NCBI GenBank assembly: GCA_037042915.1
Contig: CM073194.1
Location: forward strand, 2,914,001 to 2,978,000
Direction of reading: 5' to 3'
Length of the DNA: 64,000 nt
DNA from: Auricularia sp. M13
Lineage: Eukaryota > Basidiomycota > Agaricomycetes > Auriculariales > Auriculariaceae
Shown one piece after another: positions 1 to 64,000 of this stretch. The notes under the pieces were generated by a model, which was not told where the DNA came from, ran no database searches, and saw only the letters and a list, made by a program, of their open reading frames with translations. The position numbers were made by a program, and so were the translations under genes. How positions within the stretch are numbered: position 1 is the first letter of the stretch; the number at the start of each line of letters is the position of its first letter.

Positions 1-575
1 CTGGCGCGCAGGACATTGCCTTCGTGCCGACGTCGCGGAGCGCATGCTCCATTGGCGTGCGGCGCGATACTGCACGGAGGAGTGGGATGCAGCGCTGCTG
101 GATTGGGCGACGAGGGACTACCAGACGAGCCACGTGTATCGCATCGTGAATGGCCGCCCGGTCAACGTTTGAACATTCTCCTCTGAAGTATTACCATCTT
201 GCACATCATGTTTAGGATTAAACGCATAGGACGCCACGTTACGACAATTTTATGATGACATGACATTCATTCATGATTCTGAGACGACAGGGACGCCGTC
301 TTCTTAGTAGGGGGGGGAGATTGTAACGGTACAATCCCGGGACTCTTTCAGTCACCGGGCCCTTCTAGTAAGTTCCATGAAGACGGATTCTATGAGGTTC
401 TAGAATAGTTTTATTCATGTATATAAGGAGGAGGTTTGAGATTGAGATCCCCATCCTTCGGGATCCGGACTTAGCTCACACTCGTCCTCCGCACTTAGTG
501 CAATCTTATCTATTATCTTATCTACACAGCCACCCTTTGCGCGACCATATCAGACTACGAACGTTTACCCTTACA
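1..575 (+). mobile_element. 3' end of an LTR retrotransposon (fossil, cut by window edge)
   Basis: An open frame enters from the left edge and stops at position 172. After about 135 bases of spacer comes a purine run (about 307-320) of the kind used as a polypurine tract, immediately followed by a 254-bp LTR that begins TGTAA and ends TTACA. Only the 3' part of the element is in the window, so its family (copia or gypsy) cannot be fixed from the visible residues. The LTR ends within a few bases of a decayed WD40 gene end, which suggests insertion beside or into that gene. Confidence 0.7.
322..575 (+). repeat. 3' long terminal repeat
   Basis: The boundaries TGTAA...TTACA are short inverted terminal repeats. 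The repeat is preceded by a polypurine tract and carries a TATA-like stretch near 418-427. The second LTR copy would lie to the left of the window. Confidence 0.7.
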
Positions 576-584
576 ATAATTCTC

Positions 585-705
585 ATATGACAATCTTCCG
601 TACCCATACGCCATCGGAGGTGGCACACGCGAGAAACTTCCCGTCCGGTGGAGCATCTCGTTGACATCCCAAATGCGAATTTTCAGGTCGTCTCCGACTC
701 GTCGG
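585..705 (-). pseudogene. Decayed C-terminal WD40 repeat (relic of a DUF6535-WD40 type gene)
   Basis: On the minus strand one frame gives KIRIWDVN and another gives PDGKFLACATSDGVWV. These match, in order, the last two blades of the WD40 protein encoded at 21651-23053 (TIRVWDIN and PDGNFLACAASDGVWV). The roughly 20 residues that separate them there are missing here and the frame changes between them, so this is a decayed remnant and not a functioning exon. No DUF6535 or linker sequence is seen next to it. The adjoining LTR ends at 575. Confidence 0.65.
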
Positions 706-865
706 CGCCGGCTGCTAAGTACAGATGGTAATCGAAGACTAGCGAGTCTATGACTTGCGCTGGACTTGCGAAAGGCCCGTGGTGATGCGCGACACAAGAT
801 TATCTTTATTATCTTTGATGCATACGGTATCCTACAATACAAAAACTATTCGTGGTGCTGAGTTA

Positions 866-3800
866 TTAGAATCCAGCCCCTGTGTGGCCGGGGCCTGTGC
901 CGACCGTGCTCGCGGGGACGGTGCCGCCGGTCTTCTTGGCCTGGCCTTGGGCGACCATGGCCGGGTTATGCGACAGCTTTCCGACGCCAGCCTCAATAGT
1001 CCCTTCAATTTTGTCGAGAGTCGAGGGATGCGTGCCGGCCATGCCGCCACCAGTATGGGGGCCAACACCAGCGGTGTGAGCGGGAGCACCGGCACCAGCT
1101 GCGACGCGCTGGTCGTGCTTCTCGCCGTGGCGGCCCATTGCGTGACCTGCTACACCGCCGAGGAGCGTGTGGCCGGTCGCTGTTGCGGAAAATGTTTACT
1201 TCTAACTTTCTCGTTCGTAACGGACATGAGAGACGCACCAGCACCGGCACCAGCACCGAGGAGCGTGTCTCGCTTTGTGTGACCGTGAGTCTCAGGATCT
1301 GAGCATGTTGGTGAGATTGAGATCGCGTATGGTGTCCAAACTGTGCATTTAATCCGGCGCCCCCCGTCGGCTTATTTTTGTGCCCGTGGTAATACGCCGG
1401 GCTCCCGCCGATCCCGTCGTAAAATTGTGCCCCCTCCATGTAACAAATTCCTTCCACGTAATAAAATTTCCTTCCACCTAATAAAAATTCCTTCCACGTA
1501 ACTCAAACTCCTTCCACGTAAGTTTGGCCTTTTGTAAATGTGACTCCCGCCGTAAATGTGCCTCCCGTCGTAACTTCCCGGCGTAACTCCCGTCGTAACT
1601 TGCTCCCTGCGTAACTTCCCTCCGAAAACCGGACTCCCGGCGTAACTTCGTCCCGTTGTAACTTCCTCCTGTTGTAACTTCCTCCTGTTGTAACTTGCTC
1701 CCGCTGTAAACCTGAGTCCCGGCGTAACTTGCTCTCGGCGTAACTTCCTCCTTGCGTAACTCCCTGCGTAACTCCCTGCGCAAGTTCCGCCCGTCGTAAC
1801 TTGTACGTTTGTAGGCTCCCATTGTGATATTCCAAAGCAGAGTCAGTGACTCAAATTCTCTATAATTAAGTGAGATAATGTGCACAAAGGATAGTAGAGT
1901 AGATGAAACAGATGCATGTTGAGCAGGTCAGAAGTGCGAGGAAGCTGGCAAATCAAAGCAGATGGACATTGGTGATGAATGCTGAGTGTAGTGAATGTGA
2001 TTGCGAGGAATGGGAGAGGAACTGAGATGTGTACAGCGAGTGGCAAATCGATAACAGATCACAATGATTGATTGGGCAAGACAACGCATGAGAGCCGAGG
2101 TCATGTACATCTCAGTGTTGCTGCTCATTATGATGCTGCTGAGGTGAGTGGGCTCTGAGCAGATCAAAGGAGAAGACAGGGGAGAGGCTGGGATTTACCG
2201 ATTGATTCAGACTGTGTCACCAGCTTGACGTTTCGCCACAAGAACTGTCATCTAATAGCTCCAAAAAAACTTTCAATATACATTTTCAGCTCAGTTCACA
2301 TGACAATACTCGATTCCGGCAATTTCCGAAACTTGCGCACGCGCGCTTAATTTTGTGCGCAACTTTCGGAAATTGCCGGTGTAAGCAGCATTGGCAATTC
2401 CTGACTGAATCAGACAACATTGAGAAATAGAACTTACATAATCGAGTCTAAGAGCTAAAAATATTCCGCAATTTGTGTCCATGGCCGCCATAATGCCCAT
2501 GTCAGGCTGAATTGAAACCACAACCAATCTTTGCCCCGTATCTCAACAACCAGTGCTCAAATTCTGTGAATGAGGGCCTCTTTCTGATTCCCCCAGTGTC
2601 CCTAACGTGTGTGCTCCATTGCACGTAACCACAAGTTTGTATGCTGAGAGACAGGAACTGCTCTTGCTTGATATTCAGACACGCGGCTGCTGTACAACCA
2701 GTTCGCACTCGATGATAGACGCCTCCTGATGATGTGAACAAAGTCTGAAATGCGAGAGGACTGGGGCTCACTAGCCACTTGTGCATCTGATGCCAGGGGG
2801 ATATCTGTCCATTCTCTGGCTCTCCTGCACTTTTTATATACACAATCAGCTCCCCGAATCAAGTCATTATAGTCACTGAGGTATCCTAGCTACTAAGAGT
2901 CCAGTTCTGTACATGAGTAATGACGAGCCGTGCTCGTGGCAATGAGGGACGCCCCACTGAAACCCACCGTTTCCGCATATGGACTTCCCGATTTGGCAAG
3001 ATTTGCGCTGTCAGCACCGCCACTCTCAGCCCTCGCACGTCGCATCCCGTCGCACTCGCTCGTGTCCGTCTATCCGCCTAAGCCCTCGTCTTCAGATTCC
3101 ACCATTAATCCGGACGTACCAGCCCGGGAGGACCGCAGCAGCATTATCAAATCATGCCGCTGCCATCAGCAGCGCTGCTCCCGCTCTCCCCCTGTCTGGA
3201 CGTCGCCTCCCTGCTTCCCTCTCGTTCCTGACCCTTCATATTGCATACCGTTCGCCTCGCCTCGTCATTCTGCGCATATTCCGACCTTTACTTTCGTGTT
3301 TTGTCCACTCCTTCACCGTCTCGACTTTCTGCCTCCGTCTGCTGTACACGGCTTGAGATCCGGCTCTCTGTCACCCATATGCTCTCGCTGACTGTACTTA
3401 AGCCTCTGACTACGTGCTTTGATCCCCAGAATATAGTTCCCCACTCTCTCTCAGCTGCTCTCAGTGCTCTCAGTCCTAGAGCTCAAATCGGCTCCTCAGC
3501 TCCCTCAAGTTCATTCTCACTGCGTCAGATCAGCGGCCATCCTTCTGACAGCTTCCCACTTGTTCCTATCGACGAACTCTGTCTATTCCGTACGCATTTA
3601 GGGGATTTATCCGCATCCATGCTATTGGGCTAGTAATCCTACTGGGTCCCCGCCCCTGACTGCTCTAGCTCCTTCTGCCCCAGAGCCTGCGCGTCAGTAA
3701 AGTCTGGAGACTGTCTCTGACACCAGCCATAGCAACAGAGCTAGCATTGGCTCTACGCACTCTGGGTTGCTTCGCCAGAACAGATATAGCGCTAGGACGC

Positions 3801-5321
3801 AAATAGAGCATCTTGGACTTGCTGGACACATGTGTGATTCATCGTACCAAACATGTGCAGTCTTTGAAGCTAGGCAATGTTCCTGTTCACACTGCTTGGG
3901 AGGTGTTGGCATTAGGCAAATGAGCGCAACCACATAGGACCTTTGGCTGAGGCAACCATGCAGGTATCATCTTGGCTTTGCCTGCTTCCTCCACCCTTTT
4001 GTTTAGAGTGTGCTTACCTGCTAGCAGTGTCACACAGCACCAGGTGCCATCAGTCATAGCCACAGTTCCATTATTTAGCTACAGAATGGCCAATTCTGCC
4101 CATACCGGCAAATTCCGAAAGTTGCGCACAAAATTAAGCGCGCGTGCGCAAGTTTCGGAAATTGCCGGAATCGAGTATTGTCATGTGAACTGAGCTGAAA
4201 ATGTATATTGAAAGTTCTTTTGGAGCTATTAGATGACAGTTCTTGTGGCGAAACGTCAAGCTGGTGACACACCCCTGTCTTCTCCTTTGATCTGCTCAGA
4301 GCCCACTCACCTCAGCAGCATCATAATGAGCAGCAACACTGAGATGTACACAACCTCGGCTCTCATGCGTTGTCTTGCCCAATCCATCATTGTGATCTGT
4401 TATCCATTTGCCACTCGCTGTACACATCTCTGTTCGTCTCCAATGTAATCACAATCGCATTCACTATGCTCAGTATCCATCACTGATGTCCATCTGCTTT
4501 GATTTGCCAGCTTCCTCGCACTTCTGACCTGCTCAACATGCATCTGTTTCGACTAATCTGCTATCCTTTGTGTGCATTATCTCACTTAATTATAGAGAAT
4601 TTGAGTCACTGACTCTGCCTTGGCATATCACAATGGGAGCCTACAAACGTACAAGTTACGATGGGCGGAACTTGTGCAGGGAGTTATGCAGGGAGTTACG
4701 CAAGGAGGAAGTTACGCCGGGAGCAAGTTACGCCGGGACTCAGGTTTACAGCGGGAGCAAGTTACAACAGGAGGAAGTTACAACAGGAGGAAGTTACAAC
4801 GGGATGAAGTTACGCCGGGAGTCCAGTTTTTGGAGGGAAGTTACGCAGGGAGCAAGTTACGACGGGAGTTACGCCGGGAAGTTACGACGGGAGGCACATT
4901 TACGGCGGGAGTCACATTTACAAAAGGCCAAACTTACGTGGAAGGAGTTTGAGTTACGTGGAAGGAAATTTTATTACGTGGAAGGAAATTTTATTACATG
5001 GAAGGAATTTGTTACATGGAGGGGGCACAATTTTACGACGGGATCGGCGGGAGCCCGGCGTATTACCACGGGCACAAAAATAAGCCGACGGGGGGCGCCG
5101 GATTAAATGCACAGTTCGGACACCATAATCGCGTCCAGCACGACGACATACATCCCACGCCGCCCCCGGGAGCGGTCATTCCAGCGCCTGCTGGGACGCC
5201 CGTGGGCTGAGTTACTGCTGGAGACGAGAGTCGGAGAGTCAGAGTTTTTGCTTTGTCTATCAAGACTCAAAATGCACGTACAGGGAGCAGTGTAGTTCGG
5301 GTTCGTAGTCGTAGAGTGCAT
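866..5321 (-). CDS. Glycine-zipper / CsbD-like small stress protein, with a 3.8-kb transposon in intron 2
   Basis: Four exons on the minus strand: 5321-5282, 5217-5152, 1298-1239 and 1179-866 (480 nt, 159 aa). All phases agree. Introns 1 and 3 are 64 and 59 nt with GTACGT and GTGCGT donors. Intron 2 starts with GTATGT at 5151 and ends CTCAG at 1299, and contains the whole foldback element. Without the element and one copy of its target duplication it would be 47 nt. The protein has a Thr/Pro/Gly-rich head, an Ala/Gly-rich zipper (LLGAGAGA, LLGGVAGHAMG) followed by RHGEKHD, and a tail (LDKIEGTIEAGVGKL, then AQGQAKKTGG) resembling the CsbD-like repeat of small fungal stress proteins. Molecular function is unknown. 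If the long intron is spliced correctly, the insertion leaves the protein unchanged. Confidence 0.75.
1328..2396 (+). repeat. Left inverted arm of the foldback element
   Basis: The arm is the reverse complement of 4088-5127 with a small number of differences. A minisatellite-like zone (about 1435-1820) has 16-bp units such as GTAACTTCCTCCTGTT and 19-20-bp units containing CCTTCCACGTAATAAAA. Because the units are not multiples of three, they keep several frames open without being coding. Confidence 0.85.
2316..2379. repeat. 64-bp imperfect palindrome at inner end of left arm
   Basis: Begins CCGGCAATTTCCGAAA and ends TTTCGGAAATTGCCGG. The arms are 25 bp with one mismatch and a 14-base loop. 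The same hairpin recurs at 4105-4168, so each foldback arm ends internally in its own hairpin. Confidence 0.9.
4088..5127 (-). repeat. Right inverted arm of the foldback element
   Basis: Reverse-complement partner of the left arm, carrying the same minisatellite zone (about 4640-5030) and the same inner palindrome. It ends at GGACACCATA followed by the second target-site copy. Confidence 0.85.
4105..4168. repeat. 64-bp palindrome at inner end of right arm
   Basis: Second copy of the hairpin described at 2316-2379, in inverted position. One base in the outer stem differs (CCGGCAAATTCC instead of CCGGCAATTTCC). Confidence 0.85.
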
Positions 5322-5373
5322 GATGATCGTTGGAGTTATTCCTTGTAAACATGAACCTGAAAATTCCTGGGCC

Positions 5374-5478
5374 TTTATACCTTGAGGAAGGGGCTGACGT
5401 CGGGTGGCGTCATGTTTGAGGGAGTGGTGCATGCGCAGTTATGCAGGTGGTGCCTGCATGAGCGCGTCATGACGCGCT
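5374..5478 (-). promoter_or_regulatory. Likely promoter of the CsbD-like gene: TATA box and CRE/bZIP-type sites
   Basis: Reading on the minus strand, a TATAAA lies at 5379-5374, about 55 bp upstream of the start codon. Further upstream are TGACGTC (5395-5401) and an 18-bp perfect palindrome AGCGCGTCATGACGCGCT (5461-5478) holding two facing CRE half-sites. CRE sites are known targets of Atf1/Sko1-type stress bZIP factors in fungi, which would fit a small stress protein. That regulatory link is an inference. Confidence 0.5.
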
Positions 5479-6726
5479 AAACTTGGCGCGAGGACAGCAC
5501 GTGACCTGGTTCCATTACTCGTGCCACAAGCGCTCCGCATCCAACTTTGGCATATGAGTGCCATCATGCTTTCCCACCTCAGAATAGAGAATGCGCTCGT
5601 TGGAGCGGAAAACCGGTATCCGCAAGACGGCAATTATTGCTTATGTTCTGTGCAAAGGATGGCGGATTGTAACAAGGGAACACAGCGGCGAGCTTGATAG
5701 ATGGTTCATTTGTAAAAACGGGAGAACCAACTCTTAGCCCGCGGCGATGGGGTTGTACTGCGGACGGCGCTCGAAACTGGCCAAGTCGAGAGCAAAGGCA
5801 CCACCGGAGTCAGACCAACGAACTGGGCACGGAAGGCTGAAGTTACAGAGTCTCGAAGAGTTGAATGTGGCCGCCAGTCACCATCGCGCGAGTCCTTTGC
5901 GCTACTACTGAAGTTTGTGACTGCAGAGATAAGGTTGCGCCTCGCGCCCGTCGGTGATCGCCACCTGCTGTGTTCTAGACACAGAAGCCCAAGCAGGGAG
6001 GCCCAGTCATTCCGGTATCGATGTTGTATATAATGCCCCAGTGTTGCACGCGAACCGTGTGTAGGTCGACTTCTTCCGGCGACTGGCATTCGACAGACAC
6101 AGCGGCCGTGGACCTCCAAGACACAGTTACAAATAGCCCGAATGCCGCAGAGGTGGTTGAGATAGTGTCGAATAGTGTATATTACCAGGAAAATGTTGTA
6201 CGCAGGAGAAAATCATCGCCCACGCACAGGATCATAGAGGGGCCGCCCTGGCACCCGGGTGTGCGTTGAGAAGCGGAAGCAGCCCGAGGGCTGACGTGTT
6301 GTACTGCGAATCGAAATCGTGGTGGAAGCGGCTCGGAAGCGTGAAAAAACGGCGTGAAGATTTGTGACTCCGATCCTCGACCCTTCGTCTTCCTGTTGTT
6401 CGCAAGAGTCCGCAACAATCGCACCAAAGCCGAAGCCATCGAGAAAGACATTCAAATCCTGGAGAGCCAACTCTATACCTGCGTCGGGCTCGTGTTTACA
6501 CTCTGACCTGTCCATCCGGTGCGTTTCAAACTATCTTCGTCTGCCAAGAGGCTATGTCGGCCGCGGTTCAGAGCGGCTGCAGCCTTGTGGCATGCTCTAA
6601 TACTGCGTCGCCCCACGCTCCAATCCTGGTCGATGTTACAGTGCTCATGGTACATGCAGGATTAGCGGGCCGCGGTCGCCTAATCATAATTACCACGGCC
6701 CAGCAACCATTTTCTCCCAGCACGCT
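5479..6726. other. Intergenic, no gene recognised
   Basis: About 1.25 kb. Short open frames exist on both strands but none has a recognisable domain. A plus-strand stretch near 6410-6495 reads as a short amphipathic helix (KAEAIEKDIQILESQL) like the coiled coil that precedes the F-box in many basidiomycete F-box proteins. It has no start codon and stops before the F-box gene, so it may be a gene remnant. Confidence 0.5.
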
Positions 6727-7980
6727 ATGTCGGACATGGATTATACCCACAAGCTGCCGGCGGAGATGTTTTCCGCGATATTGGGCGAGCTCTCGGTGCC
6801 CGACCTTTTATCGGCCTCGCTCGTGAACGGGCAGTGGCGTCGGAACGCCCGTGATCATCCAAAATTCTGGCAAAATATTTCAATCAGGACGTTGTCCATG
6901 TCCGCAATCGAGTTTTTCGAGACACGACTCAGCCTGGGCGGTGCACGCAACATAAAGTCTCTGCGAATCATCATACCCGGACTCCCCTGGGCGCTTCTAA
7001 CTGTACTCCAAGTCTTTTCTCGCGTGTCAGAAAACATCAACAGAATCGAGGAGCTCGAAATCGTAGTCCACAATGCCCTAGCAGGATTGCTATTCCGGGC
7101 GCTCACAAGTCCAGCGCCGGTCCTTCGCTCTTTTGCAATTCATTTCGATCATTCCGACCGCATGGCCACGAATTCGTGCCCTTTGATTTACCTGCCGGAC
7201 CGTATTTTCGCTGCTGCATGCCCGCTCCTCCGCACGGTTCACATCAATGGAGCCGCAACTGCCTCGCTCCTGCCAACGGCATTCCGTACGACCACATACC
7301 TCCGCATCAGAACGCATACGAAATTCTCGATGCTGCCGGCCTGGTTTGACTGCTTCCCGCATTTGAAAGAGCTCTCTATCTTTGCCCACAGCTGGCAGAT
7401 TCCAAAACGAGCAATCAACGCTATCCCAACCTCGGCACTCCGACGACTGCAAAAACTCGAGCTTGTTTTCGAAGAAGACAGCTTCGCCGTCATGAAGGCG
7501 CTTTCCTGTTTGCATGTGCCGCATATGACTTGGAGTTTGTCTGCCAGGCAGGTCGCCGAGGAACTCCTTCCCCGGTTCATCCTCGGGCCCCTGCGTCTGA
7601 AAGTCTGTTGTGACGATGCAGACAGTTTGATCGTCCATCTCCACTTCGAATCGTGTTACCCAGACGCCGGTAGGACGCTCCACTTCGTCGGCCTGCGCGA
7701 CGAGCTCGAGCTCACGTCCGGAGACACGTATTTTTCGCCGGAAATTCTCGAGCGCCTCAAATCCTTGCGGCTGGACTCGAGCCTCGCTTTCTTGTTGAAA
7801 CGGATTGACCGTTTCCCTGCGCTTACGACGATCGAATACAACAAGTGTCTCGACGACTGGCCTCGCGCGGAGCGGCCGTTTGCACATCTGAACCTCCCGG
7901 TGCTTCAAGAGGTCGTTCTTTACAACGACGGTCGCTTCGTTGACCGTCTCATGACGAACAGCGTCGACGCCATTCTCTGA
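6727..7980 (+). CDS. F-box protein, single exon
   Basis: 417 aa, intronless. The N-terminus (about residues 7-50: LPAEMFSAILGELSVPDLLSASLVNGQWRRNARDHPKFWQ, here abbreviated from two adjoining motifs LPAEMFSAILGE and PDLLSASLVNGQW) is a typical F-box. This domain binds Skp1 and makes the protein a substrate adaptor of SCF ubiquitin ligases. The rest is leucine-rich and irregular, as in the large lineage-expanded F-box families of agaricomycetes, and has no second recognisable domain. Two in-frame ATGs (6727 and 6733) open the gene; the first is used here. Substrate unknown. Confidence 0.8.
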   Translation: MSDMDYTHKLPAEMFSAILGELSVPDLLSASLVNGQWRRNARDHPKFWQNISIRTLSMSAIEFFETRLSLGGARNIKSLRIIIPGLPWALLTVLQVFSRVSENINRIEELEIVVHNALAGLLFRALTSPAPVLRSFAIHFDHSDRMATNSCPLIYLPDRIFAAACPLLRTVHINGAATASLLPTAFRTTTYLRIRTHTKFSMLPAWFDCFPHLKELSIFAHSWQIPKRAINAIPTSALRRLQKLELVFEEDSFAVMKALSCLHVPHMTWSLSARQVAEELLPRFILGPLRLKVCCDDADSLIVHLHFESCYPDAGRTLHFVGLRDELELTSGDTYFSPEILERLKSLRLDSSLAFLLKRIDRFPALTTIEYNKCLDDWPRAERPFAHLNLPVLQEVVLYNDGRFVDRLMTNSVDAIL

Positions 7981-8159
7981 CCGCCTGGAAACGCGCCTCA
8001 TCTGTCGAATCTCTCGTGTGAAGAACGCTTCCGAAAGTGTGATGCTGTATTATATTATTCTCTGATAGGTTTGCACACCCAACAATCTGTTTCCACGCAA
8101 TATATGTCGTTCATAGTTTATCCATAAATGTGACACACGCGCCCCGGAATCCACTCGCT

Positions 8160-9213
8160 TCATACATCGGTACGTTCTGCGAGGGCCACGTCGTACCCGT
8201 TGAGCAGCTCGATCTTCGGGAAGCACACGGCGAGGCCCGTTCGCGCGTTGTCGCGCATGCGCGGCGTGACGGCGCGCAGCGTCCCGTTCCCGGAGACGAG
8301 TTTCAGCGAGAAACAACGCAGGTCGTGAAGTACGGGCGGAAGCTTGTTGACCTCGTGGTCTATCATGTCGAGCAGGAACTGCGAAGTCGGTCAGAAAGGC
8401 GATAGATGGGAAGACGGTACGGCAGCAACGTACCGTGGTGAACGGCCGGCCGTCGTACAGAATGAGCTCGACGCTTTGCAGGCGCGGGCAGACCTTGCCG
8501 AGCGTCTGGAGCGTGCCGTAGCCGTCGTCCGTCCTGATCCCCGAGAGCGTGCGGATGTCGCAGCCGGACTGCTCGACAGCGCACCACAGCTCGGCGCCCA
8601 CGATGTCTGTGCCGGTGCAGCGCAGATGGCGCAGCGCCCTGCGATGCCCGCCGCGGAGGAACGCAAGAAGGACGGCGCACGGCGCGCGCAGCGTCTGCAC
8701 GTTTGGCAAAAACACGGGATTCAATGTTGCCTCTGCTCGGTGAGCCGCGTGTCGCGCGACGTTGCACGAAAGCGGCATCTCCAGCCGGGTGAGCCGCTGG
8801 CTCATAAGACGAAGGAAGGCGTCGGGCGGAAGCTCGTCGCAGTCCGCGTAGACGCTGAGCTCGCGCAGCTTGAACGGATAGTCGCGAGGCTCGATTCCCT
8901 CCGCGCAGGTACGAAGGTCGAGCACTACGAGGTTGACCAGCAGTTCCAGGAGGGCACTGAGGTCCGCGCGCGAGACCTCATAGTCGAATACGGCCAGGCT
9001 GCGAATATAGGACGCGCGATCCGGGCACCGCATGAGGTTGCGCAGGAGCACTGCGCCGCGGCCGGTCTTCTTGAGCGAGACGTCGCGGTAAAGGTGCAGC
9101 TCGGCTTCCCGTCTGAGACTGTGCGAGGCTCGGGCGACGGCGCCCAGGTCGGCGGTGTCGCAGAATGCGAGCGTCGCGCCGATGAGCTCGAGGGGAAACC
9201 TGGGGCACGCCAT
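8160..9213 (-). CDS. F-box/LRR-like protein, paralogue of 20049-21128
   Basis: Two exons: 9213-8434 and 8378-8160, with a 55-nt intron (GTACGT donor, CTGAC branch-like motif, GCAG acceptor). Product 332 aa. It opens with an F-box-like segment (PRFPLELIGATLAFCDTADL) followed by RASHSLRREAELHLYRDVSL, then leucine-rich sequence typical of basidiomycete F-box proteins. A paralogue lies at 20049-21128 with the same intron position and an identical 219-nt last exon length. Shared signatures include EVSRADLSALLELL, DCDELPPDAFLRL and SGCDIRTLSGIRT. Read without splicing, exon 1 runs on into intron sequence, which explains a longer spurious frame. Likely an SCF adaptor; target unknown. Confidence 0.8.
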
Positions 9214-9335
9214 AGTCGCCGTGGTTGCAGGGGCATGTTCGTCGCGGCTGCCCGGGGCGAAATTATACGCGCGCGTCGTGGTTGCTGGTGAAGCGTCCGA
9301 AGCGTGGGCCTCAGTCGGAGGCGCGCAGCGTTATG
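9214..9335 (-). promoter_or_regulatory. Conserved upstream block shared by the two F-box paralogues
   Basis: Minus-strand sequence just upstream of the start matches the region upstream of the paralogue at about 19930-20048: GCGCCTCCGACT, then CTTCAC, then GCAACCAC, at similar spacing, followed by an A/C-rich leader. The duplication that made the pair therefore included the promoter or 5' UTR. Confidence 0.55.
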
Positions 9336-10447
9336 GCCTTGTCCCCGAGGCCGATGCTACGACCCCGACCTCAGCTGAAGTGGTTTCCTCTTGTGCGGCC
9401 TTTCACGCAGCGGCGCAGCCGACTAGGTACCAGGACCGCTTCAAGTTGAAGCGTTGCAACCGCTCGACCGGAACGCTCTCCTGTACGTTGCGGCTTCAGT
9501 TCGACATCGCACATTCGTAAATATCGCTTGAAGTAGCGCCTTCAATTCACCAGAGTCGTATCCACATGGCGGAGCTGACGCTTGGCTGAGACTGCAAAGA
9601 AAACCCACGCAGGGCGACAAATGACGACCTTCATCGAGCTTCAGTATGATATTTAACGGCAAGAAGACAGCTAATTTCAGCCGTTGAGCTGTACCAGAGC
9701 GTCCGCGGCGTACCTGTCGGTCATTGCGCGCGTGGGAGGAGGATGACAACGGCATCAAACCATTGCAACTCCGATTGTTGCGCTCGTCACGGTCGTCTTC
9801 TTCCGCGTCGTCGTGCCATGCCAGTTACCGCGCCCACTGACGCTATGCCCAGCCGTACCTGCATACAGAATCCCGCCTGCGTCAGCTCTTCACTGAAGCT
9901 GCGCCGCTGAACCGGCCTCCGGCGTGACTCTGAAACTGCCGGAGGTGTCTGTCGCCTACGAAAGGCGTTCTCGCAAATGCAATACGCCAACTGGTTCTTG
10001 GCGCTGTCCGTGGCCATCTTTTCTAAACTGTATCTCATCTCCAATCCCGCCAATCGAGTCTGTTCCGATTTAAGGAACTTATTACGAGCCGCTACATAAC
10101 GCTGTCTTGCCAACTCAAGCTGCGTTCTCCCGGGCCATTACTGAATGGTAGATTTCATCGGGTCTCGACCAGACTCCGAGGCTCCCATCCTTATCATATG
10201 GCAAGGGGGTGACAGGTGGTAGGTCACAAGTGCAGCTTGACAGACTCAACGCGAATGCTGGCGGCACTGGGCCCGACTCGGACTCTGCGCTGGGATTTGC
10301 TCCGAGTCTGTGCTGTTACTATTGCGATTCAACTTCTACTTGCCGTGCCCAGATAGTAGCGGCGCGCATGCACGTAGCACCGATTCGACCAACGCGGCCC
10401 GCGCTACACTGTAACTCATCTGCCACTGTCGGACGACTCGCCGCGGG
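9336..10447. other. Intergenic, no gene recognised
   Basis: About 1.1 kb upstream of the Harbinger element. A 100-codon frame on the minus strand (9787-10113) has helix-like composition but no ATG start and no recognisable domain. Nothing else is supported. Confidence 0.5.
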
Positions 10448-10450
10448 ATT

Positions 10451-10505
10451 AGCCAGTTTGCGGAACCAAATTATTCGGTTCCGGCCGATTGCGGTGCTTC
10501 CGCCG
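10451..10505 (+). repeat. Left terminal inverted repeat of Harbinger element
   Basis: 55 bp, identical to the reverse complement of 13130-13184. It contains a nested imperfect palindrome (CGGAACC...GGTTCCG) that could be a transposase or Myb-protein binding site; that role is an inference. Confidence 0.9.
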
Positions 10506-10569
10506 CTTTTTTTCACCTGTTCCATTCTGCTCACTCTTGCTCGTACAACGATACACAACAACACACGCC

Positions 10570-11816
10570 ATGGCTGTTACACGCCGCCAAGCTCAGAAAG
10601 CACCCGATAAAGCCTCTGGGCCGCCAATTGAGCCCGCTGTGGAGCAGCCCGCAACGGATGCCGCCCAGCCGTCGGTGCGTTTATCCTCCACGCTGCTTAT
10701 CTGATCTAACATCATTCCAGACGCTATCACTGGCTGAGCGCCTGGGTCCCGCCGCTGGCACGGTCAGACAAGATGTCGACGCTGATTCAGAAGCAGTGCT
10801 GGGTTCCGACGACGACTCCGAGATGCCGTCCGAGCACGAGCATCAAGACGTGCCGCAACAAAGCGCAGTTTCTTTCCGTTGGACAAGCTATCAGGATCGC
10901 AAACTTGCCAGCGCTATCCGGGAGTTCGAGCCTTTTGTGCAACCGCACTCTGAGGTCGAGCACGCATGGGAGCGCGTGATAGACAGCTGCACCAGCGATC
11001 CACAGTTCGGTCGGGCACTGACCAGCAACGCTGCAAAGCAGAGGCTTGCCCGGCTGCTCAAGTTTGAAGAGGTGTGTGTTCTATGACCGGTGTTGCCATG
11101 GTACTGAAATTTGTGCAGAGAGCAGAGACGGCAGCCAAGCAGGCAACTGGAACAAATGAAGAGGTCACTACGCACAAACGGGTGAGTTCATTTGTGCTTT
11201 GGCAATGTTGTCTAATCCTCGATAGGTGATGGAGGAGCTCCTTCAGCTTTGGAACGACCGAGACGTGATGAAGCGCATGAATGCGAAGTCCGGTCGGACC
11301 GCAGCAAAGGCATCGGCCGAACGCCAGGCCGGAGAGGAGCTGCGCGAGGCTGCACTGGCCAACCTTGTGCCGCGAGAACAGCTTTCTGATATCTCGCAGC
11401 TGCCGGGAGCGACGCTTCGTGAGAAGGGAGCTCAGCGGAAACGGTGAGCATCTTCTACCGCGCAAAGGACCTCGGCTGAATGTCTCCTCAGAGTGCGGGA
11501 AGATCACACGATGCCATCCGACAAGGAGAATTCAGACAGTGCGGAGCCAGTCTCAAAGCGTGCTCGCCGCAGCAAAGGGAAAGCCAGCACCGTCGAGGCA
11601 ATGTCGGACATTCTGGAGGCACGACGAAAGGTAACCGAGGAGCGCCTTGCCGCAGCACGAGCCCGTGAGGAGGAGCGGCATCAAGCGCAGATGGAGCAGG
11701 GCCGTGCAACGCTCGAGAGCATCCAGGCCCTTGCTCGTGTGCTTGAGCAGACTGTGCAGAGCGCAGAGCGTGATCGTACGTTATTCATGGGTCTGCTTGC
11801 CGGCAAAAAGATGTAG
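10570..11816 (+). CDS. Harbinger Myb/SANT-like DNA-binding protein
   Basis: Five exons: 10570-10674, 10721-11071, 11119-11181, 11226-11443 and 11492-11816 (353 aa), all with GT-AG introns of 44-48 nt and consistent phases. The N-terminal half carries a Myb/SANT-like segment with the pattern FRWTSYQDRKLASAI...AWERVIDSC...ALTSNAAKQRLARLL. A basic patch (SKRARRSKGK) and a long charged coiled coil (EARRKVTEERLAAARAREEE) follow. In Harbinger elements this partner protein escorts the transposase to the nucleus and to the transposon ends. It converges on the transposase gene within the same element. Confidence 0.8.
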
Positions 11817-11826
11817 TATGGTACAA

Positions 11827-13063
11827 CTAGTCATCTAATTCCATCTCATCGCCCTCTCCAAAATCGACCATATCATGATGCACATCAAACTCTCCAAAGC
11901 TAGACTCGAGTGCGGCCTGTATGAGAGTATCGTCGTCCTCGGGCAAAGGCTCGCCGTTCAAATATTCCGAGAGCGTAGGAGGCATGCAGTCAAAGTAGAC
12001 GGCTGTTTTGTTTGGTGTGAAAATGCTGTGCGCGTTGGCGAGCAGAATGGCAACGAGGTAGTAAATCCCGACAGGCTGCAAGAGAACCTTCTGGTTCTTC
12101 TTGAAGTCAAGGAACGCGAAGAGCTGGGTGATGTGTCCAAACGCCCATTCAACAGATTCCCGCACTTTACTCATGCGGGTGTTGTAGCGGCCCTGCTCGT
12201 CGGTGACATTGCCCTTGAATGGCGATTGCATGTGCTGGGAGAGCCCATAGGCAGGGTCGCCATAAATGCACAGGTTCTCTCCATCAGGTCCATGAGAGTG
12301 AAGCTCAAGAATGCGCTCGAGATCGCTGAGGCGAAATACGGTGAGATCATGGCGCCTCCCCTCGATTGGGCCATAGACATGCACAACGAGACCATCAGGG
12401 GTGCTGACAATCTGGTACTTGAGAGCATGCACACGCTTCCAGCCGTTGAACACAATCCGCTGGTTTCGCACAGGTCGAGCAATGCTGCGGAGTGTGCCAT
12501 CGATGAAGCCCCAGCAGTTATCGAGTGGAGCACCCTTCAAATGGATAGCATCCGCAAAAGCGCGCAGGCGAGAGGCTGTTAGTCGCTTTTTGTCAAACTT
12601 CAGAACATGTCGCCATCGTTTAAAGATGAAGTATGCGGTGGTGCGAGAGATGCGAGAAAAGCGAGTGGACTCCCAGCCAAACATGAGTTCCATGTCGACG
12701 AGACGAGCAGGGTAGATGAGACGCCGTAGGAGCATCGCTAGAGCGGTCATCCTGTCCACCTTAACGTCGTTATCGCACACGATCGTCTCCGGCAATTTGA
12801 GGGCATCAGCAAGCTGATGCATCTCCCCCCAGGTGAATCTAGCATATGAATGAGCCATGCAAACTCACAGACATGTGTATAGCGCACCTGAAGTGAGTCT
12901 TACATATGTCATCCCCCAACATACTCAGGTTAAGGGCGCCACCAGTCCGGAAACGGCCCTCAGCAGCCGCATGAGATCGGGCAGTCCTACTCTCCCATTC
13001 TTCAAACATATGAAGCAAATCAGTCTCCTCGAGCAGTTGGGCCTCTAGAATCGCAGTCTCCAT
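11827..13063 (-). CDS. PIF/Harbinger DDE transposase
   Basis: Two exons: 13063-12888 and 12838-11827, joined by a 49-nt GTGCGC...TAG intron (395 aa). The expected features are present in order: the leading helical segment (FTWGEMHQLADALKLP), the first catalytic Asp in GFIDGT, the second in GDPAYGL, and the catalytic Glu in VRESVEWAFG, followed by an acidic tail. This is the DDE_Tnp_4-type nuclease that cuts and pastes the element. The catalytic triad is intact and no in-frame stops are present, so the enzyme is plausibly functional. Host codon usage and perfect terminal repeats suggest a recent copy. Confidence 0.9.
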
Positions 13064-13129
13064 ATTTGCAGATTACAGGATGGTATAGAACACGAAGATC
13101 GATGGTGCAGCTCAATCGGCGGATTTAAC

Positions 13130-13184
13130 CGGCGGAAGCACCGCAATCGGCCGGAACCGAATAATTTGGTTCCGCAAACTGGCT
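13130..13184 (-). repeat. Right terminal inverted repeat of Harbinger element
   Basis: Perfect partner of the left terminal repeat, followed by the second ATT target copy. Confidence 0.9.
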
Positions 13185-13187
13185 ATT

Positions 13188-15154
13188 CGCACAAAATAGC
13201 ACAAGCATCCTTCTTGCCCCATGGGGCTCGGCTAGTAGTACGTACGTACGATGTCCGCACTCTATCGCTTGACTCGGAAGCCAGCCTGAGTTCGTGGCGC
13301 ATTGGATATTTGACTGGATCCTGGGCGCTGCTTCGAAGCGGCCCCGGCGCTGGAACCGGCGGCATTCGAGATTGCTGCGCCCATACTGTATGTCACTGTG
13401 TGTTTGAATGTGCGCCCATCAGTGTGTTTGAATGTGGAAGCGCGAAGACGGGCTGCGTATGCACATCGACTGTATAATTCGACAGCAGCCACGTGTGCTG
13501 AACATTGCGACATCTCCGCTTGTGCACTGGCAGAAGGGAAATTCGTCAAGTGTGCCTGCATTGCATCGCATTGCAGCTGGACCGGCGCCAGTTCTTTCCA
13601 TCAACGTCCATCATGATCTCAGCAGCGCGCGCTGCTCCCCGCACATGCATGTATGTACACTGGCGGGAACGTACACTGGCAGGAACTGGAAGCTTGCAGG
13701 CTGAGGTTAGGCTTCGCGGGAACTATGTCAGCTTCGCGGTTTGAAGGTTAGCAGGAGCGCCCGCGCCCGGCGGTCTGGTCCCCGGCGGTCGGAAGCTAGC
13801 CCAAGATCCCGGGTTTACGTTCACTCGGACACGGCCCTTGCTGTACGGGGGGAAGGTTGTGGGGGAAGTGTGTAGTGCGGCGAAGATGCCGCCAAGTGAG
13901 AACGACTCACGAGGGCTGCCAGTGGGGAGATTCTGTTACTGTTTACATACAGTACTTGTGATTATGGGCGCGTGAGGTTCGGAGCGCCGAACGTGGATGA
14001 AAATGAAGCTAGTCCAAGATCCCGGGTTGACGTTCTCTCGGACACGGCCCTTGCTGTACGGGGGGAAGGTTGTGGGGGAAGTGGGTAGTGCGGCGAAGAT
14101 GCTGCTGCCAGTGAACCCTCATCCTGATTGACCGGTGAGAACGACGCGGACGCGGACGGGGCTGGGGCTGGGAGGATGATACTGTAGGTTCTGTTACATA
14201 TACTGTAATTGATTAGCTAAGTATGGGCGCAGGCACCAGGCGCCCCTTAGGCTCGAAGGTGCGAAGCCTCATTACAGTAACTTGATATAGGTATCACTGA
14301 CGACATTCAATGTTCAATGTTGAAACGCGGGGTGGGTGGTGTTTGCGCGGCGTATTCAATTGGGCATTCTCACGCGCGTCGCGCGTCTCGACGGAAGATT
14401 GAACAGCAGTGCTGAGTGAACAAGCTCAGGCTGCTTGCTGACTCAACCGTAGCTGCTCAGCCTCGAGCCACATTTAGCGTACCATATCGTCGGTATCACA
14501 CGTCTACAGCTCGCCGCGAGTCGGGAACCACCAGTGGCAGCATACATCGCACACTGGCAAGCGTGAGCTCAGTCCGCGATGTCGGATGCGGGGTCAGCTG
14601 CCCGCGCATGCTCAACGTTACATATTCTTTCTACTTACGACGGAGATCGACTGTAGCTCAATTGGGATAAGTTATGCGTGCCACAGCCAAACTCATGGGA
14701 AGCGGCAGCGCCCCGGATCCACATTCGAAGTTCGAAGTTGTCATGCACGGTGTGAGTCTACTGCCATGTTTACGGTGACGACGCCCGGGCAGAGGTGCGG
14801 GGGAGGCAACGTGAGGAGGGAGAACGAGGTTGGTGATGGTGAGATCAGGGTCGCGCCTAAACAGGTGTGCAGTTAACCTAATTACTGTCCGAATTAATTC
14901 AGAACTCCCCCAGCGTCCCGCGTGCGTACGTACGCTGGGGTACACCTACGGTGCGCTATCATCCTATGCACTTGGGTGGAAGTTGAACCTGCAACCAGGC
15001 GGACCGGATTGCCGCAGCCCGCAGATTCAGAAGGAACAAACAAGCTGTCAGTGTCAGAGTGTCAAAAGAAATATTAGCCGAGGCTGGGAGCAGAGCGGGG
15101 CACTGCAAACAAGCGCAATGCAATAAAGACAGGCCGCTCCTTGGACTCCGGCCC
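13188..15154. other. Intergenic region upstream of the LOV photoreceptor
   Basis: About 2 kb without a convincing gene. It holds the 213-bp tandem duplication at 13792-14229 and short repeats of TGTGTTTGAATGTG near 13395-13435. A tRNA A-box-like string near 14652 was examined and rejected. Confidence 0.55.
13792..14229 (+). repeat. Two-copy tandem duplication, 213-bp spacing
   Basis: GAAGCTAG.CCAAGATCCCGGG, then CGGACACGGCCCTTGCTG and GGGGGAAGGTTGTGGGG recur at the same spacing in copies starting at 13792 and 14005. Each copy ends with GTTCTGTTAC...ATGGGCGC. The second copy carries an extra segment of about 47 bp. No coding sequence is seen; it may be duplicated regulatory DNA. Confidence 0.75.
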
Positions 15155-18100
15155 ATGGACCTGTTTGCGCTGCTCGCGCTCAGCCCGCCCAGCTCCGAGT
15201 CAGAGTCTTACTCCTCGAGCGACACTATGGACCAGGCCGACGAGTCCCCTTCGGGCCGCGCGGGAGACCGATCTGCTGCGCCACCATCGCCAATGCCAAC
15301 GGCGGACCTGGCCCAGCGCGCGCACTCTGCTTTCGACCAGGCCGCGAGTGGGGGAATGGAGGACCCGCTGGCGTTTGCGATCCCGCCGTTCCTGTGGCAG
15401 GGCGTGCTCGGCGACCCGTTCGCGCAGCAGCACGGCAGCTACAGATACGACCCGTACGCGTACTCGTACGGCGATGCTGGCGCGGACACGGCGGCGGGCG
15501 CCAGCAAGCCGTCCCAGACTCAGACTGCGCTGCCACCGATTCCGAACTCGAAGGCCCACGCGGTTGGCGCCAGCCTGAGCCTCGGCGGGCATTCTGCAGC
15601 GTGAGTTTTTCCGCGTTCTTTTCTTTTCTTCTGCCAAATTCCTTTTTCTTCGTCCGTTCTGTTCTGTCTGCTCGCTCTCGCCGTGTTATTGCTCCCGCGT
15701 GCCGTCATCGCCATCCCCAAGTTCGCGTCGGCGATCCCGCTCGCGTTTCAGCTGCACGCTACGCCAGCCTCAGTGATTTTTCGCTCTCGCAGTGGTCACC
15801 GGCGTCGTCATCCACTGCCAGCGTCCCCCAACGGTGCTTCTGGCCCGCCACACTGAGCGCGCTTCGCTTCTTCCGGCCTGCTCGGCCTTCCGCTGTCTCC
15901 ACTCGAACTCTATCTATCCGTGTGTCACGCGTCCCTTGCCTTGCCCGCCGCCCGGGCTGAACTCTCTTGCCCTCTTTGCTCTTTGCCGACATTGGCGCTG
16001 CGCGGGAGGCGGGATTCGGTTCTGTTCCTGTCAGGGCACACGGGCAGTTCATTTGTGGCCCATTGTTTGCCGCCGGCGCCGCTTGCATATGGGCGCAAAA
16101 AAGGCACACCCGCTCCGCACAGACCCAATGACGCGTCGCACTCCATCATCCATTCGCTCACCCATCTCCTCATCCCCATCCCCATCCTCGTCTTCGTCCA
16201 TTCCCCTGCCAGCCACCGCTTTTCCCCAAGCCACGAACAGTTCCCGCTTCGCAATCTTTTCGCACGCTTTGACAAGACGGCAGTTGGCAGATCTCCGTTA
16301 ATTATCTGAATGATGATGGACTGGGCATCTCCGGTGCAGGATCCACCGCGTCCTGGCGTGCATCCCCATGAGGCGCCCCGTGCGCGCCTTCCCGGACTCA
16401 GACTGCATTGCATTGCAGTCTCGAGTCTCGAGTCTGGACCCGGGCGTCTCTCGCATCCACCGTCCGCGTCATTCCCCACTCACCATTTTTCTCTTTGTCC
16501 GTTTTGACTTCGCCTATTTCCCCTCCCATTCCTTGATTCTCGCGCACGCGTCGCTGACGATTAGCCGGCGTTTCCAGCTCGAGCTCGCCGATCGATCCCC
16601 GCACCCACAGTCAGAGTAGTGCGCTGCCCATGGCCCCGGCGCACGTCTCGTCGTCGTCGGCGGGCTACGCGTTCCCTGCGGACCTCTTCGGCCCCGGCTC
16701 CGCCTCCGGCTCGTCTGCGCACTCCAACTCGACGCAGACGCAGACGTACGCCCCGCCGCCCGGGCCGCCTCCTCCTCCTCGGCCGTCTCATTCTCACCAC
16801 CCGCACACCCAACCGCATCTGCACCTCCACCCGCACGCGCACACCGACACCCTCCCCCCACCGCCGCAGCCGCCCTCGCCGCCGCTCCCGCCGGCGCGCA
16901 CGCGCGACGAGAACGGGGTGCCGTTCTACACGAGCACGGGCTTCGACATGCTCTCGATCCTCGCGCAGGTCGTCAACCGGCCGTCCCCCTCGATCGACCT
17001 GGGCGCGGTGGACCTCAGCTGCGCCTTCTGCGTCGTCGACGTGCGCGAGCGCGACCAGCCCATCGTCTACGCCTCGCCGATGTTCCTCCTCCTCACGGGC
17101 TACGCCGAGGGCGAGGTCGTCGGGAAGAACTGCCGCTTCCTCCAGGCGCCCGACGGCGAGGTCGCAGAAGGGCAAGAAAGGAAGTGGACCGGCGCGAAGG
17201 AGGTGTATGCTATGAAGCATCATCTGAGGAAGGGGCGCGAGGTGCAGGTTGAGCTGGTTAATTATCGCAAAGGCGGACAGAGGTTTTTGAATTTGGTCAC
17301 GGTCGTGCCCGTCCCGGACCCGAAGACGAAGGAGAGTGAGGCGTTTTTGGTCGGGTTTCAGGTGCGCTTTCTCGTCCTTGCTTTTTTTTCTTCTTGCTTT
17401 ACTGAGAGGTGAGATGTAGGTCGATCTGAGCGAGGGCCCGAGCGCCGCGATGAGCAAGCTGCGCGACGGGAGCTACCTCGGCGACTACCATACCATGGGC
17501 CTCCCGCCCGCGCTGCTCGGCCGCGGCGATACGTATGCGATCAGCCGCGAGCTGCCGCAGGTGCTGGGCACGGGCGCGGATGTCGCGGCGACGCAGGCGA
17601 AGATTAATGCGCTGTTGTTGGAGAATAACTCGGGTGCGTCTTGTGCTCGCTTGTGTTCTTGTGCTCGCTTGTGGTCTTGTGCTTCGTGTGTGATTCCCCA
17701 TCCCTCCCGTACATTTTCGGCCAAGCCCTTCCCGCTGTCTTCCACTCCTCGTTCGCCTCTTATTTTCGCGCTGTTCTTCGCCCAGTTGACTTTATGCTTC
17801 CCGGCTTGCTCCCCCGATCCTTCTCACCTCTCTTCGCTCCGCCTCCTCGCGCAGCTTCACTCGCTCACGCTCCTCCATTTCCGCAGACTTCATCCACGTC
17901 GTCTCGCTCAAGGGCGCCTACCTCTACGTCTCGCCGTCCATCTCGCGCGCGCTGGGGCACGACGCGGCGAGCCTGATCGGGAGCTCGCTGCTGGACCTCG
18001 TGCACCCGGCGGACCGCGTGCCGCTCGAGCGCGAGCTCAAGGACGCCGGCGTCGCGCAGGCGGGCACCGTGCGGCTGCTGTACCGCATGCGCGTCGCCGT

Positions 18101-18743
18101 CGGGCCCGCGCAAACCACCGCGCAGCTGTTCGCCAGCGCGGCGAGCGCGCCGGAGCCGCAGTACGCGTGGGTCGAGTCCGCCGGCCGGCTGCACCTCGAG
18201 GCGGGCAAGGGCCGCAAGGCCATCGTGCTGTGCGCGCGCCGCGTGCGCGTGCCGCCGCGCCCGCACGGCGGCGTCGGCGGCCTGCGCGCGTGGGCCGTGC
18301 TCGACGCCCACGGCGCCGTGCTCGCCGCCGCGCCCGCCGGCGCCCTCCCGCCCGCCGGCGCGCACTTTGCCGACGCCGCGGCGCCGCCCGAGGAGGGCCT
18401 CCTGCGCCGCGTCATTGCGCAGGGCGCGCAGAGCGCTATTGGCGCCCTGACTGTCGGCATGAGGCCGGAGTATGGCGGCGGGCGCAGGAAGGTCGTCCTC
18501 AGTGCGAGAGAGGGCCGGTTGTTGGCGGAGGTCAGGGACGAGGGGCCCGACCCGCCCAGTGCGGCGGCGGCGGGAGGGATGCAGGGCGGCTTGCTGGACG
18601 AGATGGGCGAGGAGCACGCGCAGAGCTGGCAGTTCGCGCTCAACCACCTCAAGCAGCAGAACGCCGCGCTGCGCGAGCGGCTCGAGGCCGCGCGGCAGCG
18701 CGCCGCGCCCGCTAGCGCGCTGGGCAAGCGGCCGTACGAGTGA
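15155..18743 (+). CDS. wc-1: White collar 1-like blue-light photoreceptor (LOV + PAS, no zinc finger)
   Basis: Proposed exons: 15155-15600, 16611-17361, 17420-17633 and 17887-18743 (755 aa), phases consistent. The LOV domain (about residues 280-405) has the photoactive cysteine in GKNCRFLQ (Cys323), the extra loop typical of WC-1 after PDG (EGQERKWTGAKEVYAMKHH), and NYRKGG...FLNLVTVVPV. Such domains bind FAD and form a cysteinyl adduct in blue light. A PAS-B follows (FIHVVSLKGAYLYVSPS, from about residue 471), then a coiled-coil tail ending KRPYE. No GATA zinc finger is present, as in other basidiomycete WC-1 proteins, which bind DNA through a WC-2 partner. Intron 1 (1010 bp) is unusually long, so the first exon is the least certain part; translation could instead begin at 16630. 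Confidence 0.85.
15601..16610 (+). other. Long first intron of the photoreceptor gene
   Basis: GTGAGT donor and CACAG acceptor with matching phase, but 1010 bp where the other introns in this gene are 58 and 253 bp. The interior is pyrimidine-rich on the plus strand. It may hide an alternative promoter or 5' exon. Confidence 0.5.
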
Positions 18744-18812
18744 GCCGGGCCGGGCTGGCGGGAGGAGGGAGACACTCGACACAAAAGGTGACGATCGGAC
18801 ACTCTGCCTTTC

Positions 18813-18861
18813 TGTTGTGCGTTGTGCGTTGTGCGTTGTGTGTTGTGCGTTGTGCGTTGTG
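18813..18861 (+). repeat. Heptanucleotide microsatellite (TTGTGCG)n
   Basis: About seven units of GTTGTGC with one variant unit, in the 3' untranslated region of the photoreceptor gene. Confidence 0.9.
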
Positions 18862-20048
18862 TTATGTCGTGGTGGTGGTGGTGAACGATCTTGGTGCCCC
18901 CTATGTAGTCTTCTTCCGTAATCATTGCGCTGTCGTGCTGTCCTGTCCTGTCCTGTTTCGTGTCGCGCGTTTCCCGGCCCCCCTGTTCTGCTTTGCTTAG
19001 TTAGATTCGTGGTGTAGTGTATTGCATACTCATGCTGCGAGTAATCCGTCCACCGATCGCGAGGCGAGGACGATGCATACAAACGTCTTGTGTTGGAAGA
19101 CTAGTTGGCACAAGACGTGTCCTTTCGAGTACAAGTTATTGTCACTTAGTTGGTCTCTGCGTCTCTGCTGCAACCAATACGAGATACGAGAGAATGGATA
19201 TCACGATGCAAGCACAGTATCCCGCTTCTTCGCACCGTATGTAGGCAGAGACAGTCCCATCGTTGCACCAAAGATGACAGGCCCATTGTATCACACGACG
19301 CGAATACCGCCGAGGCGAGTCGCACCGATATCGCACAAGGGACTGGCACATAGATTTTGACCACTTCGATGCTATAGTGTCGCGAAGTTCGCGGCCGGGG
19401 AGTGTGATGAGCAGCACAACAGCCTTTGAACGGTAGCGTGGTGAGATCAAATCCTACGAGCGACGCTGGGTCGTTGGCGACTTGCAGCAACTTTGAGCCA
19501 GTCGAGAAAAAACGAGCTTCTAGTCAAACTAGTCAAATAGGACGAGAATGTTCTGGGAGGTATAAGGTGTGTTGACGTTTCAGATAAGCAGGACGGAGGC
19601 AAGACAAAAGAGCACAAGGGGCCAAGGGCCCCGCATAGTCTTTGGATGACGCGCCAGGAAGTAGCTGGAGCACGAGCTGTGAGTTCATGACCACATGAAG
19701 ATGCCGTAGCGTTGGGCAATTCGCAGGAGTGAGAAAACGAAGAAGACGGAAGACAAGAACACAACGGGCGGGGTTGCAAGTGGTTGATCCCGTTGTCATC
19801 CACCTCCTGCCATTGTGTCGACTGATCGGCTCAACGCCATGGAACTTCATATCCCGCGTCTTCATGTGGCAGAGCGACGAGGCGTAGACGCGCTAGCAGC
19901 TTTGCGCGTCCGGGGAGGCCTGGGGTGATCCCGCTGATGCGCCTCCGACTCGGGCTTCGTGCGCTTCACTTGCAACCACAACGGAAGAGTATATCTCGCC
20001 GACCCGCGACACCACGACCATGCACACCCACACCCATCTGCTGCGTCT
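18862..20048. other. Intergenic; includes conserved promoter block of the following F-box gene
   Basis: No gene is recognised in the first kilobase. The last 120 bases match the upstream region of the F-box paralogue at 8160-9213 (GCGCCTCCGACT, CTTCAC, GCAACCAC in the same order). Confidence 0.5.
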
Positions 20049-21128
20049 ATGTCCGGCATCACGCTGCCCTTGGAGCTCCTCGGCGCAATCCTCGAGCACA
20101 GCGACGCCACGGCGCTCTGCCCCGCCGCGCGCGCGTCGCACGCGCTCCGGCGGGAAGCCGAACGCCACCTCTACCGCGCCGTCGCGCTCAAGCAGGCCGG
20201 GCGCGGCGCCGAGCTGCTGCACGCGCTGCGCCGGTGTCCCGAGCGTGCGCGCTACGTGCGCTTGCTCGCGGTGTGCGACTACGAGGTGTCCCGCGCGGAC
20301 TTCTCGGAGCTGCTGATGATGCTGGGTAGCCTGGAGGTGCTGGATGTGCATACGTGCGCGGAGGGGATTGAGCCGCGCGTCGACGATTATCCGTTTCGCG
20401 GCGGGCTGAGGGAGCTCGAGGTGCACGCCGACTGCGACGAGCTGCCGCCTGACGCTTTCGTGCGCTTGCTCGGGCCGCGGCTGGCGAGCCTCAAGATGCC
20501 GCTGTCGCGCGATACTGCGCGGCATGCGGCGCTCTGCGAACGTGCCTTGTCTGAAGCTGAACCCGACTTTCTGCCGGGCTTGCAGACGCTGCATGCGCCG
20601 GTCTCCGTGCTTCTAGCATTCCTCCAAGGCAAGCGGACGGGTGCGCTGCACTTGCAGCATCTCGGTGTGCCGACTACGACGGTTCTCAGCGCCGATTCAG
20701 AGCTGTGGCGCGCGATTGCGGCGTCGGGCTGCGATATCCGCTCGCTCGCGGGCGTGCGCACGGGCGAGGGCTATGCCGTGCTGAAAGCGATGGCTACGGC
20801 GTGCCCGCGCGTGGAGAGTCTCGAGCTTGCGCTGCACTGTGTCGACTCGGTACGCTCTCTCGTCTCGCCATCACACTGTCAGTGTCGACACTTTGCTCAT
20901 CGCCTGTAGTTCGGCTTCGAGCTAGTATTCCACGAGATCCACGGCCGCCCGCCCATCCTCAACCACCTGTGCTCGCTGACCCTCGTCAGCGTCCAGGGGC
21001 CGGGAAGCATGCGGCCCGTCAATGCGCGCATGCGGTACAACTTGCGGAGCGGGCTCTTGATGTGTTTCCCGCGGCTGGAGCTGCTGAATGGGTATGCAGT
21101 GTCCCTCCCGAGAACTTTCGACATGTGA
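20049..21128 (+). CDS. F-box/LRR-like protein, paralogue of 8160-9213
   Basis: Two exons: 20049-20849 and 20910-21128, with a 60-nt intron (GTACGC donor, TGTAG acceptor); 339 aa. The F-box-like start is SGITLPLELLGAILEHSDA, then RASHALRREAERHLYRAVAL. An open frame extends 30 codons upstream, but the ATG at 20049 matches the start of the paralogue. Intron position, last-exon length (219 nt) and many blocks (EVSRADFSELL, DCDELPPDAFVRL, SGCDIRSLAGVRT) are shared with the copy at 8160-9213. Probable SCF substrate adaptor with unknown target. The two copies face each other across 10.8 kb. Confidence 0.85.
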
Positions 21129-21650
21129 ATTGCTGCAAGGGAGAACTGGACTCGGCTCCGGCATTCACGATGTATGACCACATCAGGAACAGAAATGTGA
21201 TGAATAGTATGACATCGGACGAATTCAATCTTTTACACAGGAGAACGAGAGCGCACAGTCAAAGACAGTACTAGGACATCTAATTTACAGGTCTGAGACT
21301 GCAGTACATTATCTAACGGTCCTTCGACATGGCACAGACATTCAATTGCCAGCAGTGACGCGGCGAGTGGCTTGCGACATGTAGGCGACACCGTGGAAAG
21401 TGACAGAACGCAAGGATTAAATTGTGGCATGAAGAGAAGATATAGATCGAGGGGAACAATGTACCTACTAATTTGTTGATCATCGCATTACAGAATTAAG
21501 AGCATCGTCGGCTGGCGTTCAAGATACAAGCTTGTCATCTGCAGGCGAACGTTTATATAGTACTTCGGTACGGGTTATTGGCAGGAATCATCATTGGCGC
21601 TAAATCGCTGTGAGTCGGATCCAGGCTGGTTGTCCATCTCCTCCCGACCA
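21129..21650. other. Intergenic between convergent genes
   Basis: About 520 bp between the 3' ends of the F-box gene and the WD40 gene. No gene or element recognised. Confidence 0.6.
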
Positions 21651-24600
21651 TTAGACGGTGTGTGACGTCCGTACCCCAACTGCACCGACACTGTCTTTGT
21701 AGCGACCTCCAAAATGTATCGTCCATACCCAAACACCATCGGAAGCGGCACAGGCAAGGAAATTTCCGTCGGGCGAAAAAGCGACAGAGCGGGCGGGTCC
21801 CGTCGGACCAGTCAGAGTGGTAATGAGAGCCCGAGAACCTGGGATATTGATGTCCCAAACGCGAATGGTGCCAGCAGTCGTACTAGCAGCTAGGACATGC
21901 CCGCTTGGGGAAAACGCGATGCCGGTGAGGGCCTCAGAGTTCTCCATGGAGCGGCTCTGGAGAATGGCCTTGAACTCGTAGCTGTATCCATGGAGGATGC
22001 GTACGTCGTGCTTATCCGAAAATGCAAGCAGCAGCCCTGTCGGAGACCAAGCAACGCCAGTGATTCTGGACTTGGACTTGATTACGACCGGTTTCGATGA
22101 TTCGATCTCGTAGATCTTGAGACTAGCTTGGCCCGAATCTCGGTCGTTATAACTCGTAGCCACTTTCTTGCCAGTCGGATCGAACGCTGCAACGCACAGG
22201 GCGCCACACTGGATGTCCGTGGCTCGCATCTTCCATGGTACTGCAGGTGCCGCCGGGACTGGCGGCGTTTGCGCTGGCGCGGAAGCCGCCACTGGCGCTG
22301 CTTCCAGTGTCGGAACCGAAGCCGCCGGTGAAGCTGGGGGCGCGGGAGCTGACGTTGATGCTAGCGAGCGTGCATTCCCCACTGGAGCTGGTTCCGGCGT
22401 GGGAAGTGAATGTGTCGCTGAATCTGGAGCTGGAGGTGCGGAATCTGACGCTGGTGCTGGCGCGTACCCAGGAGCCGCCACTGGCGCTTCTTCTGGTGTT
22501 GGAACCGAAGCGGCCTCGCGTAGAACTGGGGTTACAGGAGCTGGCTGTGGCACGGGCGCTGCTGGCGGGGGAGCCGAAGCTGCCGCTACAGTTGGGAGCG
22601 GGGCACGTGGAACGATCGATGCAGCGGCTGCGTCACGGAAGACGAGCACCGCTGAAATTGGTTTAGGTGGGCCTTGAGGAAGAGAGGAAGGTGAATCTTC
22701 CTCGGGGACTGCTAGGATTTGGTCATTTTGCTGCGATATGGCAATGACGCGGTGTGTCACATCCTCGCCGATTCGGACGGGAAGACGGAAGGGCTTGGTC
22801 TTTATGCCTGTGATGGGCATAGTCGTGACTATGGAGACACTCCCCCCCGTTCCCCATGCAACCAAGTTGCCGTGGTGCCCAATGGCAGGCTGCGTGGCAG
22901 GCTCTAAGCCTGTCACCGTTGCCAATACTGTAACAGCCTTCAGCACTGCAGCTTCCGCGGCCCTCGGCTTCGTTTCCGCTGCAGCTTCCGCGGCCCTCGG
23001 CTTCATTTCCGCTGCAGCGTCCGCCAGTTCCATTGTCAATGCAGCTTGCTCGGTTGCAACGTAAGGCTGCAACTAATTTAATTAATTACTAAGTATAATT
23101 AATTAACAGCCTATATAAATACAATTAAAGTACGGACTCGTGTATTTTTGAGTAATTAGTTATAATTAATTGTATCCAACTTAATGAGGGCTCAGATCGA
23201 CTGAGATGCATCTAGAGAGAGGTGTTATAGATCTGATACACATTTATAGAGACTTTCCTGCCATGGGAGTAGAGGTCCTTGACGATATGCAAGACTGCCA
23301 AGTACCTTACATGTTGCCAGAGTCAATTTCTGAAGTATCCTGAGGTTGTAGCATACGGTATCGAGCCATAAGAAGTCCTATTAACCAATAATTTACATGA
23401 GGAGCAGGTATGGTATCCTAGTCATCAGTCATGCTTCATCTTGAATCGTCTTTCCCAATTTGGTAATACTCTCACCCAAAAAGATTTCTTGCTTCTCTCT
23501 CAAATTGCAGGCATCCCAACACCTCAGGGACCTTGTATGATCAGTAGGTATAGTTATAGAAGCATGTATGATGTAGTCATTAGTTGCATACACCGAGTAT
23601 AACTTGTCATCAATGGCACTTGATTTGATTCAGATATAACTAGTTATAATTAATTAATACTAATTACATACTGAATCTAAATAAAGTACGGCGAGGTGTA
23701 CTTATATTTAATTTAGTTTCAGCCTTATTGCAACGTAGAGCTCGAGATTGCTGTCGGAGATGCTGCCGGAGAAAGAGACGGCATATGGCTCTCCAGCATT
23801 ATCATCCGTTACGCGATAGCGACTGCGATGGGTGCAGAGGAATGAATTGTGTCGCGCGATGAGGAGGGTTTTTCTCCGGCCAATGGCATTCTGCGGGTCG
23901 CGCGCATCGGTAATACTAGCCATTAATGGGAGGTACGGGGTGATGGGGGAGAGGCCGACCACTGTGCGACATTCTGTGGCAGATTCCAGCCTGCCTAGCA
24001 CGGATTCGAGTGCTGACAGTTTCAAATCAGATACAGTTAAAGCAGTGGTGGCCTTGATGAGATCAGCTGCCGATATGTAATCGAGCTTGCCTGTGGTTCA
24101 GTCAGTCCAGAAAAGCGACACTATTCGAGTCCTTCGGCTTACTGCATATCCGAATGATGTCGCATAATATTTCCTGAATCGACGGAATATTGATGACGAC
24201 GTGCTGATGGGCGCGAGCCAAACTGCGCTTGCATACGAGGCAAGTTAGATGCCTCAGCAAACAAATCACGTCCTGAGGCGGCGAATGCATGGCCGTGAAC
24301 ACAAGGCCCCAGAGACGGACGATTTTCCATCCTGCTGGATCTCCAGCTCCGCCGACGACCGCTCCAGCGGCCCCGTTCGCTTCCTCAACCTCCACCGCAG
24401 CCGTAGCCGGGTATGGGACAGGTGAGAACCAATTCCAGTGTGCGACCATGAGTCTACCGCGCTGTGTCAAAAGTGCTGATAGCACCTTAGCAGATGACGG
24501 ATCTAGCTCGGAAATCCGGCCTTTGACGGCAGTATGCAGGTCAGAGCCGGGTTCGAGAGCCGTAGTCAATTTGCTCGCTGGAATGTCCAGAAGTTGCGCG

Positions 24601-25646
24601 GTGTCGCGGAAAGCCTTGCTAAGGGCTCCCTCGGCGATGTGACGTTCCTGGGTCGTAAAAAGAGCTCTCTCTGCCCAGTCGTTGTGCTGCATCGACGGCT
24701 GAAACAGCCTCACGAGTCCGTAGGCCAGAGGAGATCTGAAAGCGCAGTCTTGGTACCGGATCGGAAGAAATACGGTGACCAATATCACGAGCAGCAGGAC
24801 TAGAACCAGTACGGCGACGAACGGTGTCATGATGGCCCGGGAGGTAAGGGACGCCAACAACTCGATAAGACCAACGACGAAGAGCACCAGAGCTACCTGG
24901 ATAATGACACCCAAGAAGGTGATAATATCCTCGATATGCCAATCGTGCAAGCCAGCCTGATAAAATCGGCGGAGAACAAGAACGCGGTAGCGAGTGGTGT
25001 GTTGGTTCGGCCACTTGCCGTAAGCATGAAGCCACTGCTTGACAAATATCGCAAACAGCGCCGCACCCATGTCGAGGACGAGGGAGATGAACCAAAACGT
25101 CACGGCACTGCTGCTAACAGCGGCTGGGACGGACTTGAGGGTGACTTGCTGGCCACCCTCCGCGGCCAATATTTGCTGCAGGATCTTTTTGAGGTCGTCA
25201 TCATCAGGCTTCAGGGCCTGGTAGACGTCGATGATAAACGCAGTGAGAACGCCGGCGAATAATCCAGCCTAAAATGTCGGTTATTGAACTATTAAATGTG
25301 GGAAATCGCCAATGACGCACGAAAACAAGGAGGGTGTTGAGGTCGTCGTCGTACTCTTTGAGATCAGTGTCGTCTCTGTCCTTCAGTTTCACTTGAAGGC
25401 CCGTCCAGTCAGAGTCCTTCCGCTAGCTTTAGCCCGGGTGCCAGGACATTCAGATACACTCGTACCTTGATGGCGGCAGAATATTCAATCTATTCGTTTT
25501 ATGAGTTCCAGCTTTGCGGGGTGAAGATGCTCCGTTAACGTGCTGACCTTTGGCATGGATTTATCCTCAACAACTGCGGTAGCCTGGGCTTGACCTCCGT
25601 TGGCCTGAGTTTGTACGCCGTTCGCCTGAGGTTGGACTACGGACAT
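21651..25646 (-). CDS. DUF6535 transmembrane - Ala/Pro linker - WD40 fusion protein, split by a MITE
   Basis: Exons 25646-25548, 25489-25466, 25422-25321, 25268-24143, then a last exon from 24090 to 21651 that carries the 666-bp MITE. Removing the MITE and one 8-bp target copy leaves 3117 nt in one frame (1038 aa). The N-terminal part is a DUF6535-type region (TLLVFAGLFAGVLTAFIIDVY, then MGAALFAIFVKQWL) with four or more membrane helices. A helical region follows. Next come propeller-like strands, an Ala/Pro-rich linker of about 130 residues, and WD40 blades ending ITGVAWSPTG, LTGIAFSPSGHVLAAS, TIRVWDIN and SVAFSPDGNFLACAASDGVWVW. As it stands, readthrough into the MITE stops after a few codons. 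Splice-like sites at the MITE edges could remove it. Role unknown; the architecture suggests a membrane-anchored scaffold. Confidence 0.7.
23062..23727. mobile_element. hAT-like MITE (666 bp) inserted in a coding exon
   Basis: Flanked by perfect 8-bp direct repeats TTGCAACG (23054-23061 and 23728-23735), the duplication size of hAT elements. The ends are inverted repeats starting TAAGGCTG (about 20 of 23 bases match), fitting the hAT terminal pattern YARNG. The interior is AT-rich (AATTAATTA runs, AAAGTACGG near both ends) and has no coding capacity, so it is non-autonomous. Confidence 0.8.
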
Positions 25647-26540
25647 GGATACTGCAGCTCGGTAGACGCGGGGGGACGTTCAGGAAGAAACGGGGGGCGG
25701 GGGGCGCAATCGAGCTGATAAGCAATCGCAAGCTTGTCGCAAGGAAGCGCTCTGAAGCCGCTCGCTTAGCCACGAAAGGGCAAGCAGCGGAGACAGCGAC
25801 GCCACAGTTTCTGTTTGGTATGCAAATCGATTACCAGAAAAGATCCAGGACTTGTCTGGGCTCCCGAAGAACGCAGGGCAGCACGTCGCCACAAGGTCGA
25901 TTTACTTTTACGGTATGGTACGTCAAGACCAGGCAGATGGTATCTGGGGATCCCCCTGGGTGTTGTAGCGGCGACCCTGAGAAAGCGATGATGGACAGCC
26001 CGATGACCTTCCTGAGAGTATAATTTGCCGGGAATCCGAAGCGGCAGCACTGGACGATGCTCACAGCAACAGTCAGAGCAGGACCCGAGGCACATGCGAG
26101 AGGACTGGCGCGTAGAGCGACACATGGTGAACCCGAAGATGCTTGCGTGCCAAACGTCTGTTGGGAGGCTCAGAGCGTCAAGTGGCGTTGACAGCGGTAG
26201 CAGATGGATAGCAGTTTCAAACTAGGTGTGGGCTTGGTGAGATAGCAGCGCTTGTTTCCCTGTGGCGAGCCGTGGAATGAGCAGGCCATGCCATGTGAAG
26301 CTGCTGGGTCGTTGACCTCGCCAAGCTCGGAGCATTTAATTGCGCGCCATACGTCGAGCTTATCATACCCATGCGCGATGCGGCTCTGAGTCTTGAGAGA
26401 AATGTGAAATTTCGAAGCGGATGCGGAGGTTGGATACCGTTTGGGGCTGTGCATGCAGACCAGGAAAGAGCCGAAACCTTGATTCGTCGGTCCGTTCCTC
26501 GTCCTTTTCCCACCCCCTCAAAACAAAGTTACCTAGAACC
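25647..26540. other. Intergenic between divergent genes
   Basis: About 0.9 kb between the start of the DUF6535-WD40 gene (minus) and rps14 (plus). Frames on the minus strand have no recognisable domain. It presumably holds both promoters. Confidence 0.5.
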
Positions 26541-27107
26541 ATGGTGCGCAGACCGTCGTCGGCGACAGCGTTGGGCAGCAGCATATAACTGACCGCCTGC
26601 AGCCGCCCAAGAAGGCCCGCGTCGCGAAGGAGGACACGACGGTGCAGCTCGGGCCGCAGCTGGCGGAGGGCGACCTCAACTTCGGCGTCGCGCACATCTT
26701 CGCGTCGTTCAACGACACGTTCGTCCACGTCACCGACCTCTCCGGCAAGGAGACCATCTCGCGCGTCACCGGCGGCATGAAGGTCAAGGCCGACCGCGAC
26801 GAGAGCTCGCCGTACGCCGCCATGCTCGCCGCCCAGGACGTCGCGGTGCGCTGCAAGGAGATCGGCATCAACGCGCTGCACATCAAGCTGCGCGCCACGG
26901 GCGGCACGGGCACCAAGACGCCCGGGCCCGGCGCGCAGTCCGCGCTGCGTGCGCTCGCGCGTGCCGGCATGAAGATTGGGCGCATTGAGGATGTCACACC
27001 CGTTCCCACCGACTCGACCCGCCGCAAGGTCCGTCTTTAATATTTCCTTGTCTTTCACCCGGGCTAATTTCCGTTCGTAGGGTGGTCGCCGCGGTCGCCG
27101 TCTCTGA
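26541..27107 (+). CDS. rps14: 40S ribosomal protein S14 (uS11)
   Basis: Three exons: the bare ATG (26541-26543), 26603-27028 and 27081-27107; 151 aa, the usual length for eukaryotic S14. The mature sequence starts [19 protein letters not shown] and continues through [37 protein letters not shown] and [20 protein letters not shown] to the basic tail [11 protein letters not shown]. The protein sits on the platform of the small ribosomal subunit and helps pre-rRNA processing and mRNA exit-channel contacts. An intron directly after the start codon is common in fungal ribosomal protein genes. Intron 1 is 59 nt (GTGCGC donor) and intron 2 is 52 nt. Confidence 0.97.
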
Positions 27108-28614
27108 TCGGGCTCAAAATGCACCGGCTATGTCTCATGCTCACTCCCATGTACATCGTCGTCGCCCGTATGGTTCTATAACAATGTCGCTGCGCAGCAC
27201 GCATCAGTTGCACTTGTGCGCTGACCCGTGGTTGCGCCCCGTTCCTCTTGCTCGGATATATTGCGTCGGTCTTGCACAAGATCAGAACGCAACTTATGAG
27301 CGATATCGATTGAGCAAGCTGCCAGAGCATCTCGTTCAATTGGACCTCGCCTTGTGAACGTGCGTGAAAGCGCAGGTACATAGGATGGTGTGCGTGCGTG
27401 TCATCAGAGACTGGATTTGTGGTCGAATGTCAAACGCCATCCTTCACTTGCTCTCCACGGCCTGGAAATCTACTTATTCCGCGAGAGGACCTCCTCTCGG
27501 CCCGAGGGCTGCTGCACACGCGATGCATCTTGCATCTCTTGCCAATTGCCTGAACCAAGGACAGTTTCACTGCCAGCGTAGCGTCTCTACTCAGTTATTG
27601 GGGGAGGACTATCTTATACTGTAAATCAGTATACGTACAGTATAGTATGAAACAGTTCGAGAACTTGCACCGCACGAGATACAGTATGACGTTACATACT
27701 GGACACGTTGGGTGTCTCATTGCTCACTGTGGTATTAAACGTCGACTCGGACATGTGAGGCAGCTCGATTCCGAATTTCCGACGCGTCGAGTCGATCTGG
27801 CTTGCCCGTCGTAACGGCGAGCCGGTGAATTGGACGGTTGTTTATAGTCTTATAGAGTGGCTGTCACGATATCGAGAGACCACAGGATCAATGTCGCTGC
27901 AGCATGGTCTCCAGCCTGATGGGTGATGGGGGTGGGGAGGACAGTCTGTACGCCACCGGGCACTTGGGAGAGCTGAAACTTTGCGGTGCAGACCCCGCGG
28001 AACGCTGGTGGATGGTCGATCTAGATCTGGTGAGCCGCTTGGTGTATTGAGATGTACATATGTACCTCTGTGTGTAGAGAGTTACTTATCTATGGAGCAG
28101 AGGTACAGTAGTTGATACCTTTTCCTCCTCATCGTGCAGTCGCGTCGAATCTCGTCTTGTGCGTGGCAAAACTCAGAGAGGACTCATGAGGATGACAGCA
28201 GGTACAGTATGCCGACTGTGCTGACCTGCTTGAAGGGCTAAAGACGGCACTTGGACGCCCTTTTTAATAGGGATGCCCGGGGAGGTCCCCGCCGTTGAGG
28301 TGCGCGTTTTCCTTTTGACGCCTGGGGGGATTTTGTGGCCCGTCCAAGACCTGTCTCACGGCATGGAGATCCCGAGCGGCGAGGAGAGTAAGGAAAGGCA
28401 TACACCTATTTACACACGCATCGACACATACAACCAGGTCATGAGGTCGGGCGTCTCTTTGAGTCGGGACGATTGGCCAAGTCTGAGATCGTTCTGAGAA
28501 ACAATATTCCTTTGAGACGAAGAATTCACTGGATCGAACGTGCCTTGGTATTTAGCACCGCCTGATGCAGGGCGCGCTCGCGTCGGGGTGTTTGGCACCG
28601 CCCCGGCAAATTGG
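27108..28614. other. Intergenic, no gene recognised
   Basis: About 1.5 kb. Several CAGTAT/GTATAC strings cluster at 27627-27720. No open frame with a recognisable domain and no clear element ends. Confidence 0.5.
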
Positions 28615-28620
28615 TATAAA
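28615..28620 (+). promoter_or_regulatory. TATA box upstream of gfa1
   Basis: TATAAA 85 bp before the start codon of the glucosamine-6-phosphate synthase gene, preceded by two copies of GGCACCGCC/AGCACCGCC. Confidence 0.55.
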
Positions 28621-28704
28621 GCCGTCGGAAGTAAGTTTCGCCGTTCTTTTCCCCCCTCTCCTCGTCCCACTCCCAACCCCTAGCTCCGCGCCTTCGTCTT
28701 CACC

Positions 28705-31632
<2,928 letters not shown>

Positions 31633-32530
31633 ACGCATATGGCAGGCGGTTCGCGAGCCCACGGCCTCACCCTTAGACGATGCGCACGGACTCGGTTGTA
31701 GCACTATGATGGACTTCTCGCGCTCCTTTTCTTTGCTCTCTCTCTGCTAGTTGTTCACTTGCTCGCCTCGCTCGGACTTCTTTTACTCCCCGCCAAAAGA
31801 AATCAATCGTGTAGTCTTTCCTTTCTCCTCTTCGTTTCGGTTGCTGCTTGAATGGAAATGGTGTGCTCTTTGATGTTTGATTCATAGGAGGACGGTGGTG
31901 AACAGGTGTGAGAAGGGGTGGGTCTCCGAGTCCGACTGCTTTTATCTTGCTCAGTTAGTCAGTTCCCCGACAGAGTGACGGACTGTTTTGATGAGCTTGA
32001 GATGCATATGCTCGCTCCGGCAGTGTAGTAAGCTGTGGCAATGGATGTCTTATAATTAGACAAGATGTGCGATAGTCATCCGAGTCGGAGCGCCTGCCGA
32101 GAAAGAGAGTTTTCCTGGAGCGAACGGGAGAAGGGCATTCCAGTGGGCATTCACAGGTTTGCTGTTGGGCGGGAGGACAGTGTCACTTCGTCAGCTTTGG
32201 AAGTCAGTGCGAAGCTGAAGAACAGTCTGGATGCTTGCTCAATTATACGAGAGTATGTATTTTCCTGATTTCCTGTGATGTTCAATCTCACCGTCGAGCT
32301 GAGGCATTACTTATGGGAGACGACATGCGGTACATTTGTAAATGTGAGTTTTACCCCTGATGCACCGTGTCATCTTTCCTTTTCGAGTGTCCCAGTGCGA
32401 TGCATCTGACTGCGGTTGTTGATCCTGATCCTTCTGCCTATTACAAAAGCACTGCTGGGATCCAGCGATCCTCCTCCCGTTTCGTCTTCCTTCCCCGCGT
32501 GTGTCTTTCGTTTCTTCTTCCCGAGCCAGC
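31633..32530. other. Intergenic between gfa1 and the GH5 gene
   Basis: About 0.9 kb. No gene or repeat supported. Confidence 0.6.
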
Positions 32531-34489
32531 ATGCTGTCGAGCTCGTTCGCGCGCCTTCTTTCGTTCTGCTTGCTGCTCCCGGCGGCCCTCGCGCTCGTGC
32601 CGGACTGGACGCCGCCCCTGAGCACCAGTGGGCGCTACGTCGTCGACGCGCGGGGCCAGCGGTTCAAGCTCAAGTCGGCTAACTGGCACGGCGCGAGCGG
32701 CACGTGGAACGGCTCGGGCGACAAGAACGACGACAGCACGTCGCACTCGGGCGAGAACAGCCACGTGCTCCCGCTTGGGCTGCAGTACGTGCCGCTCGAC
32801 GAGATGCTCGACTCGTTCGAGCAGCTCGGCATCAACTCCATCCGCTTCCCCTTCTCCAACGAGATGCTGCACGACACCGCCATAATCCCCGACGAGTGGG
32901 TCGCGGCGAACCCGCAGCTGAAGGGCAAGACGCCGCTCGAGGTGTACGACGCCGTCGTCAAGGCGCTCACCGACCGCCGCTTCGCCGTCATCCTCAACAA
33001 CCACACGAACAAGAGCCGCTGGTGCTGCGGCATTAGCGACGGCAACGAGCGCTGGAACGAGAGCCAGAGCGAGGAGCAGTGGATCCAGGACTGGATCACG
33101 ATCGTCAAGCGCTTCCGCGACAACAAGCGCGTCGTGGGCGCGGACCTCTACAACGAGGTGCGGCGCGACATCCTCAACGACCCGAATTGGGGCGGGTACA
33201 ACGCGTACGACTGGTACCTCGCCGCGCACCATGCGGGCGATCGCATCCTCACCGAGGCGAATCCCGACGCGCTCATCATCATCGAGGGCATCAACTGGAT
33301 CGGCATACCCACGGACCTCACTCCTCACAGCCGGCCCACGCTCGTCCACGCGAACGAGCTTAGCCACACGCTCGTCCAGCCCAACAAGCTCGTCTACTCG
33401 GCCCACTTCTACAGCTACACCGGTCCGAATCACAGCGGAGCATCTGGCATCGGCGTGCGTGCATCATTCGTTCCTCCGTGCGAGATCGCAATTCTTACGC
33501 GATCGCATTGCAGGAGACGACAGACCCGCGGTATGAGGACTTGTCCAAGTCGGACCTCTACAACGCCTACATCGACTCGGCCGCATTCGTCGCGTTGAAC
33601 AAGGACAAGCATTTCAATGCCCCGCTCTGGGTTAGTTGAGCCTGCCCGTCATTTCAAAATCTCTCATCGCATCTAGATGAGCGAATTCGGCGTCCACGGC
33701 ATTGGCGGCGTGTCCGACGTGACGCGCGCATGGTGGGACAACACGCTGGCGTTCCTCATCTCGAACGACATCGACTTTGCGTACTGGCCGCTCGTCGGCT
33801 TCCGCGACACGGACAACCTCTGGGCGCTGCTTAACTGGGACCGCAAGAGCTCGCCGGCGAAGCGCGACGGGCTGCTCGACGGCAACGACTGGCGCAAGGA
33901 CTCGTTCCTCCAGCTGACCAACTCGACTGGGCTCACGGGCGCGCCGCCGCAGGCGGACCGCTGGCGCATGCTCAACGTCGACGTCGAGGACTACGTCAAG
34001 AGCGCCAAGATGCTCGCGAAGGGCGACTGGGACAACGGCGCGCGCAAGGCCGCCTGCCCCGACGGGCTGCGCCTGGTCGGCCTCTCTGCCGGCTCACCTG
34101 CGCGCGGGCTCTGCACGGACGCTGCGCTCGGCGCCGCGGCTTGGGGCACCGCGGAGACGGTGTTCGACGAGCGCAATGTCAAGTCGGACTGGGCGAGCTC
34201 GTTCACCAAGTACCAGTGCCAGGACGATTGGTTCGCGATAGGCTACGCGCTCCGCGGGAACAAGGTTTCCACGCTGCTGTGCGCCAAGAGCGACAAGGCG
34301 CTCGGCAAGGGCTCGTCGCGCACTGTCTGGTTCGACCAGGGCGACAACCGCGGCGACGCGCTCGGCGGCGACTTTGCGAACAAGCAGTACAAGGGCCAGT
34401 GCAACCGCGACGAGTACGTCGCTGGCGTTGCGTTCACCACCGCATGGCTCAAGCCTGGCGTGCCTGCGGCGATCCTGTGCCGCAAGTGA
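32531..34489 (+). CDS. Secreted glycoside hydrolase family 5 (cellulase-type) protein
   Basis: Three exons: 32531-33454, 33514-33630 and 33677-34489; 617 aa. A signal peptide (MLSSSFARLLSFCLLLPAAL) is followed by a GH5 (beta/alpha)8 barrel: RFKLKSANWHG near the start, SIRFPFSNEM, the acid/base Glu209 in DLYNEVRRD, VYSAHFYSYTG, and the nucleophile Glu350 in WMSEFGVHG. The usual NEP is NEV here. Beyond the barrel is a roughly 150-residue cysteine-containing domain (ACPDGLRLVGLSAGSP... CQDDWFAIGYAL... CNRDEYVAGVAF) with three-fold-like AxG repeats, possibly a carbohydrate-binding or lectin-like module. It probably acts outside the cell on plant or fungal beta-glucan; the substrate cannot be fixed from sequence. 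Confidence 0.9.
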
Positions 34490-35379
34490 GGGGCCAGCAT
34501 TCTCTATTATTCGTTGCGTATAATCTATTGTCTATCATATTCTGGACGGGTCAGGGTATTTGGAAAAAAGCCATTCCTTCTATTTCAGGATCCCACGCAT
34601 TGTTGTCGTTGAATGTTCATCTAAAGTTGAGGAACGGGGCGGAGGGCCGCTACCTCCGAAACCTTCTTCGCGGTCAACAAAGCCCGGCTCGGAGTTGAAA
34701 AGCGGCCTCTCGTTCACTCTTTCTCTCTCTTCTTCAGGTACACCTCGTCGTCGCCGATGTCCTCAGACAATGCATGTTGGTCGTTCTATGCTGGAGCTTT
34801 CCTCGTGCGCGCCTGCCATTTTCTCGTCCTTTGTTCTTTTGCCGTTGCGAACCGCCTCTTATTCACTACTGCGTCTTGACTCCGTGGACGTTGCGAGGGG
34901 AAAGGGGGCGAAGATTGAACGCTGCCTCGGTCGTTTTGTCGTGCTGCTACTACAGTCCGACGTGACACGCTGGTCTTGTGCGATGCGCCGGGACTGGCTA
35001 CGCCGGGGCGGGACATGTCTTGGATCTTTTTTCTTGGTCGTTTCTCCTGCCGTCGGCGCTGTGTCTGTTGTCCGTTCCGTGAATGTGGGATGCAGGATTG
35101 AATATAATTTTTCGTTTTGCTGTTTGCATGATGTTTCTGTCTGCCTGGTCTGGCGGACGAGCCGAAAAAGCAGGATACCTGCTCGCACTCTTTGACCCTG
35201 CTCGCTTTCTTGCGATTATCACGTCCGGCTACGCGTTACAACGGTGTAAGCGGTAATGCAAAATGGCTACGTGCTGCTTTGCCCGTAACGAGATATCCAT
35301 CACTTGCGTGCGTATTCGGGTTATCCAACGTCTTACAATACAGATACAAATCGAGGACAAACTGTAGGTCGCCGGGCGC
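34490..35379. other. Intergenic, no gene recognised
   Basis: About 0.9 kb between convergent sequences. A long open frame at 34560-35195 has no domain and unlikely composition; it was rejected. Confidence 0.55.
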
Positions 35380-36112
35380 TCAGTGCGCACGTAGTAATCG
35401 TTGTCGCAGGCCGGTGATCATCCCCACGATGTCATTACTCTGCACGCACTCGGCGGCTAGGTTGTCAATGTCGATATCCGAGTCCAGCAGCTAAACGACG
35501 CAATGTCAGTGCCTGACCACGAACAATCGGAAGAAAGGATGGCCAACGACGTACCCGTGCCTCAGCAAGCCTCCGCTGGCCCGGTGTAAACACCAGCGAG
35601 AGCGTCACGCGAGCGCCCGGAGCTGCGCCCTCGACGGCATACTCGACCTGGATCTCGTTCTCGCTGACGGAGCGCGCGGCGTGGATGCCGAGCATGGCGC
35701 GATAGTGCGCGAGGTACATGGCGTACCACTCGCTCAGGCCGCCGAGGCGCGCGTCGTCCTGCTGCGCGACGAGCTCGGCGAGCTTCGCCTCCTGCGCCTC
35801 GCGCTCGGCCCTCAAACGCTGGAGCTCGCGGTCCGCGCCTTTCAGCGCGTCTTTGGCCGCGGCGGTGCGCCGTTGCGCCTCGACGCGCTGGTCCTCGAGC
35901 GTCTGCATCGTCTCGACCTGCGCGTCCAGGTGCGCCGTCGCGGCGGGGATCGTCCAGCGCGGCGCGGGGTGCGCGGCGCGCAGACGCGAGAGCTCCAGTT
36001 GCGCGTCCAGGATGTCCTGCGCGGCTTGGCGCGCGAGCTCGGCGCGCGCGAGCGTTGCTTCGTACTCTGATGGGGACGAGGGTCAGCTCGAAATTCCAAG
36101 CCGGGGCTTGCA
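35380..36112 (-). pseudogene. 5'-truncated duplicate of the sos7 kinetochore gene (last two exons)
   Basis: Matches exons 4 and 5 of the intact gene at 50837-52104, plus about 45 bp of intron 3, in inverted orientation. Exon 4 starts at 36066. The reading frame is still open (YEATLARAELARQAAQDI through to GLRQRLLRAH and a stop at 35380), so the copy is young. The first three exons, including the conserved Sos7 core, are missing. Similarity stops sharply at about 36112, where AT-rich unrelated sequence begins. Downstream of the stop it continues for about 60-70 bp. Confidence 0.85.
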
Positions 36113-36864
36113 AATTAGGTTTTGCCAAAATTTTGGGCCCTCAACAAAATTACAAGTTGTCTCAAAAAGCATTTTGAGCACCAAATGAGTTTATGTGACA
36201 TCAATATTTTTTCGGATATTTTGGGGACTAGTAATTTTTTGGGTCCTCACAACATCTTAGATGATGTCAGGCTATAGATCATATCAGGGTGGAGAGTCAT
36301 GGAGCAGACATGGACCTCCGGATGACGGTCAGCCGTTGGATCAACACCGGAATCAAGTTGCTCAGTTCCGCTTTTGGACAGTTTCCACCAAATGACACCT
36401 GAATGGCTCGTTGAATTGGTCCAATTTTTGCAAAAACATACTCAGATGATCAATAGCTTTCAGATGAATATAGCTTACGTAATATTCTATGAGGTTTTAA
36501 GCTTTTTTGCCAAATTTCGAGCGATCCCTTTCCTAAAAAGGCAATTTCCAGGCGAACGGCTCGTTGGATTTTGTTGAAAGTTACACCGTTCGAAAGCACT
36601 CACTGCGGCGCACGTTTCCATATATAACACCATGGGGGTCTATAAAACTAAATACTTTTTGATTGTCCCCAACTGTAGTAAACAGGTCCATGTAAATACT
36701 CCGGAGCAAGGATGTACTACGCTACCAGTAAGTCCTACAACAACATCAACACACAACGGAGTCCGAGAACCAGCACTCTACACTTAAAAGAAAAAACAAA
36801 TGCATTACCGATCGTAAAATTACAAATGCTACGCATTCCCCCGCGCACACACACCCTGCGCCGC
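36113..36864. other. AT-rich block of unknown origin
   Basis: About 750 bp of markedly lower GC than its surroundings, starting exactly where the sos7 duplicate ends and reaching the 3' end of the pyruvate dehydrogenase kinase gene. It has internal echoes (GGCTCGTTGAATTGG and GGCTCGTTGGATTTTG). No terminal repeats or coding capacity were recognised; it may be part of a mobile element. Confidence 0.45.
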
Positions 36865-38972
36865 TCACGGCAGCGGCTCTCTACTACTCGAGAGCCGGTT
36901 GATGTGGATGTACACGTCCGTCCCGTAGCCCTCCATGCTGATGAGCTTGAGGTCCCCGCCGAAGTAGCGCGCGTACTGGCATAGGCGTCAGTATCCGTAT
37001 CATATGCATGCAAGAAAACGCCGCGGCAGGACACATGCAAACACCGCGACACAACACGCCCGAAGACGCATGCAGACGCCGGGGCAAGAAACGCAGCGCA
37101 TCCAGCCGCAGCGCAAACAAACAAACAGCCAGCCAAGACCGAGCAGAAACGCACCAATCGCGACAGCGGCAAGCCATACCCGAAGCCCGCCATGGGCGCC
37201 TGGAAGTCCGTGGCGTCAAAGTCGGCGTCGAGGCCCTGGTTCTCCATCGTCGTGTACATGTACGTCCAGATGAGCGGGATCGCGCTCCGCGGGATCCCGC
37301 CGCCCTCGTCGCTGATCTTGATCGTGATGTCTTCCCGGCCCTGTCAAGCCGGTGTAAGGAATGGATGGCGGATGGGGATGGCGGGATGGCGGGACGCACC
37401 TCGACAACGATGACCTTGATCGGCGGGAACTTGTCCTCCGCGTCCGCGCCGTACCGCTCCACCACCGCGCGCAGCGAGTTCTTCAGCAGCTCGAAGCATA
37501 TGTGCGACCTATTCATCACGCGCAAAATCAGCACTACGGCACTACGGGGAGCGTCGATTACCGGACACGCACAAATGGCCGGGCACGTAAGCAAAGCTCA
37601 GATCCCTTGGGCAGATGAGCTGTATCGGCGGGCCGTTGACCATCCCGTAGTGCTCCTCGCACACGAAGCGCGCGTTCTCCTTCGCCTCGTTGATCGTCTG
37701 GTACACGTTCTAATCCGCACCGCAAACGTCAGCAGGGACGCGGAGAGAAAAAGAACAACACAGCACATACAGTGTTGGTACATATGATCCCAACGTAATC
37801 TTTATCCGGTCTCAGCGTATTGAGCGCCACATCTACCGTCGCGCAAGTTACTCAACGTAGCGCTCAGAATGCAGAGGACAAAACTCACGCTGGCCGATAA
37901 GGAACCGTATGCCTATGCGCGACATGTAAAACCTGTCAAGCCAGTTCTGCAGTTCGATGCCGATATGGCGCGTGTTGTGGGAGCGCTGCACCGACGCACG
38001 TCAATTACAGCGGCAAGGAAAAGCGAAAAGGCAAAGGAAAAGAGAAAGCGCACCTTCCACTCGTTGACGCCCTGCGCGACGGTAGTGACGGTGGGGTCGT
38101 GCCGGCGCTTGATCTTCTCGAGCAGGCGCGTGAAGGACGTATTGTAGTCGCGCACTTCGGGCGGCCACTCGACGTCGATCTTGGGATTCGCGTAATATCT
38201 GCACAAAGGCATTTCAGCATTTGAACGCAGCACTAGGTCGAATAACGCTCGAAGACGCGCAAACATGCGCCACCCCCGCCACGCACGGGTCTCGAGAATT
38301 GCGACACCATAGCGAAATCGTCGAAGACGTACCTGCGGTTCATGGGGATGCGCATCTTGCTCTTGTCGCCGCTCCCGTTGCTCGTCAGGCCGCTGTTATG
38401 GTTCGGCTCGAGCGACGGGTTGGGTATCGCCTCGGGCAGAGCGACGGACGCCGGGAAGGGCTCGTGCAGGGCGCGCCGGATGTCGTCGGGCAGCGGCGGC
38501 GGCGTCGCGTCGACCAATTCCTTCATTCCGCCCGAGTGAGCGAGTGTTTCATTTCGGCTAGAGAGAGCGAGACGGACCTCGAACGACTGGGCATACCAGT
38601 GCTTGACCTTCTTGATGCTGGGCATGTCGTGCAGACGGTACGGCAGCTGGTCGAGCTCGCGCACGCGGTGCGCCAGGCGGATCGGCAGTTCCTCTACACG
38701 CATCAGGAAGTCAGCCAATGACGTAGGTATGCAAGCCTCAGCACTGACCTTGCAGGAACTGGCTCGCCTTGAACAGCGTCCCCTGCGACGGGTTCTGGCC
38801 GAACAGCACCATCTGCTGCAGCGACACTGGCAGAGCGAGCTTGAGTGAGCAACGAAGCGAGCGACTCTCCAGGCGACGCCAGGGCCGCGTACGTACCGCC
38901 CGTCTGCGGAAAGGACGCAAAATGGTGTATTTTGTCCCACAGCGTGGGCGAGATTCTGAACGTTGCGCTCAT
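36865..38972 (-). CDS. Mitochondrial pyruvate dehydrogenase kinase
   Basis: Eleven exons: 38972-38897, 38826-38749, 38693-38578, 38520-38333, 38198-38054, 37985-37889, 37832-37771, 37709-37573, 37508-37400, 37340-37155 and 36975-36865 (434 aa). All phases agree and the length is normal. The N-terminal helical domain contains [35 protein letters not shown] and [18 protein letters not shown]. The C-terminal Bergerat ATPase fold has the N-box ([17 protein letters not shown]), the G1 box ([11 protein letters not shown]) and the G2 box ([20 protein letters not shown]). It phosphorylates and inactivates the E1 alpha subunit of the pyruvate dehydrogenase complex in the matrix. The related branched-chain kinase is a less likely alternative. 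It is transcribed divergently from the adjacent asparaginyl-tRNA synthetase. Confidence 0.92.
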
Positions 38973-39752
38973 CGTGGGCCACAGCGCCTGCTAGTCGTCG
39001 GTGTCGGTGTTGGCGTCGAGTTACGGGTCAGTGGATGAGCCAGTCCCCGGCGGCAGCGGCAGCAGCTAAGGAGTGAGAGGGAAGAGGACAAGAAGCAGGA
39101 TCTTGCAAGTAGCGTGCGCGGACGCTGGCGGTCGTGGTCAAGAGCGGCCGAATCGGACCCGGACTCCGCACTCCAGAGCCCACCACGTGATTTCCGCACA
39201 AACGAAAGCTAAAAAATAGAAAAATAAGGACTGTGTTTTTGCACCGGGAACAATGTACACGACTCCCAGAGAGTATCTCACTTTCTTACAGCTCATTTAT
39301 TCTCTATCTCATATACGAGGAGTCGCCAGGGTCGCGGGCGAGGTTGTGAACTGTCGGGTCTACGCCATGCATCCAGACTCGCGCCGGATGTCCGTCGACC
39401 AGCACGTGTTTATCATATCTCCCTTGAGATATTCATGAGTTCTTCAGAACACTGTCCGTGAAGCTGTCATCTTTTGGTTCTTTTGTGACGGGTTTCCGCA
39501 AATCCCGACTCAAGAATTCAACACCTGGCATCTGCGTATGTTGTACAATGTCTGGTCAGTTAGCAAATATGCTGCCACTTGAAGGTCACCTCTGCTTCAA
39601 TCGTCGTAGTTCTACGGGAAGGGGACACCCCGGTGCACAGATGAATGTAGCAGCAAGTACTCGTTAGAGACGCGACAGGCTTTCCAGCTCCGCTACGCGT
39701 CTTTTCGGCCTCTTCGTCTCGAGCAAAATCTTGGTCCAATTGCAGACATCCC
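38973..39752. other. Divergent intergenic region; right part belongs to an inverted duplication
   Basis: About 780 bp between the kinase start and the tRNA synthetase start. From about 39172 rightwards (AGAGCCCACCAC) it is the diverged reverse complement of the region ending near 54560. Confidence 0.7.
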
Positions 39753-41350
39753 ATGCTACGCCTACGCTTTCTCCGAGCCTCACCTCGCACGCTGGCCGGC
39801 ACCAGCAGACTATACACAACGCTGCCACCCACAATAAGACAGCTCTTCGCCCAGCCGCTCGCAGCAGAGCCCGCGCCCATCACGGTGAACGGCTGGATAC
39901 GGTCCGTGCGCAAGCAGAAGCGCGTGAGCTTCGGCGTGCTCAGCGACGGCACGACCGACGACGGGCTACAGCTCATTTTTGGCGACCCCGCGGTCGATTT
40001 GTCTGGGTGCGCATGCGTTGCGCTGGCTGGAATATTCGTGCCGGATTTGAACGGACATCAACGCAATCCAGGTTGACGACGGGAACGAGTGTGCGCGTGA
40101 GCGGGACGCTCGTCGCGTCGGCCGGCACGAAGCAGGACCGCGAGCTGCAGGTGGACTCCTTCGCCGTCGTCGGGCCGTGCGACGCCGAGGTGGGCCGCGC
40201 ATTTCATCCAGGCACACCAGCTTATCATTGCCCGCAGACGTACCCAATCCAAAAGAAAGAACTCAGCACCGAGTTCCTGCGCAGCCTGCCGCACCTGCGC
40301 CCACGAACGCGGGGCCAAGCCTCCATCCTCCGCGAGCGAAACCGGCTCACGCAAGCGCTGCACGCCTTCTTCCAAGTGTCCATCACCCCTCAGTCTCCCT
40401 CCCGCTCCCCACATCCTCACTCACACCCACCGCAGGCACACGACTTCCTGCACATCCACACGCCGCTGCTCACCCAAAACGACTGCGAAGGCGCCGGCGA
40501 GGCCTTCACGCTCTCGCACCCCGCGCCCACGCTCGCGCTCTTCGGCCACCCCGCCCACCTGACGGTCTCCGCCCAGCTGCACCTCGAGGCGCTCGCCGCC
40601 GCGCTCCCGCGCGTCTACACGCTCGCGCCGGCGTTCCGCGCGGAGCGCTCCGCGACGAGCCGCCACCTCGCCGAGTTCTGGATGCTCGAGGCCGAGCTGG
40701 CGTTCGTCGACGCGCTCGGGGACGTCATGGACGTCGCGGAGCGCGCCGTGCGCGCCGCCGTCTCCCCCGCCCGCCCCGACCTCGTGGACGGCGAGCCGTG
40801 GCCGCGCATCACCTACACCCGCGCCGTCGAGCTGCTCAACGAATCGGGTGCAGCGCAAGTCCAGTGGGGCGACCGGCTGAGCAGCACACACGAGCGCTGG
40901 CTCGCGGAGGACTGGGCGGGCGGCCGCCCGGTATTCGTCACGGACTACCCAGAGGCCCAGAAGCCGTTCTACATGCTGCCCAGCTCCGGCTCCAGGAGTG
41001 ATCACGACGACGGCAGCACTATAACCGATGGAGACGAGACGCGCAAAACGGCCGCATGCTTCGACCTGCTGGTCCCGCGCCTCGGCGAGCTCGCCGGCGG
41101 CTCTCTGCGCGAACACCGGCTCGCGCGGCTCTCCCTCCCAGACGGCGCGGGCGAGCTCGAGTGGTACCGCGACCTGCGCCGCTGGGGCTCGACGCCGCAC
41201 GGCGGCTTCGGCCTGGGCTTCGACCGCTTGGTCGCGTGGGTCACCGGCGCGGAGAGCGTGCGCGAGTGCGTGCCGTTCCCGCGCTGGCCGGGGAGGTGGC
41301 TTATGTGAAAGGGAAATCTGGACTCACGTTACTCTAGATGTTGTCAGAAG
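39172..41350 (+). repeat. Inverted duplication unit 1 (complete asparaginyl-tRNA synthetase gene with promoter)
   Basis: Matches 52375-54560 in reverse complement: promoter region, all four exons with identical lengths, introns 1 and 2 with identical lengths (65 and 48 nt), and about 40 bp of 3' flank. The divergence is largest in the 5' flank and small in the exons. Confidence 0.85.
39753..41308 (+). CDS. Mitochondrial asparaginyl-tRNA synthetase, copy 1
   Basis: Exons 39753-40006, 40072-40189, 40238-40375 and 40436-41308; 460 aa. A basic N-terminal presequence-like stretch (MLRLRFLRASPRTLAGTSRL) suggests mitochondrial import. The OB-fold anticodon-binding domain follows (ITVNGWIRSVRKQKRVSFGVLSDG). 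The class II catalytic core has motif 2 (PAFRAERSATSRHLAEFWMLE) and motif 3 (GFGLGFDRLVAWVTG) and ends PRWPGRWLM. It charges tRNA-Asn in mitochondria (Slm5/NARS2 type). An intact near-identical copy lies at 52419-53968. This copy has EDWAGGRPVFVTDYPEAQ where copy 2 has EQWAAGRPVFVTDYPASQ. Which copy carries the essential function cannot be told from sequence. Confidence 0.93.
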
Positions 41351-44272
41351 TCGTACTCAGGCTCCCCCTGCTCGCGATTCGCACGACGCGAGATGCTTGT
41401 GTAGATCTGCGGACTATGACTCGGACGAGCGCGCTGTGCATGAAGTTCTGGCTTTGCTTCCAATTCGGCGGCGCTCTTGGCTGCCGGTATTGCATGCTGA
41501 ACTACTACAGCCAAAGGGCGACAGATCTTGTGTCAAGAGAGGATGTTCATTCACGCACTTGGCTTCCGCCGACCTGTCACGACTCCAGGAACATTTGACC
41601 AGTTTCATGGGTAGAACAGTCTACATACCGTGTGCCTGACAGTCGCATGTCAACGTAGCTCGTGGGTCTTGAGGCGCCGCAATCTCTCACCGGGTCAAGC
41701 TGCCACCGGTCGACGACGGCCTACATACGCTCGCCGTCTCCTCGGCGTGTCGGCGCTCACGAGACCGAGACAGCGCGCGCAACGACTGATATTTATTGAG
41801 CTGCAGCCGGACGGTCTGGCGGCATGTGACCAAACCAGTGCGCCTCGTGCCCGCCTGAGTTCCATCAGTTCAAGCACTTCATCGTCACTGAACCGGACCA
41901 GCAGCCAAGGTTGAGGGTGCATCCAATGGCCCGCACCACACACCACACCCCCGGCGGACCTCCCCGTTGGATCCAATTGAATCTACTTGCCGTTGCTTGC
42001 CACTCCCTGACTCCGCGCCCGCGTCGCCGACAAGTTTATCACGCTCCTCTGAGCAACGCAAGGCGCAGTCCACTCGCCCGGGATGGGATGGGATGGCAGA
42101 AGAACAATGATGCAGCTGCCTGGCAACCTGCCCCCTGACTATCGAGTCTTGACGCTCTGTGGCTTTGCAGCGGTCGGCTTGGCGGGCTATCTGGTCAATC
42201 AATAGGTTGACCAATCTTGTTGAACTCAAGATTACTCCCTTCACTATCTAACGTGCATCCTCGCTAGGTGACTGCTTTTGTGGTGGTAGTGGGCCTTCTG
42301 CAGGTGGGGGGAGGCGGCGGCGGCGGCGGAAGACGGCCTTTCACGGCAAGTTCTACAGCTACTAGTACAGTCCGCACAGAATCACTTTTACGCCGGATTT
42401 GAATCTGTGAGACGCAGCAGGACGCCATCGGGGTCGCATCTACGTTTTCACAATGCGCAAGTACATATCTGTGACGACGGGAGCTAGATTGAGACCGACT
42501 CGGCGACGGGGCGTACTAAGTTTCTTGCTCCCGATCCCAGCAGTGGCCGGTGGTGCGCCCCGCAACAATCCCTGCACTTAACCCCTATTAGCACAGTATA
42601 TTTGCGACTGAAAGGACTGCGGACGTCGGGGACGGTCGCACCGTACCGTAAAGCTTGATGGAAGCACTCTGGTTGCGCTTCCCCGCGGCAGACTTTCGAG
42701 CTTCGTTGCTGCGGCTCGACAGCGTCCGAGGACCCGGCTCCACGCCCGTGCGAAAGGCATCTATGTGGCATTGGCGAATGCTGCTCTTGCCAAGATAGAT
42801 GCGAGCCTCCGTCGCGTGTGGCCCACGCGTCCGCCGTGCACGGGCGTCGGGGAAGCAATGGCCGGTATCCTATCTATCTTCGCAAGAGCGATAGTGCTGG
42901 TATGAGACTTCATATCTGCGCCGAGTATCTCCTGACCTTGGCACGGTCCATGAAAATATCCGTGGTTATTATGACGCCATCATAATGAGATTGCCACCTG
43001 AGAGCTGTATTGGGAGCGCATTCCCTGTCTTCTTAAGTTTGGATCCGTCAAGCTCATAAACCGAACGCCAAGTACTGGCTGAACGTCAAACTGCGGGATG
43101 GGCTCACAGGATGCGAATCTTGCTTAATGTGGAGCCGGTGGCGACGGTATTGGGCGGCCTCAGACATGTATATACCAATAACTTGAGTCCCGGGTGAGTG
43201 GAAGTTCATGTCCGCCAATCCTTCGCACTTGGCGAAAACCACACGGGAAGTTAACCCTGCGGCGAACAAACTCGGGGATCCATATTTGCAAATGGCTGTA
43301 ATGATACTTATGACAACAGCTCGAGTTATGTCTCAGATATCTCCGAGCCCTTGGCCGTCGACTGAATTCATTGCTAGATGCTCCCAAGGTACCTGGTCCG
43401 GCATGTGCGTTCCTTACCGTACTCTGTGCTCCATCAGGCATCCAACGTACCCGGCGCCACATGAATAGGCGCACCTCACGAAGAACCTAACCACGTTTAT
43501 CTTCAGGGAGTAGCATTCGGTACAGCCTAGTACAGTCCCGTACTTATCAGATCTACAGATTCCGGTACCTATCTAATCACTTGGCATCTCGCCCGGATTC
43601 CTCCCGACGTCTTCGCCAGTCTTTAGACTGGCTAGGTTAGGATGGGACAGTGAGACCGAGACTTCGATTCCGCACTGTTCCATGCGCACGCTCATCCGGT
43701 CAAGCAAGGATCATCGACTTTCTCTCCCAGTTTTATGCAGGTTTTGGGAGTCCAACACAGCACGACTGCGCCTCTCGCTCTCCCAACCCAATTTGCAACA
43801 TGTAACTCACGCTCAGGGCAGCCAAAGAGTGACGGTGGGTCGGTGCCCGAACGCTTCACGCTTCCACCCCTGTTCGCGATCGGGGATCAAGAAAGATCCT
43901 GCACTGCGGATTTGGCGTGCGCGAAGTAGTGCATGGCGCGTTCGCCTGGAGACTATCCGATTGGGAGGTCTTGTGCGGAGAGCCCTCGTTTGCTGGAGCT
44001 CTGCGAACGGTGTCGGAGTCGCCCTGTCTGGGCTGCCTCAGGGTCCGGTAGTCAATCCGGTTGCCGGTCGCTTATGCCTGAATGAATGGCTTGAACATTG
44101 CGTTTGTACGGCTGCGGTGTTTACAGACGTCCCGTGTTTATCTCGCAGTGGCGGGTCCCCGACACCGCATATGAAAGATGTGCTCGACCGGATAAGGAAC
44201 TTTCTCACGGCCTCCCGTTTGTTACAGTATAACTACCAGAGGTGGCACGCAGGAGCTCTGTGCACGTCCATA
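41351..44272. other. Long intergenic region, no gene recognised
   Basis: About 2.9 kb of mixed composition. Minus-strand frames at 43054-43474 look partly protein-like (RVVFAKCEGLADMNFHSPGTQVIGIY) but are interrupted and without a recognisable domain, so they could be a decayed gene. An open frame joins the following gene upstream from 43682; it lacks coding character. Confidence 0.45.
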
Positions 44273-46036
44273 ATGTCTCAAACGCACGAGCACGACCTCG
44301 AGAAGAGCTCTGCGGCGGCCAGCATCGTCGATGCGTCCCCCCACCTTCCTCTGGAAGGCGAGGACAGAGACAGCAGTCTCGATATTAGTCCGACGTTGTC
44401 ACCGGGAACGCCTCAGTCCGCATCTTCTACGACATCCCTTGACAAGAAGCCGGTGGAAGACGCCAAGACAAGTGTCCTAGTGCAACGAGTTGAACCTGTC
44501 GAACTTCCTTCCAAAGCCGGGACCCGCATTACTCGTTACCTGCTTCGTGCGTCGAACATGCCCCTGCCGTATAGCTTGCCGCTCTGACTATCCTCAGATA
44601 ATTTCTTCACCTCGTACCGGAAATCCTTCGCAGTCATCTTCACAGTCAACCTCGCCGTCTTCATCGCCATTGTAGCCACCTCTAGTGGTACCCCTCAGGC
44701 GGCAAATGTAGGCACAGCAGCATCGGCCAACCTGATGACTGCAATCCTGTTCCGGCAAGAAAACTTCGTCAACATGGTCTATGAAATCTTCGTCGCAGCG
44801 CCACTGTCGTGGCCGCTTAGCGTCCGTAAGCGTCTGGCCAAGGTCTTCCACTACGGGGGATGTCACAGCGGTTGTGGAGTGGCCGCAGTGGTCTGGTACG
44901 TCGTCTCATCACAACCCAGGCGCTTAACGGCATTGCTAACTGCGATGATCATCAGGTACTTCCTCTACACCGCGCTCGCAACGCGGGAGTACATGCTGGA
45001 GCCCGCGGGAGACGTGTTGGCCAATATGATCACCAGTTGGATCCTCGTCCTAATGTTTTTCGGCATTCTTGGGGTGCTCATCCCACCTTCCGTCGCAAGC
45101 ATCACGATGGTGAGCCTTATGAACTATGAGCCCATCAGTGGAGATTAACCGGCCTTTGCAGCGTTCGAAGCGTTCCACCGGTTCTCTGGATGGATCGCCC
45201 TCTGCACATTCTGGTAAGGAAGGCCGCTAACGTGCATTGTATGCAATTTTGACGTTTCTTCCAGGATTCACAACGTCTTCTCAGCGCACGTCATCGCGCG
45301 CCAGACCCACACGACGACAGGGATGGCACTGATCAAGTCTCCCAATTTCTGGACGATCCTGGTGTCGACCATGTGCACGGTCGTAAGCTGGTCGCGCCTG
45401 CGCCTGCGGGTCGTCCACGCCGAGAAGCTCAGCGACCACGCGACGCGGCTGCACTTCACGTACCACGCGATGCAGCCCTTCTACGGCGTGAAGCTCAGCG
45501 ACCGACCGCTAACGGAGTGGCACGCGTTCGCGACGATCCCCGACACCGATCCAGCGACGGGCAAGATCAACGGCTTCAGCGTCGTTGTTAGCAACGCGGG
45601 CGACTGGACGAAGCGCCAAATCATGACGCCCAGCAAGAAGATCTGGATTCGTGGCTACCCGCTGCACGGGCTACTCTACACGAGCCGCCTCTTCCGTCGC
45701 ATCGTCGTCGTTGCGACGGGCTCGGGCATCGGGCCCTGCCTCTCGCTGCTCTTTGCAGACTACACGCCGCGGCGTGTTTTCTGGAGCACGCCCGCACCGG
45801 AGAAGACGTACGGCCAGGGAGTCATGGATGCCGTGCTCAAGGCCGATCCCAACGCCGTTATCTGGGACACCCGCGTGCAAGGCCGTCCCGACATGGTCCT
45901 CGAGACGTACAAACTCGTCCAGGAGTCCGACGCCGAGGCAGTGTTCATCATCAGCAACCCGAAACTAACCTGGCGTGTAGTTTACGGGATGCAAACGCGC
46001 GGGATTGCCGCGTACGGTGCCATCTTTGATTCGTAG
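44273..46036 (+). CDS. TmpA-like membrane oxidoreductase, probable one-base frameshift
   Basis: Exons 44273-44546, 44598-44895, 44956-45109, 45162-45213 and 45265-46036. The family is the fungal TmpA-type integral membrane protein: an N-terminal Ser/Thr-rich cytosolic part, about five membrane helices (SFAVIFTVNLAVFIAIVATS, AAVVWYFLYTALA, NMITSWILVLMFFGILGVL and others), then a ferredoxin-reductase-like domain with EWHAFATIPDT, FSVVVSNAGDWTK and the nucleotide-binding VVVATGSGIGPCLSLL. Within exon 3, the frame of the third helix and the frame of the following RRKHHD|AFEAFHRFSGW differ by one base, and no intron explains it. Either the gene carries a single-base deletion near 45080-45090 or the sequence has an error there. 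All other junctions are in phase. The exact role is unknown; TmpA was linked to conidiation signalling in Aspergillus. Confidence 0.7.
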
Positions 46037-46904
46037 GTAACGCAGAGATGGATGAGTAGGCGCCAGTTCGTCATAGATAGCCACGAAAGAAGGGCATGAA
46101 CCCTGTAGGACCTTTCCAAGATACCAATCACAGCACCCATGTTTCAGTAAGAATGCCCCGTATCATCAAGAAGGGCACTATATCCAAGGCGTCCTGCATT
46201 GCAGCAGTATGAATATTACTACCCAGTCTGTATAGCCTGAGCATTACTGTATGATTGAGCCAAGACCAGACCGAACCTGAAGCTCCGCGAAGGGTGAAAA
46301 GCCAATGACAGCCAGATCTCACGATGCACAAATCAGCCCCTTGAGCCACACTCGGGGAACATCGGCACCGACCAGATTCTCAGGGGGAGGTCTGAGAAGT
46401 GTAAATAGTAGAGAGCGAGACCACGGCAGCCCCGGTGGAGCACAAGGGACATCCGTGAACAACTTTCAGCAACGGTGGCAATCCGTCTCGCAGTGGCAGG
46501 GACCGAAGACGCGCTTGATCAGTTCCAGTTGAGGCAGATCGGCCAGCTCTCCGCATCGTTCAGAGAACAGATAGACGCGAATGCATCATGGGCAAGGCAG
46601 CAGCGCGTATAATGCGGCCAGATAGCACCTCGAATGCAATGGACGTATTGCATCAGCCAGTCATATGGCCAATGCATTGGTTTAGTAGGGCTGCTCGGAT
46701 AACAGACAGCGAACTCGGAGTAGCCCAAGCGCGAATTCCAGAAACAAGACATATGTGTGCGGCCGAAGAAGAGTCCCGAGTCCTGAGACTACAGCTCCTG
46801 TTTCTTCTGGGGAGGCTGGACCGGTAGATGTGGCATCGTGAGAGGCGGTTTGTAACTGCGCACTGTCTGCGCATAGCGGGTAATCTTCGGTGCCGTAGGA
46901 TCCG
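46037..46904. other. Intergenic between convergent genes
   Basis: About 0.87 kb. No gene, RNA or repeat supported. Confidence 0.6.
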
Positions 46905-47517
46905 CTATTCTATAGCACGTCTATGTAAGTGCTGTCCACAGGGCACCGGCAGTACGCACTCTGCTCGGAAGTAGACGTCGAACTTGACTTGCGCAGGCGC
47001 CGCACGCAGGCGGAATACCATACTGCGAGTGATCGTTCCCAGGCCTTCGACGATGACCCGGCCATCCTGCTTGTCATGAACGATCGAATAGGACAGAGAG
47101 CGTTCGCCGCACATTATCGCTGTGTGCGTTGACAGTCCCCCATTCCACTCTGGAACGGTGCGCCATGGTTGTGGCTTTGATGCGTTTTGCGAGGAACGCG
47201 CGTGCGTCGTCCCCGGCGTGCTCTTCCGCTCGTTGGCCCTCGCCGGGCACAACATTCGCAAGCTCTTGCTCGCTGACTTCTACCATGCCCTCGCCCAGAG
47301 CAGCGGCGCGTATGGAAACGTCAGCCGCGAATGCGGATGTCACGGCTTCGTTCCACATTTCGTCCGAACCGGCCGTGAACAGGGCTTGAAGCGCGTGCTG
47401 AGTCCACGCTTTGACACTTTCAGCTGACATGGGGATCGTGGTTGACGATGCAGAGGCGAGTGTAGCGCTGGTTGCGAATAGCAAGGTGGTCGAGACTGCC
47501 AGGCGGGTTATCAACAT
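46905..47517 (-). CDS. Small secreted protein, SnoaL/NTF2-like in appearance
   Basis: Two exons: 47517-47113 and 47066-46905, with a 46-nt intron (GTGCGG donor, AAGCAG acceptor); 188 aa. A clear signal peptide (MLITRLAVSTTLLFATSATL, cleavage around ASA-S) precedes an alpha-helical segment (VKAWTQHALQALFTAGSDEM, then WNEAVTSAFAADVSI) and a beta-rich half (SRVEWGTVNAH, VIVEGLGTITRSMVFRLRAA, KFDVYFRAECV). This helix-then-sheet order resembles small basidiomycete secreted proteins with an NTF2-like fold. No function is recognised. Its first ATG lies 166 bp from the end of the MCM4 coding sequence. Confidence 0.7.
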
Positions 47518-47684
47518 CTGACATCAACATGTCAAAGCAACTGCAAGCCGAATCCAGCGAAAGCTTTACTCATACCAACCAAGGCCGTAATTCAAAGTCT
47601 AGATAATACAACGACGCACGAGATATATACCACAGCAAGAACGCCCATCCAAAGCAGTTGTTCGTCACAAGCTGATCAGGTCAA

Positions 47685-50711
<3,027 letters not shown>

Positions 50712-50836
50712 GGTGATGGTAGAAGAGCAAGATGCAAATCGCGGGCCGCGAAAGAGATGGACGCGACTTGGGTCTCCGACGAAATTTCGAACTCCACAAC
50801 ACCGCGCAACTCCGCCGCTGCCCTTGAACTTCCACC
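50712..50836. promoter_or_regulatory. 125-bp bidirectional promoter of mcm4 and sos7 with G1/S-type motifs
   Basis: It lies between two divergent start codons. It contains CGCGAAA (50746-50752), a match to the SBF/SCB core CNCGAAA, and ACGCGA (50760-50765), close to the MCB core ACGCG. These are the motifs through which SBF/MBF activate replication genes at G1/S in fungi. That they act on both genes is an inference. Confidence 0.55.
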
Positions 50837-52104
50837 ATGGACCAGGATTACGTCGACAAGGCGCTGCTGGACGACGCGCGCAAAATACACACCTTCCTGT
50901 CCGTCGAGTCGTCGTTCCACATCCGCGCGGCGCGCGAGACGTTCGCCGAGAAGGAGAACGAGTTCCGGCAGATGGCCGACTCGGCGCTGGCGGTATACCC
51001 GCATAATCCTGAGATAGTCGCTGAAGACGTCAAGGCCTTATTTGTGCGTGGACAACCAGCCGTTTATTGAGTCGTAAATGTCTAACCTGTTGCAGGATTT
51101 CCTGAGGAAGCTCAAGTTCGCGTTCCTGCAGCATAATGCAAAGGACAAGTATATCAAGTACATCATGAGGGACGAGCCTCCGCAAATATCGTCAGAAGAC
51201 AATCGCGAGCTCAGTGAGTTCGCCAGCCCATGTTGCTGCCTTCCGGTATTCATGGTGCAATAGAACGCGAGAACGAGCGGCGCAAGGCGGGTCTGAAGGA
51301 CAAGAAAGACCAGCTGAACGCCCAGTTCGAGGCCGCGGCAGAACGCTCTGCAGTAGTCGCGAAGAGTACGTGCATACGTTTGCAAGCCCCGGCTTGGAAT
51401 TTCGACCTGACCCTCGTCCCCATCAGAGTACGAAGCAACGCTCGCGCGCGCCGAGCTCGCGCGCCAAGCCGCGCAGGACATCCTGGACGCCCAACTGGAG
51501 CTCTCGCGTCTGCGCGCCGCGCACCCCGCGCCGCGCTGGACGATCCCCGCCGCGACGGCGCACCTCGACGCGCAGGTCGAGACGATGCAGACGCTCGAGG
51601 ACCAGCGCGTCGAGGCGCAACGGCGCACCGCCGCGGCGAAAGACGCGCTGAAAGGCGCGGACCGCGAGCTCGAGCGTTTGCGGGCCGAGCGCGAGGCGCA
51701 GGAGGCGAAGCTCGCCGAACTCGTCGCGCAGCAGGACGACGCGCGCCTCGGCGGCCTGAGCGAGTGGTACGCCATGTACCTCGCGCACTATCGCGCCATG
51801 CTTGGCATCCACGCTGCGCGCTCTGTCAGTGAGAATGAAATCCAGGTGGAGTATGCTCTCGAGGGCGCAGCTCCGGGCGGCCGCGTGACGCTCTCACTGG
51901 TCTTTACCCCGGGCCAGAGGAGGCTTGCTGAGGCAAGGGTACGTCGTTGTCAGCCTTCTTCGTTCACGCGGGCGTTGATATTGCGCTGTTCAGCTGCTGG
52001 ACTCGGATATCGACATTGACAACCTGGCCGCGGAATGTGTGCAGAGTAACGACATCGTCGGGATGATTACCGGCCTGCGACAACGATTACTGCGTGCGCA
52101 CTGA
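50837..52104 (+). CDS. sos7: Sos7-like kinetochore protein
   Basis: Five exons: 50837-51043, 51096-51213, 51264-51365, 51427-51938 and 51994-52104 (349 aa). The N-terminal part has the pattern RAARETFAEKENEFRQMAD, then DFLRKLKFAFLQHNAKDKYI and PPQISSEDNREL, which I recognise as the Sos7 family core. A long coiled coil follows (ERRKAGLKDKKDQLNAQFEA to AQEAKLAELVAQQDDARL). The C-terminal segment (LSEWYAMYLAHYRAMLGI ... IVGMITGLRQRLLRAH) looks like a small RWD-type domain. Sos7 partners Spc7/KNL1 at the kinetochore in fission yeast. A second reading is Spc25, whose C-terminus has a similar pattern. Exons 4-5 are duplicated at 35380-36112. Confidence 0.75.
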
Positions 52105-52418
52105 CTGCCTAACGACATGTAGATTGTGCTTCGATGTGTATCAGTATTTCAAGACCTTGGATATATCATATAATCACTCGATTCCAGTGGGCGCACTTCT
52201 CAAGCAGGTGGTCGGCATGTCAGGGTGCCAAAGGACGGTCATTGCACGAAACGACATGAGCACGTAACGAGCATCTAGTAAGCTGGATTAGAGCTTGAAG
52301 CAGTAGACTCTATGCATTACCACCACAACTCAAGTAGCGAAATGGGACTAAATGTGAGCAGGGGCGTACAATTCCTCTCAAGGCAACCTCTAATAAGTGA
52401 GTCCAGGCGGGAACAGGT
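52105..52418. other. Intergenic between convergent sos7 and asparaginyl-tRNA synthetase copy 2
   Basis: About 310 bp holding both 3' ends. The first 60-70 bp are also present downstream of the truncated sos7 copy, and the last 40 bp are part of the synthetase duplication. Confidence 0.65.
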
Positions 52419-54560
52419 TCACATAAGCCACCTCCCCGGCCAGCGCGGGAACGGCACACACTCGCGCACGCTCTCCGCGCCGGTGGCCCACGCGACCAGG
52501 CGGTCGAAGCCCAGGCCGAAGCCGCCGTGCGGCGTCGAGCCCCAGCGGCGCAGGTCGCGGTACCACTCGAGCTCGCCCGCACCGTCTGGGACGGAGAGGT
52601 GCGCGAGACGGTGCTCGCGCAGAGAGCCGCCGGCGAGCTCGCCGAGGCGCGGGACCAGCAGGTCGAAGCATGCGGCCGTTTTGCGCGTCTCGTCTCCATC
52701 GGTTATAGTGCTGCCGTCGTCGTGATCACTCCTGGAGCCGGAGCTGGGCAGCATGTAGAATGGTTTTTGGGAGGCTGGGTAGTCCGTGACGAATACCGGG
52801 CGGCCGGCCGCCCACTGCTCGGCGAGCCAGCGCTCGTGGGTGCTGCTCAGCCGGTCGCCCCACTGGACTTGCGCTGCACCCGATTCGTTGAGCAGCTCGA
52901 CGGCGCGGGTGTAGGTGATGCGCGGCCACGGCGCGCCGTCCACGAGCTCGGGACGCGCGGGGGAGACGGCGGCGCGCACGGCGCGCTCCGCGACGTCCAT
53001 GACGTCCCCGAGCGCGTCGACGAACGCGAGCTCGGCCTCGAGCATCCAGAACTCGGCGAGGTGGCGGCTCGTCGCGGAGCGCTCCGCGCGGAACGCCGGC
53101 GCGAGCGTGTAGACGCGCGGGAGCGCGGCGGCGAGCGCCTCGAGGTGCAGCTGGGCGGAGACCGTCAGGTGCGCGGGGTGGCCGAAGAGCGCGAGCGTGG
53201 GCGCGGGGTGCGAGAGCGTGAAGGCCTCGCCGGCGCCTTCGCAGTCGTTTTGGGTGAGCAGCGGCGTGTGGATGTGCAGGAAGTCGTGTGCCTGCGGTGG
53301 GTGTGAGTGAGGATGTGGGGAGCGGGAGGGAGGGGTGATGGACACTTGGAAGAAGGCGTGCAGCGCTTGCGTGAGCCGGTTTCGCTCGCGGAGGATGCAC
53401 GCTTGGCCCCGCGTTCGTGGGCGCAGGTGCGGCAGGCTGCGCAGGAACTCGGTGCTGAGTTCTTTCTTTTGGATTGGGTACGTCTGCGGGCAATAATAAG
53501 CTGGTGTGCCTGGATGAAATGCGCGGCCCACCTCGGCGTCGCACGGCCCGACGACGGCGAAGGAGTCCACCTGTAGCTCGCGGTCCTGCTTCGTGCCGGC
53601 CGACGCGACGAGCGTCCCGCTCACGCGCACACTCGTGCCCGTCGTCAACCTGGATCGCGTTGATGTCCGTTCAAATCCGGCACGAGTATTCCAGCCAGCG
53701 CAACGCATGCGCACCCAGACAAATCGACCGCGGGGTCGCCAAAAATGAGCTGTAGCCCGTCGTCGGTCGTACCGTCGCTGAGCACGCCGAAGCTCACGCG
53801 CTTCTGCTTGCGCACGGACCGTATCCAGCCGTTCACCGTGATGGGCGCGGGCTTTGCTGCGAGCGGTTGGGCGAAGAGCTGTCTTATTGTGGGTGGCAGC
53901 GTTGTGTAGAGTCTGCTAGTGCCGACCAGCGTACGGCGGGAGGCTCGGAGAAGGCGTAGGCGTAGCATGAAGCCTCGGGATGCCTGCAATTGGACCAGGA
54001 TTTTGCTCGAGACGAAGAGGAAGAAAAGACGCGTAGCGGAGCTGGAAAGCCTGTCACGTTTCTCTCGTACTGCTAACGCCGACGATTGAAGCAGCACGAT
54101 TCATGCATTTGGTCTCGGCGTGGAGACGAATGAGGTGCGCGTAGCTTCAAGTGGCAGCATATTTTCTAACTGACTCTAGCCAGATATTGTAGAACATACG
54201 CAGATGCCAGGTGTTGAATTCTTTAGTCGGGGTTTACGGAAACCCGTCACAAAGATGACAGCTTCACGGATAGATGTACTGCCCATCCTGCTCATGAATA
54301 TCTCAAAGGAGATATGATAAACACGTGCTGGTCGACGGACATCCGGCGCGAGTCTGGATGGATGGCGTAGACCCGAGTCACCCGACGATTCACACCTCGC
54401 CCGCGACCCTGGCGACTCCTCGTATATGAGATCGAGAATAAACGAGCTGTGAGAAATTGGGATACTCTCTGAGAGTCGTGTACATAGCTCCCGGTGCAAA
54501 AAAGCAGTCTTTATTTTATTTTAGCTTCGCGGCAGAAATCATGTGGTGGGCTCTGGTAGG
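52375..54560 (-). repeat. Inverted duplication unit 2 (complete asparaginyl-tRNA synthetase gene with promoter)
   Basis: Reverse-complement partner of 39172-41350. The outer boundary near 54560 coincides with a short (GTAG)n microsatellite; the other boundary fades about 40 bp beyond the stop codon. Confidence 0.85.
52419..53968 (-). CDS. Mitochondrial asparaginyl-tRNA synthetase, copy 2
   Basis: Exons 53968-53715, 53649-53532, 53483-53346 and 53291-52419; 460 aa. Every exon has the same length as in the copy at 39753-41308, introns 1 and 2 are also equal, and the frame is fully open. Catalytic motifs 2 and 3 are intact. Differences are scattered single substitutions, for example LLRASRRTLVG for FLRASPRTLAG in the presequence and ELVDGAPW for DLVDGEPW. 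Intron 3 is shorter (55 nt against 60 nt in copy 1). It converges on sos7. Both copies look functional, so this is a recent duplication under constraint or too young to have decayed. Confidence 0.93.
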
Positions 54561-54973
54561 TAGGTAGGTAGATTCGGAGCTGATGGGCCTAACTAGACTG
54601 CCTCTGCTTCGGACCTATATACATGAAATGTACATAAATCCGGAATACCGACCCTCCCACCCTATACAGCCTCCTTTCTGGGCGGTTGTTGGCCCTCAAA
54701 CTTGTCTGTGACTGGGGAAATTTCCCTTCCCACAACTTCGCCTCCACCATTGCACTGGCCCGCTGACTTGGGCGGGTAGAGCAGGTAAAACCTCTTTGAG
54801 GAGTGATAGTTCAGTCCCCTGCACCATCACATAACTCCCTGCCTACCATGCATGGTGTGCACAAGCTGTGTTACATGACAAAACCCAGATAGTCAGTCTA
54901 CCTCTGGCACACTCTGTCCTCTACATCTCGTCCTCACTGCTGGGAATCATGAATTTTCCGACCTCATGTGATA
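53969..54973. other. Upstream region of synthetase copy 2, then repeat-rich DNA
   Basis: Duplicated promoter sequence runs to about 54560, including a (GTAG)5 tract near 54555-54575. About 400 bp of lower-GC DNA without a gene follows. Confidence 0.6.
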
Positions 54974-55293
54974 GGTCAACTTTTGCAACACTGGGAAAAT
55001 TCTATTGAAATTTCAGTCTGTTGCAATGCTACAACCATTTTAACGCTTACCAGTGGCAAATGTTCAAGTTTTTTTCCGAAGGTCGGAGAAGTGTGCCGGA
55101 TTGTCCGCATCAGGCACAGCTCTGAATTTTGCGAACACAAACATCCGGTTATGTCCGGCTTCGGGAAAATCCCGCGGGCTTCTCCGAGTTTCGGAAAATT
55201 TGAACTTTCGTCACTGGCTAGATCCCAAATGGTTGTGAGTTTGTAACAGATGGATTATTCCACGACATTTTCCCAGTCTTGCAAAAGTTGACC
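54974..55293. mobile_element. Mariner-like MITE (320 bp)
   Basis: Inverted ends start GGTCAACTTTTGCAA and extend about 27 bp (one internal mismatch, then ACTGGGAAAAT). They are flanked by TA on both sides, the target of Tc1/mariner elements. The interior is AT-rich and non-coding, with internal partly inverted TTCCGAAGG/TTTCGGAAA strings. Confidence 0.75.
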
Positions 55294-56919
55294 TATGTCA
55301 GTAAAACAGCAAAACCAGTATTCACCCCTACAGGACATTATGACGTTATGCCAACCAATAATACAAGATAATGTTTGATAATGTTGAGGCTGGCTCAGGA
55401 TAGGGTCCAATAAGGTCCCATAAAGTCCCATAAGGTCAGGATAAGGACACCCAAGGTGTATCTGGACTTGGCCTGATTACAAGTCCATATTATCCCTGAC
55501 AATAATCTATACAGAAGTGGGGTCAGAGACCAATAATCGTCTCAGTTTCAGTGGGATTTCGTTCTGCAAACCTGTCAAGAGCCGGATGCATCGCTTGACA
55601 GCAGAGATAGCACGTATACTACCGGCGGGCTGCTCTGGACCATTTGTGACTGCGGCCGTCTGTTGCGCTTTAATTCTCATCAATCGAGGTGCCCTCTGGA
55701 TCTTCTCCTATGCTAGTAACAGAGCTGACGGTGGCCGGGTCATGGACTTTATAGAATACAAGTCTAATAGAGATAGCTAGTGTAAAGAAATAGATTGATT
55801 ATAGGATACTTGAAGATAAGTAAAAGTAAAATGAAGACGAGATAAGAATAGTTGAAGAGAGTAAGGGTAAGTGAAGAGGGGTGTGAGTAAGGAAGAAGAG
55901 AGAGAAAGGGATATTTTGAGCCTGGGCGGGCAAAAGCCGTATAAGGCCGACAAGGTCGCATAATGCCGATAATGTCCGATAGGACTGAAATGCCCTATCA
56001 GGGCGTGCAACCCCTCGCCGCGGTGATGCAACTGTTTCGTGTGGTCTATAAGGTAGGGGTCTCCATATTGTTATTATCATGTATTATAATATAGAATACT
56101 ACCGTATCCTTGGATTGCTATTTTACTGACATATCTCATGAGGTTGGAAAAATCGAGATCCCCAGCAGTGACTACTGGCCCTCCTAGGGGCCCAGGGGGT
56201 CCCCCTGGCCCTCCAAAGAGTGGCTCCAGCCTGCTCATGGCTCCCCAGTGGGGCTTGCCCTTGGATGCTCCAGCCCAACCTGCCCTGGCCACCCCAGCCC
56301 CCACCACTGCCCCTGGCCCCACCTCTGGCCCTGGCCCTCCCTCTAGAACCCCTCCCCCTCCCTTGCCCTCCTTAAGCGGCCTGTAGATGCCCTGGCTAGT
56401 CCTGGGCAACTTGCAGGTTCTGCTGGGTCTGCACCACCTCCTGGGCGCATTTCTGGGCCTAAAAAGTCCAGGAAAAGCGGTCCTATTCCCTCCACCACCT
56501 CCCAGCACCTCCCACCCAAAAGGGCTAGCTCCCAGAGTGCCTGGTTGAGCCCTGGTGAGGTGCTGCCCCAGGAGGCCGCGCGTTCTGAGGTTACGGCGTA
56601 TTTCTCGAACGGAGTCTGAACGGAGGGCGAGAAAGACGGAGGAGAATTCTGGTGGATTGCGGGCAGAATCCCTCGCCTTTTATACCTGAGGCGGGATTCT
56701 GCCAAGACTATTCTAACAACATCCAGGCACAGAGAAAGTATGAAACCGAATCAGAGGATAATAGAACCCGTTTCCTATTGTCGTTGTGTGCCTGGACGGC
56801 GCGCACTCGCGCTGCGAGCGCGTGGCGGCTTCGTCAGAGTTGCACGGCTGCAGCTCGGACTCAAACACCAACATGACCCCCTCGTCAGACATTTGCTCCG
56901 GCAAATGTAACCGTCGCTT
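55294..56919. other. Low-GC, repeat-rich region with a proline-rich open frame
   Basis: No host gene is recognised. At 55415-55440 there are short direct repeats of GTCCCATAA. At 56138-56386 (plus strand) a proline/glycine-rich frame (GPPRGPGGPPGPPKSGSS) resembles the disordered part of retroelement Gag proteins, without other support. The right part probably belongs to the end of the adjacent gypsy fossil, but no LTR was delimited. Confidence 0.4.
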
Positions 56920-59900
56920 CTAGCGACTGTGTGCGCGCTGCAGGGCGCGTTCATGCATGGCCGCATGGTCCCTGGCGATAGCGGATCGCCACTGTAAGTC
57001 GGAGGAACCGTACCACAGGTCGTGAGTGAGGTCGGACGGCTTGTATCGCGCAAGCCGCTCACCGTTGTACAGGTTGCGCAAAATATGGCCGTTGCGAGTC
57101 TGTAACTGGTAAGTGTTCTTGTCTGTGACGTCGCGAATAATAAATGGTCCATCCCATTCAGGATGTAACTTCGACGGACGGTTGCCAACGCGCCGACGAA
57201 CCAGATCACCGATGGCAAAGCCTCGTTCGACGTACGTCTCGTTGCGTTTGGAGGCTTCGTCTTGAAGTCTACGCAGGGCCGTCTCGTTGGCCTCTTTGCG
57301 GAACCGTTCAAGATCTTGGACATGCAGCATTCGGTGCTCTTGGACAGTGCGTACCTCTTCTTCCGTTGGCGGCCTGGAAATAACCTCTTCCACCCAATCT
57401 GTCGGTAGACGCGGCTCACAGCCATATACCAGATAAAATGGTGACTTCCCGTGGGACCGCGAGACATGTGCGTGGTGCGCGAGCAGAGCGTCTTGTAAGT
57501 CTTGATCCCAATACTCCTGTCCACTCGGCACCGTCTTCCTGGCAAGAATCTGCGTAATTGAACTTTTCCAGTCTTCCATTCGTCTGCGGATGGTACGGCG
57601 ACGTGGTGATGTGCTTGATTCCCAATCGTCGCAGGAAGATTTGGACAAGGTTCGAGAGGAACTCTGCACCATTGTCCGTGAGCACTGCTGACATTTTTCC
57701 ATGATTGCAGATAATCGTGCGCATCAGTGCTACCACGGCCTCGGCGGAACGACTTTGTAACGCTTCAGCGTAAGTCCAGTCTGTTCCGTGGTCGAGCGCA
57801 GTCAAGATGTACTTATTACCGTTCTTTGTAGTCGGCAACGGACCCATGAAGTCGAATGCCCAACGATCAAAAGCATCTGGCCGTGGGAGTGGATGTAAGG
57901 GTTGCGTTGGTACGTTCTCGCGTCGCGCGAACTGACAATGATCGCAGCAGGATAATACATCGTCCACGAATTTGATCATATCCGGAAACCACGTCCGGTC
58001 GCGCAACGCCCGTACAACACATGGTGCTGCAAAATGCCCTAGATCTTCGTGGACATCACGCACAAGGCGCTCAGCTCCGAATAATGTAGTTGGTACAAGG
58101 AGTGTGCGTCCACCATGAAGACGATAGAGCTGACCATTGATCAGCGTGAACTGCCCTTCGTGTCCAGGTACGTTGTGCCCTTCAAGAAGCGTTTTATGCC
58201 ACTGATGTATCGTACTGTAGGCATCAACAGCACGAGGTCCAGTTTGTGCTGGTGCTGGGGGTGCAGCTGCTGTCGGTGTGTGTGCGGGCAGCGACGGAGG
58301 TGCTGCCGCGAGTTCGGGTTGATGTGCCGCCGCCGGCGTCGGTTCAGGTGTCGTAACAGCCGGAGCGCGTGGTACGATTATCTGCGCACGCGGTACAGGC
58401 GTGTCTGGCAAACGCGAAGCCTCAATGACCTTTGCACTTGGCTTTGCGCTTCGCTGCGAGCGCCGTGGAATGACAGGCGGGTCTGCTGCTGTGTCAGTAT
58501 TCGTACGAGCGGCGCTTCGCGTCGTCGCTTCATTCGCGAATAAAGGAGACAGCGTGTTCTCGTCTGGAACATCCGTGTGTCCCGGCCGTCGCGGCAGCGC
58601 ATCAGCGGCCAGCTGCTTGTGGCCTGGGCGATATACGATCTGCACATTGAAGTGTGCTATGTCGTCTGCAAGTCGTGCGAGGCGGCGACCCAAGTCTTTC
58701 TGTGAATGAAAGTACTTGAGCGACTCATGGTCGCTGCGAACAAGGATCGCTGATCCTTCGACGTATCCACGCCACTTCTGCAGCGTGTAGACAACGGCAA
58801 GCATTTCGCGCTCCTGCGCTGAATATCGCTGTTCCGTTGAAGTCATGCGTCGCGATTCATAAGCAATAGGCCGAAGAGCTTTGTCCGGGAACTTGAATGT
58901 TTTCAAGTCGAGCTCAGCGGCTTCTTTCCCCCCCAAAAGCTCTTTGGGTAATTGCTGGAGGACAGCACCAATGCAATCGCCCAATGCATCGGTGTCTATG
59001 ACGAAGAGTGAGCCCTCTAAAGGGTGTGTGAGAAGCGGTGTGCTGGTGAGGCGCTGCTTAAGCGTGTCGAATGCAAGCTGGCACTTGTCATTCCACACGA
59101 TTGCGGCGCCCTTTCTCGGTGATCCTTGAAGTAAGTCATACATTGGTCCTGCAATTTTGGCTAAGCCGTTCACGAACCGCCTATAGTACCCCGCAAGGTT
59201 GAGAAACCCACGGACTTGTGTGATATTGGTCGGAACTGGCCAAGACAGAATGTTTTGGACTTTGTCAGGGTTCGTGCGAATGCCGTCGCCGTCGACTATA
59301 TGGCCCAGGTATTCCATGCTTGGAAGAGCCCATCAACACTTCTTCTCAGACACGACCAAGTCGTGCTTGTTGAGTAACTCCAGTATCAGTGTAACATGTT
59401 TCTCGTGCTCCTGCTCCAATTGCGAGAAGATGATGATATCGTCTAGGTAGACGATCACGAACTTGTCGAGATATGGCCGCAGTATCTCGTTCATCATGGC
59501 CTGGAATGTGGCTGGCGCATTGCACAGCCCGAAGGGCATGACCCGAAACTGATAATGGCCATGTCGACAAGTGAACGCTGACTTCTCACGATCTTCGGGC
59601 GCAATGAGAACTTGCCAGTACCCACTCTTGAGATCCAGTAATGTAAATAACTTGGATCCTCTCAAGAGCAAGTAGCAGTCTGAAATAAGTGGTAGTGGAT
59701 AAGAGTTCTTGGTTGTGAGCGTATTGAGTCGGCGAAAGTCGATGCAAATACGATATTCGCCGTCCTTCTTGCGCACCGGCAAGACGGGCGACGACCAAGG
59801 TGACTCAGACGGTTCAATGACACCGTCCTTGAGTCCGTCTTCTATGAATTGCTTGATAGCTTCATTCTCTGGCGGCGTATGCTGACGGCCGCGAGAGCGC

Positions 59901-61192
59901 ACTGGTGCAGCATTACCAGTGTCGATCTTGTGCATCCATTTGCGTGGCTTCGGCCAGCGCACTTTGTCGCGGAATAGACGTGGAAACTTCTTCTTGAGTG
60001 CCTCTTTGAGTCTTGCACCAAATCCTTTGCTCTGTCGTGTCTCAGAGCCGTCGTGCCAGTCCTGACCTTTGTCTTGTGCCTTTTCATTGCCCTCTGGCAA
60101 CTTGCGTGCATCAGGTTGCATTGCGCTACCTACTACATGCGAATATAGTACAAGGTCAGAGTCTTCGGGCTCATGAAACGAGGCTAAGGATACAGGAGGC
60201 GTAGTCGATACAGGTTTTTGTGATACAGTAGGAGTTGAGTCAGATAACAGCGTCCGCGAGCATTCGGATAGATCTGTCGTTTCAGTCTCTTGCTCTGCTT
60301 CATCCGCGCTTACCAAAAACCCTGCTTGAAAGCAGGCTCTCTTTTCTCGAGGATCGCCATGCCGAGACGACGGAGGCCAGCGTGGGCACCCGTCTTCTTG
60401 ATCTCGACCTGAGCGTTGTATGGCGTGACCGTGTCGACCCAGGCCGAGACCTTGGTGTGGACGTTCTTGATCATCCAGCGGCGCTGGGTCCAGTCGGGGG
60501 TGGCGAAGTGGTCCCTGAGCCAAGGCTCCCCAAGGATGAGGTCCCAAGGCTTTGAGACATCGAGGACCCAGGCCCAGACGGCCTCGTATACATGGCCGAT
60601 CTTTAGCCAGAACAATGCGAGGGTTGACGTCTGCAGTTGTCCGGTGCTGCTAACGGTGTGGATCGGAAGCTCTTTCATGCGCGCCCCCGCGCGGACAGCC
60701 ATCGCCCGCGTGATGAAGCTGGCGTTAGCTCCAGAGTCGAAGATAGCAAACACATCGAAGAGCTTGTTGATTTTGACCGCATACAGCGGAATGCTGCTGC
60801 TGGTCTCGGTGACTTGAAGCGTGATGTCCTTGCCAATATCCGAGTGTGTCAGGTACTTGTCGAAGATGCGCTCGAGTTCCTTCGACGCGGCGTCCTGGCT
60901 GTTGCGGAAGGGGTTTTCTCCGATAATGTTGACGTAGCACTCGAGGACGAGCGGCTCGTAGTCGCTGAGTAACTCGTCGGAGCCGTCAGTACTGTCGGTC
61001 GAGTACGAGCCATCGAGGTTCGAGTCCATGCTCCAATCGGACTTGTGCTCCTCGGTGCTAGTGCTCCAGGTGTCGGTGCTCCCGAGGGTCTCACCGTCAC
61101 TGAGCTCCATCGCCTCGCTGTCGTTCTGCCAGACGTCGATGACAGTCGTGCTGACATTCAGCGGCTCATTGGGTGCTACGAGCGCCGTGGCC
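56920..61192 (-). mobile_element. Ty3/gypsy-type retrotransposon fossil A (internal region)
   Basis: In minus-strand order: an acidic leader and an aspartic protease with DSGA (about 60.7 kb), reverse transcriptase with YLDDI (about 59.4-60.0 kb), RNase H (about 58.6-58.9 kb), a zinc-binding H2C2 region and the integrase core (about 57.5-58.0 kb) and an integrase tail. No chromodomain is seen. No convincing Gag and no LTR were found in the window. The coding region looks broken at about three places, so the copy is old or inactive. Confidence 0.85.
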
Positions 61193-61292
61193 ATGAAGGT
61201 CGTATGGCAGCCGTACTGCTGCTGAGGACGCCAGGAGCGTCGGAATGGAGAAAGAGGAAAACCAAGGAGTGTGGATAACACGACACAACAAT

Positions 61293-64000
61293 CTACATGA
61301 TGAGTCCCTCGCCTGCCGCGGCCTCCGTCGTCTGCCTCCGTGGCACTGCCTCCGGCACTGCCACAGGTGGCCCCCCTGAGGTGTGCACCTTCGGTCGCAC
61401 AATCACCGCTGCTTGCCCAGTCGCCGCTGCTTGCCCAGTCCCTGCCGTCCGATCCCGAGCCTTCTCCGCCTGCTGTATCTCCTTCTCCAGCGCCGTCCCC
61501 CTCGTTGGCACGTAGCGTCTCAGCCGCCTGCCCGAGACGTACAGCCCCCCGTCCTCTGCGTCCAGCTCTCGGACCTTCCAAGACCCGACGTAGCGCGCGA
61601 CCACGCGCATCGGTCCCGACCATTTCGCGGCGAGCTTTGCGGAGACCTCGAATGTACTGTCGAGGCAATCCTGGTAGACCTGCACGATGTCCCCGATAGC
61701 AAAGTCTGCGTCCACGACGTTCTTGTCAAACCGCTCCTTGCGCGCGTTCGCGTGCTCGATGGCGCGCGCGTGGACATCGCTGCGCAGCACGTCCGCGTCT
61801 GCCACGTGCGTTGCAGCTGAGTCTGCGTCCGCTGGTTCGCCCACCGTCTGCATGCCGTCCGTCCTGACCATGCCGAACATGATCTCGCGCGGGGAGTAGC
61901 CTAGCGACGGCAGGACTCGCGAGTTCATGTCGGCGATCGCGCGTTGGAAATAGTCCGGCCAGCGCGCTGTCGTCTTCGACTTGAGCTCGTCGATGCTCAT
62001 CTCGGTCTCGTCGGCGTCGAAATCGGGCTGGCAGTAACGGCGAAGGCGTCCCAGCAGGGTGCGGTTGCACTCCTCGATGAGCCCGTTTGCCCACGGCGAG
62101 TAGGGCGGTGTTTTCGTGTACTCAATGTCGCGTGACTTGCAGAAGTTGCGGACCTCGGCGCAGTCGAAGTGGCTACCGCCGTCCGTGCCAAACAGGTCAG
62201 GCTTGCCGAACTCGTCGCAGATGCTCGTCAGCCCCTTGACCGTGAACGCTCCGTTGCCGGCCTTCTTTGTCGACATGAACCCCCAGACAAACCGCGCACA
62301 GACGTCCACGAAGAGCAGGACCGTTCGATATCCGCCGCGGCCCTTGGGCAGGGACAGGTAGTCGCCGGTGATGAACTGGAACGGTCTTGACCGCGTGATT
62401 GGGTTCAGCTGCGACAGGATATGCCTGGATCCGAACGCTTTGCAGGGCGAGCAGTCGAGAATGGCTGCAACGACGTCGCGCCGCATGTCCGGCCAGAAGT
62501 ACTCCGTGCGGAGCGACTCGACGCACAGATCTCGCCCCCAGTGGCCGTGCTTGTGGCACTCTGCCGCCCGTGCTTGGCCCTCCGTGCGCAGGGAGACACT
62601 CCACTTTCGGCGCGCGGTGTGCGCCTCGTGCGCCGACCCGCCACAATTTGCCGTCCTGGACGATGTAGTCGCGCGCGCGGCGCGTCTGCGACTCCGACAG
62701 GGACTCATCTGTACGGAGCATCATGAGCCAGTCGACGATATGTCGGAAATACTCATCGTTGGCGAAACATTTGCGCAGCTCGTCGTTGGCATCGCCCTCG
62801 ACGACGAGTGTAAAGATGTCGGGCGTCAGGTCGCGCTCCTCCCAGTCCGGCGCCACAGACTTGTCCCCGTCGGCGACACTGCGATCTGGGTGCCCGGTCC
62901 ACATCCTGCTCAGCCCGTCCGTATGGTTGTCAACGCCCGGGCGGTGCTTGATGCTGACGATCTGCCTCGCGATGACGGACTCCATCCATCGTGTGTGCGT
63001 TGATGACAGCTCCTCGCTGTTGAGTGTGTCGCGCAGCGCGCGGCAGTCTGTGACAAGCTCAACGGGTTGTCCAAAGACAGTCCCGTCGAACTTATCTAAA
63101 GCATACTTCAGTGCGGCAAATTCCAACATGTATGGTGTGTAGCGCTCCTCCGTGCGGGAGGTGCGCTTCGACGCGAACTCAACTGGGAATTCGCGCTCTA
63201 CGAGCACGCCGGATGAGTCGCGCACTTGCCAGCGCTGTGTCAGCGTCGCGCCGAACCCTGCCTTCGAGCCATCCGTTGTGACGATGAACGGACGGTCGTA
63301 TTGTGGCGGTTTGAGCACGGGGTCGCTCGTGAGGATGGTCTTCAGTGCCAGGAATGCAGCGCGCTCGTCCTTGCCCCATTTCCAGCGCACATCTTCCACC
63401 TTGAGGGCGCGTTTGTATGCGCCCTTCTTCGGGCGCCCGCCAGCGGCGGGCACTGCTGCACGCACGTCCCTCGTCAGGTCTGTCAGCGGCCGGGCGATGC
63501 GCGCAAAGTCTTTGATGACAGGGCGGAAGTGTCCCACGAGGCTCGTGAACCCGAGGACTTCGTGGGCGTTGGTGGGCTCTGGCCAGTCGAGGATGGCTGC
63601 CACCTTCGCGAGATTCGGTGCGACGCCCGCTGCAGATATTCGTGCACCCGCAAACACGGCTTCAGTTTGGAAGAGTACCGTCTTTGCGGCAGCAAGTGAT
63701 AGGCTGCGCTCGCGGCAGCATGTCAGAAACCGCCTCAGCTTCGACATGAGCTCGGCGAATTCATCGCCCCAGAGGGCGCAATCGTCCATCCAAGGCTCGA
63801 CGATGTCGCCGCTGAGGCCGTCGAGGCCAGTGGCGACCATCTCGCAGAAGGTGTTCGGGGCGCCGGTGAGCCCGAAACACATGCGTGGGGTGACATATAG
63901 GCCGCGCCCCGGGATGGCAAACGCGGTATACCCTATGTCGTCCTGTGCAATGGGCACCGCATTGAACCCCGCCATGAAGTCTGCGACGCAGATCCAGCGG
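61293..64000 (-). mobile_element. Ty3/gypsy-type retrotransposon fossil B (partial, runs off the window)
   Basis: Reverse transcriptase (about 63.3-64 kb, entering from the right edge), RNase H (about 62.9-63.2 kb) and integrase (about 61.9-62.5 kb) on the minus strand, in gypsy order. Its sequence is clearly different from element A, so it is another family. It looks broken at about one place. It ends only about 100 bp from the start of element A in the same orientation, with no LTR visible between them. Confidence 0.8.

Follow-up and report, generated by a model that had tools for sequence, protein, structure and literature searches.

A foldback transposon with probable IS3EU-type ends inside a short intron of a CsbD-like gene of Auricularia sp. 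M13

In a 64,000-nt window of the Auricularia sp. M13 genome (C2:2914001-2978000; positions without a contig name count from the start of this window), we identified a short gene on the minus strand that is split by a transposon. Genome-wide searches covered 52.1 Mb in 14 contigs, and the transposons of this genome suggest a basidiomycete. The gene and the element comprise the following features:

866..1179, minus strand: host exon 4, holding the stop codon and a segment that weakly resembles CsbD (gene model, profile match)
1180..1238, minus strand: host intron 3, 59 nt (gene model)
1239..1298, minus strand: host exon 3, 60 nt (gene model)
1299..1321, minus strand: acceptor part of host intron 2, CTCAG ending at 1299 (gene model)
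1322..1327, unstranded: left target site duplication, ATCGCG (sequence reading and flanks)
1328..2400, unstranded: left inverted arm, starting TATGGTGTCC (arm alignment)
2317..2379, unstranded: palindromic repeat of about 63 nt in the left arm (mirror copy at about 4105-4167)
2401..4083, unstranded: middle of the element, between the arms (arm boundaries)
2921..3696, unstranded: nested solo LTR, 776 bp, TGACG..GCGTCA, GTAA flanks (copy comparison and genome matches)
4084..5127, unstranded: right inverted arm with 12-20-bp tandem sub-repeats, ending GGACACCATA (arm alignment)
5128..5133, unstranded: right target site duplication, ATCGCG (sequence reading and flanks)
5134..5151, minus strand: donor part of host intron 2, starting GTATGT at 5151 (gene model)
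5152..5217, minus strand: host exon 2, 66 nt, ending in phase 1 (T/AT; gene model)
5218..5281, minus strand: host intron 1, 64 nt, GTACGT..CCAG (gene model)
5282..5321, minus strand: host exon 1, ATG at 5321 (gene model)

The element (1328-5127) is 3,800 bp long, with inverted arms of about 1.05 kb (left 1,073 bp, right 1,044 bp). The arms align in three blocks (1328-2006/4449-5127, 2010-2182/4272-4444 and 2213-2400/4084-4271), each 96% complementary, and hold tandem arrays with units mostly of 12-20 bp. Long inverted arms with internal tandem repeats mark it as a foldback element. The first-pass annotation had described such an element of 3.8 kb with a 6-bp ATCGCG duplication, and both are confirmed to the base (duplication at 1322-1327 and 5128-5133). 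Read by eye, the middle contains no conspicuous long frame. No transposase was recognised in the window copy, and a search of window positions 1-8000 against Rfam at gathering thresholds returned zero matches. The palindromic repeat of about 63 nt also stands alone at seven other sites in the genome.

The four exons of the host gene (5321-5282, 5217-5152, 1298-1239 and 1179-866) are in phase with one another and together encode 159 aa up to a stop, which bears out the earlier claim that the exons flanking the element are in phase. The C-terminal stretch of the predicted protein weakly resembles CsbD (E 0.0028, 17.9 bits against a cut-off of 40), and a search with the protein in plasmids and viral contigs gave zero matches. 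Intron 2 now measures 3,853 nt. Subtracting the element and one copy of ATCGCG gives an ordinary intron of 47 nt (GTATGT...CTCAG, donor at 5151 and acceptor at 1299), as had been proposed. A branch-like CTCAC, judged by eye against CTNAY, lies at 1315-1311, its A 13 nt before the last base of the intron. We compared this site with 6000 random window positions outside the element, asking for a GTRNGT donor, a CTNAY site, a CAG/TAG acceptor, a length of 40-80 nt and 60 nt open on either side; an equally good in-frame intron was possible at 115 of them, and at 7 of the 6000 with a GTATGT donor.

The exons on the two sides of the element could in principle belong to two separate genes, with the intron a chance match. 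The shortness of exons 1 and 2 and the 115 comparable random positions would allow this, but the four-exon frame is in phase and a paralogue shares the structure of the junction, and we regard two genes as very improbable. A genome search with the host protein returned the protein itself and two weak matches, the better one at C6:3372793-3373041 (E 0.047). Our model of this paralogue has exons of 88, 60 and 299 nt and introns of 49 and 53 nt; its splice sites were picked by reading frame, with an uncertainty of 3 nt at a NAGNAG acceptor. The first intron, of 49 nt, is empty and lies in phase 1 within a Tyr codon before Pro (T/AC CCC), and host intron 2 likewise lies in phase 1 within a Tyr codon before Pro (T/AT CCT). 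In both genes a 60-nt exon comes next, followed by an intron in phase 1. The agreement in intron phase, Tyr-Pro codon pair and 60-nt exon makes it very likely that host exons 2 and 3 are parts of one gene.

The protein similarity itself is concentrated at the C-terminus. Over the whole length it was reached in 0 of 500 shuffles, and over the N-terminal 60 residues in 62 of 500, which is within chance; the significance of the BLASTP match rests on residues 107-140, in the C-terminal part only, and the automatic alignment left the two Tyr residues unaligned with each other. Nine weak CsbD-like matches include the host and the C6 paralogue; among the other seven, two loci were read and have no recognisable matching intron. 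Taken with the target duplication and the random-site control, the empty intron of the paralogue makes insertion of the element into a pre-existing short intron of a CsbD-like gene a well-supported reading of the sequence.

The element belongs to a family. The outer 679 bp of the left arm has 15 matches in the genome, and the terminal 30-mer identifies 13 ends genome-wide (0 for a reversed control pattern). Five two-ended copies occur besides that in the window:

C1:1728868-1734143: duplication CTGCCG
C9:3605768-3627629: duplication TGCGAG, right end partly doubled
C11:1084090-1118654: duplication GTCTCA/GTCTAA, 5 of 6 bases
C10:594297-600198: without duplication
C11:2866070: right end degenerate, without duplication

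These five copies and the nested solo LTR at 2921-3696 had been missed in the first-pass annotation. The 6-bp duplication is perfect in 3 of the 6 two-ended copies (window, C1 and C9), agrees at 5 of 6 bases in one and is missing from two. Among the four copies with a full or near-full duplication, one lies in an intron, one in a coding frame and two in unclear settings. The copy in a coding frame is that on C9, where the joined flanks form a 687-aa frame across the site with WD40 repeats in its left part, and thus the family is not limited to introns. The interior of the C11 copy whose ends are 34.6 kb apart encodes a Plavaka transposase and a reverse transcriptase.

Between the window and C9 copies, which are 98.7% identical, 33 of 2,487 sites differ in the left part and 6 of 413 in the right block. 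Both copies carry the 776-bp insertion (window 2921-3696), which is absent from the C1, C10 and C11:2866070 copies. Outside the family this sequence matches nine places at 73-90% identity, eight of them along positions 1-776 and the ninth along 1-774. Since these matches take in all or nearly all of its length and include same-strand pairs some 9 to 27 kb apart, we consider the insertion to be a solo LTR. The C9 copy bears a further insertion of about 18 kb with a 9-bp direct repeat, encoding a KDZ-associated CxC4 domain (E 2.2e-29) and a Tet_JBP-like stretch that falls below Pfam's cut-off. The window copy might be read as an internal-deletion derivative of a 22-kb transposon like that on C9: the C9 sequence on either side of the insertion aligns at about 98.6% with element positions 1-2508 and 2500-2912, and the 9-bp direct repeat lies at the C9 junction. 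However, the C1, C10 and C11:2866070 copies lack the 18-kb sequence and are unbroken at the junction point, and its first kilobase is repeated in the genome (12 long matches including itself, 93-100% identity). We rejected a deletion origin, which is contradicted by these copies and the repeated inner sequence and has only a few chances in a hundred; most likely the C9 copy gained a nested insertion.

The ends of the element read TATGG..CCATA, that is TAYGG..CCRTA, with inverted repeats of more than 30 bp. Drosophila FB and Galileo elements have long inverted arms, partly of short tandem repeats, around a small middle, and the window element shares the long tandem-repeat arms and the small middle; foldback is, however, a shape and not a lineage. 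The terminal sequence of the window element and the 6-bp length of its duplication suggest IS3EU and not the FB and Galileo lineages. IS3EU elements encode a DDE transposase related to IS3/IS481. In the available parts of PMC12730594, they have 6-bp target duplications and TAYGG..CCRTA ends; the available text of PMC10045372 gives the same termini and duplication length, and that of PMC8955403 lists IS3EU in Ganoderma. The window element matches in duplication length, in termini and in terminal inverted repeats longer than 30 bp, and one of its relatives has an integrase-core frame beside an arm. It differs from IS3EU as described in those parts in that the arms are about 1 kb long with tandem sub-repeats and no transposase was recognised.

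The integrase-core frame (rva_4) is at C9:736580-737241, about 650 bp from a related arm (C9:737895-738303) that is 80-82% identical to the window arm. This relative (C9:736580-738303) is diverged and decayed, with one recognisable end and a stop inside the rva_4 match. The 9-kb regions around five of the other rva_4 genes contain no similar TA..TA end pair with equal 6-mers. The family is thus linked to a transposase by a single decayed locus, and we found no intact autonomous partner for it. The element is probably a non-autonomous foldback transposon whose ends fit IS3EU, and we infer that an IS3EU enzyme mobilised it. A Polinton/Maverick or KDZ parent was suspected from the C9 and C11 ends, 21.9 and 34.6 kb apart, and was set aside because the interiors of these copies look like nested foreign elements. 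Duplications of the Kyakuja, Zisupton and Plavaka types are 7, 8 and 2-3 bp long in the available parts of PMC12730594, against 6 bp in this family; the direct repeat of the C9 nested insertion, at 9 bp, is likewise unlike these lengths.

For the transcript from exon 2 to exon 3 (3,979 nt), the predicted fold has 1,008 arm-arm pairs and an energy of -2618 kcal/mol. In eight random segments of the same length the energy was -1512 to -1776.5 kcal/mol, and 68-147 pairs spanned more than 1.5 kb. The giant hairpin proposed earlier for the arms is thus also predicted here, but the closeness of donor and acceptor that went with it is unexceptional: their graph distance in the predicted fold is 20, against 14 to 128 in the random segments, one of eight being smaller, and is therefore not diagnostic. 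Paired arms could rescue splicing by bringing the donor and the branch site within tens of nucleotides of each other, which would make the intron act as a short one, and the strong predicted pairing would suit this, as would the donor and acceptor lying 24 and 29 nt from the element ends. With the unexceptional distance, and with about 3 kb of transcription separating the first arm from the second, we think such a rescue unlikely. Long RNA duplexes may also draw RNA interference.

On the sense strand the first CAG/TAG past the donor ends at nt 511 of intron 2, with none in the first 510 nt (the count covers CAG/TAG triplets alone); the first one with a CTNAY site is at nt 860, and 1,139 nt separate the nearest GTRNGT in the element from the host acceptor. 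Thirteen family arms were examined. Read inward, the 11 that exceed 440 nt reach a first CAG/TAG no earlier than nt 354 (nt 487 for the window copy), and the two shorter ones (316 and 440 nt) contain none; read outward, GTRNGT occurs in 2 of the 13, both times at a distance of over 900 nt from the arm's end. For 7 arms, a test with simulated substitutions gave 0 new CAG/TAG where the mean was 4.5 (15 of 2000 simulations at or below). Among 9 trimers absent from the consensus, however, TCT was avoided more strongly (9/1000) than TAG (66/1000) and CAG (105/1000), and because the signal failed this control we make no claim that splice acceptors are selected against in the arms. About 11 CAG/TAG per 500 nt would be expected from a single-base shuffle, a figure that is no fair test since the arms are tandem repeats. 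Outer arms that are splice-silent in both orientations, and that by pairing would let the host sites remove a kilobase transposon whole from a 47-nt intron, are a rather improbable scheme.

The four other introns modelled in the host gene and the C6 paralogue are 49-64 nt long, and the 3,853-nt intron is far outside this range. According to the available part of PMC8624252, intron-definition splicing depends on intron length, but long introns could become possible if U1 is tethered to the polymerase; partial splicing would fit this without a hairpin. Our search of partly available literature on inverted-repeat or transposon insertions spliced from introns found no matching case, which is not proof of absence.

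The locus may instead be silenced: the intron would be retained or the RNA would end in the element, and the locus would be shut down by methylation or by double-stranded RNA that the arms form. Translation of a retained intron would stop 86 nt into it, and the sense strand has four poly(A)-signal-like hexamers. In the left part, 17 of the 33 differences between the window and C9 copies are CpG-type (5 lost in the window copy, 12 in the C9 copy), against a background of 276 CpG positions among 2,487 (binomial p about 1e-8); in the right block of 413 nt, by contrast, only 1 of 6 is. The CpG observed/expected ratio is 0.81 for the element as a whole, 0.68 for its middle and 1.17 for the window outside the element, but the left arm is not depleted (0.97), and host exon 4 stands at 0.95. 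The excess of CpG-type changes hints at methylation of the family and slightly favours silencing. The intact host reading frame speaks against it, but says little because the insertion looks young. We hold silencing as a serious though tentative possibility.

Introners and symmetrical stwintrons, as described in the available parts of PMC8469720 and PMC9860276, resemble this locus in having an inverted-repeat element in an intron, whose hairpin could draw donor to acceptor. Compared with those descriptions, the host intron here seems older than the insertion, the window element has a target duplication and supplies neither of the splice sites used, and the C9 copy of the family disrupts a coding frame. 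An introner would itself supply splice sites and make a new intron; here donor and acceptor derive from the host, and the paralogue's intron is empty.

We favour, with a probability of about 0.68 for the identity and placement of the element, a non-autonomous foldback transposon with IS3EU-type ends. An integrase-type (DDE) transposase would have mobilised it in trans and inserted it midway in the existing 47-nt intron of the CsbD-like gene, duplicating ATCGCG. As neither the donor nor the branch site nor the acceptor falls within the element, the intact splice route would run from host donor to host acceptor. Some RNA may be spliced correctly at reduced efficiency, with much of it retained or cut short; this outcome, neither full hairpin rescue nor a complete null, is tentative, and we weigh it about equally with silencing and rate hairpin rescue lower.

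If the intron is correctly spliced, a spliceosome used to introns of about 50-60 nt would remove one of 3.85 kb when the insert folds on itself, and the locus would be a clean natural test of structure-assisted splicing. If it is unspliced, the locus would illustrate how a foldback insertion can silence a gene. In both cases the locus is a useful natural test case and brings to light a foldback family that is probably IS3EU and has taken up nested insertions.

Besides the 3,800-bp foldback transposon, the window contains the following features:

2317-2379 and about 4105-4167: 63-nt palindromic repeat, one in each arm of the foldback element
10447-13188: transposon, presumably of PIF/Harbinger type, with 62-nt inverted repeats and a DDE_Tnp_4 frame
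11827-12858, minus strand: the DDE_Tnp_4 frame, inside the preceding transposon
16630-17412: frame with a PAS_9 domain, part of a gene

The palindromic arm repeat is a tiny MITE-like unit, and a genome search placed it as a stand-alone sequence at seven other sites. The inverted repeats of the second transposon are 97% complementary. The gene containing the PAS_9 frame resembles one for a white-collar-type photoreceptor. Directly downstream of the host CsbD-like gene, a stretch at about 323-576, read by eye, has the likeness of an LTR retrotransposon 3' end, with a purine-rich tract followed by TGTAACGG..CCCTTACA.

Matches to rva_4, the integrase-core domain, number 36 across the genome, and several lie within open frames. 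Matching TA..TA ends were not found in the 9-kb regions around five of these matches.

A further copy of the foldback family, C11:1084090-1118654, has 34.6 kb between its ends, an interval that encodes a Plavaka transposase and includes a reverse-transcriptase frame. The family copy on C9 carries an insertion of about 18 kb (C9:3608255 to about 3626205). Within it lie a CxC4 domain, of the kind associated with KDZ, and a segment that resembles Tet_JBP but scores under the Pfam cut-off. Because its first kilobase has 12 long genome-wide matches (itself included) at 93-100% identity, this insertion looks recently active.
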